Positions 1-64,000 of a stretch of 64,000 bases of DNA are shown piece after piece. The notes under the pieces are model-generated. The model did no database searches. It saw only the letters and a list, made by a program, of their open reading frames with translations, and had not been told where the DNA came from. Numbering within the stretch: position 1 is the stretch's first letter; every line of letters begins with the position of its first letter. A program made the translations under genes and the position numbers. Origin of the DNA: Nakamurella alba (lineage in GTDB: Bacteria; Actinomycetota; Actinomycetes; Mycobacteriales; Nakamurellaceae); assembly GCF_009707545.1 (NCBI RefSeq), contig NZ_WLYK01000001.1, forward strand, positions 1,364,001 through 1,428,000, read 5' to 3'.

Positions 1-1
1 C

Positions 2-184
2 GGCAACCGTTCCGGCCTACGTCAGCTGGTGCTGAAGGACCACCGGGAGACCATCGAGCTGGCCCGCGTCGACGCGACCCGGCTGGTCGACGCCGACCCG
101 TCCCTGGCGCTGTACCCGGGACTCGCCGACATGGTCCGGTCGCTGATCGGCGACGACCAGCAGGATTTCCTGGAGATGGGCTGA
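2..184 (+). CDS. recG: ATP-dependent DNA helicase RecG, C-terminal end (partial)
   Basis: Only the last 60 codons are in the window, in the frame starting at base 2 and ending with TGA at 182-184. The tail (GNRSGLRQLVLKDHRETIE... ending DFLEMG) resembles the RecG C-terminus, a region rich in Leu, Arg and Asp after the helicase domain. RecG remodels stalled replication forks and branched DNA. The call rests mainly on position: recG directly upstream of rsmD and coaD is a common actinobacterial order, and rsmD starts 1 base after this stop. The helicase motifs lie outside the window. Confidence 0.72.
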   Translation, partial: GNRSGLRQLVLKDHRETIELARVDATRLVDADPSLALYPGLADMVRSLIGDDQQDFLEMG

Positions 185-185
185 G

Positions 186-761
186 ATGACCCGGATCGTG
201 GCCGGACGGTTCGGCGGCCGGGTGCTGAGCACCCCGAACGGGACCACCACCCGCCCTACCAGCGAGCGGGTGCGGGCGGCTCTGGGCAATGCACTGGAGT
301 CCACCGGTGGGCTCGCCGGGGCGCGGGTGCTGGACCTCTACGCCGGGTCCGGCGCACTCGGGCTGGAGCTGGTGTCCCGCGGCGCCGCGTCCGTCGACCT
401 GGTGGACAGCGACCGGGCCGCGTTGACCGCGGCCCGGGAGAACGTGCGCCGGCTGGACCTGGCCGATGCAGTGCGGGTGGTCCCGGCCTCCGCGCTGGCC
501 TTCGCCGGCGGACCGCATCCGCAGCCGTACGACATCGTGCTGGCCGATCCGCCCTACGACCTGGCCGGCCCGGACCTCACCGCCGTACTGGCCGCTCTGG
601 TCGCCGCCGGTGGCTGTGCGCCGGGGGCGGATGTCGTCATCGAGCGGTCGGTGCGGTCCGGGGACCTCGACTGGCCGCCACCGCTGACCGCGAGGCGCGA
701 GAAGCGCTACGGCGACACGGTGCTGCACTGGGGCGAGGCGCCGGGCGTCGGGCCTGCCTGA
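186..761 (+). CDS. rsmD: 16S rRNA (guanine(966)-N(2))-methyltransferase RsmD
   Basis: Predicted SAM-dependent methyltransferase of 191 residues that modifies G966 of 16S rRNA during 30S assembly. It begins MTRIVAGRFGGRVL, typical of RsmD. The SAM-binding glycine motif LDLYAGSGALGLE lies near residues 49-61, and the amino-methyltransferase motif ADPPYDL near residues 120-126 (the DPPY signature of N2-guanine methylases). The length matches the family. The gene follows recG with a 1-base gap and is followed by coaD, so it sits in a conserved housekeeping cluster. Confidence 0.95.
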   Translation: MTRIVAGRFGGRVLSTPNGTTTRPTSERVRAALGNALESTGGLAGARVLDLYAGSGALGLELVSRGAASVDLVDSDRAALTAARENVRRLDLADAVRVVPASALAFAGGPHPQPYDIVLADPPYDLAGPDLTAVLAALVAAGGCAPGADVVIERSVRSGDLDWPPPLTARREKRYGDTVLHWGEAPGVGPA

Positions 762-811
762 TCCGCCGGGAGCCGTGCCGGGGCGGGGGACCCGGGGTCT
801 GACCTGCCTGT

Positions 812-817
812 TACCGT
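812..817 (+). promoter_or_regulatory. -10 element for coaD (near-leaderless)
   Basis: TACCGT lies 8 bases before the coaD ATG at 826, in the short gap after rsmD. The spacing puts the transcript start at or next to the start codon, as for several other genes in this window. No clear -35 was found. Confidence 0.4.
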
Positions 818-825
818 CCGGAACC

Positions 826-1305
826 ATGACACACGCGGTGTGCCCGGGCTCCTTCGACCCGCCCACGCTGGGGCATCTGGACGTGATCGGCCGGGTGGCC
901 GGACTGTTCGACACGGTGACGGTGGCCGTGCTGGTCAACCCCAACAAGAGCGGGATGTTCCCGGTCGCGGAGCGGCTGGAGCTGCTGGCGGGGGTGACCG
1001 CCGAGTGGCCGAACGTCCGGGTGGACTCGTTCAGCGGGCTGCTCGTCGACTACTGCCGGGAGCGCGACATCAGCGCCATCGTGAAGGGCATCCGGGCCGT
1101 CTCGGACTTCGACTACGAACTGCAGATGGCCCAGATGAACCACGGGCTGACCGGTGTCGACACCCTGTTCCTGCCGACGAACCCGCAGTACTCGTTCCTG
1201 TCCTCCTCGCTCGTCAAGCAGGTGGCCGAGTTCGGCGGCGACGTGAGCGAGCACGTCCCGGCCCCCGTGCTGACCGCGCTGCTGGCCAAGCTCGGGCGAG
1301 CCTGA
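826..1305 (+). CDS. coaD: Phosphopantetheine adenylyltransferase CoaD
   Basis: Catalyses ATP + 4'-phosphopantetheine to dephospho-CoA, the penultimate step of coenzyme A synthesis, in the cytoplasm. The chosen ATG gives 159 residues, the normal CoaD length. An upstream in-frame start at 775 would add 17 residues not seen in the family. The nucleotidyltransferase signature CPGSFDPPTLGHLD at residues 5-18 holds the T/HxGH element. KGIR near residue 87 and the late SSSLVKQVAEFGGDVSEHVP segment are also typical. Next to rsmD, as in most actinobacteria. Confidence 0.96.
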   Translation: MTHAVCPGSFDPPTLGHLDVIGRVAGLFDTVTVAVLVNPNKSGMFPVAERLELLAGVTAEWPNVRVDSFSGLLVDYCRERDISAIVKGIRAVSDFDYELQMAQMNHGLTGVDTLFLPTNPQYSFLSSSLVKQVAEFGGDVSEHVPAPVLTALLAKLGRA

Positions 1306-1402
1306 CCCGGTTGGCCGCCGCCCGTTGGCAGACTGGCCGGGGGAGCGGGCCGGCACCAGGATCGGCGGGCTCCGGGTTCGGAAGCGCAGAGGAGTTGTTC
1401 AG

Positions 1403-2134
1403 GTGTACCGGGTTTTCGAGGCACTCGACGAACTGGTGACGATCGTCGAGGAAGCACGCGGTCTGCCGATGACGGCGTCCTGCGTGGTGCCCCGCGGTGA
1501 CGTCCTCGAACTGCTCGACGACGTCCGGGACGCGTTGCCCGGCGAGATGGACGACGCACAGGACGTCCTGGACAACCGCGACGGCATGCTCGCCGAGGCG
1601 AAGGACAGCGCGGACCGGACCGTCACCGACGCGCAGAACGAGGCCCACCGGCTGGTCGCCGCCGCCCGCGCCGAGGCCGACGCCACCGTCGCCGGCGCAC
1701 AGACCGAGGCCGACCGGCTGGTCGACGAGGCCACCGCCCGCGCCGAGGCGATCCTGGCGCGGGCGCAGGCCGACGCCGACCGCACCATCCAGAACGGCCA
1801 GGACCAGCACGACGCCCTGGTCTCCCGCGGTCACGGCGAGGCCGAGCGGCTGGTCGCCGCCGGCCGGGCCACCTACGAGCGGTCCGTCGCCGACGGCCGG
1901 GCCGAGCAGGCGCGGCTGGTCTCCCAGTCCGAGGTCGTGCAGGCCGCGCACCTGGAGTCGGCGCGGATCGTCGACGAGGCGCACGGCGAGGCCGACCGGA
2001 TGCGCGCGGACTGCGACTCCTACATCGACTCCAAGCTTGCCGGCATGGAGGAGACGCTGACCAAGACGCTGCGCACCGTCGCCCGCGGCCGGAACGCGCT
2101 GCGCTCCGGCGCGATGGCGGACTACCGGGACTGA
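1403..2134 (+). CDS. sepIVA: SepIVA/DivIVA-like coiled-coil septation factor
   Basis: A 243-residue protein starting at GTG 1403, with AGAGGAG 8 bases upstream. An in-frame ATG at 1325 would add 26 residues overlapping the coaD-proximal gap and lacks family support. The N-terminus YRVFEALDELVTIVEEARGLPM and the downstream PRGDVLELLDDVRDALPGEMDDAQDVLD resemble mycobacterial SepIVA (Rv2927c family), a DivIVA-like factor needed for septation. From about residue 60 the protein is a long Ala/Glu/Arg-rich helix with repeated EAxRLVxxA units, a predicted coiled coil. The position between coaD and DUF177 is conserved. The symbol is assigned by similarity and synteny. Confidence 0.82.
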   Translation: MYRVFEALDELVTIVEEARGLPMTASCVVPRGDVLELLDDVRDALPGEMDDAQDVLDNRDGMLAEAKDSADRTVTDAQNEAHRLVAAARAEADATVAGAQTEADRLVDEATARAEAILARAQADADRTIQNGQDQHDALVSRGHGEAERLVAAGRATYERSVADGRAEQARLVSQSEVVQAAHLESARIVDEAHGEADRMRADCDSYIDSKLAGMEETLTKTLRTVARGRNALRSGAMADYRD

Positions 2135-2176
2135 CCGCCGTTGTCCCGTCGGTTGGGATCAGCGGCGGAACTCGAC

Positions 2177-2182
2177 TACTCT
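2177..2182 (+). promoter_or_regulatory. -10 element upstream of the DUF177-rpmF-rnc-mutM run
   Basis: TACTCT in the 114-base gap after the SepIVA-like gene would give a leader of about 60 bases before the DUF177 ATG at 2249. It probably serves the tightly packed genes down to mutM. No confident -35 was seen. Confidence 0.35.
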
Positions 2183-2248
2183 GGAACGGTTGCCCGAACC
2201 GGGTGACCTCTTCTTCGTGCCCGCGCGGCATGTACACGGAAAGCAGCC

Positions 2249-2920
2249 ATGACCTCCACGCGCCCGAATCCCGCCTCTCCCTGGGTGATCGACACCCGGG
2301 CGTTGGGGCGTCGGCCGGGCTCGATGAAGACCTGGTCGGCGACGGTCCCGGTGGACCTGCCGATCGGCATCGAGGACGTCATCGCGGTCCCGGCCGGCGG
2401 CGAGGTGCTGCTGGACCTGCGGCTGGAGTCCGTCGCCGAGGGCGTCCTGGTGTCCGGGTCGGCCCGGGCGGTGGCAGTCGGGGAGTGCTCCCGCTGCCTG
2501 ACCGAGGTCCGCGAGGAGGTCGACGCGCCGCTGCGCGAGCTGTACGCCTACCCGGACTCGACCACCGCCGAGACCACCGACGAGGACGAGGTCCCGCGGC
2601 TGGTCGACGACCTGATCGACATCCTCCCGCTGGTCACCGACGAGATCGTGCTGGCGCTGCCGCTGGTCCCGCTGTGCACCCCCGACTGCGCCGGCCTCTG
2701 CCCGACCTGCGGCGAACGGTTCGATGATCTCGAACCGGGTCACGGGCATGAGACAATCGATCCTCGCTGGGCCGCCCTCGCCGGGCGGTTCGCAGAGGGC
2801 GCAGACACCGAGCAGGCCTCCGGGCCGGCCGGTGGCACCGTTCCCGCTCCCGTTCCGGGTCCCGCTCGACGCGGTGTCCCCGGTGCGGTCCGCACCACCC
2901 CCAACACCGAGGAGAAGTAA
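2249..2920 (+). CDS. YceD/DUF177 family protein (large rRNA subunit accumulation)
   Basis: A 223-residue DUF177 protein. Related YceD proteins are needed for normal 23S rRNA/50S accumulation, and the gene is almost always directly before rpmF, as here (3-base gap). The region around residues 69-80 carries [17 protein letters not shown], and near residues 147-160 there are paired cysteines [16 protein letters not shown], the usual metal-binding-like signature. The C-terminal 40 residues are Gly/Pro/Ala-rich and probably disordered. The start is ATG after GGAAAG. The exact molecular role in actinobacteria is not established. Confidence 0.9.
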
Positions 2921-2923
2921 CCC

Positions 2924-3103
2924 GTGGCTGTCCCGAAGCGGAAGATGTCGCGCAGCAACACCCGCGCCCGGCGCTCGCAGTGGAAGACGACCGTCCCCAC
3001 CCTGGCTGCCTGCCCGAACCGCGCCTGCGGTCAGCTCAAGCCGCCGCACGCGGTGTGCCCGAACTGCGGGCAGTACAAGGGTCGCCAGGTCGTCGGCGTC
3101 TGA
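2924..3103 (+). CDS. rpmF: 50S ribosomal protein L32
   Basis: A 59-residue ribosomal protein from GTG 2924 (Shine-Dalgarno GAGGAG). It begins [20 protein letters not shown], the invariant L32 N-terminus. Cysteines at about residues 30, 35, 45 and 48 (CPNRAC and CPNC) make this the zinc-binding C+ form of L32. It is part of the DUF177-rpmF-rnc-mutM string with gaps of 3-6 bases, so co-transcription is likely. It is easily missed because it is short and starts with GTG. Confidence 0.96.
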
Positions 3104-3108
3104 CCGAC

Positions 3109-3897
3109 GTGTCCGACGCGACCTCGCGCCGCTCCGGCGGCACGGGTGGTCCTGACCCGGCTGTGCTCTCCGACCGGCTCGGCATCGAACTCGATGCCGA
3201 GCTCGTCGTGCTGGCGCTGACCCACCGGTCGTACGCGTACGAGCACGGCGGTCTGCCCACCAACGAGCGGCTGGAGTTCCTCGGGGACTCCGTGCTCGGC
3301 GTGGTGATCACCGATGCGCTGTACCGGACCCACCCCGACCTGCCCGAGGGCAGGCTGGCGAAGCTGCGCGCGTCGATCGTGAACATGTACGCGCTGGCCG
3401 GGGTCGGCCGCGCCATCGGGCTGGGCGGGATGCTCCAGCTCGGACGTGGCGAGGAGCTGACCGGCGGTCGCGACAAGCCGTCGATCGTGTCCGACGCGGT
3501 CGAGGCGGTCCTCGGCGCGGTGTACCTCCAGCACGGGCTGGAGCCTGCCCGCGGCGTGATCCACCGCCTGTTCGGCGAGCTGCTGGTCCAGGCCCCCCGG
3601 ATGGGGGCGGGCCTGGACTGGAAGACCTCGCTGCAGGAGCTGGCCGCGTCCCAGGGCCTCGGCGTACCCGAGTACCGGATCACCGAGGACGGCCCGGACC
3701 ACGCCAAGACCTTCGCCGCCACCGTGCTGCTCGGCGGCATCGAGCGTGGCGAGGGTGCCGGGCGCACCAAGAAGGAGGCGGAGCAGCAGGCCGCCTCCGC
3801 CGCCTACGAGCAGATCAGCGGCGCGCAGGCCGGTCCCGGCGACGAGGCCGATGCTGCCGACGGCGCGGTTCCCGACTCCGACGAACAGGCCTCCTGA
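3109..3897 (+). CDS. rnc: Ribonuclease III
   Basis: Double-strand-specific endoribonuclease that processes rRNA precursors and structured RNAs. GTG 3109 gives 262 residues. The signature [13 protein letters not shown] is at residues 52-64, with metal ligands Glu56 and Asp60, and the second acidic cluster [13 protein letters not shown] near residues 127-139. A C-terminal double-stranded RNA binding domain ([15 protein letters not shown] to [16 protein letters not shown]) spans about residues 168-238. The last 25 residues are acidic and unstructured. It starts 5 bases after rpmF. Confidence 0.96.
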
Positions 3898-3903
3898 GCC
3901 GAC

Positions 3904-4752
3904 GTGCCCGAGCTGCCCGAGGTCGAGGTGGTGCGCCGCGGGCTGACCGCCCACGCGGCCGGCCGGCGCATCTCCGGCGTGCAGGTCTTCCACGACCGCG
4001 CCGTGCGGCGGCACATCGAGGGCCCCGCTGATTTCCAGGCCGTGCTGACCGGTCACCGAATCGACGAACTGCGCCGCCGGGGCAAGTACCTCTGGTTCGC
4101 CCTCGACGACGGCGACGCCGTGCTGGCGCACCTCGGGATGAGCGGCCAGTTCCGGGTGGGGACGCCGGGTGGGGCCGTTCACCCGCACCTGCGGGTGCGG
4201 TTCACCTTCGACGACGGCGGCCCGGACCTCGACTTCCTGGACCAGCGCACCTTCGGCGGGATGCAGTTCGTGCCCGGGGGCGCCGAGCTGCCCGACCCGA
4301 TCGCACACATCGCCCTCGACCCGCTCGACCCCGACTTCGACCGCGACCTGACCATCGCCCGGCTGCGCGCCAAGCGCACGGAGGTCAAACGCGCGCTGCT
4401 GGACCAGACCGTGGTGTCCGGGGTCGGCAACATCTACGCCGACGAGTCCCTGTGGCGGGTCAAGCTGCACTACGCGCGGCCGACCGGCGGCCTCACCAAG
4501 GCGGTGGCCGGTGGTCTGCTGAACGCGGCGACCGAGGTCATGCAGGACGCGCTCGCCGCCGGCGGCACGTCCTTCGACTCGCTCTACGTCAACGTCAACG
4601 GCGAGTCCGGCTACTTCGACCGTTCCCTGCACGCCTACGGCCGCGAGAACGAACCCTGCGATCGCTGCGGCACCCCGATCCGCCGCGACCCCTTCATGAA
4701 CCGCTCCTCCTTCTTCTGCCCGGTCTGCCAGCGCCCGCCCCGCGGCCGCTGA
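3904..4752 (+). CDS. mutM: Formamidopyrimidine-DNA glycosylase (Fpg/MutM)
   Basis: Base-excision repair glycosylase/AP lyase removing 8-oxoguanine and formamidopyrimidines. GTG 3904 gives 282 residues beginning [14 protein letters not shown], in which Pro2 is the catalytic nucleophile and Glu3 the general acid. RRRGKYLW near residues 58-65 holds the conserved Lys of the beta-hairpin. The helix-two-turn-helix region contains [14 protein letters not shown]-terminal zinc finger is visible as CDRCG...CPVCQ over about residues 252-278. It follows rnc by 6 bases, as in many actinobacteria. Confidence 0.96.
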
Positions 4753-4771
4753 ACGACGTGCGCTCCCGTCC

Positions 4772-5584
4772 TCAGTTCCGGTTGAGGCCGTGTCGACGGG
4801 TGTCCAAGGCGTTCTTGAAGTGGCTTTCGGCCTCGTCGATGACACGGCGGGGACTGCTCGGATCGAACACCCGCAGCAATGAGAACCGGAAATGCGACGG
4901 GTCCAGGCCGCGGAGTTCGACGTTCCCGCCGTGGCCGTTGGTCGCGTACTCGGACCACCGTTGCCGGATGCTATCCAGCCCGTCGGCCTTCCCGACGTAC
5001 TGCCGTCCGTCGCTGGTGTCGGTGATCAGGTAGATGCCGATGACCGATTCGAGAGCGGTTCGCCATGCGGCGTAGCGATGCTCACGCATCACGGCCCGGA
5101 GACGCGCGTGATCCAGGACGAGGCTGTCGAAGCCGGGAAACCGCGGTGGTGCGGCATCTGCGATTTCCAGCACCGGATAGGTGGCCGCGGTCCCCGCATT
5201 GATCCGCCAGTTCCGGGGAGACGGCCAACCGATCACCAACCGGTCCCTGAGGTCGGAGAGTCGGTCCGACTCAACCAGGTCGAAGGTCCGTAGCTTCCCG
5301 TCGTTCGTGATCTCACCGCGGTTCTCGAGCACGGACCACAGTCGCGCACGGTCACCGCCCTCCCGGACGAACACGATCCAGAGTGGGGGTGGCTGGGCAG
5401 GGAAGAGCCGCGGATCGCTGGCCTGCTCGGCGGTGTACGCCAGGATCTCCGCAGGTGTGGAGTCGGCGTGCAGACCGGGAAGTCCACCGTCGTCATGGCT
5501 CTGGACGTGGGCATGCCTGAGCACGAGCGCGGCCGCGGGATCGATGTCGGCGCTCTGCAGCATCGAACCGAACGTCAACGTCAT
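4772..5584 (-). CDS. GIY-YIG nuclease family protein
   Basis: A 270-residue protein convergent with mutM. The C-terminal third is a GIY-YIG catalytic fold: GIY at residues 183-185, YVG at 196-198, an Arg in RQRW near 207 and acidic residues in IDEAESHFKNAL near 249-260, closing with HGLNRN. The N-terminal 170 residues (LQSADIDPAAALVLRHAHV...) match an accessory domain I associate with stand-alone GIY-YIG proteins of unknown role. The start ATG 5584 has GGAGA upstream and fits the RH-containing N-terminus; a second ATG at 5656 also has a good purine-rich site and would add 24 residues. It interrupts a normally compact housekeeping region and its codon use looks less GC-biased, suggesting acquisition. 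DNA or RNA target unknown. Confidence 0.75.
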   Translation of the reverse strand: MTLTFGSMLQSADIDPAAALVLRHAHVQSHDDGGLPGLHADSTPAEILAYTAEQASDPRLFPAQPPPLWIVFVREGGDRARLWSVLENRGEITNDGKLRTFDLVESDRLSDLRDRLVIGWPSPRNWRINAGTAATYPVLEIADAAPPRFPGFDSLVLDHARLRAVMREHRYAAWRTALESVIGIYLITDTSDGRQYVGKADGLDSIRQRWSEYATNGHGGNVELRGLDPSHFRFSLLRVFDPSSPRRVIDEAESHFKNALDTRRHGLNRN

Positions 5585-5701
5585 GCAGGCATCGTCTCCC
5601 CGGAGGTGACTTCCGCGCGGAAAAACGCCGATACGGCAGCCTTCTCCGCCGGTCATCGCCTCCTCCCTCGTGGTGGGCACGGACCCGATCCTCTGCATCC
5701 G

Positions 5702-5707
5702 TAGGCT
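5702..5707 (+). promoter_or_regulatory. -10 element of a leaderless promoter for the PAP2-lipid kinase gene
   Basis: TAGGCT is 7 bases before GTG 5715, the spacing seen at other leaderless starts in this window. It supports GTG 5715 over an in-frame start at 5670. Confidence 0.45.
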
Positions 5708-5714
5708 CAGGGGC

Positions 5715-7127
5715 GTGCGCACCACGGACGAGACCCCCGACCCGATGACCGTGCCGGCCGCCCATCCGGTGGCCCGGCCCGTCGACCAGGCCCTGCGACT
5801 GCTCACCACCAGCGCGAACCATGGCGTGCTGTGGTTCGGAGTGGCGGCGATCGGGGCGCTGACCGGCAAGCGCGGGCGGCGGGCGGCGCTGCGTGGCGTC
5901 GGATCGTTGGCCGTGTCCAGCTTCCTGTCCAACACCGTGATCAAGCCGCTGGTCGGCCGCCGCCGGCCGGACATCGAACGCACCGTCACCGCCCGCCGGA
6001 TCGGCAAGACCCCGTGGACCTCGTCGTTCCCGAGCGGGCACTCGGCCTCCGCCGCCGCCTTCGCCACCGGCGCGGCGCTGGAGATGCCGGCGGCGCTGCC
6101 GGTGCTCGCCCCGCTCGCCGCAGCGGTGGCGTACTCGCGGGTGCACGTCGGCGTGCACTACCGCTCGGACGTGATCACCGGCGCGGCCATCGGCGTCGCC
6201 GTGGCGCTGGCCGGTCGCTGGCTGTGGCCGGTGAAGCCGTGGGGCCCGGCGAACACCGCTCCCGCTGACGCGCCGGCGCTGTCGGAGGGCGAAGGCCTGA
6301 CCATCGTGCTCAACGAGAAGTCCGGCAGCAGCGACGGTGCCGAGGACGAGCTGTCAGCGGCGCTGCCGAAGGCGCGGATCGTGCAGTGGGATCCGGAGAA
6401 CCAGTCGCTCGAGGACGCCATTGGCACCGGGATGAAGGCGCTCGGCGTGGCCGGCGGCGACGGCACCGTGGCATCGGTGGCGACGATCGCCCAGGAGCGC
6501 GGGCTGCCGTTGGCGGTCTTCCCGTTCGGCACCCTCAACCACTTCGCCGGTGCGCTCGGGCTCAACACCCACGCCCAGGCGATCGACGCGGTCGAGGCCG
6601 GCACCGCGGGCGGGGTGGACATCGCCCGGATCAACGGCGACCTGTTCCTCAACACCGCGAGCATCGGGGGCTACCCGGACATGGTCATCCGCCGCGACCG
6701 GTACACGAAGCGAATGGGGAAGTGGCCGGCCACCGCGCTGGCGCTGATCCGCACCCTGCGCCGGCACACGCCGATGGACCTGGAGATCAACGGCCACCGG
6801 GCACCGGTGTGGGTGGTGTTCGTCGGCAACGGCGTCTACCGGCCGCGCGGGCTGGCCCCGGCGTGGCGGGAGGACCTGGTCGACGGCCTGCTCGACGTCC
6901 AGTACCTGCGCGCAGACAAGAAGCTCGCCCGCACCCGCGGCGTCATCTACTCGCTGATCGGCATGGTCGAGCGCAGCACGGTCTTCCACGCGGTCGACGC
7001 GGAGAAGGTGACGATCATCGCGCACGGCGGTCCGGAGATCCCGGCCCACGACGGCGAGGTCGGCGAGGCCTCCACCACCATCACCTTCGAGGTCGATCCG
7101 GAGCTGCTGACGGTCTACCGGCCGTGA
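5715..7127 (+). CDS. PAP2 phosphatase fused to diacylglycerol/sphingosine kinase-like domain
   Basis: A 470-residue two-domain protein. The N-terminal PAP2 domain has all three phosphatase motifs: [19 protein letters not shown] and [13 protein letters not shown], with several hydrophobic helices. From about residue 195 a DAGK-type catalytic domain follows, with [12 protein letters not shown] (ATP loop) and [10 protein letters not shown], then the beta-rich C-terminal half ([11 protein letters not shown]). The fusion suggests removal and addition of phosphate on lipid head groups at the membrane, but the substrate is not known. GTG 5715 is preferred because of the -10 element just upstream. 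Its stop overlaps the acyP start (GTGA), indicating translational coupling. Confidence 0.88.
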
Positions 7128-7462
7128 GCGAGGAATCGGTCGGCGGGACTGCCCAGCAGGAACCGGCCGACGACGGCGGCGGAGAGCCCGCCGCGGTCGT
7201 CCGGCTCACCGCCTTCGTCGCCGGTCGTGTGCAGGGCGTCGGCTTCCGCTGGTGGACCAGGGCGCGGGCTCTGGAGCTCGGTTTGACCGGCAGCGCAACG
7301 AATCTCGCCGATCGCCGGGTGCAGGTGGTCGCCGAGGGGTCACGTGAGGCCTGCGAGGCGCTGCTCGATCTTCTCCGCGGCGGCGCCACCCCCGGCACGG
7401 TCGACCACGTCGCCGAGCAGTGGGGCAATGCCCGCGGTGAGATCGGCTTCCTCGAGCGCTGA
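7124..7462 (+). CDS. acyP: Acylphosphatase
   Basis: A 112-residue protein that hydrolyses acyl-phosphate bonds. Starts at GTG 7124, overlapping the preceding stop by 4 bases. The first 25 residues are an acidic, Gly-rich extension not found in most acylphosphatases. The domain proper begins [20 protein letters not shown], containing the catalytic Arg loop GRVQGVGFR, and [16 protein letters not shown] supplies the catalytic Asn. acyP next to smc is a common actinobacterial order; here a repeat array and one gene lie between them. Confidence 0.9.
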
Positions 7463-7488
7463 TCTCCGTCCCCGGCGCGAACAACCGA

Positions 7489-7781
7489 ATCCGGGACCGT
7501 TTCCATTGCCACGCAATGGTTTCGGTCCCGGATCCGGCCCTCGGCGACCAGCCCGCCTACCGGGTCGGCTGGCCTTTCAGGCGGCGTGGCTGTTCGGCCC
7601 CAGGGCGACCGAATCCGGGACTGTTTCCATTGCCACGCAATGGTTTCGGTCCCGGATCTGAGCGCTCGGCAACAGGTCTCCCCTCCCGGCCCGCCCCTTC
7701 CGGGTGCAGTTGGCGGTTCGACCCCAGAATGACCGAATCCGGGATCGTTTCCATTGCCACGCAACGGTTTCGGTCCCGGAT
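7489..7781. repeat. Three-copy hairpin array with 124-bp period
   Basis: Three nearly identical 45-base imperfect palindromes lie at 7489-7533, 7613-7657 and 7737-7781, exactly 124 bases apart. Each has 21-base arms that start ATCCGGGACCG and end CCATTGC, a 3-base CAC loop, and an internal 3/3 TTT-TTT mismatch. Copy 2 has one C-to-T change and copy 3 two changes. The two C-to-T changes in the left arms keep G-T pairs on the plus strand; the right-arm change in copy 3 keeps a G-T pair only on the other strand. The 79-base spacers are much less conserved but share TCGGC near the start and CCCCAG near the end. The array fills the 395-base gap between convergent acyP and the NmrA gene; no coding function is seen. 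It may block read-through, but there are no T-runs. Confidence 0.85.
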
Positions 7782-7857
7782 CCGGGCACCCACTCAGCCG
7801 GCGCCGGTCAAGGCGCGGTCGGTCGTTCCCGTACCGAACGGAAACAACCGCAGTGGG

Positions 7858-8715
7858 TCAGGAGGCCACGACCGCCTTGAGGGTGTCGGCGAGGGGGGTG
7901 GTGGGGTGACCGAGGAGGGCGGAGAGATCACCGGTGACGAGCCCGAGCTCGCCCTTGGCGATCGCGGCGTCGACCCCGACGACGAACCCGGCCACACCGT
8001 CCGGCAGTCCGGCGGCGACCAGTGCGGCCTGCTGCTCGGCGCCCGAGACCTGCTGTACCGCAACAGGCTTGCCGGTGACCTCGGCAATGGTGGCGGCGAG
8101 CTCGTCCTGGGTCCAGGCGAGGTCACCGGAGAGCTCGTAGGTGCGCCCGGCGTGTCCGTCGGTGGTCAGTACGGCCACCGCGGCACCGGCGTAGTCGGCG
8201 CGGGAGGCACTGGCCACGCGGCCGTCACCGGCGCTGGTCAGCAGCACGCCGGTGGCCGAGGCCTGCTCGACGGTCGGCGCGTAGTTCTCCGAGTACCAGC
8301 CGTTGCGCAGCAGCACGTGCGGCACGCCGACCTCGGCCAGGTACGCCTCGGTCTGCTGGTGCTCCGGCGCGACCGGGTTGATCGACCCGGTGGCGGACAG
8401 CACGCTGGTGTAAGCGATCAGCGAGGCGCCACCCGCAACCGCTGCGTCGATCAGCCGGCGGTGCTGCTCGAACCTGCGGCCCACGGCGCTGCCGGAGATC
8501 AGCAGGAAGCGATCGGCATCGGCCAACGCGGCGGTGACCGCGGGCGCATCGTCGTAGTCCGCGACCCGGACGGTGACACCGCGGGCCGCCAGCTCGGCGC
8601 CGCGCTCGTCGGTACGGACCAGGGCGATGACGTCGGCCGCAGGGACGGTGTCCAGCAGCCCGTCGATCACAGCGGCACCCAACTGGCCGGCGGCGCCGGC
8701 GATGGTGATGGTCAT
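7858..8715 (-). CDS. NmrA-like NAD(P)-dependent reductase (quinone oxidoreductase 2 type)
   Basis: A 285-residue atypical short-chain dehydrogenase. It starts at ATG 8715 with AAGGAG 8 bases upstream; a long in-frame extension towards smc is an antisense artefact. MTITIAGAAGQLGAAV carries the GxxGxxG dinucleotide-binding motif at residues 7-13. FLLISGSAVGRRFEQHRRLIDAA and YTSVLSATGS fit QorB/YtfG-type NAD(P)H:quinone oxidoreductases, which lack the classical YxxxK pair. SENYAPTVEQASATG is in the usual substrate region. Substrate unknown. It is transcribed divergently from smc. Confidence 0.85.
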   Translation of the reverse strand: MTITIAGAAGQLGAAVIDGLLDTVPAADVIALVRTDERGAELAARGVTVRVADYDDAPAVTAALADADRFLLISGSAVGRRFEQHRRLIDAAVAGGASLIAYTSVLSATGSINPVAPEHQQTEAYLAEVGVPHVLLRNGWYSENYAPTVEQASATGVLLTSAGDGRVASASRADYAGAAVAVLTTDGHAGRTYELSGDLAWTQDELAATIAEVTGKPVAVQQVSGAEQQAALVAAGLPDGVAGFVVGVDAAIAKGELGLVTGDLSALLGHPTTPLADTLKAVVAS

Positions 8716-8847
8716 GGTGGCAACTCCTTCACGACGCGCACCCGCGGGATGCGGGCCGTTCGGTACTTGAAAGCGCAAGCAACGTCGGAGGTATTCCGGT
8801 CCCGCCGACCGCATCGTGTGACGAATCGGACGCCCACCGTCGGCGGG

Positions 8848-8853
8848 TAGGCT
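8848..8853 (+). promoter_or_regulatory. -10 element for smc
   Basis: TAGGCT would give a leader of about 58 bases to GTG 8918. A short palindrome with GACCGG/CCGGTC arms at 8862-8880 lies in this leader and could fold as a hairpin. Confidence 0.4.
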
Positions 8854-8917
8854 CCACGGGCGACCGGCACGTGACCGGTCGGTGAACCATGCCGGCGAAC
8901 GGGAGGGACGGGCAGCT

Positions 8918-11900
8918 GTGTACCTGAAGTCCCTCACTCTCAAGGGCTTCAAGTCCTTTGCCTCGTCCACCACGCTGCGGTTCGAGAAGGGCATCACCGC
9001 CGTCGTCGGACCCAACGGGTCAGGTAAGTCCAACGTCGTCGACGCCATCGCCTGGGTGCTGGGCGAGCAGGGCGCGAAGGCGCTGCGCGGCGGCAAGATG
9101 GAGGACGTCATCTTCGCCGGCACGGCGGACCGGCCTCCGCTCGGCCGCGCCGAGGTCACCCTGACCATCGACAACGCCGACGGCGCCCTGCCCATCGAGT
9201 ACGCCGAGGTCTCGATCACCCGCCGGATGTTCCGGGACGGCGGCGGCGAGTACGAGATCAACGGGTCGACCTGCCGCCTGCTCGACATCCAGGAACTGCT
9301 GTCCGATTCCGGTATCGGCCGCGAGATGCACGTCATCGTCGGCCAGGGGCAGCTGGACGCGGTGCTGTCCGCGCGGCCAGAGGACCGGCGGGCGTTCATC
9401 GAGGAGGCCGCCGGCGTCCTCAAGCACCGCAAGCGCAAGGAGAAGGCGCTCCGCAAGCTCGATGCGATGCAGGCGAACCTGACCCGGCTGTCCGACCTGA
9501 CCGGGGAACTGCGTCGCCAGCTCAAGCCGCTCGGCCGGCAGGCCGAGGTGGCGCGGCGCGCGGCCGGGGTGCAGGCCGACCTACGGGACGCCCGGGCCCG
9601 GCTGCTCGCGGACGACCTCGCCAACCTGATCCGGACCCTGGAGCAGGAGGCGCGCGACGAGCAGGCCGCGCAGGAGAACCGGACGCGGGTGCAGCGGCTG
9701 CTGGCGGAGGTGACCGCGGAGACGGAGGTGTCCGCCGAGGCCGTCGCTGCGGCGACGCCGGCGCTGGACGAGGCGCAGGAGACCTGGTTCGGGCTGTCCT
9801 CGCTGGCCGAGCGGTACCGCGGCACGATCTCCCTGGCCGAGGAGCGCGCCCGCAACCTCTCGGCGCCGACCGGTCCGGTCGGGACCGGCCGGGATCCGGA
9901 GGAACTGGAGGCGGCGGCCGAGGAGGCCGAGCAGGACCAGATCGAGAAGCAGGAGCTGGTCGAGGAAGCGCGCGAGCAGCTCGCATCCGCCGTGGCCGAG
10001 CGCACCGAGTCCGAGCAGGAGCTGCGCGCCGCCGAGCAGGAACTGATGACCGCCACCCGGGCGATCGCCGACCGCCGCGAGGGGTTGGCCCGACTGTCCG
10101 GTCAGGTCAACGCGGTGCGGTCGCGGCTCGCCGCGTCCGGTGACGAGGTCGCCCGGCTGGCGGCCGCGGTGGCGGACGCCCGGCGGCGGGCCGGCGAGGC
10201 GCAGACCGAGTTCGACACCCTGCAGGGATCCGTCGGCGAACTGGATGCGGGCGAGGTCGACCTCGACGAAGCGCACGAGGCCGCCGAGGCGGCGGTGGAC
10301 ACCGCAGTCGCCCGGGTCACCGAACTCACCGAGTCGCTGCGGGCCGCCCGCACCACGCAGACCGGCCTACGCGCCCGCGCCGAGGCGTTGTCCCTCGGAC
10401 TCGACCGGAAGGACGCGGCCGGTGCGCTGCTCGCGGCCGGCGACGGCGTGCACGGTGTGCTGGGGTCGCTGTCCTCCCTGTTGGACATCACCCCGGGCGC
10501 GGAGGCCGCGGTGGCCGGTGCGCTCGGCCGGTTCGCCGACGCGATCGCCGTCGCCGGTTTGGACGATGCGGTCGGGGCGGTGCGCTGGCTGCAGGAGCAC
10601 GACGGCGGTCGTGCACCGCTGGTGATCGGCGGCGCCCCTGACCTCGCGTCCGGTGGCACCCTGCCCGACACTGCGCGCTGGGCCGTCGATCTCGTGACGG
10701 CTCCGACCGAACTGCGGAACGCCGTCGGTCGGTTGCTCGCCGGCGTCGTCGTCACCGACGACCTGGAGTCGGCCCGGCGGCTGATCGCCGAACGTCCCGA
10801 TCTGCGGGCCGTCACCACCACCGGTGATGTGCTGGGCGGCGCCTGGGCGGACGGCGGCAGCACCGGCAAGCAGTCGGTGCTGGAGATCCAGGCGACGCTG
10901 GATCGTGCCGAGCAGGAGCTTGCCGAGATCACCGGCACCATCGGCGGTCTCGAAGCTGCGCTGGCCGGCGCGAAGCAGGAGGCACAGTCCCGGGCGGCGC
11001 ACGCGGAGACCACGCTGAGCGCTCTGCACGAGTCGGACGCGTCGCTGTCGGCGGTGGGGGAGCAGCTCGGTCGGCTCGGCGGTGCGGTCCGGTCGGCGAC
11101 GGCGGAGGCCGACCGGCTGGACAAGCAGCGGCAGGCGGCCGAGGACGGCCGCGAACAGCACCGACAGTCGTTGGACGACCTGGAATCCCGGCTGCACGCC
11201 GCCGAGGACGAGGAGTCGCCGGAGGAGATCGACTCGTCGGTCCGGGACGATCTGCAGGAGCGGACCGCCGCCACCCGGCAGGTCGAGGTCGACGCCCGGC
11301 TGACGCTGCGATCAGCGGAGGAACGCGCCCGCTCGACCGCGGGCACCGCCGAGAACCTGCGCCGGGCCGCCGCCCAGGAGCGGCAGGCCCGGGAGCGGGC
11401 CGAGGCTGCCGCCCGGCGCCGGGCGGCCGGGGCGGAGCTGGCCGGCCGGGTGGTCGAACTGGGTCACCGGGCGACCGCGGCGCTGGAGCGGGCACTGGTC
11501 GACGCCGGTACCGCGCGGGAGCAGGCCACCGCTGCCCGGTCCGCCGCGGACGCGGCCCTGGCCGATGCCCGTCGGCGGGCCGCCGAGCTGCAGAAGGAGT
11601 GGGACGCACTCACCGACGCCGTGCACCGCGACGAGGTGCAGCGCACCCAGCAGACCCTGCGCGTCCAGCAGCTGGCTGAGAAGGCCGTGTCCGACGTTGG
11701 TCTCGGCGTCGCTGAGCTGGTCGCCGAGTACGGCCCGGACGTCCCGGTGCCGCCGTCACCGGCCGAGATGGCCGAGTACGAGGCGGCGAAGGAACGCGGC
11801 GAGGAGGTCAGCCGGCCGCAGCCGGCACCGTTCGACCGCGGCACCCAGGAGCGGCGGCTCAAGCGGGCGGAGAAGGACCTGACCCTGCTGGGCAAGGTCA

Positions 11901-12529
11901 ACCCGCTGGCACTGGAGGAGTTCGCGGCGCTGGAGGAGCGGCACAGCTTCCTGGCCACCCAGCTCGAGGACCTGAAGTCGACCCGCAAGGATCTGCTCAC
12001 CGTGGTCACGGAGGTCGACGAGAAGATCCTGGAGATCTTCACCTCGGCCTACCACGACGTCGCGCGCGAGTTCGTGACGGTGTTCGCGACGCTGTTCCCC
12101 GGCGGCGACGGCGAACTGGTGCTGACCAACCCCGACGACATGCTGACCACCGGCATCGAGGTCAACGCCCGCCCGCCGGGCAAGAAGGTGAAGCGGCTGT
12201 CGCTGCTGTCCGGTGGCGAGCGGTCGCTGACCGCGGTCGCCATGCTGGTGGCCATCTTCCGCGCCCGGCCCAGCCCGTTCTACATCATGGACGAGGTCGA
12301 GGCGGCGCTGGACGAGGTCAACCTGACCCGGCTGGTCGGCCTGCTCACCGAGCTCCGCGACTCCTCCCAGCTGATCATCATCACCCACCAGAAGTTCACG
12401 ATGGAGTCGGCCGACGCGCTCTACGGCGTCTCCATGCGCGGCGACGGCATCACGCAGGTGATCAGCCAGCGGATCCGCGGTGTGGTGGAGAAGGTCGAGC
12501 CGGTGCCGGAGCCCGCCGCCGGCGGCTGA
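8918..12529 (+). CDS. smc: Chromosome partition protein SMC
   Basis: A 1203-residue SMC ATPase for chromosome compaction and segregation with ScpA/ScpB. GTG 8918 is chosen because YLKSLTLKGFKSFA is the conserved actinobacterial N-terminus and GGAGG lies upstream. Walker A GPNGSGKSN is at residues 31-39. Two long coiled-coil arms flank a hinge in the middle third (AAGDGVHGVLGSLSSLLDI to VVTDDLESARRL). The C-terminal head has the ABC signature LLSGGERSLTAVAM, Walker B FYIMDEVEAALD and a final HQKFTMESAD switch region. ftsY, which commonly follows smc, is absent here. Confidence 0.98.
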   Translation: MYLKSLTLKGFKSFASSTTLRFEKGITAVVGPNGSGKSNVVDAIAWVLGEQGAKALRGGKMEDVIFAGTADRPPLGRAEVTLTIDNADGALPIEYAEVSITRRMFRDGGGEYEINGSTCRLLDIQELLSDSGIGREMHVIVGQGQLDAVLSARPEDRRAFIEEAAGVLKHRKRKEKALRKLDAMQANLTRLSDLTGELRRQLKPLGRQAEVARRAAGVQADLRDARARLLADDLANLIRTLEQEARDEQAAQENRTRVQRLLAEVTAETEVSAEAVAAATPALDEAQETWFGLSSLAERYRGTISLAEERARNLSAPTGPVGTGRDPEELEAAAEEAEQDQIEKQELVEEAREQLASAVAERTESEQELRAAEQELMTATRAIADRREGLARLSGQVNAVRSRLAASGDEVARLAAAVADARRRAGEAQTEFDTLQGSVGELDAGEVDLDEAHEAAEAAVDTAVARVTELTESLRAARTTQTGLRARAEALSLGLDRKDAAGALLAAGDGVHGVLGSLSSLLDITPGAEAAVAGALGRFADAIAVAGLDDAVGAVRWLQEHDGGRAPLVIGGAPDLASGGTLPDTARWAVDLVTAPTELRNAVGRLLAGVVVTDDLESARRLIAERPDLRAVTTTGDVLGGAWADGGSTGKQSVLEIQATLDRAEQELAEITGTIGGLEAALAGAKQEAQSRAAHAETTLSALHESDASLSAVGEQLGRLGGAVRSATAEADRLDKQRQAAEDGREQHRQSLDDLESRLHAAEDEESPEEIDSSVRDDLQERTAATRQVEVDARLTLRSAEERARSTAGTAENLRRAAAQERQARERAEAAARRRAAGAELAGRVVELGHRATAALERALVDAGTAREQATAARSAADAALADARRRAAELQKEWDALTDAVHRDEVQRTQQTLRVQQLAEKAVSDVGLGVAELVAEYGPDVPVPPSPAEMAEYEAAKERGEEVSRPQPAPFDRGTQERRLKRAEKDLTLLGKVNPLALEEFAALEERHSFLATQLEDLKSTRKDLLTVVTEVDEKILEIFTSAYHDVAREFVTVFATLFPGGDGELVLTNPDDMLTTGIEVNARPPGKKVKRLSLLSGGERSLTAVAMLVAIFRARPSPFYIMDEVEAALDEVNLTRLVGLLTELRDSSQLIIITHQKFTMESADALYGVSMRGDGITQVISQRIRGVVEKVEPVPEPAAGG

Positions 12530-12583
12530 AACTCCTCGCCGTCCCCGTGCAACCGTGTGAGGTCGGTGTTCCGTCCTGCCCTC

Positions 12584-13939
12584 ATGGGTGGATTCTCGAG
12601 GTCGCGGCGTGCGCTCCTGTCGACGTCAACGGCGGTTCTGGCGGTGGTGGCGCTCGCGGGGTGCGCCGGCACCGGTGGGCCGAACAGTCCCTCGACGGTC
12701 GGGAGCTCTGGGTCGGTCATGCAGGGCGGCGAGGTGCCCCTCGCCGCGCCGGTCGAGCTCAAGGGCGACGGCAAGCGGGTCGCGCCGGCGTCAGCCGCGG
12801 TGGCGTCGGAAGCCCTGACCGGGTTCGGCCTGGATCTGTTGGGTGCGCTTGAGCCCGACGAGAATGCCGTGATCAGCCCGTACTCGGTGTACGCCGTGCT
12901 GGCGATGGCCCGGGTGGGTGCGAAGGGGGAGACGGCCGCGCAGCTGGATCAGTTGTTGGGCGCGGACCCCGACGTGCAGGGAGCTGTTGTGACCGCGGTC
13001 GACGCGGCGGTGAAGGCGGCCATCGCCGCGGGCGCCATGATCCCCACCTCACCGGACGCCCCGCCGAACCGGCCGTTGGAGTTCGGCAACGGCAACTCGA
13101 TCTGGGTCCAACCTGGGCTACCGGTGGAGCAGGACTTTCTCGACGGGGTCCGCCAAGGCTTCGACAGCGCGGTGTACGAACTGGACTTCGAGGGCGACCC
13201 GGAGGCCTCACGGCTGACGATCAACGACTGGGTGGCCGACCGCACCCGCGACCTGATCCCGGAACTGATTCCCGAGGGCGCGATCACGGTGGACACGCTG
13301 ATGGCCCTCGTCAACGCCGTGTACCTGTCAGCGCCGTGGATGGAGCCGTTGGAGGAGACCGGCGACCTGTCCTTCACCACTCCCACCGGCGCGGTCACCG
13401 TGGAGGGCATGCGGACCCCGCTCACGGTCTCGGGAGCGGCGGGGAAGGGCTGGCGGTCGGCGACGGTGCCCTACCTCGGAGCCGGCCTCGGCATGACGCT
13501 CATCGTCCCGGACGACGGCATCGCCGGATTCCGGGAGCAGTTGCCGGAGGTGCTGCCGGTCGCGACCCGCGCCGGGGGCGGTGGGATCCCCGTCGACCTG
13601 ACCTTCCCGGCCTTCGACGCGGCCAGCAAGCTGTCGTTGGTCGAGCACGTCCGATCACTCGGCTACGACCACATCTTCACGCCGGATACGGCCGACTGGA
13701 CCGGGATCGCCGACATCACGCCGCCGCTCGAGGCCTACGAGTTGGTGCACCAGGCGGTGATCACCGTCGACAAGGATGGCACCGAGGCCGCTGCGGCCAC
13801 CGCAATGCTGATGATGGCTTCCTCAGCGCCCCCACCGCCGGAAACGCTCGTGATCGACCGGCCGTTCTTCTTCGTCGTCCACGACACCACCACCGGCGCG
13901 CCACTGTTCCTCGGTCAGATCACCGATCCGACGGCCTGA
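12584..13939 (+). CDS. Serpin-family serine protease inhibitor, predicted lipoprotein (copy 1)
   Basis: A 451-residue predicted surface lipoprotein: Arg-rich n-region, hydrophobic core and lipobox LAGC with Cys27. GTG starts at 12557 or 12566 are possible and add 6-9 residues; no strong ribosome site distinguishes them. The serpin fold is indicated by ENAVISPYSVYAVLAMARVGAKGET, ALVNAVYLSAPW and the C-terminal RPFFFVVHDTTTGAPLFLGQITDP. The reactive-centre hinge VDKDGTEAAAATAM is of the inhibitory type (small residues P12-P9, Thr at P8). By hinge counting P1-P1' would fall in ASSA, suggesting an elastase- or subtilisin-like target; this is inference. A paralogue lies 460 bases downstream. Confidence 0.9.
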   Translation: MGGFSRSRRALLSTSTAVLAVVALAGCAGTGGPNSPSTVGSSGSVMQGGEVPLAAPVELKGDGKRVAPASAAVASEALTGFGLDLLGALEPDENAVISPYSVYAVLAMARVGAKGETAAQLDQLLGADPDVQGAVVTAVDAAVKAAIAAGAMIPTSPDAPPNRPLEFGNGNSIWVQPGLPVEQDFLDGVRQGFDSAVYELDFEGDPEASRLTINDWVADRTRDLIPELIPEGAITVDTLMALVNAVYLSAPWMEPLEETGDLSFTTPTGAVTVEGMRTPLTVSGAAGKGWRSATVPYLGAGLGMTLIVPDDGIAGFREQLPEVLPVATRAGGGGIPVDLTFPAFDAASKLSLVEHVRSLGYDHIFTPDTADWTGIADITPPLEAYELVHQAVITVDKDGTEAAAATAMLMMASSAPPPPETLVIDRPFFFVVHDTTTGAPLFLGQITDPTA

Positions 13940-13954
13940 CCGAGCCGGGAGAAC

Positions 13955-14242
13955 TCAGATCCAGGGGGACTTGACCTGGGTCCACTCGCGGATCTCGCGC
14001 TCGGCGATGATGCCGCCCTGCACGGCGAAGGGGTCCTCGTCCATGGTCGCGGTGACGGCGGCCAGATCGGGCCCGGACACCACGATGAGGGCACCGGGCG
14101 CCCCGTCGGCGAACGGTCCGGTGACCAGGAATTCGACGTCGCCGTGATCGGTCTCGTTGAGGAAGACCCGGTGCGCGGGCCGGTGCTCGGTGAGTGCCTC
14201 GGTGTTGTCGGTGTAGCGGTAGATCACGGCGAACACCGGCAT
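13955..14242 (-). CDS. YciI-like protein
   Basis: A 95-residue protein of the YciI/DUF1330-like dimeric alpha-beta barrel group. MPVFAVIYRYTDNTEALTEHRPAHRVFL, then the GPFADGAPGALIVVSG loop and MDEDPFAVQGGIIAEREIREW, follow the YciI pattern, including the conserved His-Arg pair and the DPF motif. Members have been proposed as small enzymes or substrate-binding subunits; no function can be assigned here. It is antiparallel between the two serpins, 15 bases from the first one's stop, and a possible -10 (TAGAGT on the minus strand, 14312-14317) lies upstream. Confidence 0.82.
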   Translation of the reverse strand: MPVFAVIYRYTDNTEALTEHRPAHRVFLNETDHGDVEFLVTGPFADGAPGALIVVSGPDLAAVTATMDEDPFAVQGGIIAEREIREWTQVKSPWI

Positions 14243-14397
14243 GGTGACGACCTCTCGATGCTGGGTCGACCGCTGCTGCGTCGACGTCCTCAGGTGGCAA
14301 CTGGCCCGGTCACTCTAGCGGGGAGGCCGCACTGGTCGGATCGGGTGGTCCTGGCCGCCGATGCAACCGACAGCACCGTCCGCTGCGTCGAAGCGCC

Positions 14398-15726
14398 ATG
14401 AGACGACGCGACTTCCTCGGCGGGGCGGGCCTTCTGCTGGCCGCCCTCGCCACCGGCTGCGGCAGCACCGCGGGACTGCCGAGCCGGCCTGCGGAGGATC
14501 TGTCCTCCGGAGAGGGATCGCTGCTCAAGATCGACGCCGCCCGGCGCTCCACCCTCACCGACGAGCAGGCCCGCGGCCGGTTCGCCGACTTTGGGGCCGA
14601 CCTGTTCCGTGCGGTGGTGGCCGCGGGGGCGACCCCGGGCAACACCCTGGTCAGTCCGTACTCGGTGGTGTCGGCGCTGGGGATGACGGCGCTGGGTGCC
14701 CGCGCCGCCACCCTCGACCTGTTCCGTGACCTGCTCGGCGGTGACCCGACCGAGGTGGCGGCGGCGCTGACCACCGCCGACGCCGCGCTGGCCGCGGCCG
14801 TCGCCGCCGGAACGCGCGACGGGATGGGCAAGAAGGTGCAGACCGCGGTCGACGCGGCGAACATGATCTGGGCACAGTCCGGCTACGACGTCCGGCCGGA
14901 GTTCCTGCAGGCGCTCGCCGAAGGCTATGCCGCCGGGATGCGGGTCACCGACTTCGTGGCCGCACCGGAAGGAGCCCGGCGGGCGATCAACGCCTGGGTG
15001 TCGGAACGCACGCACGAGTTGATCCCGACCCTGCTGCCGGACGGCTCCATCACCGACATCACCCGGATGGTGCTGGTCAACGCGCTGTACCTGAAGGCCT
15101 CCTGGCACCTGCCGTTCGACGAGGACTCCACCGCCCCCGGCACTTTCATCTCCGCTGCCGGTGCCGCTGTGCAGACCGACCTGATGCACCGGGTGCTGAC
15201 CTCCGGCTACGCCGAGGGCGACGGCTGGCAGGCGGCGGTGCTGCCCTACGCCGGACGCGACCTCGCAATGACCGTCGTGCTGCCGGAGGAGGCTCGCTTC
15301 GACGAGGTCGGCGCCGCTCTCGGCAAGGGCCTGCTGCTGGAGGTGGCGGACGCCCCGGATGCCGAGATCACCCTCACCTTCCCGTCCTTCGAATCGCGCA
15401 CCGCGGTGTCGCTGCAGGATGCGCTCGGTGCGCTCGGCGCCGGCGACCTGTTCGCCGACGACATCGACCTGTCCGGGATCGCCGGCAAGCCGGGCGATCT
15501 GGTCATCGGCGACGTGATCCACGAGGCGCGGATCATCGTTGACGAGAAGGGCACCGAAGCGGCGGCCGCGACGGCGGTGCTCGTCGAGGCCGGCTCCGCA
15601 CCGCCGCCCGCCGAACCGCGCAAGGTGGACCTCGTCGTCGACCACGCCTTCTACTACGTCATCCACGACACCGCCACGGCCACACCGCTCTTCGTCGGCC
15701 AGGTCATCGACCCGACCGCCGGCTGA
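14398..15726 (+). CDS. Serpin-family serine protease inhibitor, predicted lipoprotein (copy 2)
   Basis: A 442-residue paralogue of the upstream serpin. The N-terminus MRRRDFLGGAGLLLAALATGC has a twin-arginine-like RRRDFL motif and a lipobox ending at Cys21, so export of a folded lipoprotein is possible. Fold markers are TPGNTLVSPYSVVSALGMTALGARA, MVLVNALYLKASWHLPF and DHAFYYVIHDTATATPLFVGQVIDPTA. The hinge IVDEKGTEAAAATAV is intact and inhibitory in type; the reactive loop then differs from copy 1 (VLVEAGS against MLMMASS), which suggests a different protease target. Both loops run into a Pro-rich SAPPP segment. Confidence 0.91.
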   Translation: MRRRDFLGGAGLLLAALATGCGSTAGLPSRPAEDLSSGEGSLLKIDAARRSTLTDEQARGRFADFGADLFRAVVAAGATPGNTLVSPYSVVSALGMTALGARAATLDLFRDLLGGDPTEVAAALTTADAALAAAVAAGTRDGMGKKVQTAVDAANMIWAQSGYDVRPEFLQALAEGYAAGMRVTDFVAAPEGARRAINAWVSERTHELIPTLLPDGSITDITRMVLVNALYLKASWHLPFDEDSTAPGTFISAAGAAVQTDLMHRVLTSGYAEGDGWQAAVLPYAGRDLAMTVVLPEEARFDEVGAALGKGLLLEVADAPDAEITLTFPSFESRTAVSLQDALGALGAGDLFADDIDLSGIAGKPGDLVIGDVIHEARIIVDEKGTEAAAATAVLVEAGSAPPPAEPRKVDLVVDHAFYYVIHDTATATPLFVGQVIDPTAG

Positions 15727-15971
15727 CCGGCCGCCCGCCGAGAGAGCTTGATCTGTACAGGATCGCGTCGGAGATCCGCAGCACCACGAGAAGAATGGTG
15801 TGAGCACCGATGTCGCAGTCACGGTCGAAGGTGATGACCGCCGTCATCGTCCTCGGCCTACCCGTCTGAAACCGATACCTCGGTGGCAGCCGTGACGGCC
15901 ATCCATGTCCGCCGAAGCGCCCGGCCACATCCGGACGCAACCCGTCCGGTTTCGGTCGTACCGTGCCTGAC
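15727..15971. other. 245-base intergenic stretch without a supported gene
   Basis: Between the second serpin and the VOC gene. It holds a short CTGTACAG palindrome near 15753-15760 and, at its end, TACCGT (15959-15964) 7 bases before the VOC ATG. A minus-strand open frame crosses it but has no recognisable domain or ribosome site. Confidence 0.5.
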
Positions 15972-16367
15972 ATGAGCCAGCACTGGAGCATCGGCGCCGA
16001 CGCGAACGACCCGCAACGTCTGGCGGCCTTCTGGGCCGAGGCACTCGACTACGTGATCGATCCGGACGACTGCTCGGCGGAGAGCGCGACGGTGCTCGAC
16101 CCGGAGGACATCAGGCCGGCGATCGGTTTCCTGCGGGTCCCGGAGTCGAAGTCGGCGAAGAACCGTTTCCACATCGACATCCGGATGGCGGGGGAGCCGC
16201 CGTGGGACTGGGCGGCCCGGGCGCTGCTGATCCGCGGGAGGGTCGACGCGCTCGTCGCTCTCGGTGGGACCGAGGTGCGCGAGGAGCACTACACCGACGA
16301 GCGCGGGTCGGTCCTCGGCCACGTGGTGATGCTCGATCCCGAGGGCAACGAGTTCTGCGTCGCCTGA
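15972..16367 (+). CDS. VOC (glyoxalase-like) family protein
   Basis: A 131-residue single-domain vicinal-oxygen-chelate protein. MSQHWSIGADANDPQRLAAFWAEALDYVID is the typical start of the Glyoxalase_6-like subfamily, and GSVLGHVVMLDPEGNEFCVA is the usual C-terminal beta strand with the metal-position Glu. NRFHIDIRM supplies a central His. These proteins are often lyases, dioxygenases or resistance proteins, and the substrate cannot be read. ATG 15972 is preferred over GTG 15963 because TACCGT at 15959-15964 fits a leaderless start. It is convergent with glnA. Confidence 0.85.
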   Translation: MSQHWSIGADANDPQRLAAFWAEALDYVIDPDDCSAESATVLDPEDIRPAIGFLRVPESKSAKNRFHIDIRMAGEPPWDWAARALLIRGRVDALVALGGTEVREEHYTDERGSVLGHVVMLDPEGNEFCVA

Positions 16368-16397
16368 GCAGGTCGGCGGTCCTGGGTCCGGACAGCA

Positions 16398-16427
16398 CGA
16401 AGGCCCCCGCCGGAGCGGGGGCCTTCG
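16398..16427. terminator. Bidirectional hairpin terminator between VOC gene and glnA
   Basis: A perfect 13-bp stem with CGAAGGCCCCCGC as left arm and a CGGA loop lies between two convergent genes, 31 bases after the VOC stop and 48 bases after the glnA stop. There is no long T-run, as is common in GC-rich actinobacteria. Confidence 0.8.
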
Positions 16428-16474
16428 CGTCGATCAGGATCGATCAGATTCGCTGCGGTGAGCGTGCGAACCGA

Positions 16475-17896
16475 TCAGATGTCGAAGTACATCGCGAACT
16501 CGTGCGGGTGCGGGCGGAGACGGACGGCGTCGATCTCCTCGCGCTTGATCCGGATCCAGGTCTCGATGAGATCCGGGGTGAAGACGCCACCTTCGAGCAG
16601 GTAGTCGTGGTCCACCTCGAGGCGGTCGATGACCGCGCCGAGGGAGGCCGGCACCTGCGGGATGTTGGCGGCCTCGTCCGGCGGCAGCTCGTAGAGGTCC
16701 TTGTCGACCGGAGCCGGCGGCTCGATCTTGTTCTTGACCCCGTCGAGCCCGGCCATGAGCATCGCGGCGAACGCCAGGTACGGGTTCGACGACGGGTCGG
16801 GGCAGCGGAACTCGATGCGCTTCGCCTTGGCGTTGGTGCCGGTCAGCGGGATACGGATGCAGGCGGAGCGGTTCCGGGCCGAGTAGACCAGGTTGACCGG
16901 GGCCTCGTAGCCCGGGACCAGACGGTGGTAGGAGTTCACCGTCGGGTTGGTGAAGGCCAGCAGCGACGGGGCGTGGTGCAGCAGGCCGCCGATGTACCAG
17001 CGGGCCGTGTCCGACAGGCCGCCGTAGCCGGCCTCGTCGTAGAACAGCGGCTTGCCGCCGGACCACAGCGACTGGTGGGCGTGCATGCCCGAACCGTTGT
17101 CACCGAACAGCGGCTTCGGCATGAACGTGGCGGTCTTGCCGGCGTCCCACGCGGTGTTCTTGATGATGTACTTGAACAGCATCAGCTCGTCCGCCGCGGC
17201 GAGCAGGGTGTTGAACTTGTAGTTGATCTCGGCCTGGCCGCCGGTGCCCACCTCGTGGTGGCCGCGCTCGACGTCGAAGCCCATCGAGATCAGGTTCGCG
17301 GTCATGTCCTCGCGGAGGTCCGCGTGGTGGTCGTACGGCGGGACGGGGAAGTAGCCGCCCTTGAACCGGGTCTTGTAGCCGAGGTTGCCGCCCTCCTCCT
17401 CGCGGCCGGTGTTCCACCAGCCCTCCTCGGAGTCGACCTTGTAGAAGCTGCCGGCCGCCGACTCGCCGAACTGCACGTTGTCGAACACGTAGAACTCGGC
17501 CTCCGGGCCGAAGTACGCGGTGTCCGCGATGCCGGTGCTGGCCAGGTACTCCTCGGCCTTGCGGGCGATGTTGCGCGGGTCGCGCGAGTACGGCTGCAGG
17601 GTCAGCGGATCGTGCACGAAGAAGTTGCAGGTCAGCGTCTTCCGGCGGCGGAAGGGGTCGACCCGGGCGGTGGTGACATCGGGCAGCAGCGTCATGTCCG
17701 ACTCGTGGATCGACTGGAAGCCGCGGATCGACGACCCGTCGAAGGCCATACCGGCGGCGAGGGACTCGACCGAGACCGTGCCGGCGGGCACCGTGAGGTG
17801 GTTCATGATGCCCGGCAGGTCGCAGAACCGGATGTCGAAGACCTCGACGTCGTTGTCCTTGATGTAGGCGACCAGTTCTTCGGGGGTGGAGAACAC
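16475..17896 (-). CDS. glnA: Glutamine synthetase type I
   Basis: Central ammonium-assimilating enzyme: glutamate + NH3 + ATP to glutamine. 473 residues from GTG 17896 (AAGGAG upstream), beginning [28 protein letters not shown] as in actinobacterial GlnA1. [46 protein letters not shown] and [24 protein letters not shown] are all present. KDLYELPP near residue 400 contains the tyrosine adenylylated by GlnE in type I-beta enzymes. An upstream promoter with a GlnR-like box (17989-18043) suggests nitrogen control. Confidence 0.97.
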
Positions 17897-17988
17897 GCAC
17901 GCACTCCTTCGCGTCGGTGACAGGGCGTACAACTCGGCCGCACGGGGCGGCCTGATGCCGGGTCACGAGGATCCGGACATTCGTCGCC

Positions 17989-18043
17989 ACGCTAGGGACG
18001 GGGTGTTGCCTTCGGGTCTCTCGATTGTTTCCCGCGGGTTAAC
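17989..18043 (-). promoter_or_regulatory. glnA promoter with GlnR-like box
   Basis: On the minus strand TAGCGT (17989-17994) is a plausible -10, giving a leader of about 85 bases before glnA. About 50 bases further upstream, at 18027-18043, GTTAAC is followed after 6 bases by GAAAC. This agrees with the actinobacterial GlnR half-site pattern gTnAC-N6-GAAAC. Position and orientation suit activation of glnA under nitrogen limitation; this is inferred from the motif only. Confidence 0.5.
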
Positions 18044-18071
18044 GGCGGGCAATCGTCCGTCTGCCGTCGCC

Positions 18072-18077
18072 TACGCT
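18072..18077 (+). promoter_or_regulatory. -10 element of leaderless promoter for RDD protein
   Basis: TACGCT ends 6 bases before ATG 18084. It supports that start over in-frame upstream codons that would run back into the glnA promoter. Confidence 0.45.
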
Positions 18078-18083
18078 CGGTGC

Positions 18084-18488
18084 ATGAGTGCTGAGGCCGA
18101 ACCCAGTTGGCCCGGACGGCGTCTCGGCCTTCCGGAGACCGGTGTGACGTCCGTCGCGGGCATGGGTTCGAAGGTCGGCGCGTTCCTGATCGACATCGTG
18201 CTGGCCGGCGGCATCGCGCTGCTGTTCACCCGCCCCGAACTGCCCCGCAACTGGAGTCTGATCACCTGGGCGGTGATGACGGTGATCACCGTCGCGGTGC
18301 TCGGGTACACGCCCGGTCAGGGCCTGCTGGGCATCCGGGTGGCGCCGCTCGGCCGGACCTACGTCGGCCTCTGGGCGATCCCGCGCACCGCGCTGATCTT
18401 CCTCGTCGTGCCGCCGCTGGTCACCGACCCCGACGGCCGCGGATGGCACGACCGGCTCTGCCGCACGGTCGTCGTTCGCATGCGCTGA
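18084..18488 (+). CDS. RDD family membrane protein
   Basis: A 134-residue integral membrane protein of the RDD superfamily. GMGSKVGAFLIDIVLAGGIALLF carries the first helix with the conserved Asp (the R/D positions are partly changed to K/D). A second helix follows (SLITWAVMTVITVAVLGYTPGQGLLGIRV) and a third ends VVPPLVTDPDGRGWHDRLCRTVVV, with the typical GWHDRL motif. RDD proteins next to glnA and DUF4191 are common in actinobacteria; the function is unknown, and some relatives act in ion exchange. Confidence 0.87.
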   Translation: MSAEAEPSWPGRRLGLPETGVTSVAGMGSKVGAFLIDIVLAGGIALLFTRPELPRNWSLITWAVMTVITVAVLGYTPGQGLLGIRVAPLGRTYVGLWAIPRTALIFLVVPPLVTDPDGRGWHDRLCRTVVVRMR

Positions 18489-18501
18489 CCGCACCTCCCT
18501 G

Positions 18502-18769
18502 GGCGCGAGGATCAAAGTCCTCGACGCGTGTGAAGGTGCCGTCTTTGGGGCGGATGTGACAGGCGTCAACACTTTCGTACGCGCGGCCGGGCTCGACGCT
18601 GCGCCCAAGCCTGAAGCGCCGCATGAGAGCCCTCCCACAGTGACGACCTGCTGTCACTGCCAGGCCGAGGTGCTCCGACACCGGCTGCGCGCAGGAAGTT
18701 GTCGCCGTTGGGACTGATGGGACAGTCGTCAACAACTTCGTGCGCGTCGAGGAAGTTGATCCTCGCGCC
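18502..18769. repeat. 268-bp composite inverted-repeat element (MITE-like)
   Basis: Terminal inverted repeats of 27 bases (18502-18528 and 18743-18769) match at 25 of 27 positions, and each arm can itself fold (CGCGAGGA with TCCTCG plus a one-base bulge). Inside, two related segments of about 55 bases (near 18529-18588 and 18690-18742) repeat in direct orientation, sharing GACAG-CGTCAACA and CTTCGT-like cores, and each can form a hairpin from GAAG..TG and CA..CTTC. A small AGTGAC/GTCACT hairpin sits in the centre (18639-18658). No open frame is convincing. It occupies the gap between the convergent RDD and DUF4191 genes. Confidence 0.75.
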
Positions 18770-18785
18770 GGGTGGGGGCGGGGTG

Positions 18786-19547
18786 TCAGCGGGCCTTGCG
18801 GGTGGCGCGCTGCATGTTGCGCATCTTCGCCCCGGCGGGCATCGGGCCCTTGGGCATGCCGGCGGCGAGGGAGGTCTTGGCCAGGGATGCCAGGCGGGTG
18901 TCGAGCTCGGAGACCTCGGAGGGGGAGATGTTGCGCGGCAACCGCATCAGCGAGGGGTTGAGCTTTTTCAGCGGGGTCTGGCCCTCGTCGTGGCCGACGA
19001 TGATGTCGTAGATCGGGGTCTTCTCGCCGACGACGCGGGCGATGCGCTTCTTCTCCTGCGCGAGCAGCGGCTTGACCCGGTGCGGGGCGCCCTCGCCGAT
19101 CAGGATCACGCCGGGGCGGCCGATGACCCGGTGCACCGCGTCGAGCTGGGTGGTGCCGGCAACGGCCGGGGTGATCCGCCAGCGCCCGCGCAGGTTGTTC
19201 TGCAGCGACCAGGCCGCGGCGCCGGGGGTGCCGTCGGCCTGCTTGTAGACGTTGGACTGCACCCGCCGCGCGAACACGATCATGGCGACGAGGACGCCCA
19301 TGATCACGCCGAAGATCAGACCGATCCACCAGGTGAAGGTGAGCAGGCCGATCCCGGTACCGATCGCCGCGACGATCAGGAAGGTGCCGATCAGGATCGG
19401 GAGGAGCTTCTTGTCCTCCTTGCGCTGCATCTGGAACGCCTGCCAGATCTGACTCCAGCGTTCCTTGCGCGCCGCCTTCGAAGCGACCTTCGCTGCCTTC
19501 TTCTCCTCCTTGGAGACGGCAGCACCACCTGACTTGCTCTTGGCCAT
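18786..19547 (-). CDS. DUF4191 membrane protein
   Basis: A 253-residue protein of the actinobacterial DUF4191 family (Rv2219-like), usually located between lipA and glnA. The first 35 residues are Lys/Ala-rich (MAKSKSGGAAVSKEEKKAAKVASK). Two adjacent membrane helices (LLPILIGTFLIVAAIGTGIG and WIGLIFGVIMGVLVAMIVFA) lie at about residues 48-92. A soluble C-terminal domain follows, with DGTPGAAAWSLQNNLRGRWR and RPGVILIGEGAP. It ends in a Met/Arg-rich basic tail. Function unknown. Same strand as lipA. Confidence 0.9.
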   Translation of the reverse strand: MAKSKSGGAAVSKEEKKAAKVASKAARKERWSQIWQAFQMQRKEDKKLLPILIGTFLIVAAIGTGIGLLTFTWWIGLIFGVIMGVLVAMIVFARRVQSNVYKQADGTPGAAAWSLQNNLRGRWRITPAVAGTTQLDAVHRVIGRPGVILIGEGAPHRVKPLLAQEKKRIARVVGEKTPIYDIIVGHDEGQTPLKKLNPSLMRLPRNISPSEVSELDTRLASLAKTSLAAGMPKGPMPAGAKMRNMQRATRKAR

Positions 19548-19580
19548 AGCGCACAGGATACGTCCGCCGGGCCCACATCA

Positions 19581-19616
19581 AGGACCGAGCGGTCCTCACA
19601 TCCAGGACCGAGCGGT
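19581..19616. repeat. Two tandem GGACCGAGCGGT repeats upstream of the DUF4191 gene
   Basis: AGGACCGAGCGGT occurs at 19581 and again at 19604 (23-bp period). The first copy extends to a perfect palindrome AGGACCGAGCGGTCCT. They lie in the 92-base gap between lipA and the DUF4191 gene and may be a regulator site; no known consensus was recognised. Confidence 0.4.
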
Positions 19617-19639
19617 TCACACCCGTGGTAGGGAAGTCC

Positions 19640-20569
19640 TCACACCTGGGAGCGGGCGGCCTCCGCCTGCCGGTAGAGGGTGCCGGCGCGGTAGGACGAG
19701 CGGACCAGCGGCCCGGACATCACTCCGAGGAAGCCGATCCGCTCGGCCTCCTCCCGCAGTTCGACGAACTCGTCCGGCTTCACCCAGCGCTCGATGGGGT
19801 GGTGCCGCGGGGTGGGCCGCAGGTACTGGGTGATGGTGACCAGGTCGCAGCCCGCCTCGCGCATGTCGAGCAGCGCCTGGGAGATCTCCTCGCGGGTCTC
19901 GCCCATACCGAGGATCAGGTTCGACTTGGTGACCATGCCGGCCGCCCGGGCCTGCGAGATGACGTCCAGCGAGCGCTCGTAGGTGAACGCCGGCCGGATC
20001 CGCTTGAAGATCCGCGGCACCGTCTCCAGGTTGTGCGCGAACACCTCGGGCTTCGCGTCGAACACCTGCTGCAGCAGGTCGGCCTTGCCGGAGAAGTCCG
20101 GCGTCAGGATCTCCACGCCCGTCTGCGGGGCCAGCTCGTGCACCTTGCGGATCGTCTCCGCGTAGAGCCAGGCGCCCTCGTCCGGCAGGTCGTCGCGGGT
20201 GACGCCGGTGATCGTCGCGTAGCGCAGGTCCATCGTGGCGATCGATTCGGCCACCCGACGCGGCTCGTCCCGGTCCAGTTCGCCGGGCTTGCCGGTGTCG
20301 ATCAGGCAGAAGTCGCAGCGCCGGGTGCACTGGTCGCCACCGATGAGGAAGGTGGCCTCCCGGTCCTCCCAGCACTCGTAGATGTTCGGGCAGCCGGCCT
20401 CCTGGCAGACCGTGTGCAGCCCTTCGCGTTTCACCAGGTTCTGCAGCGAGTTGAACTCCGGTCCGGTCTTCATCCGGGTGCGGATCCACTCCGGTTTCCG
20501 TTCCACCGGGACGGCAGCGTTGCGGACCTCGAGCCGCAGCAGCTTGCGACCGGCCGGAGCATCACTCAC
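19640..20569 (-). CDS. lipA: Lipoyl synthase
   Basis: Radical SAM enzyme inserting two sulfurs into protein-bound octanoyl groups to make lipoate. 309 residues. The auxiliary-cluster cysteines are Cys55, Cys60 and Cys66 ([12 protein letters not shown]), and the radical-SAM motif CTRRCDFC gives Cys81, Cys85 and Cys88. The late RSSYRAG motif supplies the conserved serine ligand region. The start ATG overlaps the stop of the upstream Lys/Ala-rich gene by 4 bases, so the two are coupled; lipB is the next gene upstream, giving the order lipB - unknown - lipA. Confidence 0.97.
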
Positions 20570-21411
20570 TTGCTGTCGCTCGCCTTCGGCGCGGCGGTGC
20601 GGGTGCGGGGGGCCGGCTTCGGCTTGGCGGCCTCGGCGGCGTCCTTCGCATCCGCGGCCGCGTCCTTGACATCGTCCGCGGCGTCCTTCAGGTCGTCGAC
20701 CTTGTCGGCCACGGCGTCCTTGACGTCCTCGACCTTGTCCGCCACCGCCTCCTTGACGTCCTCGACCTTGTCCGCCACCGCGTCCTTGACCTCGGCGGTC
20801 TTATCGACGACGGCGTCCTTCACCTCGGCGGCCTTCTCGACCACCGCGTCCTTCACCTCGGCGACCTTCTCCGCCACCGGCTTGGCCGGGGTGGTCGGCG
20901 CCGGGCGGGTCTCCGGTGCCGGCGGGGTGGGCGAGCGCAGGAACTTCACGGCCGCCGCGACGCCACCGGCCAGCGCGCCGAGCAGCAGGATGTTGCGCAC
21001 CGGGTGCTTCTTTTTGCCGGCCTTCTTCGCGGCCTTGTCGGCGAGCTTCGCGGCCTTGCGGTCGGCCTCGTGCGCGGCCGCAGCGGCCTTCGCGGCGACC
21101 ACGGCGGCACCGGCGAGGGCGCTCTTCTTCGCCGACGCGGTGCCCTTGGTGATCGAGTCCTGGGCCTTGGCCGAGCCCTTGGCCAGCGACTTCTGCGCAC
21201 GCTTCGCAGCCTTGGCGCGGGCCTTGCGGGTGCGGCGGTTCAGCTTCTCCGCCACTTCACCGGCCTTCTCGGCGACGTCGTGGGCGGCCCCGGTGGCGAA
21301 GGTCGCGACCTTGCCGGCGACCTCGGTGGCCTGGTCGGCGACCTTCTCCGCCACCTTCTCGGCCTTCTCCGCCAGATCGTGGGCGGCCGAACCGGCCGTC
21401 GTCTTGCTCAT
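20566..21411 (-). CDS. Lys/Ala-rich membrane protein with 11-residue LEA-like repeats
   Basis: A 281-residue low-complexity protein. ATG 21411 has GAGGAG 7 bases upstream; an in-frame upstream start at 21522 would add a QQDQRA-repeat leader without a ribosome site. Residues 11-136 are Ala/Lys/Glu-rich helix, turning strongly basic ([14 protein letters not shown]). Residues 140-158 form one membrane helix ([19 protein letters not shown]). A Pro-rich linker follows, then six 11-residue units of the type (D/E)K-V/A-x-EVKDAV-x at residues 181-246, like LEA group 3 or apolipoprotein amphipathic helices. Not recognised as a named family. Coupled to lipA by an ATGA overlap. Confidence 0.7.
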
Positions 21412-21550
21412 CCCTGCGCTCCTCGCTCGTTGATCCTGCTGCGCTCGTTGGTCCTGCTGGACGGGCTGTGCCCGGGTGTCCTGTGCGGACATTGCCCGGG
21501 TGTCCGGTTCCTCGTGCTGCATGCCTGGCCCACCATCCTGCCCGATCGCC

Positions 21551-22279
21551 TCAGCGGGCGAGCGCCGGGTCGAGGTCCCAGGTCACCCCCGCCGGGACGG
21601 CGGGCCGGTGCAGGTCCCTGTCCTGGATCGGGAGTTCCCCGTCCAGCGCCTGCCGAACCCGTCGCGCCGTGGTGGTGAGCACCTCGTCGACGGTGACGCG
21701 CCGCCCCAGTTCGGCGCTGAGCGAGGTCACTCCGACATCGGTGAGGCCGCACGGGACGATCCGGTCGTAGGCCGCCAGGTCCGGATCGCAGTTGAGCGCG
21801 AAGCCGTGCATCGAGACGCCGCGGGTGACGCGGATGCCGATCGCGCAGATCTTCCGTTCCTGCTTGATGCCGTCCGCCGGTAGCCAGACCCCGCTGCGGC
21901 CCGGGACCCGACCGGTGCCGGTCAGCCCCAGGTCCTCGCAGACGGCGATGATCGCCTGCTCCAGGGCACCGACGTAGCCGACGACGTCCTTCGGATCGCT
22001 CAGCCCGACGATCGGGTAGCCGACGAGCTGACCCGGTCCGTGCCAGGTGATCCGGCCGCCGCGATCGACCTCGACCACCGGGGTGCCGTCCACCGGGCGG
22101 TCCTCGGGGCGGGTGCGTTTGCCGGCGGTGTAGACCGGCGGGTGGGTGAGCAGCAGCACCGTGTCCGGGCCGAGCCCGTCGGCGCGGGCGGCGGCCAGCT
22201 CACGCTGCCGGTCCCATGCGGTGGGGTAGTCCACGTCCCCGGCCTCGATGATCTCCAGGGGAACGGCGCGATCTCGCAT
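21551..22279 (-). CDS. lipB: Octanoyl-[acyl carrier protein]:protein N-octanoyltransferase
   Basis: Transfers octanoate from acyl carrier protein to lipoyl domains, the first step of de novo lipoylation. 242 residues. Core motifs are [40 protein letters not shown], the catalytic Lys143 in [10 protein letters not shown] and the catalytic Cys177 in [15 protein letters not shown] minus-strand -10 (TACGGT, 22286-22291) lies 6 bases before the ATG, so the message is probably leaderless. It is divergent from the membrane kinase gene. Confidence 0.95.
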
Positions 22280-22285
22280 GCGGAC

Positions 22286-22291
22286 ACCGTA
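22286..22291 (-). promoter_or_regulatory. -10 element of leaderless promoter for lipB
   Basis: Reads TACGGT on the minus strand, 6 bases upstream of ATG 22279. It shares a 103-base divergent region with the kinase promoter. Confidence 0.45.
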
Positions 22292-22368
22292 CGCCGACCT
22301 GTGGACGGCTCCGACCGCCCCTCGTCAGGGGATTGTGGACAACCCGGATCCGCAGTCGGGGAAGTGGC

Positions 22369-22374
22369 TAGCGT
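22369..22374 (+). promoter_or_regulatory. -10 element for the membrane kinase gene
   Basis: TAGCGT lies 8 bases before ATG 22383, consistent with a leaderless message. Confidence 0.4.
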
Positions 22375-22382
22375 GCTTGCGC

Positions 22383-24083
22383 ATGGGGGAGAGCACAGGG
22401 GAGAACCCGGTGGAGACACCAGGGGTGGCAGGCGGTTCCGAGCTGGGCGGGTACCGCATTGAGGAGGAGATCGGTCGCGGCGGGTCGGCGGTGGTGCACC
22501 GCGGGGTGCAGTCGTCGACCGGCCGGGCGGTCGCGCTCAAGATCGTCCCGGTCGACCGCCGGGACGAGCTGGACCGGGAGGCGGCGGTGGCCGCGGCCAT
22601 CGGTCACGCGCACCTCCCGGAGGTGCTCGGTGTGGTCGCCGACGATCACCGGGCGGCGTTGGTCACCGAGTTCGCCGCGGGCGGATCGCTGGCCGGGTTG
22701 CTCGAGCGGCGCGGTCGGCTGCGCCCCGGTGAGCTGCTGACCGTGCTGCTGCCGGTGCTCTCGGTGCTGGCGGTCGCCCACGGCCGGGGGATGGTGCACG
22801 GCGACGTCTCCGCGGGCAACATCCTGTTCGACCGCATCGGCCGGCCGCTGCTGGCCGATCTCGGCGCCGCCCGCGCGGCGCTCGGGGACGGGTCGGAGGT
22901 CTCGCTGACTGCGGCCGATGCCGCCCCGGAGGTGGCCCGCGGCGGTGTGCCGACGGCCGGCGCCGACCTGTTCGCGCTCGGGTCCGTCGCGCTGGCCTGC
23001 CTCACCGGACGTCACGCCTGGCCCGCGGACGACCTGCGCGACGTGCTCATCCAGTCCACGGCCGGGCAGTGGCCGGACCCCGGTGACGAGGGCGAGGACT
23101 GGCCGGAGATCGCCGAGGTGATCCGCAACCTGCTCGACGCCGACCCGGACCGGCGCCCGCCGGCGGCCGGGGTGGTCCTCGAACTGAAGCGGTGCGGGAT
23201 CCCCGAGCCCATCGATCTGGCACTGGTTGACAGCACGGTGCCGGCGGAGGAGCGCGTCCGGCCGGCCGATCCGGAGCCCGCCGATCCGGGGCGGCTGACC
23301 CGGGCCGGACTGGTCACCCGGGCAAGGCGCGGCGATCCGCCGGTCGTCCCGGCCGGTCCCGTGATGCGCCGGACCCGGCGCTGGCGGCCGGTCGCCCTCG
23401 GCCTGGCCTGCGTGATCGTCGGGATCGGTGCCGTGCAGGCCGGCCTGTGGTGGGCGAACTGGGACACGGTGTCGCCCGCTTCGGCCGGCCCACCGGCAGC
23501 TGCGTCGTCGTCCGACTCGTCTGCTCCCTCGGTGTCGGCCATGGCGTCGGCATCGGTCCCGGCAACGACCACACCCGTTCCTGCCACCTCATCCGCACCA
23601 CCGTCGCCGTCGCCCGCACCACCGTCGAGCGCCCCGCCGTCGTCCGCCCCGCCGTCGTCGTCGCCACCGGCCGCGCAGCCCGATGCCGCCCCGGCCGACT
23701 GGGCGGCGGTGGTGCGAGAACTGGACGCTGCCCGGGCGCTGGCGCTGATCCGGCGGGACCCGGACCTGCTGGCCGCGGCGGAGGTGCCGGGATCGGCGGT
23801 GCACCGGGCGGACAGTGCTCTGATCGAGCAGCTGCTGGCACAGGACCGCCGGGTGAGCGGCGCCGCCCACCGGCTGGTCACCGCCAGCGCGCCCGGGTCG
23901 CCGGCGACCCACCGGGCGGCCACGGTGGAGGTCGCGGTGACCGACAGCCTCCCGGCCTATCAGGTGCTGGACCCGGCCGGCCGGTCCATCGGCAGCACCA
24001 CCGCGCGCGCCGACGCCCGGCGGATCCTGGTGCTCGAGGCCTCCCCGGACGGCTACCGGATCAGCGCGGTCCGCGAAGGCTGA
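22383..24083 (+). CDS. PknB-type serine/threonine protein kinase, single-pass membrane protein
   Basis: A 566-residue eukaryotic-like kinase. The glycine loop EEIGRGGSAVVHRG spans residues 28-41 and ATP-binding Lys53 lies in VALKIV. The catalytic loop is VHGDVSAGN with Asp141 and Asn146 (HGD instead of HRD), the metal motif is DLG (Asp159) instead of DFG, and an APE motif (AAPEVARG) is present. A membrane helix (VALGLACVIVGIGAVQAGLWW) follows near residue 345. Then comes a Ser/Pro/Thr-rich external stalk and a C-terminal domain of about 130 residues without PASTA repeats (AADWAAVVRELDAARALAL... to GYRISAVREG). Start by the -10 spacing. The ligand or partner is unknown. The HGD/DLG changes occur in active kinases, so activity is likely but not certain. 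Confidence 0.82.
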   Translation: MGESTGENPVETPGVAGGSELGGYRIEEEIGRGGSAVVHRGVQSSTGRAVALKIVPVDRRDELDREAAVAAAIGHAHLPEVLGVVADDHRAALVTEFAAGGSLAGLLERRGRLRPGELLTVLLPVLSVLAVAHGRGMVHGDVSAGNILFDRIGRPLLADLGAARAALGDGSEVSLTAADAAPEVARGGVPTAGADLFALGSVALACLTGRHAWPADDLRDVLIQSTAGQWPDPGDEGEDWPEIAEVIRNLLDADPDRRPPAAGVVLELKRCGIPEPIDLALVDSTVPAEERVRPADPEPADPGRLTRAGLVTRARRGDPPVVPAGPVMRRTRRWRPVALGLACVIVGIGAVQAGLWWANWDTVSPASAGPPAAASSSDSSAPSVSAMASASVPATTTPVPATSSAPPSPSPAPPSSAPPSSAPPSSSPPAAQPDAAPADWAAVVRELDAARALALIRRDPDLLAAAEVPGSAVHRADSALIEQLLAQDRRVSGAAHRLVTASAPGSPATHRAATVEVAVTDSLPAYQVLDPAGRSIGSTTARADARRILVLEASPDGYRISAVREG

Positions 24084-24168
24084 CGCCAGGGCAACACAAA
24101 CACCAGGGCAACACAGCGGGAGGAGCAGTGTCCGGTCCGAGCGGTGAAAGCAGGGTGCGCCGACTGGT

Positions 24169-24174
24169 TAGGCT
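24169..24174 (+). promoter_or_regulatory. -10 element for glyS
   Basis: TAGGCT gives a leader of about 47 bases before GTG 24228. The leader is too short for a T-box element and none was seen. Confidence 0.4.
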
Positions 24175-24227
24175 CGATGGGTGGACGCAAGCCTGTCGTC
24201 CGCACGTCACAACGAGGAGTTGCCGCC

Positions 24228-25622
24228 GTGGCCGCCGCGAAATCCGCAGACCGCATCGATGCCGTCGTCTCCCTGGCCAAGCGCCGGGGTCTGGTCTACC
24301 CGTCGGGTGAGATCTACGGCGGTACCAAGTCGGCGTGGGACTACGGTCCGCTCGGCGTCGAGCTGAAGGACAACATCAAGCGGCAGTGGTGGTCGTACAT
24401 GATCCGCTCCCGCGAGGACGTGGTCGGCCTGGACTCGTCGGTGATCCTGCCCCGGTCGGTGTGGGTGGCCTCCGGGCACGTCGCAGCGTTCGTCGACCCG
24501 CTGGTGGAATGCACCAACTGCCACAAGCGTTACCGGGCCGATCATCTCGAGGAGGAGTTCGAGGAGAAGAAGGGCCGCGCCCCGGAGAACGGCCTGGACG
24601 ACATCGCCTGCCCGAACTGCGGCACCCGGCACGCCTGGACCGAGCCCAAGGAGTTCAACGGGCTGCTGAAGACCTTCCTCGGCCCGGTCGAGGACGAGTC
24701 CGGCCTGCACTACCTGCGCCCGGAGACCGCCCAGGGCATCTTCGTCAACTACAACAACGTGGCCACTTCGTCGCGGAAGAAGCCGCCGTTCGGCATCGGC
24801 CAGATCGGCAAGTCGTTCCGCAACGAGATCACCCCGGGCAACTTCATCTTCCGCACCCGCGAGTTCGAGCAGATGGAGATGGAGTTCTTCGTCAAGCCCG
24901 GCACCGACGAGGAGTGGCACGAGTACTGGCTCGAGCAGCGGATGAACTGGTACACCGACCTCGGCATCGACCGGGACAACCTGCGCTTCTTCGAGCACCC
25001 GAAGGAGAAGCTGTCCCACTACTCGAAGCGCACCGTCGACATCGAGTACCGCTTCCACTTCGCCGGCAGCGAGTGGGGCGAGCTGGAGGGCATCGCCAAC
25101 CGGACCGACTTCGACCTCAAGACGCACTCCGAGCACTCCGGCAACGACCTGTCCTACTTCGACCAGGAGGCGGGCGAGCGCTGGACGCCGTACGTCATCG
25201 AGCCGGCGGCCGGTGTCGGCCGCCCGATGATGGCGTTCCTGCTGGAGGCCTACACCGAGGACGAGGCGCCGAACACCAAGGGCGGCGTGGACAAGCGGGT
25301 GGTGCTCAAGCTCGATCCGCGGCTGGCCCCGGTCAAGGCCGCGGTGCTGCCGCTGTCCCGCAATGCCGACCTGTCACCGGTGGCCAAGGATCTCGCCGCC
25401 GAGCTGCGGAAGTCCTGGAACATCGAGTTCGACGACGCCGGCCAGATCGGCCGCCGCTACCGGCGGCAGGACGAGATCGGCACGCCGTTCTGCATCACCG
25501 TCGACTTCGACACCGCCACCGACCAGGCCGTGACCATCCGCGAGCGGGATGCGATGACCCAGGAGCGGGTGGCGCTGGACCAGGTCCGCGGCTACCTCGC
25601 CGAGCGGCTCCAGGGTTCCTGA
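24228..25622 (+). CDS. glyS: Glycyl-tRNA synthetase (homodimeric type)
   Basis: Class II aminoacyl-tRNA synthetase charging tRNA-Gly. 464 residues from GTG 24228 (GAGGAG 8 bases before); upstream in-frame ATG codons would cross the promoter. [26 protein letters not shown] is the signature N-terminus. [44 protein letters not shown] and [20 protein letters not shown] are class II motifs. A four-cysteine insertion (CTNC and CPNC, about residues 95-139) suggests a zinc ribbon that many actinobacterial enzymes lack. A C-terminal anticodon-binding domain follows. Confidence 0.97.
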
Positions 25623-25647
25623 TCCCGGCCGGATACGCTGACAAAGA

Positions 25648-25681
25648 CTCCGCCCCGTGCCACCACAGGCACGGGGCGGAG
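25648..25681. terminator. Bidirectional hairpin terminator after glyS
   Basis: A perfect 14-bp GC-rich stem (left arm CTCCGCCCCGTGCC) with a 6-base ACCACA loop, 26 bases after the glyS stop and immediately before the stop of the convergent M1 peptidase gene at 25687. Confidence 0.82.
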
Positions 25682-25686
25682 CTGTC

Positions 25687-27312
25687 TCACCCGCCCAGGT
25701 TGCCCGGGTAGCGGAACTCCTGCGCGGGCACGGTGGTGCCGCGGAACCAGGCGTCGATGAAGTCGGTGAGGTCCGTGCCGGCCACCTGCGAGGTGTAGGC
25801 CGCCCACTCGTCGAAGGTGGCGTTGCGGCCGCGGTTGTCGGCGATCCAGCCCTTGAGCATCTGGAAGAACTTGTCGTCGCCCATCTCGGCCCGCAGCGCG
25901 TGCAGGGCCAGCGGTCCCCGGGTGTAGACCGCGCTGAACTCGTTGCCCGCACCCATGTCCACCAGCGGTGAGCTCCAGAACTGGCTGTCCCGCGCCACTG
26001 TCGCCATCTGAGCCTTCCAGACGGCGTCCAGGTCACGGTTCTCGGTGTCGGCGAACCAGATCCACGGCAGGTAGGAGGCGAAGCACTCGTTGAGGCAGAT
26101 GTCCGACCAGGTCTTCACGAACACGTCGTCGCCGAACCACTGGTGCGCCAGCTCGTGCACCACGGTGTCCTCGTCGACCCAGTTGGCGTACACCGGTCGG
26201 GTCGCCGTCTCGAGCGCGAACGGGATGGCCTCGCCGGTGTAGATGCCGCCGACGGAGTCGAACGGGTACTCGCCGAGGTAGGTCGTCAGCAGGTCGATGA
26301 TCGCGCCGGTGTCCTTGCTCAGCGCCTCGTACCGGGCGACGTCGCTGACCGGCGCGAAGGCGTTGACGATCGGGATCCCGGCCGAGGTGGTGCCGGTCGT
26401 GGTGGTGAACTTGTCGATGTACAGCGTGGTCAGGTAGGTCGGGATCTCCTCGGCCTGCACCCAGCGGCTGGTGGTCATGCCCGCCGGCGCACCGCCGTTG
26501 CTCTGCTGCTCGATGCCGTTGGAGATGACGTCCCAGCCGTCCGGCACCGTCACGGTGACGGCGAAGGTGGCCGGGTCGGACGGGTGCTCGTTCGCCGGGT
26601 ACCAGGCGGAGGCGGAGAACGGCTCGCCGAGGGCGAGTGCGCCGCCGGACTGGGTGCGGTACCAGCCGCCGTCGCCGAGGTTGGCGGTGCCACCCTCGAT
26701 CAGCTCCGGTGAGCCCCCGTACTCGACCACGATCGTCAGTTTCGATTCCGGCGCCAGGGGCGAGGCCGGCGTCACCATCAGCTCCGCACCGTCGTGCTCG
26801 ACGGTGGCCGCCTCACCGTTCACCGTCACCGCAGACGCCTCGAGCGTCGGCTGCAGGTCGAAGTTGAAGCGGCGCAGGTCCACGGCCTCGGTGACGCTGC
26901 CGGTGATGGTCGCGGTGCCGCTGAAGTCGTTGGTCTCCGGGTCGTAGGTGATCGCGAGGTCGTAGCCGTCCACCTGGTAGCCGCCGTTGCCGGCGGTCGG
27001 GTAGTACGGGTCGCCGATGCCGTCCGCGCCGATGCCGGAGCCGTCACCGGCCGACGACGTGGCCGTCGACGAGCCGGCGGTCGGCCGGGTGCTGATCCCG
27101 GGTGAGTCCGAGGAGGTGAGCGGCAGACCGGACGGCGGGGTGGTGATGCCGCCGGCGCCGGCCGACGTGCTGCTGACCGTCGACCCGGCAGAACCGCTCG
27201 TGGTGCCCCGGGCTGGCGAGCCGGACAGGGACGGGCTGCAGGCCGCCGCCGACAGCGTGGCCAGCGCCAGGGCGGTGGCGGAGAGGCGGCGTCGTCGGCG
27301 GTGCGTGATCAT
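25687..27312 (-). CDS. M1-family zinc metallopeptidase, predicted lipoprotein
   Basis: A 541-residue aminopeptidase N-like protein. ATG 27312 gives an Arg-rich signal peptide with lipobox SAAAC and Cys25; the longer open frame upstream is antisense to the YdcF gene. A Ser/Gly/Thr-rich linker (about residues 26-100) leads to the M1 beta domain. The zinc site is HELAHQW at 386-392 with the third ligand Glu409 in NECFA (HExxH-x18-E). The usual exopeptidase GAMEN motif is not obvious: the corresponding stretch reads IPFALETATRP, so peptide specificity may be unusual. Probably cell-surface peptide degradation. A terminator lies just after the stop. Confidence 0.88.
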   Translation of the reverse strand: MITHRRRRRLSATALALATLSAAACSPSLSGSPARGTTSGSAGSTVSSTSAGAGGITTPPSGLPLTSSDSPGISTRPTAGSSTATSSAGDGSGIGADGIGDPYYPTAGNGGYQVDGYDLAITYDPETNDFSGTATITGSVTEAVDLRRFNFDLQPTLEASAVTVNGEAATVEHDGAELMVTPASPLAPESKLTIVVEYGGSPELIEGGTANLGDGGWYRTQSGGALALGEPFSASAWYPANEHPSDPATFAVTVTVPDGWDVISNGIEQQSNGGAPAGMTTSRWVQAEEIPTYLTTLYIDKFTTTTGTTSAGIPIVNAFAPVSDVARYEALSKDTGAIIDLLTTYLGEYPFDSVGGIYTGEAIPFALETATRPVYANWVDEDTVVHELAHQWFGDDVFVKTWSDICLNECFASYLPWIWFADTENRDLDAVWKAQMATVARDSQFWSSPLVDMGAGNEFSAVYTRGPLALHALRAEMGDDKFFQMLKGWIADNRGRNATFDEWAAYTSQVAGTDLTDFIDAWFRGTTVPAQEFRYPGNLGG

Positions 27313-27390
27313 GCCGTCACGGTAACAACGCAGAACCGCTCGGACCGGCGGAATCTCGCAGGTCGTGCGGACCGGGGACGCGCTGCCTGG

Positions 27391-27396
27391 CAAGAT
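27391..27396 (+). promoter_or_regulatory. -10 element of leaderless promoter for YdcF-family gene
   Basis: CAAGAT is 7 bases before GTG 27404, which supports that start over an in-frame codon at 27365. Confidence 0.35.
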
Positions 27397-27403
27397 CGCA
27401 GCC

Positions 27404-28042
27404 GTGTCCGGTGCGTTGCGCGTCCTCGGCCGGTACCTGGCCGGTGCGCTGCTGGTGACCGCCTTGGTGCTGGGCGGGGTGGCGGTCGGTGTGGTCCGCG
27501 GCGCCTCCAGCACCGTCGAACCGTCCGCGGCCGGCCCGGTGGCGGACGTCATCCTGGTGCTGGGCGCCGCGCAGTACGACGGCCGGCCGTCTGCGGTGTT
27601 CTCCGAGCGGCTGGACCACGCGGCGGAGCTGTACCGGGACGGGCTGGCGCCGGAGATCATGACCCTCGGCGGCAGCCGCACCGGTGACCGGTACACCGAG
27701 GCCGAGGCCGGCCGGATGTACCTGGCCGACGCCGGCATCGACGCCGCCGCGATCACCGCCGTCGGCGTCGGCAACGACACGCTGGTCTCGCTGCGGGCGG
27801 CCGCCCAGCGGCTGCGCACGGAGGACATCACCTCGGTGCTGCTGGTCACCGACGGCTACCACGCGCACCGGGCGGCGCTGATGGCTTCCGACCTCGGCCT
27901 GCAGGTGCAGGTCTCGCCGGTGACCGAGGGACCGTCGGTGCGCGACGGCATCACCGACTTCTACGTCGCCCGGGAGACGCTCGGCACCGTCTTCTACCTG
28001 CTGACCGGCGGATCGTCCGGCCTGGGACCGGAGGTGCTGTGA
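27404..28042 (+). CDS. YdcF/ElyC family (DUF218) membrane protein
   Basis: A 212-residue protein with one N-terminal membrane helix (YLAGALLVTALVLGGVAVGVV) and an external DUF218 domain. VADVILVLGAAQYDGRPSAVFSERLDHAAELY, EIMTLGGSR, EAEAGRMYLADAGI and VLLVTDGYHAHRA are the family landmarks. E. coli relatives ElyC and SanA act in envelope integrity. The stop overlaps the dgt start by 4 bases (GTGA), so the two genes are translationally coupled, a frequent actinobacterial arrangement. Confidence 0.88.
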   Translation: MSGALRVLGRYLAGALLVTALVLGGVAVGVVRGASSTVEPSAAGPVADVILVLGAAQYDGRPSAVFSERLDHAAELYRDGLAPEIMTLGGSRTGDRYTEAEAGRMYLADAGIDAAAITAVGVGNDTLVSLRAAAQRLRTEDITSVLLVTDGYHAHRAALMASDLGLQVQVSPVTEGPSVRDGITDFYVARETLGTVFYLLTGGSSGLGPEVL

Positions 28043-29310
28043 GCGCCGCCGGCTACTCCGCGCACGACACCGCCCGGCTGGTGTCGGAAGCTCCGAAGTC
28101 GGCCGCCCTGCCGCTGGCCGACGACCTGCCGGAGCGTGCCCCGTTCGCCCGGGACCGGGCGCGCGTGCTGCACTCCGCCTCGTTCCGGCGGCTCGCCGGC
28201 AAGACCCAGGTGGTCGCCCCGGACGAGGACGACGTGCCGCGCACCCGCCTCACCCACTCGCTGGAGGTCGCGCAGATCGCCCGGGACATCGGCGAGCACC
28301 TCGGTGCCGATCCGGACCTGGTGGACCTGGCCGGGTTGGCCCACGACATCGGGCACCCGCCGTTCGGGCACAACGGCGAGACCGCCCTCGACGCGGTCGG
28401 GGTGGCGGCCGGCGGGTTCGAGGCCAACGCGCAGAACCTCCGGCTGCTCACCCGGCTGGAGACCAAGGTGCTCGACGCAGATGGTGCGCCGGCCGGGCTG
28501 AACCTGACTCGGGCGGCGCTGGACGCCGTGCTGAAGTACCCGTGGACGCGGCCGCCCGGCGGCGGCAAGTTCGGTGTCTACGCCGAGGAACTGGCGGTCT
28601 TCGATTGGCTGCGGGACGGTGTGCCGGACCCGACCGCGCGCTGCCTGGAGTCCCAGATCATGGACTGGGCCGACGATGTCGCCTACTCCGTGCACGACGT
28701 CGAGGACGGCGTGCTGTCCGGCCGGATCGACCTGCGCGCGCTGGCTTCGGCCGACGAACGCCGGCAGATCGCCGAGGTGGCCTCGACCTGGTACCTGGCG
28801 GTGGACCGGGACACCCTGCGGCACCGGTTGGACGACCTGCTCGGGCTGCCGGCGGTCGCAGACGGGCTGCGCGCCGCGGTGGACGACCGGTGGGCCACCG
28901 GTGCTGCTGCGGTCAAGGCGGTGACCAGCGAGCTCACCGGCCGGTTCGTCACCGGTGCGGTCGCCGCCACCCGGACGCACGCGGGGGAGGGCGAACTGCA
29001 CCGCTACGACACCGATCTCGTCGTTCCGGACACCTTGCGGGCCGAGGTCGCGGTGCTCAAGGCGATGGCCGCGCACTACGTGATGGCCGACCCCGAGCGC
29101 CGCACCCTGCAGGTACGGCAGCAGCAGGTGCTCACCGAGCTGGTCACGGCGACCGCGGACCGTCCGGAGGAGCTGCTCGACCCGTTGTTCCTGATGTTCT
29201 GGAAGCGGGCGGCCGACGACGCGGGACGGCTGCGGGTGGTGCTGGACCAGGTGTCGCTGCTGACCGACGCGCAGGCGCTGCACCGGCACCGCCGGCTGGC
29301 TCCCGGCTGA
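28039..29310 (+). CDS. dgt: dGTP triphosphohydrolase-like HD-domain protein
   Basis: A 423-residue deoxyguanosinetriphosphate triphosphohydrolase-like protein. The HD-domain metal ligands are in TRLTHSLEVAQIARDIG and LAGLAHDIGHPPFGHNGE. LRLLTRLETK and MDWADDVAYSVHDVEDG are further conserved segments. It hydrolyses dNTPs to nucleoside and triphosphate and probably tunes the dNTP pool. Starts at GTG 28039, overlapping the upstream stop. dnaG lies just downstream with one small gene between, the usual dgt-dnaG order in actinobacteria. Confidence 0.93.
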   Translation: MSAAGYSAHDTARLVSEAPKSAALPLADDLPERAPFARDRARVLHSASFRRLAGKTQVVAPDEDDVPRTRLTHSLEVAQIARDIGEHLGADPDLVDLAGLAHDIGHPPFGHNGETALDAVGVAAGGFEANAQNLRLLTRLETKVLDADGAPAGLNLTRAALDAVLKYPWTRPPGGGKFGVYAEELAVFDWLRDGVPDPTARCLESQIMDWADDVAYSVHDVEDGVLSGRIDLRALASADERRQIAEVASTWYLAVDRDTLRHRLDDLLGLPAVADGLRAAVDDRWATGAAAVKAVTSELTGRFVTGAVAATRTHAGEGELHRYDTDLVVPDTLRAEVAVLKAMAAHYVMADPERRTLQVRQQQVLTELVTATADRPEELLDPLFLMFWKRAADDAGRLRVVLDQVSLLTDAQALHRHRRLAPG

Positions 29311-29413
29311 TCACCGGCCGACCGCCGTCCTGGTGCCCGCTGTTCGCTGCGGGAGAACTTCGCCGACGGTGAAAGCCCTGGTCGCCGGGATGCCGACGGG
29401 TCAGGCTCGGTGG

Positions 29414-29602
29414 ATGAGGAAGAGCCTGGTGGTACTGGGAACGGTCCTGACCGGTGGGTTGGCGCTGCTGGTGCGGCGCCGCCGGAAGGCGACGGCGGGC
29501 GGTCGGCGGCCGGACGACGGCGGCACCGCCGGCGTGCGGGAGCCGCGGCGCCCGCTGCCCACGGATCCACAACTGGTCGGCGCCGCGGCCGAGCGGGACT
29601 GA
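29414..29602 (+). CDS. Small single-pass membrane protein, unknown function
   Basis: A 62-residue protein: MRKSLVVLGTVLTGGLALLVRRRRK, one short membrane helix followed directly by a basic stop-transfer, then a Gly/Arg/Pro-rich tail ending QLVGAAAERD. CAGGCT lies 6 bases before ATG 29414, consistent with leaderless expression, which is why I prefer this start. Small membrane proteins of this shape are common next to dgt/dnaG in actinobacteria. Function unknown. Confidence 0.6.
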   Translation: MRKSLVVLGTVLTGGLALLVRRRRKATAGGRRPDDGGTAGVREPRRPLPTDPQLVGAAAERD

Positions 29603-29610
29603 TCCCGACC

Positions 29611-29616
29611 TACACT
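29611..29616 (+). promoter_or_regulatory. -10 element of leaderless promoter for dnaG
   Basis: TACACT ends 6 bases before GTG 29623. This fixes the dnaG start and argues against the long in-frame upstream extension. Confidence 0.5.
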
Positions 29617-29622
29617 GTTCAG

Positions 29623-31530
29623 GTGGCCGGACGCATCTCCGATGGGGACATCGAGCGGGTGCGGGAGGCGAACCGGATCGACCAGGTGGTCGCCGAGTAC
29701 GTGGCGCTCCGCCCGGCCGGCGGCGGAAACCTCAAGGGACTCTGCCCGTTCCACGACGAGAAGACCCCGTCGTTCCAGGTGAGCCCGGCGCGCGCCGGCG
29801 GCCGCTACCACTGCTTCGGCTGCGGCCAGGGCGGTGACGTCTTCGAGTTCGTGCGTGAGATGGAACATCTCACCTTCATGGAGGCGGTGGAGCGGCTCGC
29901 CGACCGCGGCAACATCACCCTCACCCTGGTCGAGGGCGGCAGCGCGCCGAAGTTGGACCGCGGCACCCGCGCCCGGCTGCTGGCGGCGAACAAGGCCGCC
30001 GCCGAGTTCTACGTCGCCCAGCTGGCCACGGACGAAGCCGCGCCGGCCCGGGAGTACCTGTCCACCCGCGGGTTCGACGACGCCGCCACCCAGCACTTCG
30101 GCTGCGGGTTCGCCCCCTCCGGCTGGGACCGACTGGTGAAAGCGCTGACCGGACAGGGCTTCTCGCTGGCCGAACTGGAGAAGGCGGGACTGTCCCGACA
30201 GGGGCAAAGGGGCCCGATCGACGTCTTCCACCGTCGGCTGCTCTGGCCGATCCGGGATCCGGCAGGGGACGTGGTCGGGTTCGGCGCGCGCCGGATCTTC
30301 GACGACGACCGGCTCGAGGCGAAGTACGTCAACACGCACGAGACGATGCTGTACAAGAAGTCGCAGGTGCTGTTCGGGCTGGACCTGGCCAAGCGGGAGA
30401 TCGCCAAACAGCGGACCGCGGTGGTGGTCGAGGGCTACACCGACGTGATGGCGATGCACCTGTCCGGCATCACCACCGCGGTGGCGTCCTGCGGGACGGC
30501 CTTCGGCGAGGAGCACATCACTGTGCTCCGCCGGTACCTGCAGGACTCCGAGACCGCCAAGGTGATCTACACCTTCGACGGCGACAACGCCGGGCAGCAG
30601 GCGGCGCTCAAGGCCTTCGAGTCCGACCAGCGGTTCACCGCCGGCACGTACGTCTGCGTCGCGCCGGACGGGATGGACCCGTGCGAGCTGCGGCAGGCCC
30701 GCGGCGACCAGGCGGTGCGCGACCTGGTCACCCGGCGGCAGCCGCTGTTCGCGTTCGCGATCGAGCACACCGTCGACCGTTTCGACCTGGACACCGCGGA
30801 GGGCACGGTGGCCGCGGCCGCGGCGGCGGTACCGCTGGTTGCGCGCATCCGGGACAGCGTGCTGCGCGACGAGTACGCGCTGCGGCTGGCCGGGCTGATC
30901 GGCGCCGACCACCAGCAGATCCTGCGCCGGGTGCGCGGGCAGGCCAAGGCCGACCGGGAGCGCGGGGCGCAGCAGAACGCGCGGCCCGCCGCGCCGGTCC
31001 CGGAGGATTCCGGTCCGCAGCAGCAGGCGCCGGCACCGCGGATGCCGGACGCCGCCGACCGCTCGCTGTTCGCCGAACGCGAGGCGCTGAAGCTGGTGCT
31101 GCAGGAGCCGCAGCTGCTGGCCGCCGGGTACGACCACCTCGACGACACCGCTTTCGGGCACCCCGCCTACCTCCGGGTGCACCAGGCGGTGCTGAAGGCC
31201 GGCGGCCCCGGGACCGCCTCCGGTGCGGGCCTGGGCACGTGGGTGGACCGGGTCGCCGCCGAGTTGCCGTCCGGACCGCTGCGCTCGCTGGTCACCGAGC
31301 TCGCGGTGGAATCCTTGCGCTCGCTCGGTCCGGCCACCGCCTCCTACGCGGGCGCGATGCTCGCGGTCCTGGCGATCCGGGTGGCGGAGCAGCGCATCGC
31401 CGAGCTGCGGTCGGAATTGCAGCGGGCCGAGGCGCGTGGTGATCAGGAGCGGGCCGGCGAGGCGAGCGGGGAGCTGATGGAGATGCAGACCTACCTGCGC
31501 GCCCTGCGGGAACGGGCGAACGGTTCGTGA
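29623..31530 (+). CDS. dnaG: DNA primase
   Basis: Synthesises RNA primers for replication. 635 residues from GTG 29623. The CHC2 zinc-binding domain is complete: Cys41 and His44 (CPFHDEKTPSF) with Cys64 and Cys67 (CFGCGQGG). The Toprim core shows VVVEGYTDVMAMH and VIYTFDGDNAG with the catalytic Glu and DxD aspartates. A C-terminal helicase-binding domain follows after a Gln/Pro/Ala-rich linker near residues 450-475. Directly coupled to the next gene by a GTGA overlap. Confidence 0.97.
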   Translation: MAGRISDGDIERVREANRIDQVVAEYVALRPAGGGNLKGLCPFHDEKTPSFQVSPARAGGRYHCFGCGQGGDVFEFVREMEHLTFMEAVERLADRGNITLTLVEGGSAPKLDRGTRARLLAANKAAAEFYVAQLATDEAAPAREYLSTRGFDDAATQHFGCGFAPSGWDRLVKALTGQGFSLAELEKAGLSRQGQRGPIDVFHRRLLWPIRDPAGDVVGFGARRIFDDDRLEAKYVNTHETMLYKKSQVLFGLDLAKREIAKQRTAVVVEGYTDVMAMHLSGITTAVASCGTAFGEEHITVLRRYLQDSETAKVIYTFDGDNAGQQAALKAFESDQRFTAGTYVCVAPDGMDPCELRQARGDQAVRDLVTRRQPLFAFAIEHTVDRFDLDTAEGTVAAAAAAVPLVARIRDSVLRDEYALRLAGLIGADHQQILRRVRGQAKADRERGAQQNARPAAPVPEDSGPQQQAPAPRMPDAADRSLFAEREALKLVLQEPQLLAAGYDHLDDTAFGHPAYLRVHQAVLKAGGPGTASGAGLGTWVDRVAAELPSGPLRSLVTELAVESLRSLGPATASYAGAMLAVLAIRVAEQRIAELRSELQRAEARGDQERAGEASGELMEMQTYLRALRERANGS

Positions 31531-32060
31531 TCCGGTCACTGCTGGGCCTCGGCGGACGACGGAAGGTCCCGGCGTCCCTGCAGCCGCTGCTCGGTCCGGA
31601 GGAGCGGGTGCTCGCGGTCGCGCCGCTCGAGGACGGCGGCGAGCTGGTGGCCACCCGGTTCGGGCTGTGGGCACCCGTCGACCGATCCCACATCCGGTGG
31701 GACTGGGCCCTGATTTCCAAGGCCGGGCTGCGGGACCGCCGGCTCCGGGTCGTCGTCGCCGACCCGATCGGTACCTGGCCGGACGGGACCGTCGTGCTGG
31801 CCGACCGGGTGGCGCAGGACTTCCGGCTCGGCACCGGCAGCGGGCTCACCGACGTCGTGCACGACCGGGTGCGCCGGTCGGTGGCGGCCAGCGGCCGGAT
31901 CGAGGGGTCCGGCGGCGGGTGGGTGGTGCTGCGCCGGGTCGCCGGACAGGACGGACTGACCGTGCAGTACCGGCCGGACACACCTGGCCCGCCACCATCG
32001 GATGCGTTGGTGGCGTTGGTGTCCCGCCGCGCCGAGGCCCTGCGCCCGCAGGTGCGCTGA
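31527..32060 (+). CDS. Conserved hypothetical protein downstream of dnaG
   Basis: A 177-residue soluble protein starting at GTG 31527 inside the dnaG stop (GTGA overlap). Residues 20-70 (LQPLLGPEERVLAVAPLEDGGELVATRFGLWAPV) form an alternating beta pattern similar to PH-like or GRAM-like domains. RIRWDWALISKAGL is not present exactly, but SHIRWDWALISKAGLRD occupies the same kind of position. No catalytic motif. Homologues next to dnaG are frequent in actinobacteria as far as I know; function unknown. Confidence 0.75.
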   Translation: MIRSLLGLGGRRKVPASLQPLLGPEERVLAVAPLEDGGELVATRFGLWAPVDRSHIRWDWALISKAGLRDRRLRVVVADPIGTWPDGTVVLADRVAQDFRLGTGSGLTDVVHDRVRRSVAASGRIEGSGGGWVVLRRVAGQDGLTVQYRPDTPGPPPSDALVALVSRRAEALRPQVR

Positions 32061-32102
32061 GCTCCTTCGCCATGTCCGTGGCGTCGCGGTACCGCCCTTC
32101 GC

Positions 32103-32108
32103 TACCCT
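32103..32108 (+). promoter_or_regulatory. -10 element of leaderless promoter for DUF1707 gene
   Basis: TACCCT lies 7 bases before ATG 32116. Confidence 0.45.
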
Positions 32109-32115
32109 GACGGTC

Positions 32116-32787
32116 ATGAGCGCTGCGGACGCCCACCTCCCCGGGCCGGAGGCGATGCGCGCCTCCACCGCCGATCGCGAGCAGGTCGCCGGGGTGCTGC
32201 ACCGAGCGCTGTCCGAGGGTCGCATCTCCGTCGACGAGCTGCAGGAGCGACTCGACACCGTCTACCAGGCAAAGACTCTCGGCGAGCTGGAGCCGGTCAC
32301 CAGGGACCTGCCGGAGCACCGCCCGCTGGTGCCGGTGGCCACCCCGGTGCCGCTGCAGAAGTCGGGGCCGATGCCGCTGCCGGCAACCGGGTCGCTGTCG
32401 CCGGCCGGCCCGGCCATCGCCATCCTCGGCGGCGCGGAACGCAAGGGCGAGTGGGTGATCGGCCCGACCTACACGATCACCACGATCATGGGCGGCGTCG
32501 ACATCGACCTCACCAACGCCATCTTCCTGTCCGACGAGGTGGTGATCACCGTTGTCGCGATCATGGCCGGGGTGGAGATCCGGGTGCCGGACGACGTCCA
32601 GGTGGACATGGAGGGCGTCGGGATCATGGGCGCCTTCGAGAGCAGCGTGCCGCGGCCGACCGAGACCCCGCGGGTGCGGATCCGGGTGCGCGGGCTGGCG
32701 TTCTGGGCCGGTGTCGACGTCAAGCGGCTGTCTGCGAAGCAGCGCAAGAAGTTGGAGAAGCAGGAGCGCAAGAAGCTGGAGGGCTGA
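32116..32787 (+). CDS. DUF1707 protein with LiaF-like C-terminal domain
   Basis: A 223-residue protein. The N-terminal DUF1707/SHOCT-like module reads MRASTADREQVAGVLHRALSEGRISVDELQERLDTVYQAKTLGEL (residues 12-56). After a Pro-rich linker comes a beta-rich domain (AIAILGGAERKGEW..TIMGGVDIDLTNAIFLSDEVVITVVAIMAGVEIRVPDDV), the repeated GG-V-D/E pattern of LiaF-like cell-wall-stress proteins. The C-terminus is Lys/Glu/Gln-rich. Probably related to envelope-stress signalling; no membrane helix is obvious. Confidence 0.85.
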   Translation: MSAADAHLPGPEAMRASTADREQVAGVLHRALSEGRISVDELQERLDTVYQAKTLGELEPVTRDLPEHRPLVPVATPVPLQKSGPMPLPATGSLSPAGPAIAILGGAERKGEWVIGPTYTITTIMGGVDIDLTNAIFLSDEVVITVVAIMAGVEIRVPDDVQVDMEGVGIMGAFESSVPRPTETPRVRIRVRGLAFWAGVDVKRLSAKQRKKLEKQERKKLEG

Positions 32788-32816
32788 GCTCGCTCCTGCC
32801 GGTGGTTGCCGGTGGG

Positions 32817-32987
32817 TCAGCGGTGCAGCAGCTCACCGGCCTTGGCGCGGAACACACCCGCGGCACCCTGGACCGCCGGATGGTCGACCGCCCGGGCGGA
32901 CCAGCGCTTGATCTGCTCGTAGCGTTCCCGCCCCGCGCGGGACCCGAGCACGTATCCGATGGCGCCCCCGAGCAGCAGTCGGATCAT
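32817..32987 (-). CDS. Small YtxH-like membrane-associated protein
   Basis: A 56-residue protein on the minus strand, short enough to be overlooked. It begins MIRLLLGGAIGYVLGSRAGRERYEQIKR, the glycine-rich helix and GSRAGRERYE signature of actinobacterial YtxH-like proteins. The rest (HPAVQGAAGVFRAKAGELL) is an amphipathic helix. AAAGGAGCGG lies upstream of ATG 32987 as ribosome site. Function unknown; probably a membrane-anchored stress or envelope protein. Confidence 0.75.
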   Translation of the reverse strand: MIRLLLGGAIGYVLGSRAGRERYEQIKRWSARAVDHPAVQGAAGVFRAKAGELLHR

Positions 32988-33097
32988 CAGGGGTCCGCTC
33001 CTTTCGTCGGGAGGAACGGCCCTCCGGGACGGTTCTTCCGACTCTAGCGCCCGATCACCCGGCTGCGACCTGCGAATGTGTGACGCCGGTACGCCGG

Positions 33098-33103
33098 TAG
33101 GGT
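33098..33103 (+). promoter_or_regulatory. -10 element upstream of the 186-residue membrane protein gene
   Basis: TAGGGT gives a leader of about 38 bases before ATG 33148. No clear -35. Confidence 0.35.
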
Positions 33104-33147
33104 GGTGATCACAGTCGGGGTGGACGGCATCGGCAGGGGGTGGGCCG

Positions 33148-33708
33148 ATGTACCCGGAGGTTCCCGTTCGATCCGTGACCGCCGAGCTCCGGCCCGACGA
33201 GCAGCTGCTGTGGACGGGTGGGCCTGATCCGGCGCGCAGGTTCTCGCACCACGACGCCTACCTCATCCCGGTCACGGTGCTCTGGCTCGGCTTCATGATC
33301 ACCTGGACCATCGGCGTGAATGTGACCCCAGCACCGGTCCCGCTCCGCGTGCTCGGCCCGGTGATGCTGGTCCTCGGCGGTGTGCCTTTGCTCGGCCGGT
33401 TCTGGTGGAAGCAGCGGCTGAAGCGCGGGGTGCAGTACGCGCTCACCGACCGCAGGGCGATCATGATGACCCGCCGGGCCGTGCGCGAGGTGCCGCTGGG
33501 TGGCCACCCCGTGCGCCGGCGGATGTCCCGGGACGGCACCCACCTGACCGTGGAGTTCGGCGATCGGACATTCAGGCGGCGTGGGACCATCGCCGCTCCG
33601 CCGAACTCCGGACTGGAGTGGGACCACGGCGCGCACGGACCCGTCGCCTTCTACGACGTCGCCGACATGACCGGGCTGGAGTCCGCCCTGCAGCGCGCCG
33701 GCCGTTGA
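33148..33708 (+). CDS. Hypothetical membrane protein with PH-like domain
   Basis: A 186-residue protein. After a soluble N-terminus (LRPDEQLLWTGGPDP, the pattern often found before bacterial PH domains) come two membrane helices (YLIPVTVLWLGFMITWTIGV and VMLVLGGVPLLGRFWW). A beta-rich segment YALTDRRAIMMTRRAVREVPL follows, which is the usual PH-like start. It runs convergently into the HEAT gene with only 3 bases between stops. No named family; role unknown. Confidence 0.7.
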   Translation: MYPEVPVRSVTAELRPDEQLLWTGGPDPARRFSHHDAYLIPVTVLWLGFMITWTIGVNVTPAPVPLRVLGPVMLVLGGVPLLGRFWWKQRLKRGVQYALTDRRAIMMTRRAVREVPLGGHPVRRRMSRDGTHLTVEFGDRTFRRRGTIAAPPNSGLEWDHGAHGPVAFYDVADMTGLESALQRAGR

Positions 33709-33711
33709 TTC

Positions 33712-34764
33712 TCAGGACTCCTGGGCCAGATCCTGCACTGCAAGACGCGCTGCCCGCGCTGCATTGTCGCCGGCCCGCCGACGCAGCGGGTCCAGCGCCC
33801 ACGTCCATCCGGACCCCGGACCGCTGAGAACAACGTCGCCCTCGAATTTCTCGCAGTGCAGGGACCACGCGCCACCGGGGTGCAGTCGGTGCAATTCCTC
33901 GAGAAGGTCCTGGCCGAAGGTAGCGAGCTGCTCCCGCCGCCGGGGATCGCAGGTCAGCAGAGCCAGCCGGAGCTCGTCGATCTCGCCGGTCGGCTCGGAG
34001 TCTTCTCGCTCCTCGACTGTGCGCAGCAGTGGCATCAGCGACGGATCACCGAGCATGGCCGCTGCGAACAACGTCTGACTGCTGACCTCGTTCTGCTCCA
34101 GGAGGTAGGTGATGCCGGGGGTCGCCCTCCTGTCGCGTCGTCTGGCCAGACCGCGGAGTGCCTCGTGGCGGACCGCCTCGACCGGGTCCAGCGTGCTCTC
34201 GACAAGCAGCTCGCGGATGTCGGAGCCGTCAAAAGGACTCTGGCTTCCGATCGCGAAAAGGGCCCATTCCCGGACGTGCTCGTCGGGATCTCGGGCCAGA
34301 TCGACCAGTTCCGCTCTGCCGGCCAGCGGGTCGGCGGTCCAGTCGACGGCCCCGGGCAGTTCGAGTGCGCACACCCAGCGGATGTCGGGGTCCGGATCGC
34401 TCACGCGGGAGGCGAGCACAGGAAATGCACGATCGTCCCCGAGGGCGACCAGGGCCCGAACAAGAGCGGTCAGCACATCCATCTGATCGGTACCGGCTGA
34501 GATCCGGGCAAGGTCGTCGATCATTCCCGGCCGCCAGCCGCCCGACGGCCCTTGCAGGGACCAGCGCTGGAACAGACCGGCGGCGACCACCCGCTCCGGG
34601 TCCGCCCGCGTCCGCAGGACGTCAAGTGCGACTTCATGGGACCCGGGACCGATGAACTCCGCCGCCACCGGCACCAGCCATTCGGCATCTTCGTCATGAT
34701 CGCCGTCGCGGTAGTCGAGAGCCGTCCGGATGATCGCCCGCCGCAGACCGTCCTCGTCGATCAC
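33712..34764 (-). CDS. HEAT-repeat protein
   Basis: A 350-residue all-helical protein with several HEAT-like units: AFPVLASRVSDPDPDIRWVCALEL, ELVDLARDPDEHVREWALFAIG and ELLVESTLDPVEAVRHEALRGLARRRD, each with the typical D-x-x-V-R turn. The C-terminal 70 residues lack repeats. Starts at GTG 34764, overlapping the stop of the upstream 88-residue gene (GTGA), so the two form a coupled pair. Such proteins usually mediate protein-protein contact; the partner is unknown and may be the upstream product. Confidence 0.78.
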   Translation of the reverse strand: MIDEDGLRRAIIRTALDYRDGDHDEDAEWLVPVAAEFIGPGSHEVALDVLRTRADPERVVAAGLFQRWSLQGPSGGWRPGMIDDLARISAGTDQMDVLTALVRALVALGDDRAFPVLASRVSDPDPDIRWVCALELPGAVDWTADPLAGRAELVDLARDPDEHVREWALFAIGSQSPFDGSDIRELLVESTLDPVEAVRHEALRGLARRRDRRATPGITYLLEQNEVSSQTLFAAAMLGDPSLMPLLRTVEEREDSEPTGEIDELRLALLTCDPRRREQLATFGQDLLEELHRLHPGGAWSLHCEKFEGDVVLSGPGSGWTWALDPLRRRAGDNAARAARLAVQDLAQES

Positions 34765-35027
34765 CGGTGCGGGGCGAGGACAGCCAGTACGCGCTCGAGG
34801 GGGAGACCGGTCATCGCGGCGAGCTCGTCGGGCTCCAGCCCGAACTTCTCCTGCGCGGCGACGAGGTAACGGCCGGTCAGGAAGGGGATCAGCGGCAGCA
34901 GGATCTCGTCGAGCTGCTGCTGGGTCTCACCGAGGATCCGGACGGCCTCGATCAGATCCGAGGACTCGCCGAGCTCGATCTCCAGGGCGAGCGAACGGAT
35001 CAGGCTGTGGATGCGCTGCTGGTCCAC
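34761..35027 (-). CDS. 88-residue protein with HTH-like C-terminus, coupled to HEAT gene
   Basis: GTG 35027 with GAGGAG 10 bases upstream gives 88 residues: an N-terminal amphipathic helical part (RIHSLIRSLALEIELGESSDLIEAVRILGETQQQLDEILLPLI) and a C-terminal segment FGLEPDELAAMTGLPLERVLAVL that resembles a helix-turn-helix. The longer open frame upstream has no ribosome site. First gene of a two-gene operon with the HEAT protein (4-base overlap). Not assigned to a family. Confidence 0.6.
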   Translation of the reverse strand: MDQQRIHSLIRSLALEIELGESSDLIEAVRILGETQQQLDEILLPLIPFLTGRYLVAAQEKFGLEPDELAAMTGLPLERVLAVLAPHR

Positions 35028-35238
35028 AGGTGCTGATCTCCTCACGGCGTCGGGAGTCCGGGGGCAGACCCTCTCCGATCGTAGTGGCGATGTCGTACTG
35101 TCAGTTTCCCGTGAAGCCGCGGTGTGCGGGAAGTGCACGATCGGGTCCCTGCTGATCTTCATCCACCGGTTGGACGGAGCGACCCCAGGGTGACCGCCGG
35201 GGAAGCGCCGACACCCCGTGGTGCTCCGCCGCGCACGA
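35028..35238. other. 211-base gap without recognised features
   Basis: Lies between the 88-residue gene, whose promoter must be here (minus strand), and the stop of the exported-protein gene. No gene, repeat or hairpin terminator was recognised. Confidence 0.4.
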
Positions 35239-36168
35239 TCAGGACGTCCACGGGATCGGTGCCTCACCCAGCCCGATCAGCGAGGACGACAGCATCCGCG
35301 CCTGGGTTCCCCTGATCAGGCACTGGGCGTAGGAACCCCGTTCGGTGGACAGGCCCGGCCGCCAGCCGCCGGCCTCGACCGGGGCGAACCCGTGCGCGGC
35401 CACCTGGAGCACGCCGCCCCGGGTGGGATCCTCTGTCCCCATGTCGTGCGCGGCGATCACGAGGCAGTCCGCGTCCGCCTGCTCCTGGGTGACGACGAGG
35501 TCGTGCGTGTCCAGCGTCGCGAACGACTCGTACAGGTGCGGTCGGTCGCAGTCCATCGGGTTCGGGAACGGTTCGTCGAAGTTCCGGTAGCAGGTGCCGG
35601 CCGCGGCGGGTGGGACGCCGTTGGCGTAGAGCCCGGCGAAGCTGCCGGTGTACGGCCGGTCGACCGACGAGGCCGGCGTCAGCGGCGTGTCCGGGGCGAG
35701 CACGCAGGCGATCCACCGCTGCCCGTCGATCTGCTGCCGCTGGGACGGGCCGACGGCGATCAGCCGGATCCCGAGCGCCGGTTGCCACGGCCGGGTCAGG
35801 TCGGTCAGCCACGGCGGCTCCCGCAGCGATGCCCCCTCCGGGATGCCCAGGTGCCGTCGGGCCGCGGTCGGCGGGCAGGCGTCCCCGCCGATCGCATCGC
35901 CGAGGTAGAGCGAGGGCAGTTCGTCGAGCACTCCGGCGATCTCGCCGAAGCGGACGTCCGTGCACGGCCCGTAGACCGCGGGGCCGAAGGTGCCGGCCGA
36001 GGTCAGCGGCAGCGGTGCGGTGAGGCACTGTCCGCGTGCTGGTGCGGCGATCGCCGGTTCCACCGTCGCCCGCCCGGACTCCTTGCGGAGCACGGCGGGC
36101 ACGACCGCAGCGGTGAGTACCACGACGAGCAGCAGCAGCGCGCCCCAGTACCGGCCGGTCGACGTCAT
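35239..36168 (-). CDS. Membrane-anchored exported protein with septum-formation-like Cys domains
   Basis: 309 residues from ATG 36168; an in-frame start at 36201 would add 11 residues. One N-terminal membrane helix (YWGALLLLVVVLTAAVVPAVL) anchors a long extracytoplasmic part with about 8 cysteines. CLTAPLPLTSAGTFGPAVYGPCTDVRFGEIAGVL and MDCDRPHLYESFATLDT resemble the C..(P)C..PH..E pattern of the actinobacterial septum-formation domain (PF13845-like). Divergent from the sigma-factor gene across about 120 bases, so a functional link to that system is possible. Function unproven. Confidence 0.62.
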   Translation of the reverse strand: MTSTGRYWGALLLLVVVLTAAVVPAVLRKESGRATVEPAIAAPARGQCLTAPLPLTSAGTFGPAVYGPCTDVRFGEIAGVLDELPSLYLGDAIGGDACPPTAARRHLGIPEGASLREPPWLTDLTRPWQPALGIRLIAVGPSQRQQIDGQRWIACVLAPDTPLTPASSVDRPYTGSFAGLYANGVPPAAAGTCYRNFDEPFPNPMDCDRPHLYESFATLDTHDLVVTQEQADADCLVIAAHDMGTEDPTRGGVLQVAAHGFAPVEAGGWRPGLSTERGSYAQCLIRGTQARMLSSSLIGLGEAPIPWTS

Positions 36169-36289
36169 GGTCCGGGAGTTCCCGACCTGGCGGCCGGGCA
36201 ACGCCGGATGTCATGTTTTCCTGCGTCGGGCGTCTGTATCGGTGCGGGGCCGGAACCGGCACCGTCCGGTGGGTGTGGAGGGGGGAGCG

Positions 36290-36838
36290 GTGGTGGCAGC
36301 GGACGAGCCGGTGGTCGACCTGCCGTCTCCCGTCGGGGCGGTGCCGCTGCTGTCGATCGAGGACCTGCACCATGACCACTTCACACCCCTGGTCCGGATG
36401 GCCGCGTTGATGACCAACGACCGGCAGGTCGCCGAGGACGCGGTGCAGGATGCCTTCGCCGGCCTGATCGCCCACCTCGACGAGGTGGCGCCGGACCGGC
36501 GGCTCGCCTATCTCCGGCGCAGCGTCACCAACGGTGCGACGTCGGCGCTGCGCCGGCGACGCACCCGCCGGCTGTTCCGGGCTCCGGCGGCCGGGTCGCA
36601 TCCCGCCGCCGAGGACGAGGTGCTCGCCGCCGAGGGGTTCGGCGAGGTCCTCGGGGCGATCCGGGAGCTCCCTGTCCGGCAGCGTCAGATCCTGGTGCTG
36701 CGCTACTACGTCGGCCTCTCGCTCGCCGACACCGCCGAGAGCCTCGGCACCACCTCCGCCGCTGTTGCCACCGCCGCCCGGCGGGCGCTGCTGGCCGTGC
36801 AGAAGATCCTTCAGATCGGGGATTCCGATGGGACCTGA
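36290..36838 (+). CDS. ECF-type RNA polymerase sigma factor (SigE/sigma-70 family)
   Basis: 182 residues from GTG 36290 behind a GGAGGGG run (GTG 36293 is equally possible). Region 2: FTPLVRMAALMTNDRQVAEDAVQDAFAGLIAHLDEV, with the typical AEDAVQDAF helix and RLAYLRRSVTNGATSALRRRR. Region 4: VLGAIRELPVRQRQILVLRYYVGLSLADTAESLGTTSAAVATAARRAL, the -35-recognising helix-turn-helix. The downstream membrane protein starts within the last codons, an arrangement typical of sigma/anti-sigma pairs. Confidence 0.9.
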   Translation: MVAADEPVVDLPSPVGAVPLLSIEDLHHDHFTPLVRMAALMTNDRQVAEDAVQDAFAGLIAHLDEVAPDRRLAYLRRSVTNGATSALRRRRTRRLFRAPAAGSHPAAEDEVLAAEGFGEVLGAIRELPVRQRQILVLRYYVGLSLADTAESLGTTSAAVATAARRALLAVQKILQIGDSDGT

Positions 36839-38012
36839 CGTGTCCGACGACCTGGACCTGACCGACACCGAGAACGTTGTGACCGCCGCGCTGGCCGCCG
36901 CGGCGCGGGGGATCGACGTCGACACGATGCCCGCGCCGGTCGTGCGTCGCCGTTCCTCCCGCCAGTTCGTGTCCGCGGTGGCCGTGGCCGCCGCGGTGGC
37001 GTTGGTGGCCTCGGTGGTGTGGGTGGTCTCGGCCCGCCGCGTCGGCTCCGTCGGTCCCGTGACGCCGCCGACCGTCGGGTCGACCGCGCAGTCGGCGGTG
37101 ACCTCCGACCCGACGGCCGCGTACGTCCCGGACCCGGTGGATCTGCCCGGCCCGGCACAGGCGGGCTACTGCGGTGGCACCTACGCCGACGGCACCCAAC
37201 AGGCGGTCACCGTGACCGATGACATGACGTTCGTGGGCGGCACAGTCTGTCGGTTCGACGACGGCAACGTCGGCGAGCAGTGGGATCTCACCGACGAACA
37301 GGCCGGCCGCGTGGCGCAGTGGTTTATCAGTGCAGCAGAGGACGCCGAACGGTTCGCCGCCGACCTCGAACGCCGGGAGCGGGAAGACGACATGGTCGTC
37401 GGATGTTTGCCGATGGCCGTGCCACCCTCGCCGTGGTTCGCGGTGCTCAGGGTGTCGTCCGGCGAACTGATCAGGCCGGCCCGGATCGACACCTGGTGCG
37501 GCAGAGACTATCCCGATCTCGGAGCACTTCTCGGCCTCGAGGACATCCCGCCCACCCACCGCACGGAGCAGTCGAACACCCCGACAGCCTGCGAGGCCAC
37601 GCCTTCCGCCGAACTCCGCCGACTGTCCGACGCGCACGATCCGGGCCTGTCCGCTCGAGTGATCAAGGACCCCACCGGCTACGGCTGGGCACTGGAGCTG
37701 TTCAACAACTCGGACTCGCCGATCGAGATCACCGTCGACCCGGTGCTGCGGGCTCTGGACGTGTCGGGCACCCACTTTGTCACCACCCTGCCGCCCGGCA
37801 TGGAAGTTGCGGGGGAGACGGTTCTGGTGCCACCGTCCCGTCCCACGATCGTGCGCCTGATGTCCTCCGCCTACCTCTGCGTCGATCCGCTCAGCCAACT
37901 CGATCCGAGCGCCGACCGCCGGGACGCCGCAGTCGTGGTCACCGTCGACGGTCAGCAGTTGCTCAGCGCCTCCCATCCCGTCAGGGGCGGCCCGCTAGGG
38001 CTGTTGCGTTGA
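36828..38012 (+). CDS. Single-pass membrane protein coupled to the sigma factor (possible anti-sigma)
   Basis: 394 residues from ATG 36828, overlapping the sigma gene by 11 bases (GTG 36840 is an alternative start). A cytoplasmic N-terminus of about 45 residues (DLDLTDTENVVTAALAAAARGIDVDTM) precedes one membrane helix (FVSAVAVAAAVALVASVVWVV), followed by a large external domain with several cysteines (AGYCGGTYADG, VGCLPMAV, DTWCGRDYP). No zinc anti-sigma HxxxCxxC motif is visible in the N-terminus, so the anti-sigma role is only inferred from coupling and topology. It is convergent with the ABC permease gene, 1 base between stops. Confidence 0.62.
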   Translation: MGPDVSDDLDLTDTENVVTAALAAAARGIDVDTMPAPVVRRRSSRQFVSAVAVAAAVALVASVVWVVSARRVGSVGPVTPPTVGSTAQSAVTSDPTAAYVPDPVDLPGPAQAGYCGGTYADGTQQAVTVTDDMTFVGGTVCRFDDGNVGEQWDLTDEQAGRVAQWFISAAEDAERFAADLERREREDDMVVGCLPMAVPPSPWFAVLRVSSGELIRPARIDTWCGRDYPDLGALLGLEDIPPTHRTEQSNTPTACEATPSAELRRLSDAHDPGLSARVIKDPTGYGWALELFNNSDSPIEITVDPVLRALDVSGTHFVTTLPPGMEVAGETVLVPPSRPTIVRLMSSAYLCVDPLSQLDPSADRRDAAVVVTVDGQQLLSASHPVRGGPLGLLR

Positions 38013-38013
38013 T

Positions 38014-38961
38014 TCAGGCGAGTTGCCGCACTCGGCGGAAGGCGAACCACAGCAGCACCCCGGCCAGCGCGACGTAGATGCCGGTCTCGATGAGCTGGAA
38101 CATCCAGTACCGGTCGCCGGGTTGGTACATCACCCAGTTGACGGCGCCGGTCATGGAACCGCAGTCGTCGGCGCCCGGGTTGCAGACCGTGGACGCATGG
38201 TCCATCAGCAGCGAGCCGTCGGCGGCCCGCACCTCCATGCCCTGGACCCAGTCGCCCGCCAGGGGATCCACCCCGGTGTCCAGCACCTCGACCGAGGTGC
38301 CGCGCTCGACCGGCGCGGCGAAATGTGGCCGGGCGAAGGCGGTGACGGCGACCCGCACGCCGATGAACACCACCAACGACGCCGCCATCGCCGGCAGCAC
38401 CTTGCGCCACAGGCTTCCCCCGACGATGCCGAGGGCCAGCGCGAACAGCGTGTAGCCGACCGGGGCGAGACCACCGACGTCGAAGTTGAACACATCGAAC
38501 CGCGGGATGCCGGCGGTGTTCAGCGGCGCCATCCACCAGGACACCCCGAACCCGAAGACCAGCGCGACCAGCAGGGTGAATCCGCCGACGAGGCCGAACT
38601 TCGCCACCGCCCACTGCCGCCGGCTGACTCCCTGGGTCCACACCAGCCGGTGCGTGCCGTGCTCGAGTTCCCGCGCGACGAGCGGTGCGCCCCAGAAGAT
38701 CCCGATCAGCATCGGCACGAACATCAGCAGGATGCTCAGCGATCCTTCGATCGAGTACTGCGAGGTGAACGTACGGATGGCATCGAGGCAGGTGCCGGGC
38801 AGATCGCCGTCACCGGCCGCCTGGATGCACCCGAGGCCGAGATCGTCGTAGGAGCGGCGCATCCCGAGGCCGCTCGGCACCACGAACGCCGCCAGGGCCA
38901 GCAGGCCGAGAACGGCGAAGAGTGCCTGCCGACGGTGCTGCCGCCAGACCAGCCAGATCAT
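38014..38961 (-). CDS. ABC transporter permease
   Basis: 315 residues, 6 predicted membrane helices (e.g. ALFAVLGLLALAAFVVPSGLG, SILLMFVPMLIGIFWGAPLVA, FTLLVALVFGFGVSWWMAPL, IYVALAGVLLWFAF). The segment IFWGAPLVARELEHGTHRLVWTQGVSRRQWAVAKF is the usual ABC-2-type permease loop. A large extracytoplasmic loop with two cysteines lies near residues 240-280. The start overlaps the ATPase stop by 4 bases (ATGA). Third gene of the GntR-ATPase-permease operon; the substrate is unknown, often an antimicrobial peptide or lipid in such YtrA-type systems. Confidence 0.86.
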   Translation of the reverse strand: MIWLVWRQHRRQALFAVLGLLALAAFVVPSGLGMRRSYDDLGLGCIQAAGDGDLPGTCLDAIRTFTSQYSIEGSLSILLMFVPMLIGIFWGAPLVARELEHGTHRLVWTQGVSRRQWAVAKFGLVGGFTLLVALVFGFGVSWWMAPLNTAGIPRFDVFNFDVGGLAPVGYTLFALALGIVGGSLWRKVLPAMAASLVVFIGVRVAVTAFARPHFAAPVERGTSVEVLDTGVDPLAGDWVQGMEVRAADGSLLMDHASTVCNPGADDCGSMTGAVNWVMYQPGDRYWMFQLIETGIYVALAGVLLWFAFRRVRQLA

Positions 38962-39851
38962 GCCGGCACCCCCCAGGCGCTGTGGCTCCCGACCGGTGCC
39001 GGCTCGTCCAGGTACGCCAGGATCAGGTCCTCCAGGCCGACCTCGGACGAGGTGAACAGCCCTTCGTCGACCGGCCCGTTCGTCCGGACCAGCAGGGTCG
39101 ACTGGCGGTCGGTGTGGCTCTCCCGGATCACCGTCGCGACGCCGGGGATCGGCCGGCCGTCGTGCCGCGGACCGATGAGACGCCGGTGCTCGTCGAGGAT
39201 GTCGTCGATCGCGCCGGCCAGCTGCACCTGCGCACTGCGCACCAGCACCAGTTGGTCGCAGACCCGTTCCAGGTCGGCCAGCAGGTGCGACGACAGCAGG
39301 ACGGTGGTCCCGGTCTCGGCCACGCTGCCCATCAGCGCCTGCAGGAACTCGTGCCGGGCCAACGGGTCCAGGCTGGCCACCGGCTCGTCGAGCAGCAGCA
39401 GCCGCGGACGTTTCGCCAGGGCCAGGGCCAGTGCCACCTGCGCGCGCTGACCGCCGGAGAGGGTGCCGACCTTCTTGTCCGGCGGGATGCCGAGCTGCGC
39501 GAGCCGGACACGGGCCACCGACCCGTCCCACTGCGACCGGTTGAGCTTCCCGCCCATCCGGACGAGCTCCGCGGCGGTGAAGTCGCGGTAGAGCGGCGTG
39601 TCCTGCGCGACGAAGCCCAGATCGGCCAGTACATCGACGTTGTCGTACGGATCCTGGCCGAAGATGCGCACACTGCCGGCGTCGGGCCGGAGCAGTCCGA
39701 CGGCCAGTTGGAGCAATGTGCTCTTGCCGGCGCCGTTCGGTCCGACCAGCGCGGCCACCCGACCCTCCGGCAGGGTGAACGAACAGTCCTGCAGCGCCCA
39801 CCTGCTCCCGTACCGCTTGCCGAGCCCGTCGGCCTCGAGAACCATGCCCAT
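38958..39851 (-). CDS. ABC transporter ATP-binding protein
   Basis: 297 residues from ATG 39851, with AAAGGGA 8 bases upstream. Walker A GPNGAGKSTLLQ, Q-loop GFVAQDTPLY, signature LSGGQRAQVALALALA, Walker B RLLLLDEPVASLD and switch His in VLLSSHLLADLE. The C-terminal 80 residues are the regulatory extension common in drug/lantibiotic exporters. Between the GntR regulator and the permease in a three-gene operon. Confidence 0.92.
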   Translation of the reverse strand: MGMVLEADGLGKRYGSRWALQDCSFTLPEGRVAALVGPNGAGKSTLLQLAVGLLRPDAGSVRIFGQDPYDNVDVLADLGFVAQDTPLYRDFTAAELVRMGGKLNRSQWDGSVARVRLAQLGIPPDKKVGTLSGGQRAQVALALALAKRPRLLLLDEPVASLDPLARHEFLQALMGSVAETGTTVLLSSHLLADLERVCDQLVLVRSAQVQLAGAIDDILDEHRRLIGPRHDGRPIPGVATVIRESHTDRQSTLLVRTNGPVDEGLFTSSEVGLEDLILAYLDEPAPVGSHSAWGVPA

Positions 39852-39894
39852 GGAACACATCCCTTTCGTCAATGCCGGGAGTCGGTGCGGGGAG

Positions 39895-40293
39895 TCAGCG
39901 TCGGGAGAGGTCGTCGGCCGTGGCGGCCCGGACGGTGGTGTCGAACAGGGCGACCACGTCCTCGACCGTGAGGCCGGCTGCCCGCGCCCGTTGCAACCAG
40001 TCGGCCAGCTCGGCCTGCAGGGCGGGATGATGTGCCAATGACTCCCCGGCGAGGGTGGCGGTCACGAAAGTGCCGACGCCGGGCCGCCCTTCGGCCAGTC
40101 CCTCGAACTCGAGCTCCCGGTAGGCCTTGAGCACCGTGTTGGGATTGATCGCGAGCGCCTGCGCGACATCGCGCACCTTCGGCAACTGATCACCCGGGTC
40201 GAGCAGACCGACCCGCAGTGCCTGCCGCACCTGCTGCACCAACTGCATGTAGGTGTTGACCTTCGAGCGCCCGTCCAGCACGAACTCGATCAC
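39895..40293 (-). CDS. GntR-family transcriptional regulator, YtrA subfamily
   Basis: 132 residues from GTG 40293 with GAGGAGG 7 bases upstream. VNTYMQLVQQVRQALRVGLLDPGDQLPKVRDVAQALAINPNTVLKAYRELEFEGLAEGRPGVGTFV is a canonical GntR winged helix; the short helical C-terminal tail marks the YtrA subfamily. These repressors usually control the ABC operon they head, fitting the downstream ATPase and permease. A palindrome overlapping a strong promoter (40341-40376) is the probable autoregulatory site. Confidence 0.92.
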   Translation of the reverse strand: MIEFVLDGRSKVNTYMQLVQQVRQALRVGLLDPGDQLPKVRDVAQALAINPNTVLKAYRELEFEGLAEGRPGVGTFVTATLAGESLAHHPALQAELADWLQRARAAGLTVEDVVALFDTTVRAATADDLSRR

Positions 40294-40340
40294 CCGCGGA
40301 CCTCCTCGTCGCCGACCTCGCCACGTTTCTACCACCGCTG

Positions 40341-40376
40341 TACTACGACAGTAAGACAAGTCGGCGAGGCGGTCAA
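40341..40376 (-). promoter_or_regulatory. Promoter and putative operator of the GntR-ABC operon
   Basis: On the minus strand TTGACC (40371-40376) and TACTGT (40348-40353) are separated by 17 bases, one of the best sigma-70-like promoters in the window. The -10 is embedded in a dyad TACT-N5-AGTA (40341-40353). Repressor binding there would block the promoter directly. Confidence 0.6.
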
Positions 40377-40457
40377 CAGGTCGGGCGACTGTCGGACCTG
40401 TCCGGCACGATGGCGGTGCAGTCAACGACGATCACCCTCACGACGAGGAGGAGCACC

Positions 40458-41216
40458 ATGCCGACGGAGTTCTCGCGATCGGACGACCTGAGAGGTGCCC
40501 GGTTCACGAACGTGAACCTCCGCGGCGCCCGTTTCGACGGTGTCGACCTGTCCGGGGCGATGATCCGCGGGTCGGACATCGCCGGCGGCGAGATCGACTC
40601 ACCCTGGTTGATCGAGAGCCGGGATCCGTTGTGGGTCAACGGTGTCGACGTGACGCCGTTCGTCGATGCCGAGCTCGACCGGCGGTTCCCCGGTCGGTCG
40701 CAGCGCCGGGCGGGAGATCCGGAGTCGCTGCGGGCGGCGTGGTCCGTCCTGCAGGAGACCTGGGCGGCGACGGTGTCCCGCGCGGAGGCCATGCCGGCCG
40801 GCACCGTCGACATCCGGATCGACGACGAGTGGTCCTTCGCCGAGACGCTGCGGCACCTGGTGCTCGCCACCGACATCTGGCTGGGCAAGGCCGCTCTCGG
40901 GCTGGAGCAGCCGTACCACCGGTTCGGCCTGACCAACGCGGGTGCCGGTGATGAGGGCTTCGACATGTCCGTGTTCGCCGCAGACCCGCCGACCTGGGCG
41001 CAGGTGCTCGAGACCCGCGCCGACCGGGTGGGCATGGTCACCGCCTACCTCGGCGACGTCACCGCGGAGCAGCTCGCCGAACCACGGCAGAACCCCTGGG
41101 CCCCGCAGCACCAGGAGAGCGTGCTGTCCTGCCTGCACACCGTGCTCGAGGAGGAGTGGGAGCACCACCGTTACGCCGTGCGGGATCTCGACAAGATCGC
41201 CTCCGGAGTCGCTTGA
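40458..41216 (+). CDS. DinB-family protein with N-terminal pentapeptide-like segment
   Basis: 252 residues from ATG 40458 (GAGGAGGAG upstream). Residues 9-45 (LRGARFTNVNLRGARFDGVDLSGAMIRGSD) show the A-x-L/F-x-x five-residue rhythm of pentapeptide repeats. The rest is a DinB_2 four-helix bundle: WSFAETLRHLVLATDIWLGKAALG provides a His of the metal triad and CLHTVLEEEWEHHRYAVRDL the C-terminal histidines. Related proteins are metal-dependent thiol-linked enzymes or of unknown role. Its stop overlaps the start of the next gene (TGATG). Confidence 0.85.
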   Translation: MPTEFSRSDDLRGARFTNVNLRGARFDGVDLSGAMIRGSDIAGGEIDSPWLIESRDPLWVNGVDVTPFVDAELDRRFPGRSQRRAGDPESLRAAWSVLQETWAATVSRAEAMPAGTVDIRIDDEWSFAETLRHLVLATDIWLGKAALGLEQPYHRFGLTNAGAGDEGFDMSVFAADPPTWAQVLETRADRVGMVTAYLGDVTAEQLAEPRQNPWAPQHQESVLSCLHTVLEEEWEHHRYAVRDLDKIASGVA

Positions 41217-42001
41217 TGCCGACACTGCGCGCGGCCGGCGTCGACGTCCACCACGTGGTGCACGGTGACGGACGGCCGGTGATCGTGCTGCACGGCGCCG
41301 GCGTGGATCACCGCGAAACCGAGGCGTGCGTCGAACCCACCTTCGCCGGACTGCAGGGATGGCGGCGGATCTATCCCGACCTGCCCGGGATGGGCCGCAC
41401 ACCCGCGCCCGCGTCGCTCAGCAGCGCCGACGACGTGCTGGCCGTGCTCCTCGATCTCGCCAGGAAGGTCTCCGGCGGACAACCGGTTCTCCTCGTCGGT
41501 CATTCCGCAGGCGCCTACTACGCCCGGGCCCTGGCCTGCCGACAACCGGAACTCGTTGCCGGTGCTGCGCTGATCTGTCCGCTGCTGCCCGGCGCCAGGG
41601 ATGTGCCTGCGCACCACGCCGTACCGGGTGGATCCGAGATCGGTGACGACGGGTTCCGCGACTACTTCGTCGTGCACACCCCGGAAATGCTCGAGAGATA
41701 CCGCGAGTTCGTGGAGCCCGCCGCCGACCTGGTCGACCAGGAGGTGATGCAGCGGATCGGCGGAAAGTGGGAGATCACGGGTGATCTGCCGCCGTACCCG
41801 GGACCGGCCCTGTTGGTCGCGGGTCGCAGGGACTCGACCGTGGGCTGGGCGGCGACGGCGGATCTTGCGCAGCAGTGGCCCGGGGCGACCCTGGCCGTGC
41901 TGGACCACGCCGGCCATGCCCTCCCGCACGAGCAGCCGGAGTTGCTGCGCGCGTTGATCGGCGAGTGGCTGGCCCGGGTGGAACGGACGGTCAGCGGGTG
42001 A
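41216..42001 (+). CDS. Alpha/beta hydrolase
   Basis: 261 residues. Oxyanion-hole segment VIVLHGAGVDHRE, nucleophile elbow LLVGHSAGAYYARAL (Ser in GHSAG), acid in AGRRDSTVGW and the late His in DHAGHALPHEQPE complete the catalytic triad. Translationally coupled to the DinB gene (TGATG). The 3' end overlaps the convergent ATP-grasp gene by 11 bases. Substrate unknown. Confidence 0.88.
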   Translation: MPTLRAAGVDVHHVVHGDGRPVIVLHGAGVDHRETEACVEPTFAGLQGWRRIYPDLPGMGRTPAPASLSSADDVLAVLLDLARKVSGGQPVLLVGHSAGAYYARALACRQPELVAGAALICPLLPGARDVPAHHAVPGGSEIGDDGFRDYFVVHTPEMLERYREFVEPAADLVDQEVMQRIGGKWEITGDLPPYPGPALLVAGRRDSTVGWAATADLAQQWPGATLAVLDHAGHALPHEQPELLRALIGEWLARVERTVSG

Positions 42002-42848
42002 AGGCCTCGACCAGCATCCCGACCGCGGCGGGCCCGGTGTGCGGCAGGAAGAGGGAGGGTTCGACCAGCTCGACCTCGAGAACGCAGTAGCGGCAGTTGT
42101 TGTCGCGGACCAGATCGACGCGGGCGTAGGTCGGGACGCCGAACCTGGCGGTCACCAGGTCGACGGCGGCCTGCGCCACCTCGACCTGGTCCGCGGTGGC
42201 GTCGTGCGGGACGTTCGTCTCCGCGGCGAACATCTCGTCGATGGAGGCGGCGCGGGGGAGCGCGACGCGCTTGCTCGCGGCATGGCTGAACCGCCCGCCG
42301 AAGAACACCATCGGCCATTCGCCGTCGGTGGCCACCGATGTCAGGAACGGTTGCACCAGCACGGTCCGGCCGTCGCGGTGCAGCCGGTCGATGTGGCCGG
42401 TGGCGATGTCGTGCTGATCGGCGCCGTAGGAGGCGGCGTCCCGGCTGCCGGCCCCGACGGCCGGCTTCACCACGAAGTCCCCGTCCGGGAACTCTGCGCC
42501 GGCACCGGGTGGCAGGAAGCGAGTGGGCGTGATCGGGACGCCGGCGTCGGCCAGTTCGGCGAGGTAGCTCTTGTCGGTGCTCCACCGCACCATGGCCGGC
42601 GGGTTCACCACCTCGGTCACCGCGTCCACCCGGTCCAGCCAGGCCAGGAACTCCGGGAGCCGCTCGGGGTAGTCCCAGGCCGACCGCAGCACCGCGCGGT
42701 CGAACGCCGACCAGTCCACGGCCGGGTCGGTCCACTCGACCACCTGCACCTCGACCCCGGCATCGGCCAGCGCGGGCAGAGCCGGCGGTTCGTCCTCGTC
42801 CAGGCCACGGGTGCCGGCGGTGGTCACCCAGGCGAGTCGGCGGATCAT
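41991..42848 (-). CDS. ATP-grasp domain protein (glutathione-synthetase-like)
   Basis: 285 residues. The N-terminal half (AWVTTAGTRGLDEDEPPALPALADAGVEVQVVEWTDPAVDWSAFD) and DFVVKPAVGAGSRDAASY fit small ATP-grasp ligases similar to RimK or the cycloserine-pathway enzyme DcsG. VDLVRDNNCRYCVLEVELVEPSLFL carries the Mg-binding E-x-E-L-x-E-P-S motif. Such enzymes join a carboxylate to an amine using ATP; substrates cannot be predicted. Stands alone on the minus strand, stop overlapping the hydrolase stop by 11 bases. Confidence 0.82.
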   Translation of the reverse strand: MIRRLAWVTTAGTRGLDEDEPPALPALADAGVEVQVVEWTDPAVDWSAFDRAVLRSAWDYPERLPEFLAWLDRVDAVTEVVNPPAMVRWSTDKSYLAELADAGVPITPTRFLPPGAGAEFPDGDFVVKPAVGAGSRDAASYGADQHDIATGHIDRLHRDGRTVLVQPFLTSVATDGEWPMVFFGGRFSHAASKRVALPRAASIDEMFAAETNVPHDATADQVEVAQAAVDLVTARFGVPTYARVDLVRDNNCRYCVLEVELVEPSLFLPHTGPAAVGMLVEAFTR

Positions 42849-42919
42849 GTGTTCCCTATCGGTGCGTCGTTGCCCGGCAGCGGTCGTTGCGGGCCACCGA
42901 TCCTAGGTGACGCGCACTG

Positions 42920-43576
42920 TCAGGACCGACGATGATCGTCGAAAGCCGTGAGGACCCGCGTCAGCAGCCCGGTGTCGCCCTCGACCCGGGCGTCGCCGGA
43001 GCGCACCGCATCGTCGAGCGGCCGGTGGTCGAACACCAGATCCTGGACGACCCGCACCGTTGCAGCGAGAAGGCAGTCGGCAGGTTCCTCCGCCCGTACG
43101 ACAACCAGGCGCCCGCCGGACACGGTCAGCAGGAACCCGTCATCGGGCAGCCGGACCTGGACGGTGCCGCCCGTCCCGACGATCGCCGAGGGCTGGAAGG
43201 TCGTGCGCAGGGCAACCATCAGCGCGTCCGGGCTCAGCGCACGGGCGGAGTCCGGTCCGGGTGGCAGCGGGCTGCCCCAGCGGCCCAACGCCAGCAACAC
43301 CGGCTCCAGATCCCGCCCGCGCCCGGTCAACTCGTAGACCAGTCCGGTGGCGGGTGGCAGCCCGCGCCTCCGGGTGACGATCCCGGCGTCCTGCAGCTCG
43401 CGCAGTCGTTGGGTCAGGACGTTCTGGCTCGTGCCCAGGAGTCCACGGTGCAGATCGGCGAAGCGTTTCGGCCCGAACAGCAACTCGCGGACCACGAGCA
43501 GCGCCCAGCGCTCCCCGACGAGATCGAGGGCCCGGGCGATGCCGCAGAGATCGTGATAGCTACGCACGAAACCCAT
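42920..43576 (-). CDS. HxlR/MarR-type winged-helix regulator with C-terminal SCP2-like domain
   Basis: 218 residues. CGIARALDLVGERWALLVVRELLFGPKRFADLHRGLLGTSQNVLTQRLRELQDAGIV is the HxlR winged helix with its conserved Cys and WALLVVREL motif. The C-terminal 110 residues (ALSPDALMVALRTTFQP...) look like a small ligand-binding SCP2-like domain. Divergent from an alpha/beta hydrolase gene; a perfect 25-bp palindrome lies between them (43597-43621), so it probably represses both. Confidence 0.9.
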   Translation of the reverse strand: MGFVRSYHDLCGIARALDLVGERWALLVVRELLFGPKRFADLHRGLLGTSQNVLTQRLRELQDAGIVTRRRGLPPATGLVYELTGRGRDLEPVLLALGRWGSPLPPGPDSARALSPDALMVALRTTFQPSAIVGTGGTVQVRLPDDGFLLTVSGGRLVVVRAEEPADCLLAATVRVVQDLVFDHRPLDDAVRSGDARVEGDTGLLTRVLTAFDDHRRS

Positions 43577-43596
43577 AGTACTTCCTCTTCGACACT

Positions 43597-43621
43597 GATT
43601 ACTCCTAGACTAGGAGTAATC
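43597..43621. promoter_or_regulatory. Perfect 25-bp palindrome, operator of HxlR regulator
   Basis: Arms GATTACTCCTAG and its exact complement flank a single A at 43609. It sits in the 62-base divergent region between the regulator and hydrolase genes and is the only perfect long palindrome there, so it is a strong candidate operator. Confidence 0.8.
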
Positions 43622-43638
43622 AAGCGAAGGAGCGGACG

Positions 43639-44442
43639 ATGCCCCACATACGATCGGCCGACGGCACCGCAATCGGGTTCGACGTCTTCGGGAACCGCGG
43701 CCCCGCGGTAGTCCTGGTCAGCGGCGGACTGGACGACGGCAGCGAGAACGTCCCGCTGGCCGAACATCTGGCCGGCGACTTTCGTGCGGTGGTCTACCGC
43801 CGTCGCGGTCGCGGCGACAGCGGTGACACGCCGCCGTACGCGGTGCAGCGAGAGGTCGAGGACCTCGCCACCGTGATCGCCGCCGTCGGCGGCCGGGCGC
43901 ATCTGTTCGGCGCTTCGTCGGGCGGGGCGCTGGCCCTGCATGCTGCTGCCGCCGGCCTGCCCGTCGACCGGATCGCTGTCCACGAGGTGCCGTACCTGCT
44001 CGGCGAGGAGATGCTCGGAGCCTGGCGTGCCTACACGTCCGACCTCGAGGCAGCACTGGACCGCGACGACCGTGACGAGGCGCTGCGGCTCTTCATGCGG
44101 CTGGCAGGCTCCTCCGACGAGCAGATCGCCGGCGCCGAGGCTGCTCCGGTGTGGCCGGCGCTACGGGCGCTCGCGCCGACTCTGCGCCACGACGCCGCCT
44201 GCCTCGGTGACGGCGCGCCGCCCGCCGATCTGCTCGCGGGCGTACGCATGCCGGTGCTGCTCACCACCGGCGCGACCATCGACCCGCATTCGGCCGGACT
44301 GCCCGTCGACTTCTTCGGCGCTGCAGCAGATGTCGCGGCAGGTCTGGTGCCCGATGCCCGCCGGGTGACGATCGAGGTGCCCGGACACGTCGCCGACCCG
44401 GGACTGCTCGGCCCGGTGCTGACCGACTTCTATCTCGGCTGA
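43639..44442 (+). CDS. Alpha/beta hydrolase controlled by HxlR regulator
   Basis: 267 residues, GAAGGA upstream of ATG 43639. SADGTAIGFDVFGNRGPAVVLVSGGLDD is the usual start, RRRGRGDSGDT the loop after strand 4, and the nucleophile elbow is HLFGASSGGALAL (Ser in GASSG). VPGHVADPG supplies the His. Divergent from the HxlR gene with a shared operator. The 3' end overlaps the kdpD stop region by 13 bases. Substrate unknown; an HxlR-controlled hydrolase often responds to an electrophile or quinone, but nothing here proves that. Confidence 0.88.
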   Translation: MPHIRSADGTAIGFDVFGNRGPAVVLVSGGLDDGSENVPLAEHLAGDFRAVVYRRRGRGDSGDTPPYAVQREVEDLATVIAAVGGRAHLFGASSGGALALHAAAAGLPVDRIAVHEVPYLLGEEMLGAWRAYTSDLEAALDRDDRDEALRLFMRLAGSSDEQIAGAEAAPVWPALRALAPTLRHDAACLGDGAPPADLLAGVRMPVLLTTGATIDPHSAGLPVDFFGAAADVAAGLVPDARRVTIEVPGHVADPGLLGPVLTDFYLG

Positions 44443-46946
44443 GGGCCGTTCGACAGGACAGCGACCGGAACTGTGACCAGCACGGTGAGCCCACCACCGG
44501 GGGTGTCCTCGAGTTCGATCGAGACGTCCAGGGCGTCGGCGAGCCCGCGGGCCACGGCCAGACCGAGGCCCAATCCGTTGCCGGCCGGGACGTCGCCGAG
44601 CCGCTGGAACGAGGCGAACATGGTGGGCCGGTCCTTCTCCGCGACACCCGGGCCGTGGTCGGCGATCCGGATCATCACGGCGTCACCGTTCTCGCCGGCC
44701 ACCGGTCCGGCAGTGAGCCGCACCCGGCGGCCCTCCGGCGTGTAGCGGACGGCATTGGAGACGATGTTGGCCAGCACCCGTTCCAGCAGGCCGCCGTCGG
44801 TGTCGAGCAGCGGCAGGTCGTCCGGGATCTCGTCGGCGATCACGTCCACCGGGATGCCCAGCAACGCGCCGTGCACCACTTCGTCCACCGACACCGGTCG
44901 GCGCAGCGGGGTGAGCACGCCGGTGTGCAGCCGCGACAGGTCGAGCAGATTGGTCAGCACCGCATCGAGCTGGTCGGCGGCCTCGGCCGTCGAGCTGAGC
45001 AGCTCCTCGCGATCCTCGGTCGACAGCGTCACGTCGTGTGTCCGCAGACCGGACACCGAGGCCTTGATGGTCGCCAACGGCGTCCGCAGGTCGTGGGACA
45101 GCGCGGCCAGTACGGCGGTGCGAACGGAGTCGGCCTGCCGCAGCCGGTCGGCCTCGCCGGCCCGGCCGGCCAGATGGAGCCGGTCCGCGGCGAGCGCGGC
45201 CTGCGCCGCGAAGACGTCGACCAGGCTCTGGTCCGCCGCCGGGAGCACCCTGCCGTACAGCAGCAGCTCATGATGGCGACCGGCCGGCACCGTCAGATCG
45301 GGACGGGTGTCCGGTGGCACGGGAAGGCCGGACAGACAGGACTTCTCGCCGCTGCCGACCTCGCGGAGGGCAACGGTGGTCATCCCGAAACCGATCCGCG
45401 CGCGGTCCAGTACGGCGGTGACCCCGTCGGTGGCGGTCAGGCTGTCGGTGGCCACCGATGCCAGCAGCTGGGCCTCCGCCCGGCCCTTCGCGGCCGAGCG
45501 GGCCCGTGCCGCCGAACGATCCACGATCGAGGCGACCGAGACGCCGACGGCGACGAAGACCGCCAGCGCGAAGATGTTCTGCGGTTGCGCGATGGTGAGC
45601 GAACCGATCGGCGGCGTGTACAGCAGGTTGGCCAGCACGCCGGCGATGACGGCGCTGACCGCCGCGGGCACCGTGCCGCCGATCAGTCCGTTGGCCAGGA
45701 CGCCGAGCAGGAAGACCAGGAGCACCGACGGCAGGCCGAGCCCGTCGCGCAGCGGGAGCAGGGCGCCGGCGAGTCCGATCGGCACCAGCAGTGCGGCCGT
45801 CCAGGCCACCCAGCGCCGCCGTCGCGGCGCCAGGTCCGGTGCGATGGCACGCTTGCGGGAGGAGTCGGCGTCGTGGGTGACCACGTGGACGTCGATGTCG
45901 CCGGAGTCGCGGACGATCGAGTTCAGCGTGCTGGAACGCACCAGCTGGGTGAACCGGCCGTGCGTCGACGCGCCGACGACGATCTGGGTGCCGTTCATAC
46001 TCCGCGCGAAATCCAGAACCGCCGCGGCGATGTCATCACCCACGACGAGCTGCAGGCTGCCGCCGAGCTTCTCCGCCAGCAGGCGCTGCTTCTCCAGCTC
46101 GGCCGGGTCGGTGACGGAGGAGCGGGTGCCGTCGGAGCGCACCACGTGCACGGCGATCAGCGACCGACCGGCCACCCGGCCGGCGATCCGGGCGCCGCGG
46201 CGGATCAGCATCGCGCCCTCGGGGCCGCCGGTGAGGGCGACCACGATGCGTTCGCGCACGGCCCAGGTGCCGGTGATCCCGCGTTCGTTGCGGTAGCGCT
46301 CCAGGCCCTCCTCGACCCGGTCGGCGAGCCAGAGCAGGGCCAGCTCACGCAGCGCGGTGAGGTTGCCCTCGCGGAAGTAGTTGCCCAGCGCGGTGTCGAT
46401 GCGTTCGGCCGGGTAGATGTGGCCGTGCGCCATCCGCCGGCGGAGGGCCTGGGGCGACATGTCGACCAGCTCGATGGCGTCCGCGGCGCGCACGACGGCG
46501 TCCGGGACCGTCTCCTGCTGCTGGATCCCGGTGATCGCGGCGACCACGTCGTTGAGCGACTCCAGGTGTTGGATGTTGACGGTGGTGATCACGTCGATGC
46601 CGGCGTCCTGCAGCATCTGCACGTCCTGCCAACGCTTCTCGTGGCGGGAGCCGGGCGCGTTGGTGTGGGCGAACTCGTCGATCAGCACCACGGCCGGGCG
46701 CCGCTCCAGCACCGCCTCGACGTCCAGCTCGGTCAGTGCGACGCCCCGGTGGTACACGGTGGCGCGGGGGATGACCGGCAGGTCACCCCCCGCGCTCGCG
46801 GTGTGTTCGCGACCGTGGTCCTCGACGATGCCGATGACCACGTCGGTGCCACGGGAGCGGCGGCGGAGTCCCTCGGAGAGCATCGCGACGGTCTTGCCGA
46901 CGCCCGGTGCCGCTCCGAGGTAGACCCGCAGCCGCCCCCGGCTCAC
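44430..46946 (-). CDS. kdpD: Osmosensitive K+ channel sensor histidine kinase KdpD
   Basis: 838 residues from GTG 46946, overlapping the kdpC stop (GTGA). KdpD domain: RVYLGAAPGVGKTVAM (Walker-A-like, residues 8-22), VVLIDEFAHTNAPGSRHEKRWQDV. A universal-stress-like domain follows (residues 230-360, VVGASTHGRF). Four membrane helices lie at about residues 380-475. Then a GAF-like region and the kinase core: H-box LSHDLRTPLATIKAS with phosphoaccepting His618, N-box NIVSNAVRYTPEG and G-boxes DHGPGVAEKD and GNGLGLGLAVARG. Senses low K+ or turgor. No kdpE gene is adjacent; the next gene is a convergent hydrolase. Confidence 0.96.
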   Translation of the reverse strand: MSRGRLRVYLGAAPGVGKTVAMLSEGLRRRSRGTDVVIGIVEDHGREHTASAGGDLPVIPRATVYHRGVALTELDVEAVLERRPAVVLIDEFAHTNAPGSRHEKRWQDVQMLQDAGIDVITTVNIQHLESLNDVVAAITGIQQQETVPDAVVRAADAIELVDMSPQALRRRMAHGHIYPAERIDTALGNYFREGNLTALRELALLWLADRVEEGLERYRNERGITGTWAVRERIVVALTGGPEGAMLIRRGARIAGRVAGRSLIAVHVVRSDGTRSSVTDPAELEKQRLLAEKLGGSLQLVVGDDIAAAVLDFARSMNGTQIVVGASTHGRFTQLVRSSTLNSIVRDSGDIDVHVVTHDADSSRKRAIAPDLAPRRRRWVAWTAALLVPIGLAGALLPLRDGLGLPSVLLVFLLGVLANGLIGGTVPAAVSAVIAGVLANLLYTPPIGSLTIAQPQNIFALAVFVAVGVSVASIVDRSAARARSAAKGRAEAQLLASVATDSLTATDGVTAVLDRARIGFGMTTVALREVGSGEKSCLSGLPVPPDTRPDLTVPAGRHHELLLYGRVLPAADQSLVDVFAAQAALAADRLHLAGRAGEADRLRQADSVRTAVLAALSHDLRTPLATIKASVSGLRTHDVTLSTEDREELLSSTAEAADQLDAVLTNLLDLSRLHTGVLTPLRRPVSVDEVVHGALLGIPVDVIADEIPDDLPLLDTDGGLLERVLANIVSNAVRYTPEGRRVRLTAGPVAGENGDAVMIRIADHGPGVAEKDRPTMFASFQRLGDVPAGNGLGLGLAVARGLADALDVSIELEDTPGGGLTVLVTVPVAVLSNGPQPR

Positions 46947-47578
46947 GGCTGGAGCCGTTGCAGGGCGAGGTTCAGCTCGAGGACGTTCACCCGGTCCGCA
47001 CCCAGGAAGCCGAATGTCGGGCCCTGGATGTGCTCCTCCACCAGGGCACGCACGGCCAGCGGGTCGAGCCCGCGGGCGGTGGCCACCCGGTTCACCTGCA
47101 GCAGCGCGTAGGCGGGGGAGATGTGCGGGTCCAGGCCGGAGGCCGACGCGGTGAGCGCATCGGCCGGCACGTCCTCCGGTGCGACACCGTTGGCCGCGGC
47201 GACCTCGGCCCGCCGCTCGTCGATCAGGGCGAGCAGGTCGGGGCTGTCGGCAGCCAGGTTGCTGCCGCCGGAGGACAGCGCGTCGTAGCCGTCACCGGCA
47301 GCGGACGGCCGACCGGCGAACCACTCGTCGCCCTCGAACTGCTGCCCGATGAGCGAGCTGCCGACGACGTCGCCGTTGGCGTCGGTCACCATGGATCCGT
47401 CGGCCTGGTCCTTGGCGATCACCTGGCCCACGCCGAGAACAACCAGGGGGTAGACGATCCCGAGGACTATGGTCATCGCGATCAGGAACTTGAGCCCGGT
47501 CCACAGCTGGCGGCCGGCCACGGAAGCCAGCGTCCCGCCGGACATCCGGGACTCGGTGGTGTGCGTGTCGTTCGTCAT
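46943..47578 (-). CDS. kdpC: K+-transporting ATPase subunit C
   Basis: 211 residues. One membrane helix (TGLKFLIAMTIVLGIVYPLVVLGVGQVI) near the N-terminus, then QADGSMVTDANGDVVGSSLIGQQFEGDEWFAGRPSAAGDGYDALSSGGSNLA, the conserved external domain, and DPHISPAYALLQVNRVA...VRALVEEH near the end. KdpC stabilises the KdpFABC complex. It lies 2 bases after kdpB and overlaps kdpD by 4. Confidence 0.96.
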   Translation of the reverse strand: MTNDTHTTESRMSGGTLASVAGRQLWTGLKFLIAMTIVLGIVYPLVVLGVGQVIAKDQADGSMVTDANGDVVGSSLIGQQFEGDEWFAGRPSAAGDGYDALSSGGSNLAADSPDLLALIDERRAEVAAANGVAPEDVPADALTASASGLDPHISPAYALLQVNRVATARGLDPLAVRALVEEHIQGPTFGFLGADRVNVLELNLALQRLQP

Positions 47579-47580
47579 GG

Positions 47581-49668
47581 TCAGGCCACTCCGGGGATGA
47601 GGCTCACCAGCAGGTCGATGATCTTGATGCCGACGAACGGCACCACCAGACCGCCGAGCCCGTAGATGAAGAGGTTGCGGGACAACAGCTTCGAGGCGCT
47701 CGTGGGCCGGTACCGGACGCCACGGATGGCGAGCGGGATCAGCGCCACGATGACCAGGGCGTTGAAGATGACCGCCGAGATGATCGCCGACTGCGGCGAG
47801 GACAGGCCCATGATGTTGAGCGCCGACAGGCCGGGGTAGGCCACCATGAACATCGCCGGCAGGATCGCGAAGTACTTGGCGACGTCGTTGGCGATCGAGA
47901 AGGTGGTCAGCGCACCGCGGGTGATCAGCAACTGCTTGCCGATCTCCACGATCTCGATGAGCTTGGTCGGCGACGAGTCGAGGTCGACCATGTTGCCGGC
48001 CTCCTTCGCCGCGGCCGTGCCGGTGTTCATTGCCACGCCGACGTCGGCCTGGGCGAGCGCCGGGGCGTCGTTGGTGCCGTCACCGGTCATGGCGACGATC
48101 CGGCCACCCTCCTGCTGCTTGCGGATGTACGCCAGCTTGTCCTCCGGCGTGGCCTCGGCGAGGAAGTCGTCGACGCCGGCTTCCTTGGCGATGGTCCGGG
48201 CGGTGAGCGCGGAGTCGCCGGTGATCATCACGGTGCGGATGCCCATGGTGCGCAGCTCCGAGAACTTCTCGGCGATGCCGGGCTTCACGACGTCCTTGAG
48301 GTGGATGACGCCGAGCACCTCGGCGCGCCCCTTCGCCGTGCGGGCCAGCAGCAGCGCGGTGCCACCGTCGGCGGCGATCGCGTCGGCGTCGTTCTGGCTC
48401 TCCGTCGGGAGCTCGTCGCCGTGGCTGCGCACCCACTCGGCGACCGCAGTCACCGCGCCCTTGCGCAGTTCGGAGCCGTCCGGCAGGTCGATGCCGCTCA
48501 TCCGGGTGCGGGCGGAGAACTCGACGACCTCGCCGGCCACGGGTGCGGCGGCATCCAGGCCGTAGCGCTCGGCGCACAGTTCGACGATCGAGCGACCTTC
48601 CGGCGTCTCGTCGGCCAGGCTGGCGGCGAGCACGGCCTTCGCCAGGTCGTTGCCGTCGACACCCGGGGCCGGGAGGAAGCGGTCCGCCCGCCGGTTGCCG
48701 AAGGTGATGGTCCCGGTCTTGTCCAGCAGCAGGGTGGAGACGTCGCCCGCGGCCTCGACGGCCCGGCCGCTCATCGCCAGGACGTTGCGCTGCACCAGGC
48801 GGTCCATGCCGGCCACGCCGATCGCGGAGACCAGAGCGCCGATGGTGGTCGGGATCAGACACACCAGCAGGGCCACCAGGACCACGATCGACTGGGGGGC
48901 GCCCGAGAAGTCTGCCATCGGCTGCAGCGCGATGGTGACCAGCAGGAACACGATGGTCAGCGAGGCCAGCAGCACGTTCAGTGCGATCTCGTTCGGCGTC
49001 TTCTGCCGCTGCGAGCCCTCGACCAGCGCGATCATCCGGTCGACGAACGAGTCGCCCGGCTCGTTGCGGATCTCCACCACGATCCGGTCGGACAGCACCC
49101 GGGTGCCACCGGTGACCGAGGACCGGTCGCCGCCGGACTCGCGCACCACCGGGGCGGACTCGCCGGTGATGGCCGACTCGTCCACCGCGGCAACACCTTC
49201 GACGACATCGCCGTCACCGGGGATCACATCGCCTGCCTCGCAGACCACGCGATCACCCTTGCGCAGATCGCCGGCGGGGACCGAGATCTCGCGGCCGTCG
49301 CGGTCCAGCTTGCGGGCGGTCGCGGTCGCCCGGCCGGCGCGCAGGCTGGCGGCCTGGGCCTTGCCCCGGCCCTCGGCGACGGCGTCGGCGAGGTTGGCGA
49401 AGATCACGGTCAGCCAGAGCCAGATGGTCACCGCCAGCACGAATCCGGAGAACTCGGTGAAGCACAGGATGGTGCTGAGCACGGATCCGATCTCCACCAC
49501 GAACATGACCGGGTTCTTCACCATGCGCCGGGGATCGAGCCCGCGCAGCGCGTTCGGCAGCGCGGTGATCAGACTGCGCGGGGAGAACACCCCGGCGCTG
49601 ATCCTGGACGGCGGCAGACCCGTCTCGGTCGGCGGGACCGACCGATCGGTCAACACGGGGGCGGTCAT
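47581..49668 (-). CDS. kdpB: K+-transporting P-type ATPase subunit B
   Basis: 695 residues from ATG 49668, overlapping the kdpA stop (ATGA). P-type ATPase landmarks: TGES at 168-171, the phosphorylated Asp316 in [13 protein letters not shown] in [22 protein letters not shown] and [40 protein letters not shown] and [23 protein letters not shown] are KdpB-typical membrane segments. Energises high-affinity K+ uptake through KdpA. Confidence 0.97.
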
Positions 49669-51329
49669 GCGGACAGTCCTTCGGCGATCGGGCCCAGCGC
49701 GAGGGCGGGGAGGTAGGTGAGGCCAGCGACGAGGATCACGACGGCGACGAGCATGCCGACGAACAGTGGCCGGTGGGTGGGCAGCGTGCCCGCGTCGTCG
49801 GGTCGGACCCGTTGCCGCGCCAGGCTTCCGGCGAGACCGAGCACCAGCACGATCGGCACCAGACGGCCGAGCAGCATGGCGAACCCGAGGACGATGTTGT
49901 AGAAGTCGCTGTTCGCTGACAGGCCGGCGAAGGCCGAACCGTTGTTGTTGGCGGCGGAGGCGAAGGCATAGGTGATCTCGGAGAGGGCGTGCGGCCCGCC
50001 GTTGAGGACGGCCTCCCTGGCCGAGGGCACGAGCAGCGCCGACCCGATGCCCAGCAGCACGATGGCCGGGGTGGTCAGGATGTACCCGGCGACGAAGGTC
50101 ATCTGCCGGCCGCCGATCTGCTTGCCCAGGTAGGTCGGTGTACGGCCGACCATCAGGCCCGCGACGAACACCGTGACGATCGCCAGCACGAGCATGCCGT
50201 AGAGCCCGGAACCGGTTCCACCGGGGGAGATCTCGCCGAGCAGCATGTTCAGGATCGTCACACCGCCGCCGATCCCGGTCATCGACGAGTGCATGGAGTT
50301 GACGGCGCCGGTGGAGGTCGCGGTGGTGGTCACGGCGAAGAGCACCGACGAGGGGATCCCGAACCGGGTCTCCTTGCCCTCCATGGCTGCGCCTGCGGCG
50401 TCGAGAGCGGCACCGGCGTGGGCGTTCTCGGAGATCAGCGCGGTGACCAGGGCTCCGGTCCACAGCACGGCCATGGCCGCGACCACGGCATAGCCCTGCT
50501 TGAGCGATCCGACCATCCGGCCGAAGGTGCGCGGCAGCGAGAACGGGATCGCCAGCATCAGGAAGATCTGGAAGATGTTGGTGAACGGGTTCGGGTTCTC
50601 GAAGGGGTGCGCGGAGTTGGCGTTGTAGAAGCCGCCGCCGTTGGTGCCGAGCTCCTTGATCGCCTCCTGCGAGGCGACAAGACCGCCCGGGATGGTCTGC
50701 CGGCCGCCGGCGAGGGTGGTGACGGTCTCCGGGACGTTGAGGTTCTGCACGACGCCGGAGATCACCATGACGATCGCCGCCAGGAACGACAGCGGCAGCA
50801 CGAGACGCAGTACCAGTCGGGTCATGTCGACCCAGAAGTTGCCCAGGCGATCGGTGCCGGAGCGGGACAGGCCCCGGATCAGGGCGGCCACCACGGCGAT
50901 GCCGACGGAGGCGGACAGGAAGTTCTGCACCGTCAGACCGATGGCCTGGATGGTGTAGCCCAGGGCGGACTCGCCGGCGTAGGACTGCCAGTTCGTGTTC
51001 GTCACAAAACTGACCGCGGTGTTCCAGCCCTGGGCGAGCGGCATGTCGGGGGTGTCGTTGGCATACGGCAGCGCGCTCTGGATCGAGAGCAGCAGCCACA
51101 GCAGAGCGATCGAGACGATGCTGAACATCACGACGGACAGCGCGTAGACCACCCAGCGCCGATCGGCCCTCGGGTCGATGCGCAGCATGCGGTAGACGCC
51201 GCGTTCGGCGCGACTGTGCTTCCCGGGTGTCAACACCCGGGCCATGTACTCGCCCAGCGGAACGTGCACGATGGCGAGGGCCAGGACCAGCACCGCGATC
51301 GTTGTCGCGGCGGCCCACCACCCGGTCAT
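49665..51329 (-). CDS. kdpA: K+-transporting ATPase subunit A
   Basis: 554 residues from ATG 51329, which shares one base with the kdpF stop (TGATG). About 10 membrane helices. Selectivity-filter-like segments [49 protein letters not shown] and [15 protein letters not shown] are the four pore loops of the K+ channel-like subunit. A long in-frame extension upstream of 51329 runs through kdpF and the promoter and is not real. Confidence 0.97.
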
Positions 51330-51409
51330 CAGAACTTCTCCGGACGGACGAGGGCGACCACCAGGTAACCCAGCAGCAGCACCGCGACCACGGCGGCGAC
51401 GACGGTCAT
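51329..51409 (-). CDS. kdpF: K+-transporting ATPase small subunit F
   Basis: A 26-residue peptide, [19 protein letters not shown] followed by LVRPEKF: a single membrane helix with the conserved YLxxALxRPExF C-terminus. ATG 51409 has GGAG 6 bases upstream, and its stop overlaps the kdpA start. It stabilises the Kdp complex. First gene of the kdpFABCD operon, and missed by ordinary length cut-offs. Confidence 0.93.
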
Positions 51410-51465
51410 TCCACGCTCCACGGGTCAGGCCCCGGACCTCCGGGCCTTTCGAATCGGACATCGCG

Positions 51466-51536
51466 ACGGTAGGAGTGCGGACCGCCTGTTTCCGGTTGGT
51501 TGACAGACTCTTGACGCCGGGGGAGCGGATCTTGAC
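51466..51536 (-). promoter_or_regulatory. Putative kdp promoter with helically phased repeats
   Basis: Minus-strand TACCGT (51466-51471) would start the kdp message about 50 bases before kdpF. Upstream of it the motif TTGAC (plus strand) occurs at 51500, 51511 and 51532, that is 11 and 21 bases apart, so all three lie on one DNA face, as expected for an OmpR-type activator such as KdpE. Regulator identity is inferred. Confidence 0.38.
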
Positions 51537-51648
51537 GAGATCCTGATGCCGGAGGTCGCGGGTCGCGGGTCGCGGGGCGGCCCCACACCGGCAGACCGTC
51601 GATGCCGGGGTTGATGCCGAGGCGGGCCAGGAGCCCGAGAACCTCTCC

Positions 51649-51696
51649 GATTCTGAACATCCCCTGGCCCAAAAAAGGCATCGGATGTTCAGAATC
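51649..51696. repeat. Perfect 13-bp inverted repeat around a 22-base loop
   Basis: GATTCTGAACATC at 51649-51661 is exactly complemented at 51684-51696. The loop holds an A6 run. It lies in the 363-base gap between kdpF and the CmtR-like gene. It could be a terminator-like hairpin, a regulator site or the ends of a tiny mobile remnant. No coding function is supported in this gap. Confidence 0.6.
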
Positions 51697-51737
51697 TGTG
51701 ACGCACGACGCCCATGAGTTGGCACATAGTTCACTCT

Positions 51738-51765
51738 TTGCTGAATACAGCAAGCGGTGTACCGT
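51738..51765 (+). promoter_or_regulatory. CmtR-gene promoter with overlapping operator palindrome
   Basis: The perfect dyad TTGCTG-AATA-CAGCAA (51738-51753) contains a plausible -35 (TTGCTG), followed after 16 bases by the -10 TACCGT (51760-51765). The -10 is 7 bases before ATG 51773, so the message is leaderless. Metal-sensor binding to the dyad would occlude the promoter. Confidence 0.6.
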
Positions 51766-51772
51766 CGGCGCT

Positions 51773-52102
51773 ATGGAGACGGTGACCCACGGCTCGGTGC
51801 TCGCTCGATTCGGTCACGCGTTGTCCGACCCGACCCGCGCCCGGGTGATGCTCGCCCTAAGTGAGAGTCCCTTCTATCCCTCCGATCTGGCGGACCTGCT
51901 CGGGGTGTCCCGGCAATCGTTGTCGAACCACCTCTCGTGCCTGCGGGGCTGTGGGCTGGTGGTCACCGTGCCGGAGGGGCGGCGGACCCGTTACGAACTG
52001 GCCGACGCACGCCTGGGTCATGCGTTGGGCGACCTGATGAGTGTCGTGCTGGCCGTGGACCCGGAGCACTGCGACGCGTCGAACGAGAACGGTTGCTGCT
52101 GA
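51773..52102 (+). CDS. ArsR/SmtB-family metal sensor, CmtR-like (Cd/Pb)
   Basis: 109 residues. The winged helix ALSDPTRARVMLALSESPFYPSDLADLLGVSRQSLSNHLSCLRGCGLVVTVPEGRRTRYELADARLGHAL closely follows mycobacterial CmtR. Its metal cysteines are matched by Cys56 and Cys60 in LSCLRGC and Cys100 near the C-terminus (DPEHC); an extra Cys108-Cys109 pair ends the protein. Probably a Cd(II)/Pb(II)-responsive repressor of itself and the downstream transporter, whose start is 1 base after this stop. Confidence 0.88.
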   Translation: METVTHGSVLARFGHALSDPTRARVMLALSESPFYPSDLADLLGVSRQSLSNHLSCLRGCGLVVTVPEGRRTRYELADARLGHALGDLMSVVLAVDPEHCDASNENGCC

Positions 52103-52103
52103 C

Positions 52104-52802
52104 ATGGTCCCGCTCAACCTGGAGCTCGGCGCATCGTCCGCTCGCCGGGCGCTGCTGCACCGCAGGATCCGCCTGTTCGTCGCGGCCACCATCGCCTACA
52201 ACGTCATCGAGGCGGTGGTGGCGATCACGGCCGGCACGATCGCGTCCTCGGGCGCCCTGATCGGGTTCGGCCTGGACTCGATCATCGAAGTGGGCTCGGC
52301 GGCGGCGGTCGCCTGGCAGTTCGCCGGGCGCGATCCCGAGGCCCGGGAGAAGGTGGCTCTGAAGATCATTGCGGTGTCCTTCTTCGCGCTGGCCGCCTAC
52401 GTCTCCGTCGACTCCGTTCTCGCCCTGACCCGCGGTTCCGAGGCGGAGCACTCCACCGTCGGACTGGTGCTGGCCGGGCTCAGCCTGGTGATCATGCCGT
52501 TCCTGTCGTACGGGCAGCGGCGGACCGGGCGTGAGCTCGGGTCACGCTCGGCGGTCGCGGACTCCAAGCAGACCCTGCTGTGCACCTACCTTTCCGGTGT
52601 GTTGCTGGTCGGTCTGGCCGTCAACTCGCTGTGGGGGTGGACCTGGGCCGACCCGGTCGCCGCCCTGGTGATCGCTGCCGTCGCCCTGAAGGAGGGACGG
52701 GAGGCGTGGCGCGGCGACAACTGCTGCGCGCCGGTCGGTCTGACCGCGACCCGCACGGAGGAGTCGCACAGTTGCTCGGGCGGGTGCAACTGCTGCGCCT
52801 GA
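52104..52802 (+). CDS. Cation-diffusion-facilitator-like metal exporter with Cys-rich tail
   Basis: 232 residues, about 6 membrane helices (LFVAATIAYNVIEAVVAITAG, IIAVSFFALAAYVSVDSVLAL, VGLVLAGLSLVIMPFLSYG, YLSGVLLVGLAVNSLWGW). Conserved membrane acidic positions are in GFGLDSIIEVG and WADPVAALVIA, with DSKQTLLCTY between. The usual folded cytoplasmic domain is missing. Instead there is a short Cys-rich tail (DNCCAPVG and CSGGCNCCA) that could bind soft metals such as Cd, Pb or Zn. Co-transcribed with the CmtR-like sensor. Confidence 0.82.
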   Translation: MVPLNLELGASSARRALLHRRIRLFVAATIAYNVIEAVVAITAGTIASSGALIGFGLDSIIEVGSAAAVAWQFAGRDPEAREKVALKIIAVSFFALAAYVSVDSVLALTRGSEAEHSTVGLVLAGLSLVIMPFLSYGQRRTGRELGSRSAVADSKQTLLCTYLSGVLLVGLAVNSLWGWTWADPVAALVIAAVALKEGREAWRGDNCCAPVGLTATRTEESHSCSGGCNCCA

Positions 52803-52865
52803 CCATGGCCCCGGTCCGATCGGGCCGGCGGTGCCAGGGGAGGCAGGTATCGAGATCCCGCTGAC

Positions 52866-52879
52866 GTGCAGATCTGCAC
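52866..52879. promoter_or_regulatory. Perfect 14-bp palindrome GTGCAGATCTGCAC
   Basis: Lies in the 181-base gap between the metal exporter and the quinone oxidoreductase gene, about 105 bases before the latter. A possible operator; no matching regulator was identified. Confidence 0.35.
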
Positions 52880-52983
52880 AGCCCCCTGTGTCGATGTGGC
52901 TCTTCTCCGCGCAGATGGTCCGCGGCACTGTGGGGTCGAGCCGGTGGCGCCGTCGCCCCGGCCCCAGGAGAGGAAGCACCATC

Positions 52984-53949
52984 ATGCGCGCTGTCGTCGT
53001 CCCCGCCACCGGTGGTCCGGAGATCCTTCAGGTCTCCGAGATCGGCACCCCGACCGCAGGTCCCGGGCAACTCCTGGTCCGGGTCACGGTCGCGGGCATC
53101 AACTACATGGACGTCTACCAGCGCACGGGAGCGGTACCGCGGCCCACGCCGTTCACCCTCGGTGTGGAAGGTGTCGGGGTCGTCGAGGAACTCGGTCCGG
53201 ACGTGCAGGATTTCGCCGTCGGTGACCGGGTCGGCTGGTTCAGCGGGGGCAGCGGCAGTCACGCCGAGTTCGCGACGGTGGAGGCCGGCCGCGCGGTGGC
53301 CGTGCCGGACGGGATCACCGACGACCAGGCCGTCGCCGTCCTGATGCAGGGGATCACCGCGCACTATCTGGCGACCGACACCTACCCGGTCGCACCCGGC
53401 GACCCGGTGCTGGTGCACGCCGCGGCCGGTGGTGTCGGTCAACTGCTGACCCGGATCGCCGTGCACCGCGGCGGAACGGTGATCGGCACGGTGTCGACGC
53501 CGGCCAAGGAGGCCGCCGCGACAGCAGCCGGGGCATCACACGTGTTCGGCTACCAGGACATCGCCGACCGGGTCAAGGATGTCACCGGAGGTGCCGGTGT
53601 GGCCGTCGTCTACGACGGGGTCGGCGGCCCTACCTTCGACGCGAGCCTGGCGAGCCTGCGGCAGCGTGGCGTCCTGGTCGCCTACGGCACGGCCGGCGGG
53701 CCGACACCGCCGCTGGAGATCCCGCGGCTGAACTCCGGCGGGTCGCTGTACGTGACCCGCCCGACCATCGCCCACTACGCCGGGACCACCGACGAACTGC
53801 GTCGACGCGCCGCCGAGGTGTTCGGCTGGGTCGCCGACGCGACCGTGCCCGTGAGCATCGGAGCGGAATTCGCACTGAACGATGTCGCCCAGGCGTATCG
53901 CGAACTGGAGGGGCGGCGCACGGCCGGCAAGGTGATGCTGCGCCCCTGA
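52984..53949 (+). CDS. Zinc-free medium-chain quinone oxidoreductase (NADPH)
   Basis: 321 residues from ATG 52984 (GAGAGGAAG upstream). MDR-family GroES-like start MRAVVVPATGGPEILQVSEI, GINYMDVYQRTG, GVEGVGVVEELGPDV and GDRVGWFSG are typical of quinone oxidoreductases. The nucleotide site is VHAAAGGVGQLLTRIA. Zinc-binding cysteines are absent, as expected for QOR. Likely reduces quinones with NADPH. The upstream in-frame extension to 52831 has no ribosome site. The next gene, an AraC-type regulator, is in the same direction after a 77-base gap. Confidence 0.9.
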   Translation: MRAVVVPATGGPEILQVSEIGTPTAGPGQLLVRVTVAGINYMDVYQRTGAVPRPTPFTLGVEGVGVVEELGPDVQDFAVGDRVGWFSGGSGSHAEFATVEAGRAVAVPDGITDDQAVAVLMQGITAHYLATDTYPVAPGDPVLVHAAAGGVGQLLTRIAVHRGGTVIGTVSTPAKEAAATAAGASHVFGYQDIADRVKDVTGGAGVAVVYDGVGGPTFDASLASLRQRGVLVAYGTAGGPTPPLEIPRLNSGGSLYVTRPTIAHYAGTTDELRRRAAEVFGWVADATVPVSIGAEFALNDVAQAYRELEGRRTAGKVMLRP

Positions 53950-54026
53950 CTCCCGATCGTTCCGGTCCGGAATGATCGGGCGCGGACCCGGGCCGGACCG
54001 GCAAGGTGGATCACGAAGGAGGCACC

Positions 54027-54899
54027 GTGATCGCAGCACTGAACCGTCTGGTCGACGCCGTCGAGACGCAACTCGGCGAGGACATCAAGGTCGATGAGGT
54101 CGCTGCCGGCGTCGGCACGACCGAGTACCACCTCCGGCGGATGTTCTCGTCGCTGGCCGGCATGCCTGTGACGGAGTACGTGCGTCGGCGCCGGATGACC
54201 GTCGCCGCAGCGGATGTCGTGGCCGGCGACGGTCTGTTGGACATCGCAGTCCGGTACGGGTACGGCTCGACCGAGGCGTTCGGTCGGGCGTTCCGGATGG
54301 TGCACGGCAGCACGCCGGCCGAGGTGCAGCGTCACGGCGGCCCCCTTCGTTCACAACCGAGGCTCAGGTTCCGCCTGACCGTCGAAGGGAGCGACCCCAT
54401 GGACACCCGTATCACCGACCGACCCTCGTTCCGGCTGGTGGGTCACGCGACCCGCGTCCCGCTGATCCACCACGGCGTCAACCCGCACATCGCAGCTTTC
54501 GTCGCCGCCCTGCCCGCCGGCGAGCATCAGCGGCTCAAGGACTGCAGTGACACCGAGCCCGGTGGCCTGCTGCAGGTGACCGCCGACGTCGACCCCGATT
54601 ACACCGAGGGCACCAGTCTCACCTACCTGCACGGCGCAGCCGTCAGCGGGAACTCCGTGCTACCGGAGGATCTCGATGTGATCGAGGTCCCCGCCGGATC
54701 CTGGGCCGTGTTCCGCGCCACCGGGGCCTACCCGGACGCGTTGCAGCGGACCTGGGCGGCCACGGCCACCGACTGGTTCCCGTCGAACCCGTGGCGACTG
54801 CGCCCGGGACCGTCGATCGTCGCCGTGCTCGAGCGGGCCGACGACTTCAGTACTGCGACCACCGAGCTGTGGATGCCCGTCGAACGCGACCCGGGCTGA
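54027..54899 (+). CDS. AraC-family regulator with GyrI-like effector domain
   Basis: 290 residues from GTG 54027 with AAGGAGG 6 bases upstream. The N-terminal AraC DNA-binding part (LNRLVDAVETQLGEDIKVDEVAAGVGTTEYHLRRMFSSLAGMPVTEYVRRRRMTVAAADVV...YGYGSTEAFGRAFRMVHGSTPAEV) has both helix-turn-helix units. Residues 125-290 form a GyrI/Rob-type ligand-binding domain (PSFRLVGHATRVPL..LEVPAGSW-like IEVPAGSWAVFRATG). Such proteins often respond to toxic small molecules. Direct targets cannot be read, though the oxidoreductase upstream is a candidate. Confidence 0.9.
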   Translation: MIAALNRLVDAVETQLGEDIKVDEVAAGVGTTEYHLRRMFSSLAGMPVTEYVRRRRMTVAAADVVAGDGLLDIAVRYGYGSTEAFGRAFRMVHGSTPAEVQRHGGPLRSQPRLRFRLTVEGSDPMDTRITDRPSFRLVGHATRVPLIHHGVNPHIAAFVAALPAGEHQRLKDCSDTEPGGLLQVTADVDPDYTEGTSLTYLHGAAVSGNSVLPEDLDVIEVPAGSWAVFRATGAYPDALQRTWAATATDWFPSNPWRLRPGPSIVAVLERADDFSTATTELWMPVERDPG

Positions 54900-54919
54900 C
54901 CCGGGCAGACCCAACCTGA

Positions 54920-55660
54920 TCAGCCTTCGGTCTGTCGCTGTTCCTGCTCCAGCCGGTCCAGATGCAGGTCGGCGGAGAGGAAGTCGGCGGACTCCGGCAG
55001 GATCAGGTGCAGTTGGGTGATGGGGGAGATCGACACCCGACCCTCCGAGAGCACCAGGTCGAGGACGTGGCCACCGCGGGCCCGGGCGTCGTCGACGTAG
55101 TGCAGGTGGTAACCGACCACCGAGATGCCGGCCTCGAACTTCGGGGTCCGGAAGCCGACGACGGTGCCGGTGGTCGCCGTCAACGACGACTCCGTCTGGT
55201 GCGCGGTGACCTCGACGAACGGCACGTACGGCTGGTGCTGCTCGCTGACGGTCCGGGTGCGGACCGCGGTGAAGGTGCCGTCGACACGGACCGCGACAGA
55301 AGCGTTCTCGCCGCCGGAGGCGGCATCGATCCGCGCCTCCAGGGCGTCGAGGGTCATCGGCCCGGTGACGTCGAAGGCAATCCGATCGTGGAAGCGGGTG
55401 ACGGCGGCGAACGGCGTGTGCGCGGCGCCGTCGGCCGGGGTGACCGTGCCGTCGCTGCGCAGGTGATGGCAGACGCCGTCGAGGACCACCATCTCGCCGT
55501 CGAGATGGTTGAAGGTGCCCAGCCCGAAGTCGCCGTGCCGCAGCAACTGCTCGACGGTGACGTCTCCGTCGTAGATCCCGGCGAGAAGCGCTGCGAAGGT
55601 CGAGGTCTGGTACACCGAATAGTCGTCGCGGTGGTCGACCTGCAGCTCTGTTGATGTCAT
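54920..55660 (-). CDS. budA: Alpha-acetolactate decarboxylase
   Basis: 246 residues from ATG 55660. Converts alpha-acetolactate to acetoin, diverting pyruvate from acids. YQTSTFAALLAGIYDGDVTVEQLLRHGDFGLGTFNHLDGEMVVLDG is the conserved N-terminal core; the metal histidines are in GYHLHYVDDARARGGHVLDL (HxH plus a third His), and PFAAVTRF is also typical. No acetolactate synthase or butanediol dehydrogenase is adjacent. It stands alone on the minus strand. Confidence 0.93.
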   Translation of the reverse strand: MTSTELQVDHRDDYSVYQTSTFAALLAGIYDGDVTVEQLLRHGDFGLGTFNHLDGEMVVLDGVCHHLRSDGTVTPADGAAHTPFAAVTRFHDRIAFDVTGPMTLDALEARIDAASGGENASVAVRVDGTFTAVRTRTVSEQHQPYVPFVEVTAHQTESSLTATTGTVVGFRTPKFEAGISVVGYHLHYVDDARARGGHVLDLVLSEGRVSISPITQLHLILPESADFLSADLHLDRLEQEQRQTEG

Positions 55661-55735
55661 TGCGCCATCCAACACCGTGCGTACCGCCGGGCCGATGTGA
55701 CCACCCGTTGCGGAGGGCGACATCCGGCTGACTCC

Positions 55736-55783
55736 TTGACAGGTGCAGAGGACATCCTGCAGCCTTGGTAGGTCGACCAACCA
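55736..55783 (+). promoter_or_regulatory. Promoter and operator of TetR-CocE operon
   Basis: TTGACA at 55736-55741 is a good -35. The near-perfect palindrome TGGTAGGTCGACCAACCA (55766-55783, perfect GGTCGACC core) lies just downstream, where it would overlap or follow a weak -10 (CAGCCT, 55760-55765) and the transcript start. It is a likely TetR autoregulatory site. Confidence 0.6.
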
Positions 55784-55806
55784 GAGAGCGAGCCAAAGGG
55801 GAGTGC

Positions 55807-56364
55807 ATGACGGACAAGCGCTCCGACATCGTCGCAGCGTCCGTCGAACTGGTGCAGCAGGACGGCCTTGCCGGGTTGACCCAGCCCCGGGTGGCCCGGC
55901 GGATCGGGCTGCGGCAGAGCCACATCACGTACTACTTCCCGACGCGGGACGACCTGGTGGCGGCCGTGGCTGCGTCGGCCGTGGAGCGACGGATCGGGGC
56001 TCTCGCCCGGATGCTCTCGGCGCCGACGGTCGAGGAGAAGATCGGCGTGCTGGTCTCTGTGCTGCTCGATCCCGGGCAGACCCGGGTACTGCTCGCGCTC
56101 ACCCAGATCGCGGACACCACGCCCGAGCTGCGGTCGCACTTCGGGGCCCTCGCCGCCGGTATCGGACCGATCGCCGCCGATCTGCTGTCGGCCGCAGGTG
56201 CCGAGGTCTCGGCCGAGGCGATCGCGCTCCTGCAGACCACCTCGACCGGGTTGGCCGTCGTCGCCCTGGCCAACGGCGCAGGCGACGAACGCACCACCAT
56301 CCTGCTTCTCCACCGACTCGTGCACTCCTTCCCTTCCCGACAGACGGACAAGGACCCGACGTGA
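55807..56364 (+). CDS. TetR-family transcriptional regulator
   Basis: 185 residues from ATG 55807 (AAGGGGAG upstream). The N-terminal TetR helix-turn-helix is KRSDIVAASVELVQQDGLAGLTQPRVARRIGLRQSHITYYFPTRDDLVAAVAASA (the HITYYFPTRDDL motif). The C-terminal ligand domain is helical (VLVSVLLDPGQTRVLLALTQIADTTPELRSHFG). The stop overlaps the CocE start (GTGA), so it is coupled to the hydrolase it probably controls. Confidence 0.92.
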   Translation: MTDKRSDIVAASVELVQQDGLAGLTQPRVARRIGLRQSHITYYFPTRDDLVAAVAASAVERRIGALARMLSAPTVEEKIGVLVSVLLDPGQTRVLLALTQIADTTPELRSHFGALAAGIGPIAADLLSAAGAEVSAEAIALLQTTSTGLAVVALANGAGDERTTILLLHRLVHSFPSRQTDKDPT

Positions 56365-58130
56365 TCCGACTCAAGCCCTCCACCGCCGGCCGCCAGTACG
56401 CGGGGTGGACCCCCGACAGCGTGGCCATGTCCGGACTCGGAAGCAGAACGCTTGCCGATCAACGTATCCCGGTGGACGGTGACATCACACTGCATGCGGA
56501 CGTGTACGTGCCGAAGGTCGACGGGCGCTACCCGGCGGTGGTGTCGTTCGGCGCGTACTCGACGGAGCTGCACACCGCCGGTGCACCGACCGGCAGCAAC
56601 GAGATCGGTTCCCCACCGGTGTTCACCGACCGGGGGTACTGCCCGGTGATCGTCGAGCGCCGCGGCATGGGCCGCTCCGGTGGCGAGCAGGGCCCGTTCT
56701 TCGGGGTGCAGGACATCGACGACCACGAGGCGGTGATCGCCTGGGCGGCCGGTCAGCCGTGGTGCAACGGCGAGGTGGTGCTGTTCGGCACCTCCTACTA
56801 CGGCATGACCCAGCCGATGGTCGCCGCACGTCGTCCACCGGCGCTGAAGGCATTCTTCGCCAACGAGATCTGCACCGATCCGTACCGGCACATCATCAAC
56901 TTCGGCGGAGTGCCCGGGCTCTACTTCATGGATCTGTGGATGGGGGCCAACTTCACCGAGAAGATGCAGGATCTGCGGGTCAGCCCGCAGAAGCGTGCGC
57001 TGCTCAGCCATCTCACCAACGGCCCGATGCACCCGCTGCTGGAGAAGGTGGTGCACCGCAAGGTCGACGACCTCTTCACCCACTTCATGTCGGCCACGCC
57101 GGTCGAGTCGGTGCGGCGCACCTTCGTGGACTGGGTGTTCGACGCGAAGACGAGGGAGGCGGGTCTGGTGGCCGAAGGTGTCGGTGACCATCTCGGCCAC
57201 ATCGATGTGCCCTTCGTGGTGGTGCAGAACCTGGGTTACTTCAACCTGCACCAGTTCGGCAGCTACGAACTCTTCGAAAAGGCCGGGACCCCGGCGGACC
57301 GGAAATGGATGATCCTCGGGCCCGCGGAGTACCTGCTCCCGGTGTACTCCTGGCAGGAGGAGGCATTGGCGTTCTTCGACCACGTCCTGCGATCCACCGA
57401 CAACGGCTACGACGGACAGGCGCCCGTTCGCTTCTGGGTCGAGGGTGCCGAGACCTTCGACACCTCGGCGACGTTCCCCCCGCCGTCCGCGCGGATGCAG
57501 CGGCTGTACCTGGCGTCCGGAGGCGTGTTGAGCGATGTCGAGCCGGAGGCCGGCAGCGACAGCTGGATCGGGATCCCGATCGGGCTGCCGGTGATCGGTG
57601 GTCTGGATGAGATCGAGCACCAGCTTCTGACCTTCGAACTACCGGTGGAGGACGACACCGAGCTGGCCGGTGCGGTCACCGCCGACCTGACGTTCAGCTG
57701 CAACGAGATCGACTCGTACGTCATCGCCCGACTGTCCAGGATCGATGCCGAAGGGATCCGGCACCACCTGTCGATGGGTGCCGTCCGGCCGACCGCGGCG
57801 TCGGCGGACCCCGGGCGGGGCAGCTCTGTCGAGATCGCCCACGACACCGGGAGGCGTCAGGCGTTGACACCCGGCGAGCCGGTGCACCTGCGGTTCAGCC
57901 TGACTCCGGTCCCGGTGCGACTGCAGGCCGGTGATCGACTCCGACTGGACGTCGGGAGCCGTTCGGATCTGCTCCGTCAGAGCCCGGCCGACGGGTACGT
58001 CCAGTTCGATCTGCCGGTTCCGCCCTACCTCTGCCGCAACACCCTGCACTTCGGCGGTGCCAGCTGGATCGAGGTGGACCGGATCAGGCCGGCCCGGGCA
58101 GCGAACCTCTCCACGCGCCCCGGGCGGTGA
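56361..58130 (+). CDS. CocE/NonD-family alpha/beta hydrolase (S15-like), first copy
   Basis: 589 residues from GTG 56361. RIPVDGDITLHADVYVPKVDGRYPAVVSFGAYS is the family start and GRSGGEQGPF the loop. The nucleophile elbow is VLFGTSYYGMTQ (GxSYxG), and DHVLRSTDN plus DLPVPPYLCRNTLHFGG belong to the C-terminal jelly-roll domain (XPP-C type). Such enzymes hydrolyse esters or acyl-peptides, e.g. cocaine esterase; the substrate is unknown. Coupled to TetR. The 3' end overlaps the convergent transporter gene by 47 bases. Confidence 0.9.
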   Translation: MIRLKPSTAGRQYAGWTPDSVAMSGLGSRTLADQRIPVDGDITLHADVYVPKVDGRYPAVVSFGAYSTELHTAGAPTGSNEIGSPPVFTDRGYCPVIVERRGMGRSGGEQGPFFGVQDIDDHEAVIAWAAGQPWCNGEVVLFGTSYYGMTQPMVAARRPPALKAFFANEICTDPYRHIINFGGVPGLYFMDLWMGANFTEKMQDLRVSPQKRALLSHLTNGPMHPLLEKVVHRKVDDLFTHFMSATPVESVRRTFVDWVFDAKTREAGLVAEGVGDHLGHIDVPFVVVQNLGYFNLHQFGSYELFEKAGTPADRKWMILGPAEYLLPVYSWQEEALAFFDHVLRSTDNGYDGQAPVRFWVEGAETFDTSATFPPPSARMQRLYLASGGVLSDVEPEAGSDSWIGIPIGLPVIGGLDEIEHQLLTFELPVEDDTELAGAVTADLTFSCNEIDSYVIARLSRIDAEGIRHHLSMGAVRPTAASADPGRGSSVEIAHDTGRRQALTPGEPVHLRFSLTPVPVRLQAGDRLRLDVGSRSDLLRQSPADGYVQFDLPVPPYLCRNTLHFGGASWIEVDRIRPARAANLSTRPGR

Positions 58131-59208
58131 TGATGGCGACCGTCGCCCACGCGCCGAGCAGGACGACGTACAGCACCACGGCCAGCCCGTGCACGACGGT
58201 GGATCCGGCGGTCGTCCCGAGGGCCGATGCGCCGGTGACGCAGGTACCGACCGGGAAGGTGAAGCTCCACCAGGTGAGCGAGAAGCGCAGGCCGCGCCGC
58301 CCGGCGTGCACCGTCAGCGCGATCGCCAGGGCGAACATCAGGGCGCCGAAGCCGCCCATCACCATCCCGAACACCAGGCCGAAGATTCGCAGGCCGCCGG
58401 CGTACGGAGCGGGCAGGACGTCGCCGGCACCGGCGCCGAGGAGGTTGGCCGCGGTGACGGACTGGCCAATCATGCCGAGGGTGATCCACACCGTCGGCGC
58501 CGCCTGCAGCGCCGGCAGACCGCCGTGGACGAGTCGCGAATAGATCATCGTGATCGTGATCATCCCGAGCAGCAGGCTCATCCCGAACATCGCGTAGCAG
58601 GCGATGAGCAGCGTCAACCGGGCCTGCCCGGCCGGGACGTGCGGCAGCAGCAGGGCTCCGGTGGATGCCGAGACCATTGGCGGGACGATCGGCATGAGCC
58701 AGGCGGGGAGCGCCACGGCCTTCGCGTGGTCATGGCGGGTGATCATCCGGAACGGCACCCACAGACTGGTGCCCAGCCCGATGATCGTCCCGGTGGTCCA
58801 CAGCGCGAGGTCGACCACCACGGCGGCGTGCAGGCCGATGACGTCCCGGCCGACGAGCAGGGTGCCGGCCCCGACGGTGAGGATCGCCATCGGCAGGGCG
58901 CCGTAGAACTGGACCATCACCGGGTGCCGGGCATATCCGCGAGCGTTGTCGGGGTGCCGTCGCCAGTGCAGCAGGAAGGCCGTGCCGATGGTCGCCAGCA
59001 TCAGCACGGCCAGCACCCAGATGGCCAGGGTGAACGCCCGCAGCGGCCCAGGATGCCAGGGGAGGCCGGCCGCTGCGTTGGCGACGATGCCCGTGCCCAT
59101 CACCGCGGCGAACCAGTTCGGGGTGATGTGCTCGAACACCCGCGCGGTGTCGGGCCGCTCGCGGAGCCGGGCCGGCTGGTGCGGGCGGGCGATGGTCGGG
59201 GTGCTCAC
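58084..59208 (-). CDS. TDT/SLAC1-family anion transporter (TehA-like)
   Basis: 374 residues with about 10 membrane helices. TPNWFAAVMGTGIVANAA is the signature start of tellurite-resistance/dicarboxylate transporter (TDT) proteins, and FSLTWWSFTFPVGTCVTGASALG another landmark. Relatives move sulfite, malate or other small anions. Downstream of the LysR gene on the same strand, 105 bases away, with a LysR-type site (ACAAG-N5-CTTGT) in between. Its last 47 bases overlap the first CocE gene tail-to-tail. Confidence 0.88.
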   Translation of the reverse strand: MSTPTIARPHQPARLRERPDTARVFEHITPNWFAAVMGTGIVANAAAGLPWHPGPLRAFTLAIWVLAVLMLATIGTAFLLHWRRHPDNARGYARHPVMVQFYGALPMAILTVGAGTLLVGRDVIGLHAAVVVDLALWTTGTIIGLGTSLWVPFRMITRHDHAKAVALPAWLMPIVPPMVSASTGALLLPHVPAGQARLTLLIACYAMFGMSLLLGMITITMIYSRLVHGGLPALQAAPTVWITLGMIGQSVTAANLLGAGAGDVLPAPYAGGLRIFGLVFGMVMGGFGALMFALAIALTVHAGRRGLRFSLTWWSFTFPVGTCVTGASALGTTAGSTVVHGLAVVLYVVLLGAWATVAIITARGAWRGSLPGPA

Positions 59209-59265
59209 CCTTCGACCCTGCCCGCGACCGGCCGTGCGGCGCTACGTGAGCGTGCCTGTGAGGTG

Positions 59266-59280
59266 ACAAGGTCACCTTGT
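59266..59280. promoter_or_regulatory. LysR-type site 1: ACAAG-N5-CTTGT
   Basis: An exact 5-bp inverted repeat with 5-base spacer, 58 bases upstream of the transporter start. The local dyad extends to ACAAGGT-C-ACCTTGT. The same half-sites and spacing recur upstream of the LysR gene (60281-60295). Confidence 0.65.
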
Positions 59281-59313
59281 ATCAAGACGGACTTGTACGA
59301 ACTCACCCCGGTG

Positions 59314-60228
59314 TCAGGCAGTCGGTCGACGGGATCCGAGGTGGGCGACCAGGTCGCGCGCCACTCCTGCCGGTGGCGCGCTGCCGCCAACCCAGGCAGC
59401 TCGGAGCGCCCGCCGGAGATCAACGCCCGGCAGGGGGATCTCGACCAGGCGACCGGCTCTGACGTCCTCATCCACCGCGAGCCGGCTGAGCACGGCCGGT
59501 CCGGCGCCGGCCGCGACCGCGGCCCGCACCGCCGTGGTGGAGGACAACGACATCAGCGCGGGCCGGAGTCGGAACCCCGGCCCTTCCACCCGGCGGAGTG
59601 CGTGCAGCAGGGCCTCCCTGGTGCCGGACCCGGTCTCCCGGGAGACGATGGCGGTGTCGGCGAGCAGGTGGGCGTCGAGGACGAATCCGCGCCGGGTCCA
59701 GGGGTGACCGGGCGGAACGACGACGACCAGTTCGTCCCGCGCGACGGTCCGGCTCCGCACATCGGTGAGGACGCCGGGCTTCTCGACGAAACCGAGATCG
59801 ACCTCACCGGCGCGGAGGAGTTCGAGGACCTGGTCGCTGTTGGTCGCCACCACCTGGATCTCGGGGTTCGGCCGGCCGGGTGACCGGACGCCGACCAGCC
59901 AGCCGGGCAGCAGGTGCTCGGCGATGGTGAGGCTCGCGGCGATCCTGATGTGGGCCTGACCGTCGTCCCGCAGCGTGGCCAAACCGGAGTCCAGCTCCGC
60001 CGCCACGTCCAGCAGCCGGTGGGCCCACTCCGCGACGGTGCTGCCGGCCTTCGTCATGGAGATCCCCTGGCGGGTGCGCAATATCAGCGGCACACCGACC
60101 AACGACTCGAGGCCGGCGACGCGGGCCGAGACCGCCTGCTGGCTCACCCCGAGAGCCTTGGCCGCCGCGTTGAGGCTCGGCGAGCGGGCGACCGTGACCA
60201 GCACCTGCAGTGCGGTCAGCTCCGGCAT
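59314..60228 (-). CDS. LysR-family transcriptional regulator
   Basis: 304 residues from ATG 60228 (GTG 60243 is an alternative). The N-terminal helix-turn-helix reads ELTALQVLVTVARSPSLNAAAKALGVSQQAVSARVAGLESLVGVPLILRT. The ligand domain has ELVVVVPPGHPWTRRG and SRETGSGTREALLHAL, resembling sensors of small anions or amino acids such as CysB/CbbR-type. The enormous in-frame extension to 62313 is antisense to the second CocE gene and is not real. Two identical ACAAG-N5-CTTGT sites flank the gene, suggesting control of itself, the TDT transporter and the divergent CocE gene. Confidence 0.92.
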   Translation of the reverse strand: MPELTALQVLVTVARSPSLNAAAKALGVSQQAVSARVAGLESLVGVPLILRTRQGISMTKAGSTVAEWAHRLLDVAAELDSGLATLRDDGQAHIRIAASLTIAEHLLPGWLVGVRSPGRPNPEIQVVATNSDQVLELLRAGEVDLGFVEKPGVLTDVRSRTVARDELVVVVPPGHPWTRRGFVLDAHLLADTAIVSRETGSGTREALLHALRRVEGPGFRLRPALMSLSSTTAVRAAVAAGAGPAVLSRLAVDEDVRAGRLVEIPLPGVDLRRALRAAWVGGSAPPAGVARDLVAHLGSRRPTA

Positions 60229-60280
60229 GCGGCTGCTGAGCACGGCGCCTCCCGGGTCGGTGATCGAACCCGGCCAGGTT

Positions 60281-60295
60281 ACAAGGGGGTCTTGT
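60281..60295. promoter_or_regulatory. LysR-type site 2: ACAAG-N5-CTTGT
   Basis: Same half-sites and spacing as site 1, in the divergent region between the LysR gene (start 60228) and the second CocE gene (start 60388). Confidence 0.65.
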
Positions 60296-60387
60296 CGGCA
60301 GAACCGCGACCTGTCTGGGGTCCGAACGTCCGGAAGAACCCCTGGTGAAACACTCCTTTGCGCCCCCCACGCCCAGGAGGAGTTGAC

Positions 60388-62106
60388 ATGACCAGGTCGG
60401 CCGATGCCCCGATCAGCCCGTCGACGAGTGTGATGTCCCCCGAGCGACCCTGGCGACGACCCGGCGCCGCGCGGTACGCCATGGCCCGACTCCGTGGTCT
60501 TCGACGGCCGCAGGTCACCGTGTACGAGGCACCCCGGGTGGTCGTCGACAACGACCTGCCGATCCCGACCCGCGACGGAACCGTGCTGCGCGCCAACGTC
60601 TACCGTCCGCAGGGCGCGGGTCCCTGGCCGGTCATCGTCTGCGCGCACCCCTACGGCAAGGACAACCTGCCGGCCCGCGGTCGGAACGGTTGGAGGCTGC
60701 CCCCGCAGTACCGGATGATGCGGCAGACGTCCCCGGTGCGGATCTCGCAGTACACCAGTTGGGAAGCCCCGGACCCGGCCTACTGGACCGACCACGGCTA
60801 CGTGGTGGTCAACGCCGACCTCCGCGGCTCCGGTACCTCCGAAGGTGTCGGCACACTCCTGTCCGCGCAGGAGGGCCGGGATGTCGCCGACATCATCCAG
60901 TGGGCGTCCGAGCAGCCCTGGAGCACCGGCTCCGTCGGCATGATCGGCGTCTCCTACCTGGCGATCACCCAGTACTCCGGCGCCGCCGAACGTCCGGACG
61001 CGTTGCGGTGCATCGTGCCCTGGGAAGGTTTCACCGACCCCTACCGGGATCTGATGCGACCCGGCGGCGTCCGGGAGAACGGTTTCCTGAAGTTGTGGAC
61101 CGCCCTGATGACGGCGTCCGAGACGGTCAACCTCGAGAAGGCCGCCCGCATCCATCCGACCCGCGACGACTGGTGGACATCGCTCGTCCGCGACATCAGC
61201 AACATCCAGGTGCCGGTGCTGCTGTGCACGTCGTTCTCGGACAACAACCTGCACAGTCGTGGCACCTTCCGTGCGTTCGAAACCGTCAGCAGCACAGACC
61301 GTTTCGCGTGGACTCACCGATCGGGGAAGTGGTCCACTTTCTACTCCGACGAGGCGAAGGAGGCACAACTCGCGTTCTTCGACCACTTCCTTGCGGACCG
61401 GGCACCCCGACCCGACCTGCCGGCGGTGCGCCTGGAGGTCAGGGACAGCCGCGACACCGTCACCGTCGTCCGCCGCGAGGACGCCTGGCCACTGGCCCGC
61501 ACCCTGTGGACCCCTTGGTACCTCGACAACGGCAGGCTGGGCGACCACCCGTCGACGCACGCCGGAACCGCGCGCTTCGACCTGCGCCGCCAAGGACTGT
61601 CCTTCCGGCGCACGCTCGGACGCGACCTGGAACTGACCGGTGCGATGGCACTGCGCATCTGGATCGAACTCGACGGCACCACCGACGCCGATCTGTACGT
61701 CGGCGTCGAGAAGTGGCGCAACGGCAGGTATGTGCCCTTCGAGGGCTCGTACGGATTCGGTCGCGATCGGGTCACGACCGGGTGGCAGCGGGTCTCGATG
61801 CGCGAGCTCGACGAAGAGAAGTCGCGTCCCGGGCGTCCGGAGCACACGTTCGACCGCCCGCAGCCGATGACCACCGGAGAGGTGGTCCCCGTCGACGTCG
61901 CCCTCGGGCCTTCGGCGACCAGCTTCCGCTCGGGTGACGAGATCCGTCTTGTCATCGCCGGTCGTTGGCTGTGGCCGTCGAATCCGTTGACCGGGCAGTT
62001 CCCCGCCCACTACGCCCGCGGTCCTCGCGGTCGTGCGACCCTGCACTGGGGACCCGAACGTCCGGCTGCGCTCACCGTGCCGGTCATCCCGAGCTCGGAA
62101 TTCTGA
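60388..62106 (+). CDS. CocE/NonD-family alpha/beta hydrolase (S15-like), second copy
   Basis: 572 residues from ATG 60388 (CAGGAGGAG upstream; an in-frame codon at 60358 lacks this). VDNDLPIPTRDGTVLRANVYRPQGAGPWPVIVCAHPYGKD and DLRGSGTSEGVGTLLS are typical, the nucleophile elbow is GMIGVSYLAITQ (GxSYxx), and TPWYLDNGRLG to IRLVIAGRWLWPSNPL forms the C-terminal beta domain. Only distantly similar to the first copy. Divergent from the LysR regulator with a LysR site between, so it is probably induced with the TDT transporter. Substrate unknown. Confidence 0.9.
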   Translation: MTRSADAPISPSTSVMSPERPWRRPGAARYAMARLRGLRRPQVTVYEAPRVVVDNDLPIPTRDGTVLRANVYRPQGAGPWPVIVCAHPYGKDNLPARGRNGWRLPPQYRMMRQTSPVRISQYTSWEAPDPAYWTDHGYVVVNADLRGSGTSEGVGTLLSAQEGRDVADIIQWASEQPWSTGSVGMIGVSYLAITQYSGAAERPDALRCIVPWEGFTDPYRDLMRPGGVRENGFLKLWTALMTASETVNLEKAARIHPTRDDWWTSLVRDISNIQVPVLLCTSFSDNNLHSRGTFRAFETVSSTDRFAWTHRSGKWSTFYSDEAKEAQLAFFDHFLADRAPRPDLPAVRLEVRDSRDTVTVVRREDAWPLARTLWTPWYLDNGRLGDHPSTHAGTARFDLRRQGLSFRRTLGRDLELTGAMALRIWIELDGTTDADLYVGVEKWRNGRYVPFEGSYGFGRDRVTTGWQRVSMRELDEEKSRPGRPEHTFDRPQPMTTGEVVPVDVALGPSATSFRSGDEIRLVIAGRWLWPSNPLTGQFPAHYARGPRGRATLHWGPERPAALTVPVIPSSEF

Positions 62107-62408
62107 GCCAGGGGAGCGGAGCGTCACCCTTCGGAGTTGCTCGGATGCGGTGAGCAGTTCCTCCTTCCGGGGAACGATCGAGATCGCAAAGGTATGTAAA
62201 AGAGACAAACCACGCGCTATCTTCTGCGCCGGGGGAGTGAGGCCGCCATGGATCGGCCCCTGGTACCAGCGGTGATGGAAGCAGCCTGTCACCGGCTCCA
62301 CGGAAGAGGCCACGTCGGGGTGCCCTGCGTTCGAGGGTCATGCCGGGGTGGGACGGCCGCGGTCTCTTCTGCCATCTGCCGTCGACGTCAGAACCGGAGA
62401 GAGAACAC
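62107..62408. other. 302-base leader region upstream of the vWD gene, no gene
   Basis: Contains an unusually A-rich stretch (about 62185-62215) in otherwise GC-rich DNA. GGAAC at 62171 followed after 15 bases by GGTATG at 62191 could be an alternative-sigma promoter, weakly supported. I looked for a c-di-AMP (ydaO) or other riboswitch core and did not find one. Confidence 0.35.
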
Positions 62409-64000
62409 GTGTCAGTACCGAAGAGCATTCGCGCACGGGCGAAGTGGGCCGCGGTCCCGCTCGCGATCGGCGCCCTGATGGTCGCGGGTCTGCCCATGGC
62501 ATCGGCCGGGGCCCCCGCGGACGAGTTGACCCGATCGCCGTGGCAGATGTTCATCGAGCCGCAGCCGCACGGCGCGACCCAGTTCAAGAGCAGCGTGAAC
62601 GGCGACCGGGGATTCTTCGAGGAGTCCAAGGTCCCGGCCGCATCCGAGTCGGGCTGGCGCGCGGCTCCGGACCCGGACACCATCGGTTTCGACGGCTCGG
62701 TGACCGCAGACGACGGCAAGACCTACGGCGGCGGGGACGGGTCCCGCCTCAAGGACTTCGAGTGCCTGCAGGCCGTGGACTACACCTACTTCCAGACGTT
62801 CGTGAACGTGCCGGCCGGCACCACCGTCAAGGAGTTCGAGATCTCCTTCGGCGTCGTCGACGACGCCGCGCTGATCACCATCTACAACGACACCAACCCT
62901 GACGGCCGGGTGGTCGACAACAGCTACGTCAAGCTGGGGGAGTCCGCGTCCAAGAACCTGGCCTCCGAGATCACCACGGGCGAGAACCGTGTGGTGATCA
63001 CCCAACTCGACGACTGCGCCCCGGGCAACAACATCACCGCCGAGGTCAGGCTCAACGGCGAGTCCGTCGTCGTGGACTCCACCCCCAGCGCACCGACCAG
63101 CGCCCCGGTGCCCCCGGATGCCGACGTGGTGCCCAATGCCCGCGGCGACGTGCACATTCGCACCCCCGACGGGCTGAAGTACGACTTCCAGGAGGTCGGG
63201 GACTACGAACTCGTGCGCTCCTCCTCCGGTGACCTGATCGTGCAGGCCCGGCAGATCACCTACCCGAAGAAGCCCAGCGTCTCGATCAACGGGGCCGGCG
63301 CGGTCTACGCGGCCGGTGACACACTGGTCTTCACCGCCACCCCGGAGCGCGGGCTGACCATCAACGGCACGGCCACCGACCTGCCCACAGCCGACACCAC
63401 GCTGCCGGGCGGGTCGCAGCTGTACGTCAGCGCGGCCAACGACTACACGATCGTGCTGCCGAACGGGGACACGGGCGTTCGCATCGTCGTCCAGCAGGGG
63501 TACGTCGATATCGGCGTCGCCAAGCTGGGCGGCAGCCAGACCTACGCCGGGCTGCTCGGCAACCTCGACGGCGACCCCAGTAACGACCTGACCCCGCGCA
63601 CCGGTGACCCGCTCACCCCGCCGGCCACCGTCGAGCAGCTGCGAACCTTCGGCGACACCTGGCGCGTCCCGACCGCGGATTCCCTCTTCGACACCGCGCA
63701 CCCGGAGGGCGAGAACGCCACCCAGGAAGAAGAACCGCAGACCATCGCCGACCTCGAGCCGGCCGCCGTCCAGGCAGCGACCGCCACCTGCGAGGGTGCC
63801 GGAGTGACCGATCAGGTCGCCCAGCAGGACTGCGTCTACGACGTCGCCGCCACCGGTGACGAGGCGTTCGTCGCCAGCGCCGTCGCCTACCAGGAAGCGG
63901 TCGAGGCCGCCCCCGAGCCGGTCACCGTGGTGGAGGCCGTCGAGACCTCCTCCGCGGCACCGTCGTCCTCGGCGGCCCCGTCCTCCGCGGCGCCGACGGC
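62409..64000 (+). CDS. Secreted protein with von Willebrand factor type D domain (3' end outside window)
   Basis: Open reading frame of at least 530 codons from GTG 62409 (GGAGAGAG upstream), still open at the window end. Signal peptide: basic SIRARAKWAA, hydrophobic VPLAIGALMVAGLPM, cleavage near ASA-GAP. Residues about 35-215 form a beta-rich N-terminal domain with two cysteines. A vWD domain follows (about 238-410): DVHIRTPDGLKYDFQEVGDYELVRS and TYAGLLGNLDGDPSNDLTPR, matching the GLxGNxxGDPxxD motif. After it come EEEPQTIADLEPAAVQAATATCEGAGV and a Ser/Ala/Pro-rich stretch that may lead to a cell-wall anchor beyond the window. Role probably surface adhesion; inferred. Confidence 0.85.
   Translation, partial: MSVPKSIRARAKWAAVPLAIGALMVAGLPMASAGAPADELTRSPWQMFIEPQPHGATQFKSSVNGDRGFFEESKVPAASESGWRAAPDPDTIGFDGSVTADDGKTYGGGDGSRLKDFECLQAVDYTYFQTFVNVPAGTTVKEFEISFGVVDDAALITIYNDTNPDGRVVDNSYVKLGESASKNLASEITTGENRVVITQLDDCAPGNNITAEVRLNGESVVVDSTPSAPTSAPVPPDADVVPNARGDVHIRTPDGLKYDFQEVGDYELVRSSSGDLIVQARQITYPKKPSVSINGAGAVYAAGDTLVFTATPERGLTINGTATDLPTADTTLPGGSQLYVSAANDYTIVLPNGDTGVRIVVQQGYVDIGVAKLGGSQTYAGLLGNLDGDPSNDLTPRTGDPLTPPATVEQLRTFGDTWRVPTADSLFDTAHPEGENATQEEEPQTIADLEPAAVQAATATCEGAGVTDQVAQQDCVYDVAATGDEAFVASAVAYQEAVEAAPEPVTVVEAVETSSAAPSSSAAPSSAAPT

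Follow-up and report, generated by a model that had tools for sequence, protein, structure and literature searches.

The three near-identical palindromes lying between two convergent genes of Nakamurella alba very probably belong to a species-specific family of untagged REP-like palindromic repeats that spread in trans, was duplicated in tandem and is held by its sequence. They were found in a window of 64,000 nucleotides, the whole stretch of DNA analysed here (C1:1364001-1428000; the genome amounts to 6.05 Mb over 29 contigs). The repeat family is new, and its kind is already known, going by what PMC3733652 says of untagged REP-like repeats. A well-delimited palindrome family that is specific to one species, in a genome with no Y1 transposase detected, provides a clean setting for questions on the spread and retention of repeats. 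Moreover, in some tandem copies the palindrome has persisted as the spacers decayed, which makes them a good case for asking what maintains such repeats.

The palindrome in the window and across the genome

In the window, the 45-bp cores of the three copies lie on the plus strand at 7489-7533, 7613-7657 and 7737-7781, and each was located by sequence, fold and covariance-model match. The start-to-start distances are 124 and 124, with 79-bp spacers at 7534-7612 and 7658-7736, so the exact 124-bp period between convergent genes described in the initial annotation was confirmed. With their flanks, the copies span 53 columns (7485-7537 for copy 1, the other two extended likewise) and are identical at 48-51 of them. 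The acylphosphatase gene (PF00708; 7124-7462, plus strand) ends 26 bp ahead of the core of copy 1, and converges with an NmrA-like NAD(P)-binding gene (PF05368; 7858-8715, minus strand); the array sits on the acylphosphatase side of the latter. The next gene on the plus strand (8918-12529) is presumably smc, a name that comes from recall of the sequence and not from a family search.

The two spacers have diverged, with 32/71 identical positions in an ungapped comparison of the bases outside the 53 columns. Their homology depends on gapped alignments, which gave 68% identity against 61-63% for the top of 60 shuffles; the final 25 or so bases of spacer 2 resemble those preceding copy 2. The palindromes are better conserved than these spacers of equal length, as had been proposed: 50/53 positions were kept versus about 48/71 (Fisher P 0.0003), the latter count being back-computed from the 68% of the gapped alignment.

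The palindromes of the window are not due to chance. A 24-letter core searched with up to three mismatches gave 45 hits in the genome, corresponding to 42 places (three matched on both strands), and the reversed control pattern gave none. With 37 copies as its input alignment, a covariance model retrieved 100 matches over both strands that represent 52 sites in 29 intergenic regions, including 15 sites found by the model itself; this number is a lower bound, with 150 of 12210 first-look candidates scored. The 29 loci comprise 17 single copies and 12 arrays of two to five copies. Using a simple codon-usage caller for the genes, 51 of the 52 sites had no gene-call overlap above 20 bp, and the other one overlaps a doubtful 149-codon ORF. 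Thus, the search for further copies that had been recommended was productive, with 52 copies or more, spread over 29 intergenic regions and enriched between convergent genes; neither the covariation nor the fixed period expected across copies was found.

The repeated unit is of about 45 bp, ATCSGGGACCGTTTCCRTCG-N5-CGAYGGTTTCGGTCCCSGAT. Over the 29 loci, conservation sets in at column 4 of the 53-mer and ends at column 51, each time over a few bases, and these sharp edges indicate a discrete unit; the printed columns outside them hold at most 0.27 bits of information. The flanks are unrelated between loci. The loci themselves are clustered, since 16/29 lie within 25 kb of another when 5.7 were expected (P 0.0004, with unlisted contigs modelled as equal in size).

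Spread, relatives and known repeat classes

REP-like repeats are often attributed to RAYT transposases. In this case, the unit would have spread as a discrete piece by means of a trans-acting enzyme, and this enzyme would not be a Y1/RAYT transposase of the kind detectable with PF01797, because none was found in the genome: the search gave no match there, and a control search was positive in 5 of 14 named genomes. The sole Y1 match among the 17 genus genomes (G007:C9:135685-135969, stretch L153) carries an internal stop. With none detected in its own genome and one broken match in the genus, we rejected RAYT as the mobiliser. A segment of contig C8 (59.7-62.5 kb) between inverted arrays had a RAYT-like layout; it holds two alcohol dehydrogenases.

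Other mobile origins were also considered. No target-site duplication stood out at the 17 single-copy loci, where the best-scoring candidate was the conserved AT of the core with its neighbours. The arm pattern gave 122 hits in the genome versus 3 for the control. Among the matches listed, all arm hits with up to two mismatches fell within the 52 palindromes except C2:319849, C3:160420 and C5:529795, and there were at least seven lone arms at three mismatches. Lone arms being few among the matches listed, insertion-sequence ends appear unlikely. Integron attC sites were considered and dropped as well. A phage or plasmid origin was rejected, with no viral contig containing the exact core and no plasmid match. 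The exact core was also absent from contigs of other species, in a collection that may omit this genome or near ones.

For the class assignment, the closest kind is that of untagged REP-like repeats, of which families are named for M. tuberculosis, D. radiodurans, Bordetellae, Brucellae and Cyanobacteria in what PMC3733652 lists. Both are short dispersed palindromes with no terminal tag, a likeness drawn from that source's description and not from sequence comparison; the arrays found here have, in addition, a locus-specific period. REPs and BIMEs tagged with GTAG or CGTC are likewise short imperfect intergenic palindromes with a bias towards convergent and unidirectional genes, the same setting as that of the copies in this genome. 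However, tagged REPs come with a RAYT, and here there was no Y1 transposase detected in the genome and no tag: in the 8 nt flanking the core at either end, over the 52 copies, we counted GTAG/CTAC three times and CGTC/GACG three times, so these are not tagged REPs. Regarding numbers, REPs usually exceed 100 copies per genome according to PMC2817692, compared to a lower bound of 52 sites here. BIMEs are described in the same source as regularly spaced REPs of alternating orientation (PMC2817692), whereas each of our 12 arrays keeps a single orientation, so on that description they are not BIMEs.

Two further classes share some features with the family. MITEs are also short, palindromic and non-autonomous, but here no target-site duplication stood out, and the matches listed include few lone arms of the sort that a parent transposon might leave. 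The MIRU/VNTR of mycobacteria are intergenic tandem arrays in an actinobacterium, as in this case; here, however, the conserved part is the 45-bp palindrome, and the spacers diverge.

Among relatives, the core was absent from all 16 congeners at up to three mismatches, a threshold at which a more diverged relative could be missed. Over the genus, the covariance model scored 150 candidates per genome, which leaves the three-mismatch pattern as the basis for calling the core absent from congeners. Our sample of the order included 397 genomes (this one and the 16 congeners among them), and two of the other 380 gave one three-mismatch hit each, with poor arms. The copies elsewhere that the initial annotation had anticipated exist in this genome, with 49 more at 28 other loci, and were not retrieved from congeners.

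At the locus of the window, acylphosphatase and smc were adjacent, in tandem and 118-203 bp apart in 7/13 congener stretches, and none of the 13 had an NmrA match. The simplest account is that the NmrA gene and the array arrived between acylphosphatase and smc in the lineage leading to this species; the ancestral order is uncertain, as the other 6/13 stretches did not show both genes. With the closest congener at 69% identity in the neighbouring protein, the state of this site before insertion was not readable.

Dispersed palindromes of other kinds were found in two congeners, G009 and G010, when sampling 400 kb of each. In G009 there is a 72-bp palindrome (e.g., C1 118123-118194) whose arms gave 32 hits in that genome, one in G012 and none in the other 15. 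It could be suggested, as a generalization that we consider rather unlikely, that the species of Nakamurella each have intergenic palindromes of their own, spread by a non-RAYT mobiliser, and that the 45-bp one would be a dyad recognition site in DNA, kept by sequence and not by fold, which would define a REP-like class with a new enzyme or binding protein. Our literature searches found no title on such palindromic repeats for Nakamurella; for RAYT and actinobacteria, the titles were unrelated among the matches listed, and none was on the 45-bp family.

Array periods and the dyad sequence

The periods of the 12 arrays are locus-specific, from 90 to 239 bp overall: 124/124, 123/126, 166, 151, 239/147/147/147, 118, 131, 174/142, 167, 93 (four times), 90/90/101 and 128. 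They do not share a helical phase (Rayleigh P about 0.5, 15 period values). The initial annotation read the 124 bp as a fixed spacing of about 12 helical turns, and this did not hold for the other arrays. Locus-specific periods with no helical phase are most simply explained by tandem duplication, and the 124-bp period was most likely inherited from a duplication in place, not set as a designed distance. Thus, a regular period need not mean designed spacing.

For the best-match comparison that follows, and for the permutation of pairs and the triplet counts further on, 49 copies were used, omitting C16:38755, C9:310082 and C1:1471684 (indel). The best match lay inside the same array for 27 of the 34 array copies (shuffled mean 5.8%, maximum 23.5%), and the orientation of copies is uniform within each of the 12 arrays. 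Spacers were alignable within several arrays, for example with identities of 79% in C5, 80% at C1:1846748, 93% at C8:62366 and 90-100% among copies 2-5 of C13; for others, such as the arrays of C2 and C17, the spacers were no more similar than shuffles. We suggest that tandem duplication of a palindrome plus its spacer would have turned single copies into arrays on the spot, giving each array its period. Palindromes had no advantage in conservation over spacers in C8:62366-62508 (92% vs. 93%) and in copies 2-5 of C13 (81-92% vs. 90-100% for the alignable spacers), so their stronger conservation is not general, perhaps due to the youth of these arrays. In several arrays, the palindrome outlives the spacers, which would point to a protein that reads the DNA.

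Which protein this would be is where the main alternative comes in. The palindrome could be the site of a sequence-specific host protein, organising the nucleoid or insulating gene ends, with the two arms as dyad half-sites kept for that function; from the sequence features, we regard this as a tentative possibility. The consensus arms share 17/20 letters, and the degenerate positions coincide in both arms and yet vary independently. For instance, columns 8 and 46 take C or G independently (GG 11, CG 11, CC 11 and GC 10 of 49 copies). Both arms have an A/T-rich middle triplet, paired or not. Between tandem genes there is no orientation preference, with the element along the genes in seven or six of 13 loci (C3:260539 scores nearly equally on both strands, so its strand is ambiguous). 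All these features, and palindromes outlasting spacers in several arrays, would fit such a site. However, the loci are clustered, the core was not found in congeners, the spacing has no helical phase, arrays of variable copy number resemble repeat dynamics, and in two arrays the palindromes are no better kept than the spacers.

For the favoured reading, a mobile REP-like repeat, the palindrome would have been held by sequence since its spread, most likely by the mobiliser or a host DNA-binding protein that would read both arms in DNA. Correction between copies may be an alternative cause of its retention.

Gene context, termination and fold

At the 29 loci, the element lies between convergent genes in 15, tandem genes in 13 and divergent genes in one. 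When compared to all intergenic regions of at least 100 bp in the same stretches, it was present in 15/29 convergent, 13/72 tandem and 1/48 divergent ones (Fisher P 2.8e-7 for convergent vs. divergent and 0.0012 for convergent vs. tandem). These stretches were chosen around elements, and two of them (L045 and L046) overlap by 2.3 kb; 400 kb chosen regardless of the element held 16 convergent, 70 tandem and 39 divergent regions. Divergent regions, where promoters lie, are nearly devoid of the element, and copies in promoter regions would have been lost or never kept.

The flanking genes have mixed chromosomal functions (58 proteins scanned, with L045:5091-10001, the 59th, omitted), and a shared function among them was rejected. 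No transposase-named family matched these 58 proteins at E 1e-8, and ten had no match at all. The protein at L052:4409-4861 had HTH_28 and HTH_23 matches only. Such matches can occur in transposase fragments.

A role at gene ends would be that of a bidirectional transcription terminator or a stabiliser of the mRNA 3' ends of the flanking genes, which we find unlikely. The 15/29 convergent loci and the stable hairpins that the window copies form on both strands would agree with it. However, no terminator-like site with a T-run was found in 7100-8900, a search whose scope was terminators with a T-run, and the distances from elements to stop codons vary widely. Moreover, other GC-rich hairpins occurred in 7/15 convergent regions with the element versus 11/20 without it (Fisher P 0.74), a comparison weakened by the greater length of the element regions. 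With these hairpins co-occurring, termination as the main role was disfavoured. The element does not seem to replace a terminator, and it may possibly stop read-through.

The fold could also matter as a structured RNA with a functional internal loop, one of the options raised in the initial annotation; this appears highly improbable. The proposal that the fold itself is under selection found no backing in the variation among copies. The window copies do fold better than dinucleotide shuffles, with z from -4.8 to -6.8 on the plus strand and from -4.7 to -7.5 on the minus strand; among 200 shuffles, one reached copy 3 on the plus strand and none reached the other five cases of copy and strand. 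In 37 copies, pairing was 80% versus 25-49% when the structure was slid by one to three columns, which merely restates the palindrome, as any palindrome would show. In the same copies, 80.1% of the pair cells were standard versus 80.8% with the letters of the 3' arm shuffled, so there was no covariation beyond shuffles. Of 25 pairs tested in 49 copies, with resampling of a single copy from each locus, 22/32 alone exceeded permutation (P 0.025). Invariant pairs argue neither for nor against pairing, and in 45/49 copies one or more of the 17 stem pairs outside the middle triplet are non-standard.

The TTT/TTT internal loop, kept in most copies, and the stable fold would be in favour of such an RNA. 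The triplet was wholly unpaired in 32/49 copies and fully paired in 6/49, which does not support selection on the fold. There was no Rfam match within the window, and the lack of orientation bias between tandem genes also speaks against an RNA. The three substitutions on which selection on the fold was based do leave G-T pairs; however, this holds for every transition within a Watson-Crick pair, on one strand or the other, and the argument is empty. Altogether, the palindrome appears to be conserved as a sequence with twofold symmetry, and a hairpin role, while possible, is not what its variation shows.

A purely local duplication, posed as the sole alternative in the initial annotation, agrees with within-array copies being mostly each other's closest relatives, and the array does resemble a tandem duplication; as a full account it is refuted by the dispersal of the unit, with 49 more copies at 28 other loci, and we give it practically no weight.

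Finally, other repeats were observed in this genome. One is a second family of dispersed palindromes, CAACTTCG...GAAGTTGATCC, intergenic as well, which lies between convergent genes in the window (18489-18785) and is also present in L041:4941-5395 and L042:7830-8271. Its pattern gave 27 hits in this genome, 49 in G010, 77 in G013, 21 in G015, 13 in G009, two in G012 and one in G016, with no hits for the controls; it is a family shared by 7/17 genus genomes, with inner letters typical of each species. Another tandem intergenic repeat present at several loci, with a period of about 73 bp, was seen at L042:4871-5516, L049:4796-5527 and L050:10231-10543, and at L042 and L049 it occupies the same intergenic regions as the 45-bp family. 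The window also contains 33-bp direct repeats in overlapping register (20614-20882) that are probably part of a coding region. Two further candidate families of repeats in the same genome are represented by L047:3936, L043:6850 and L048:5226, and by L049:8302-8721 with L050:6802-7171.
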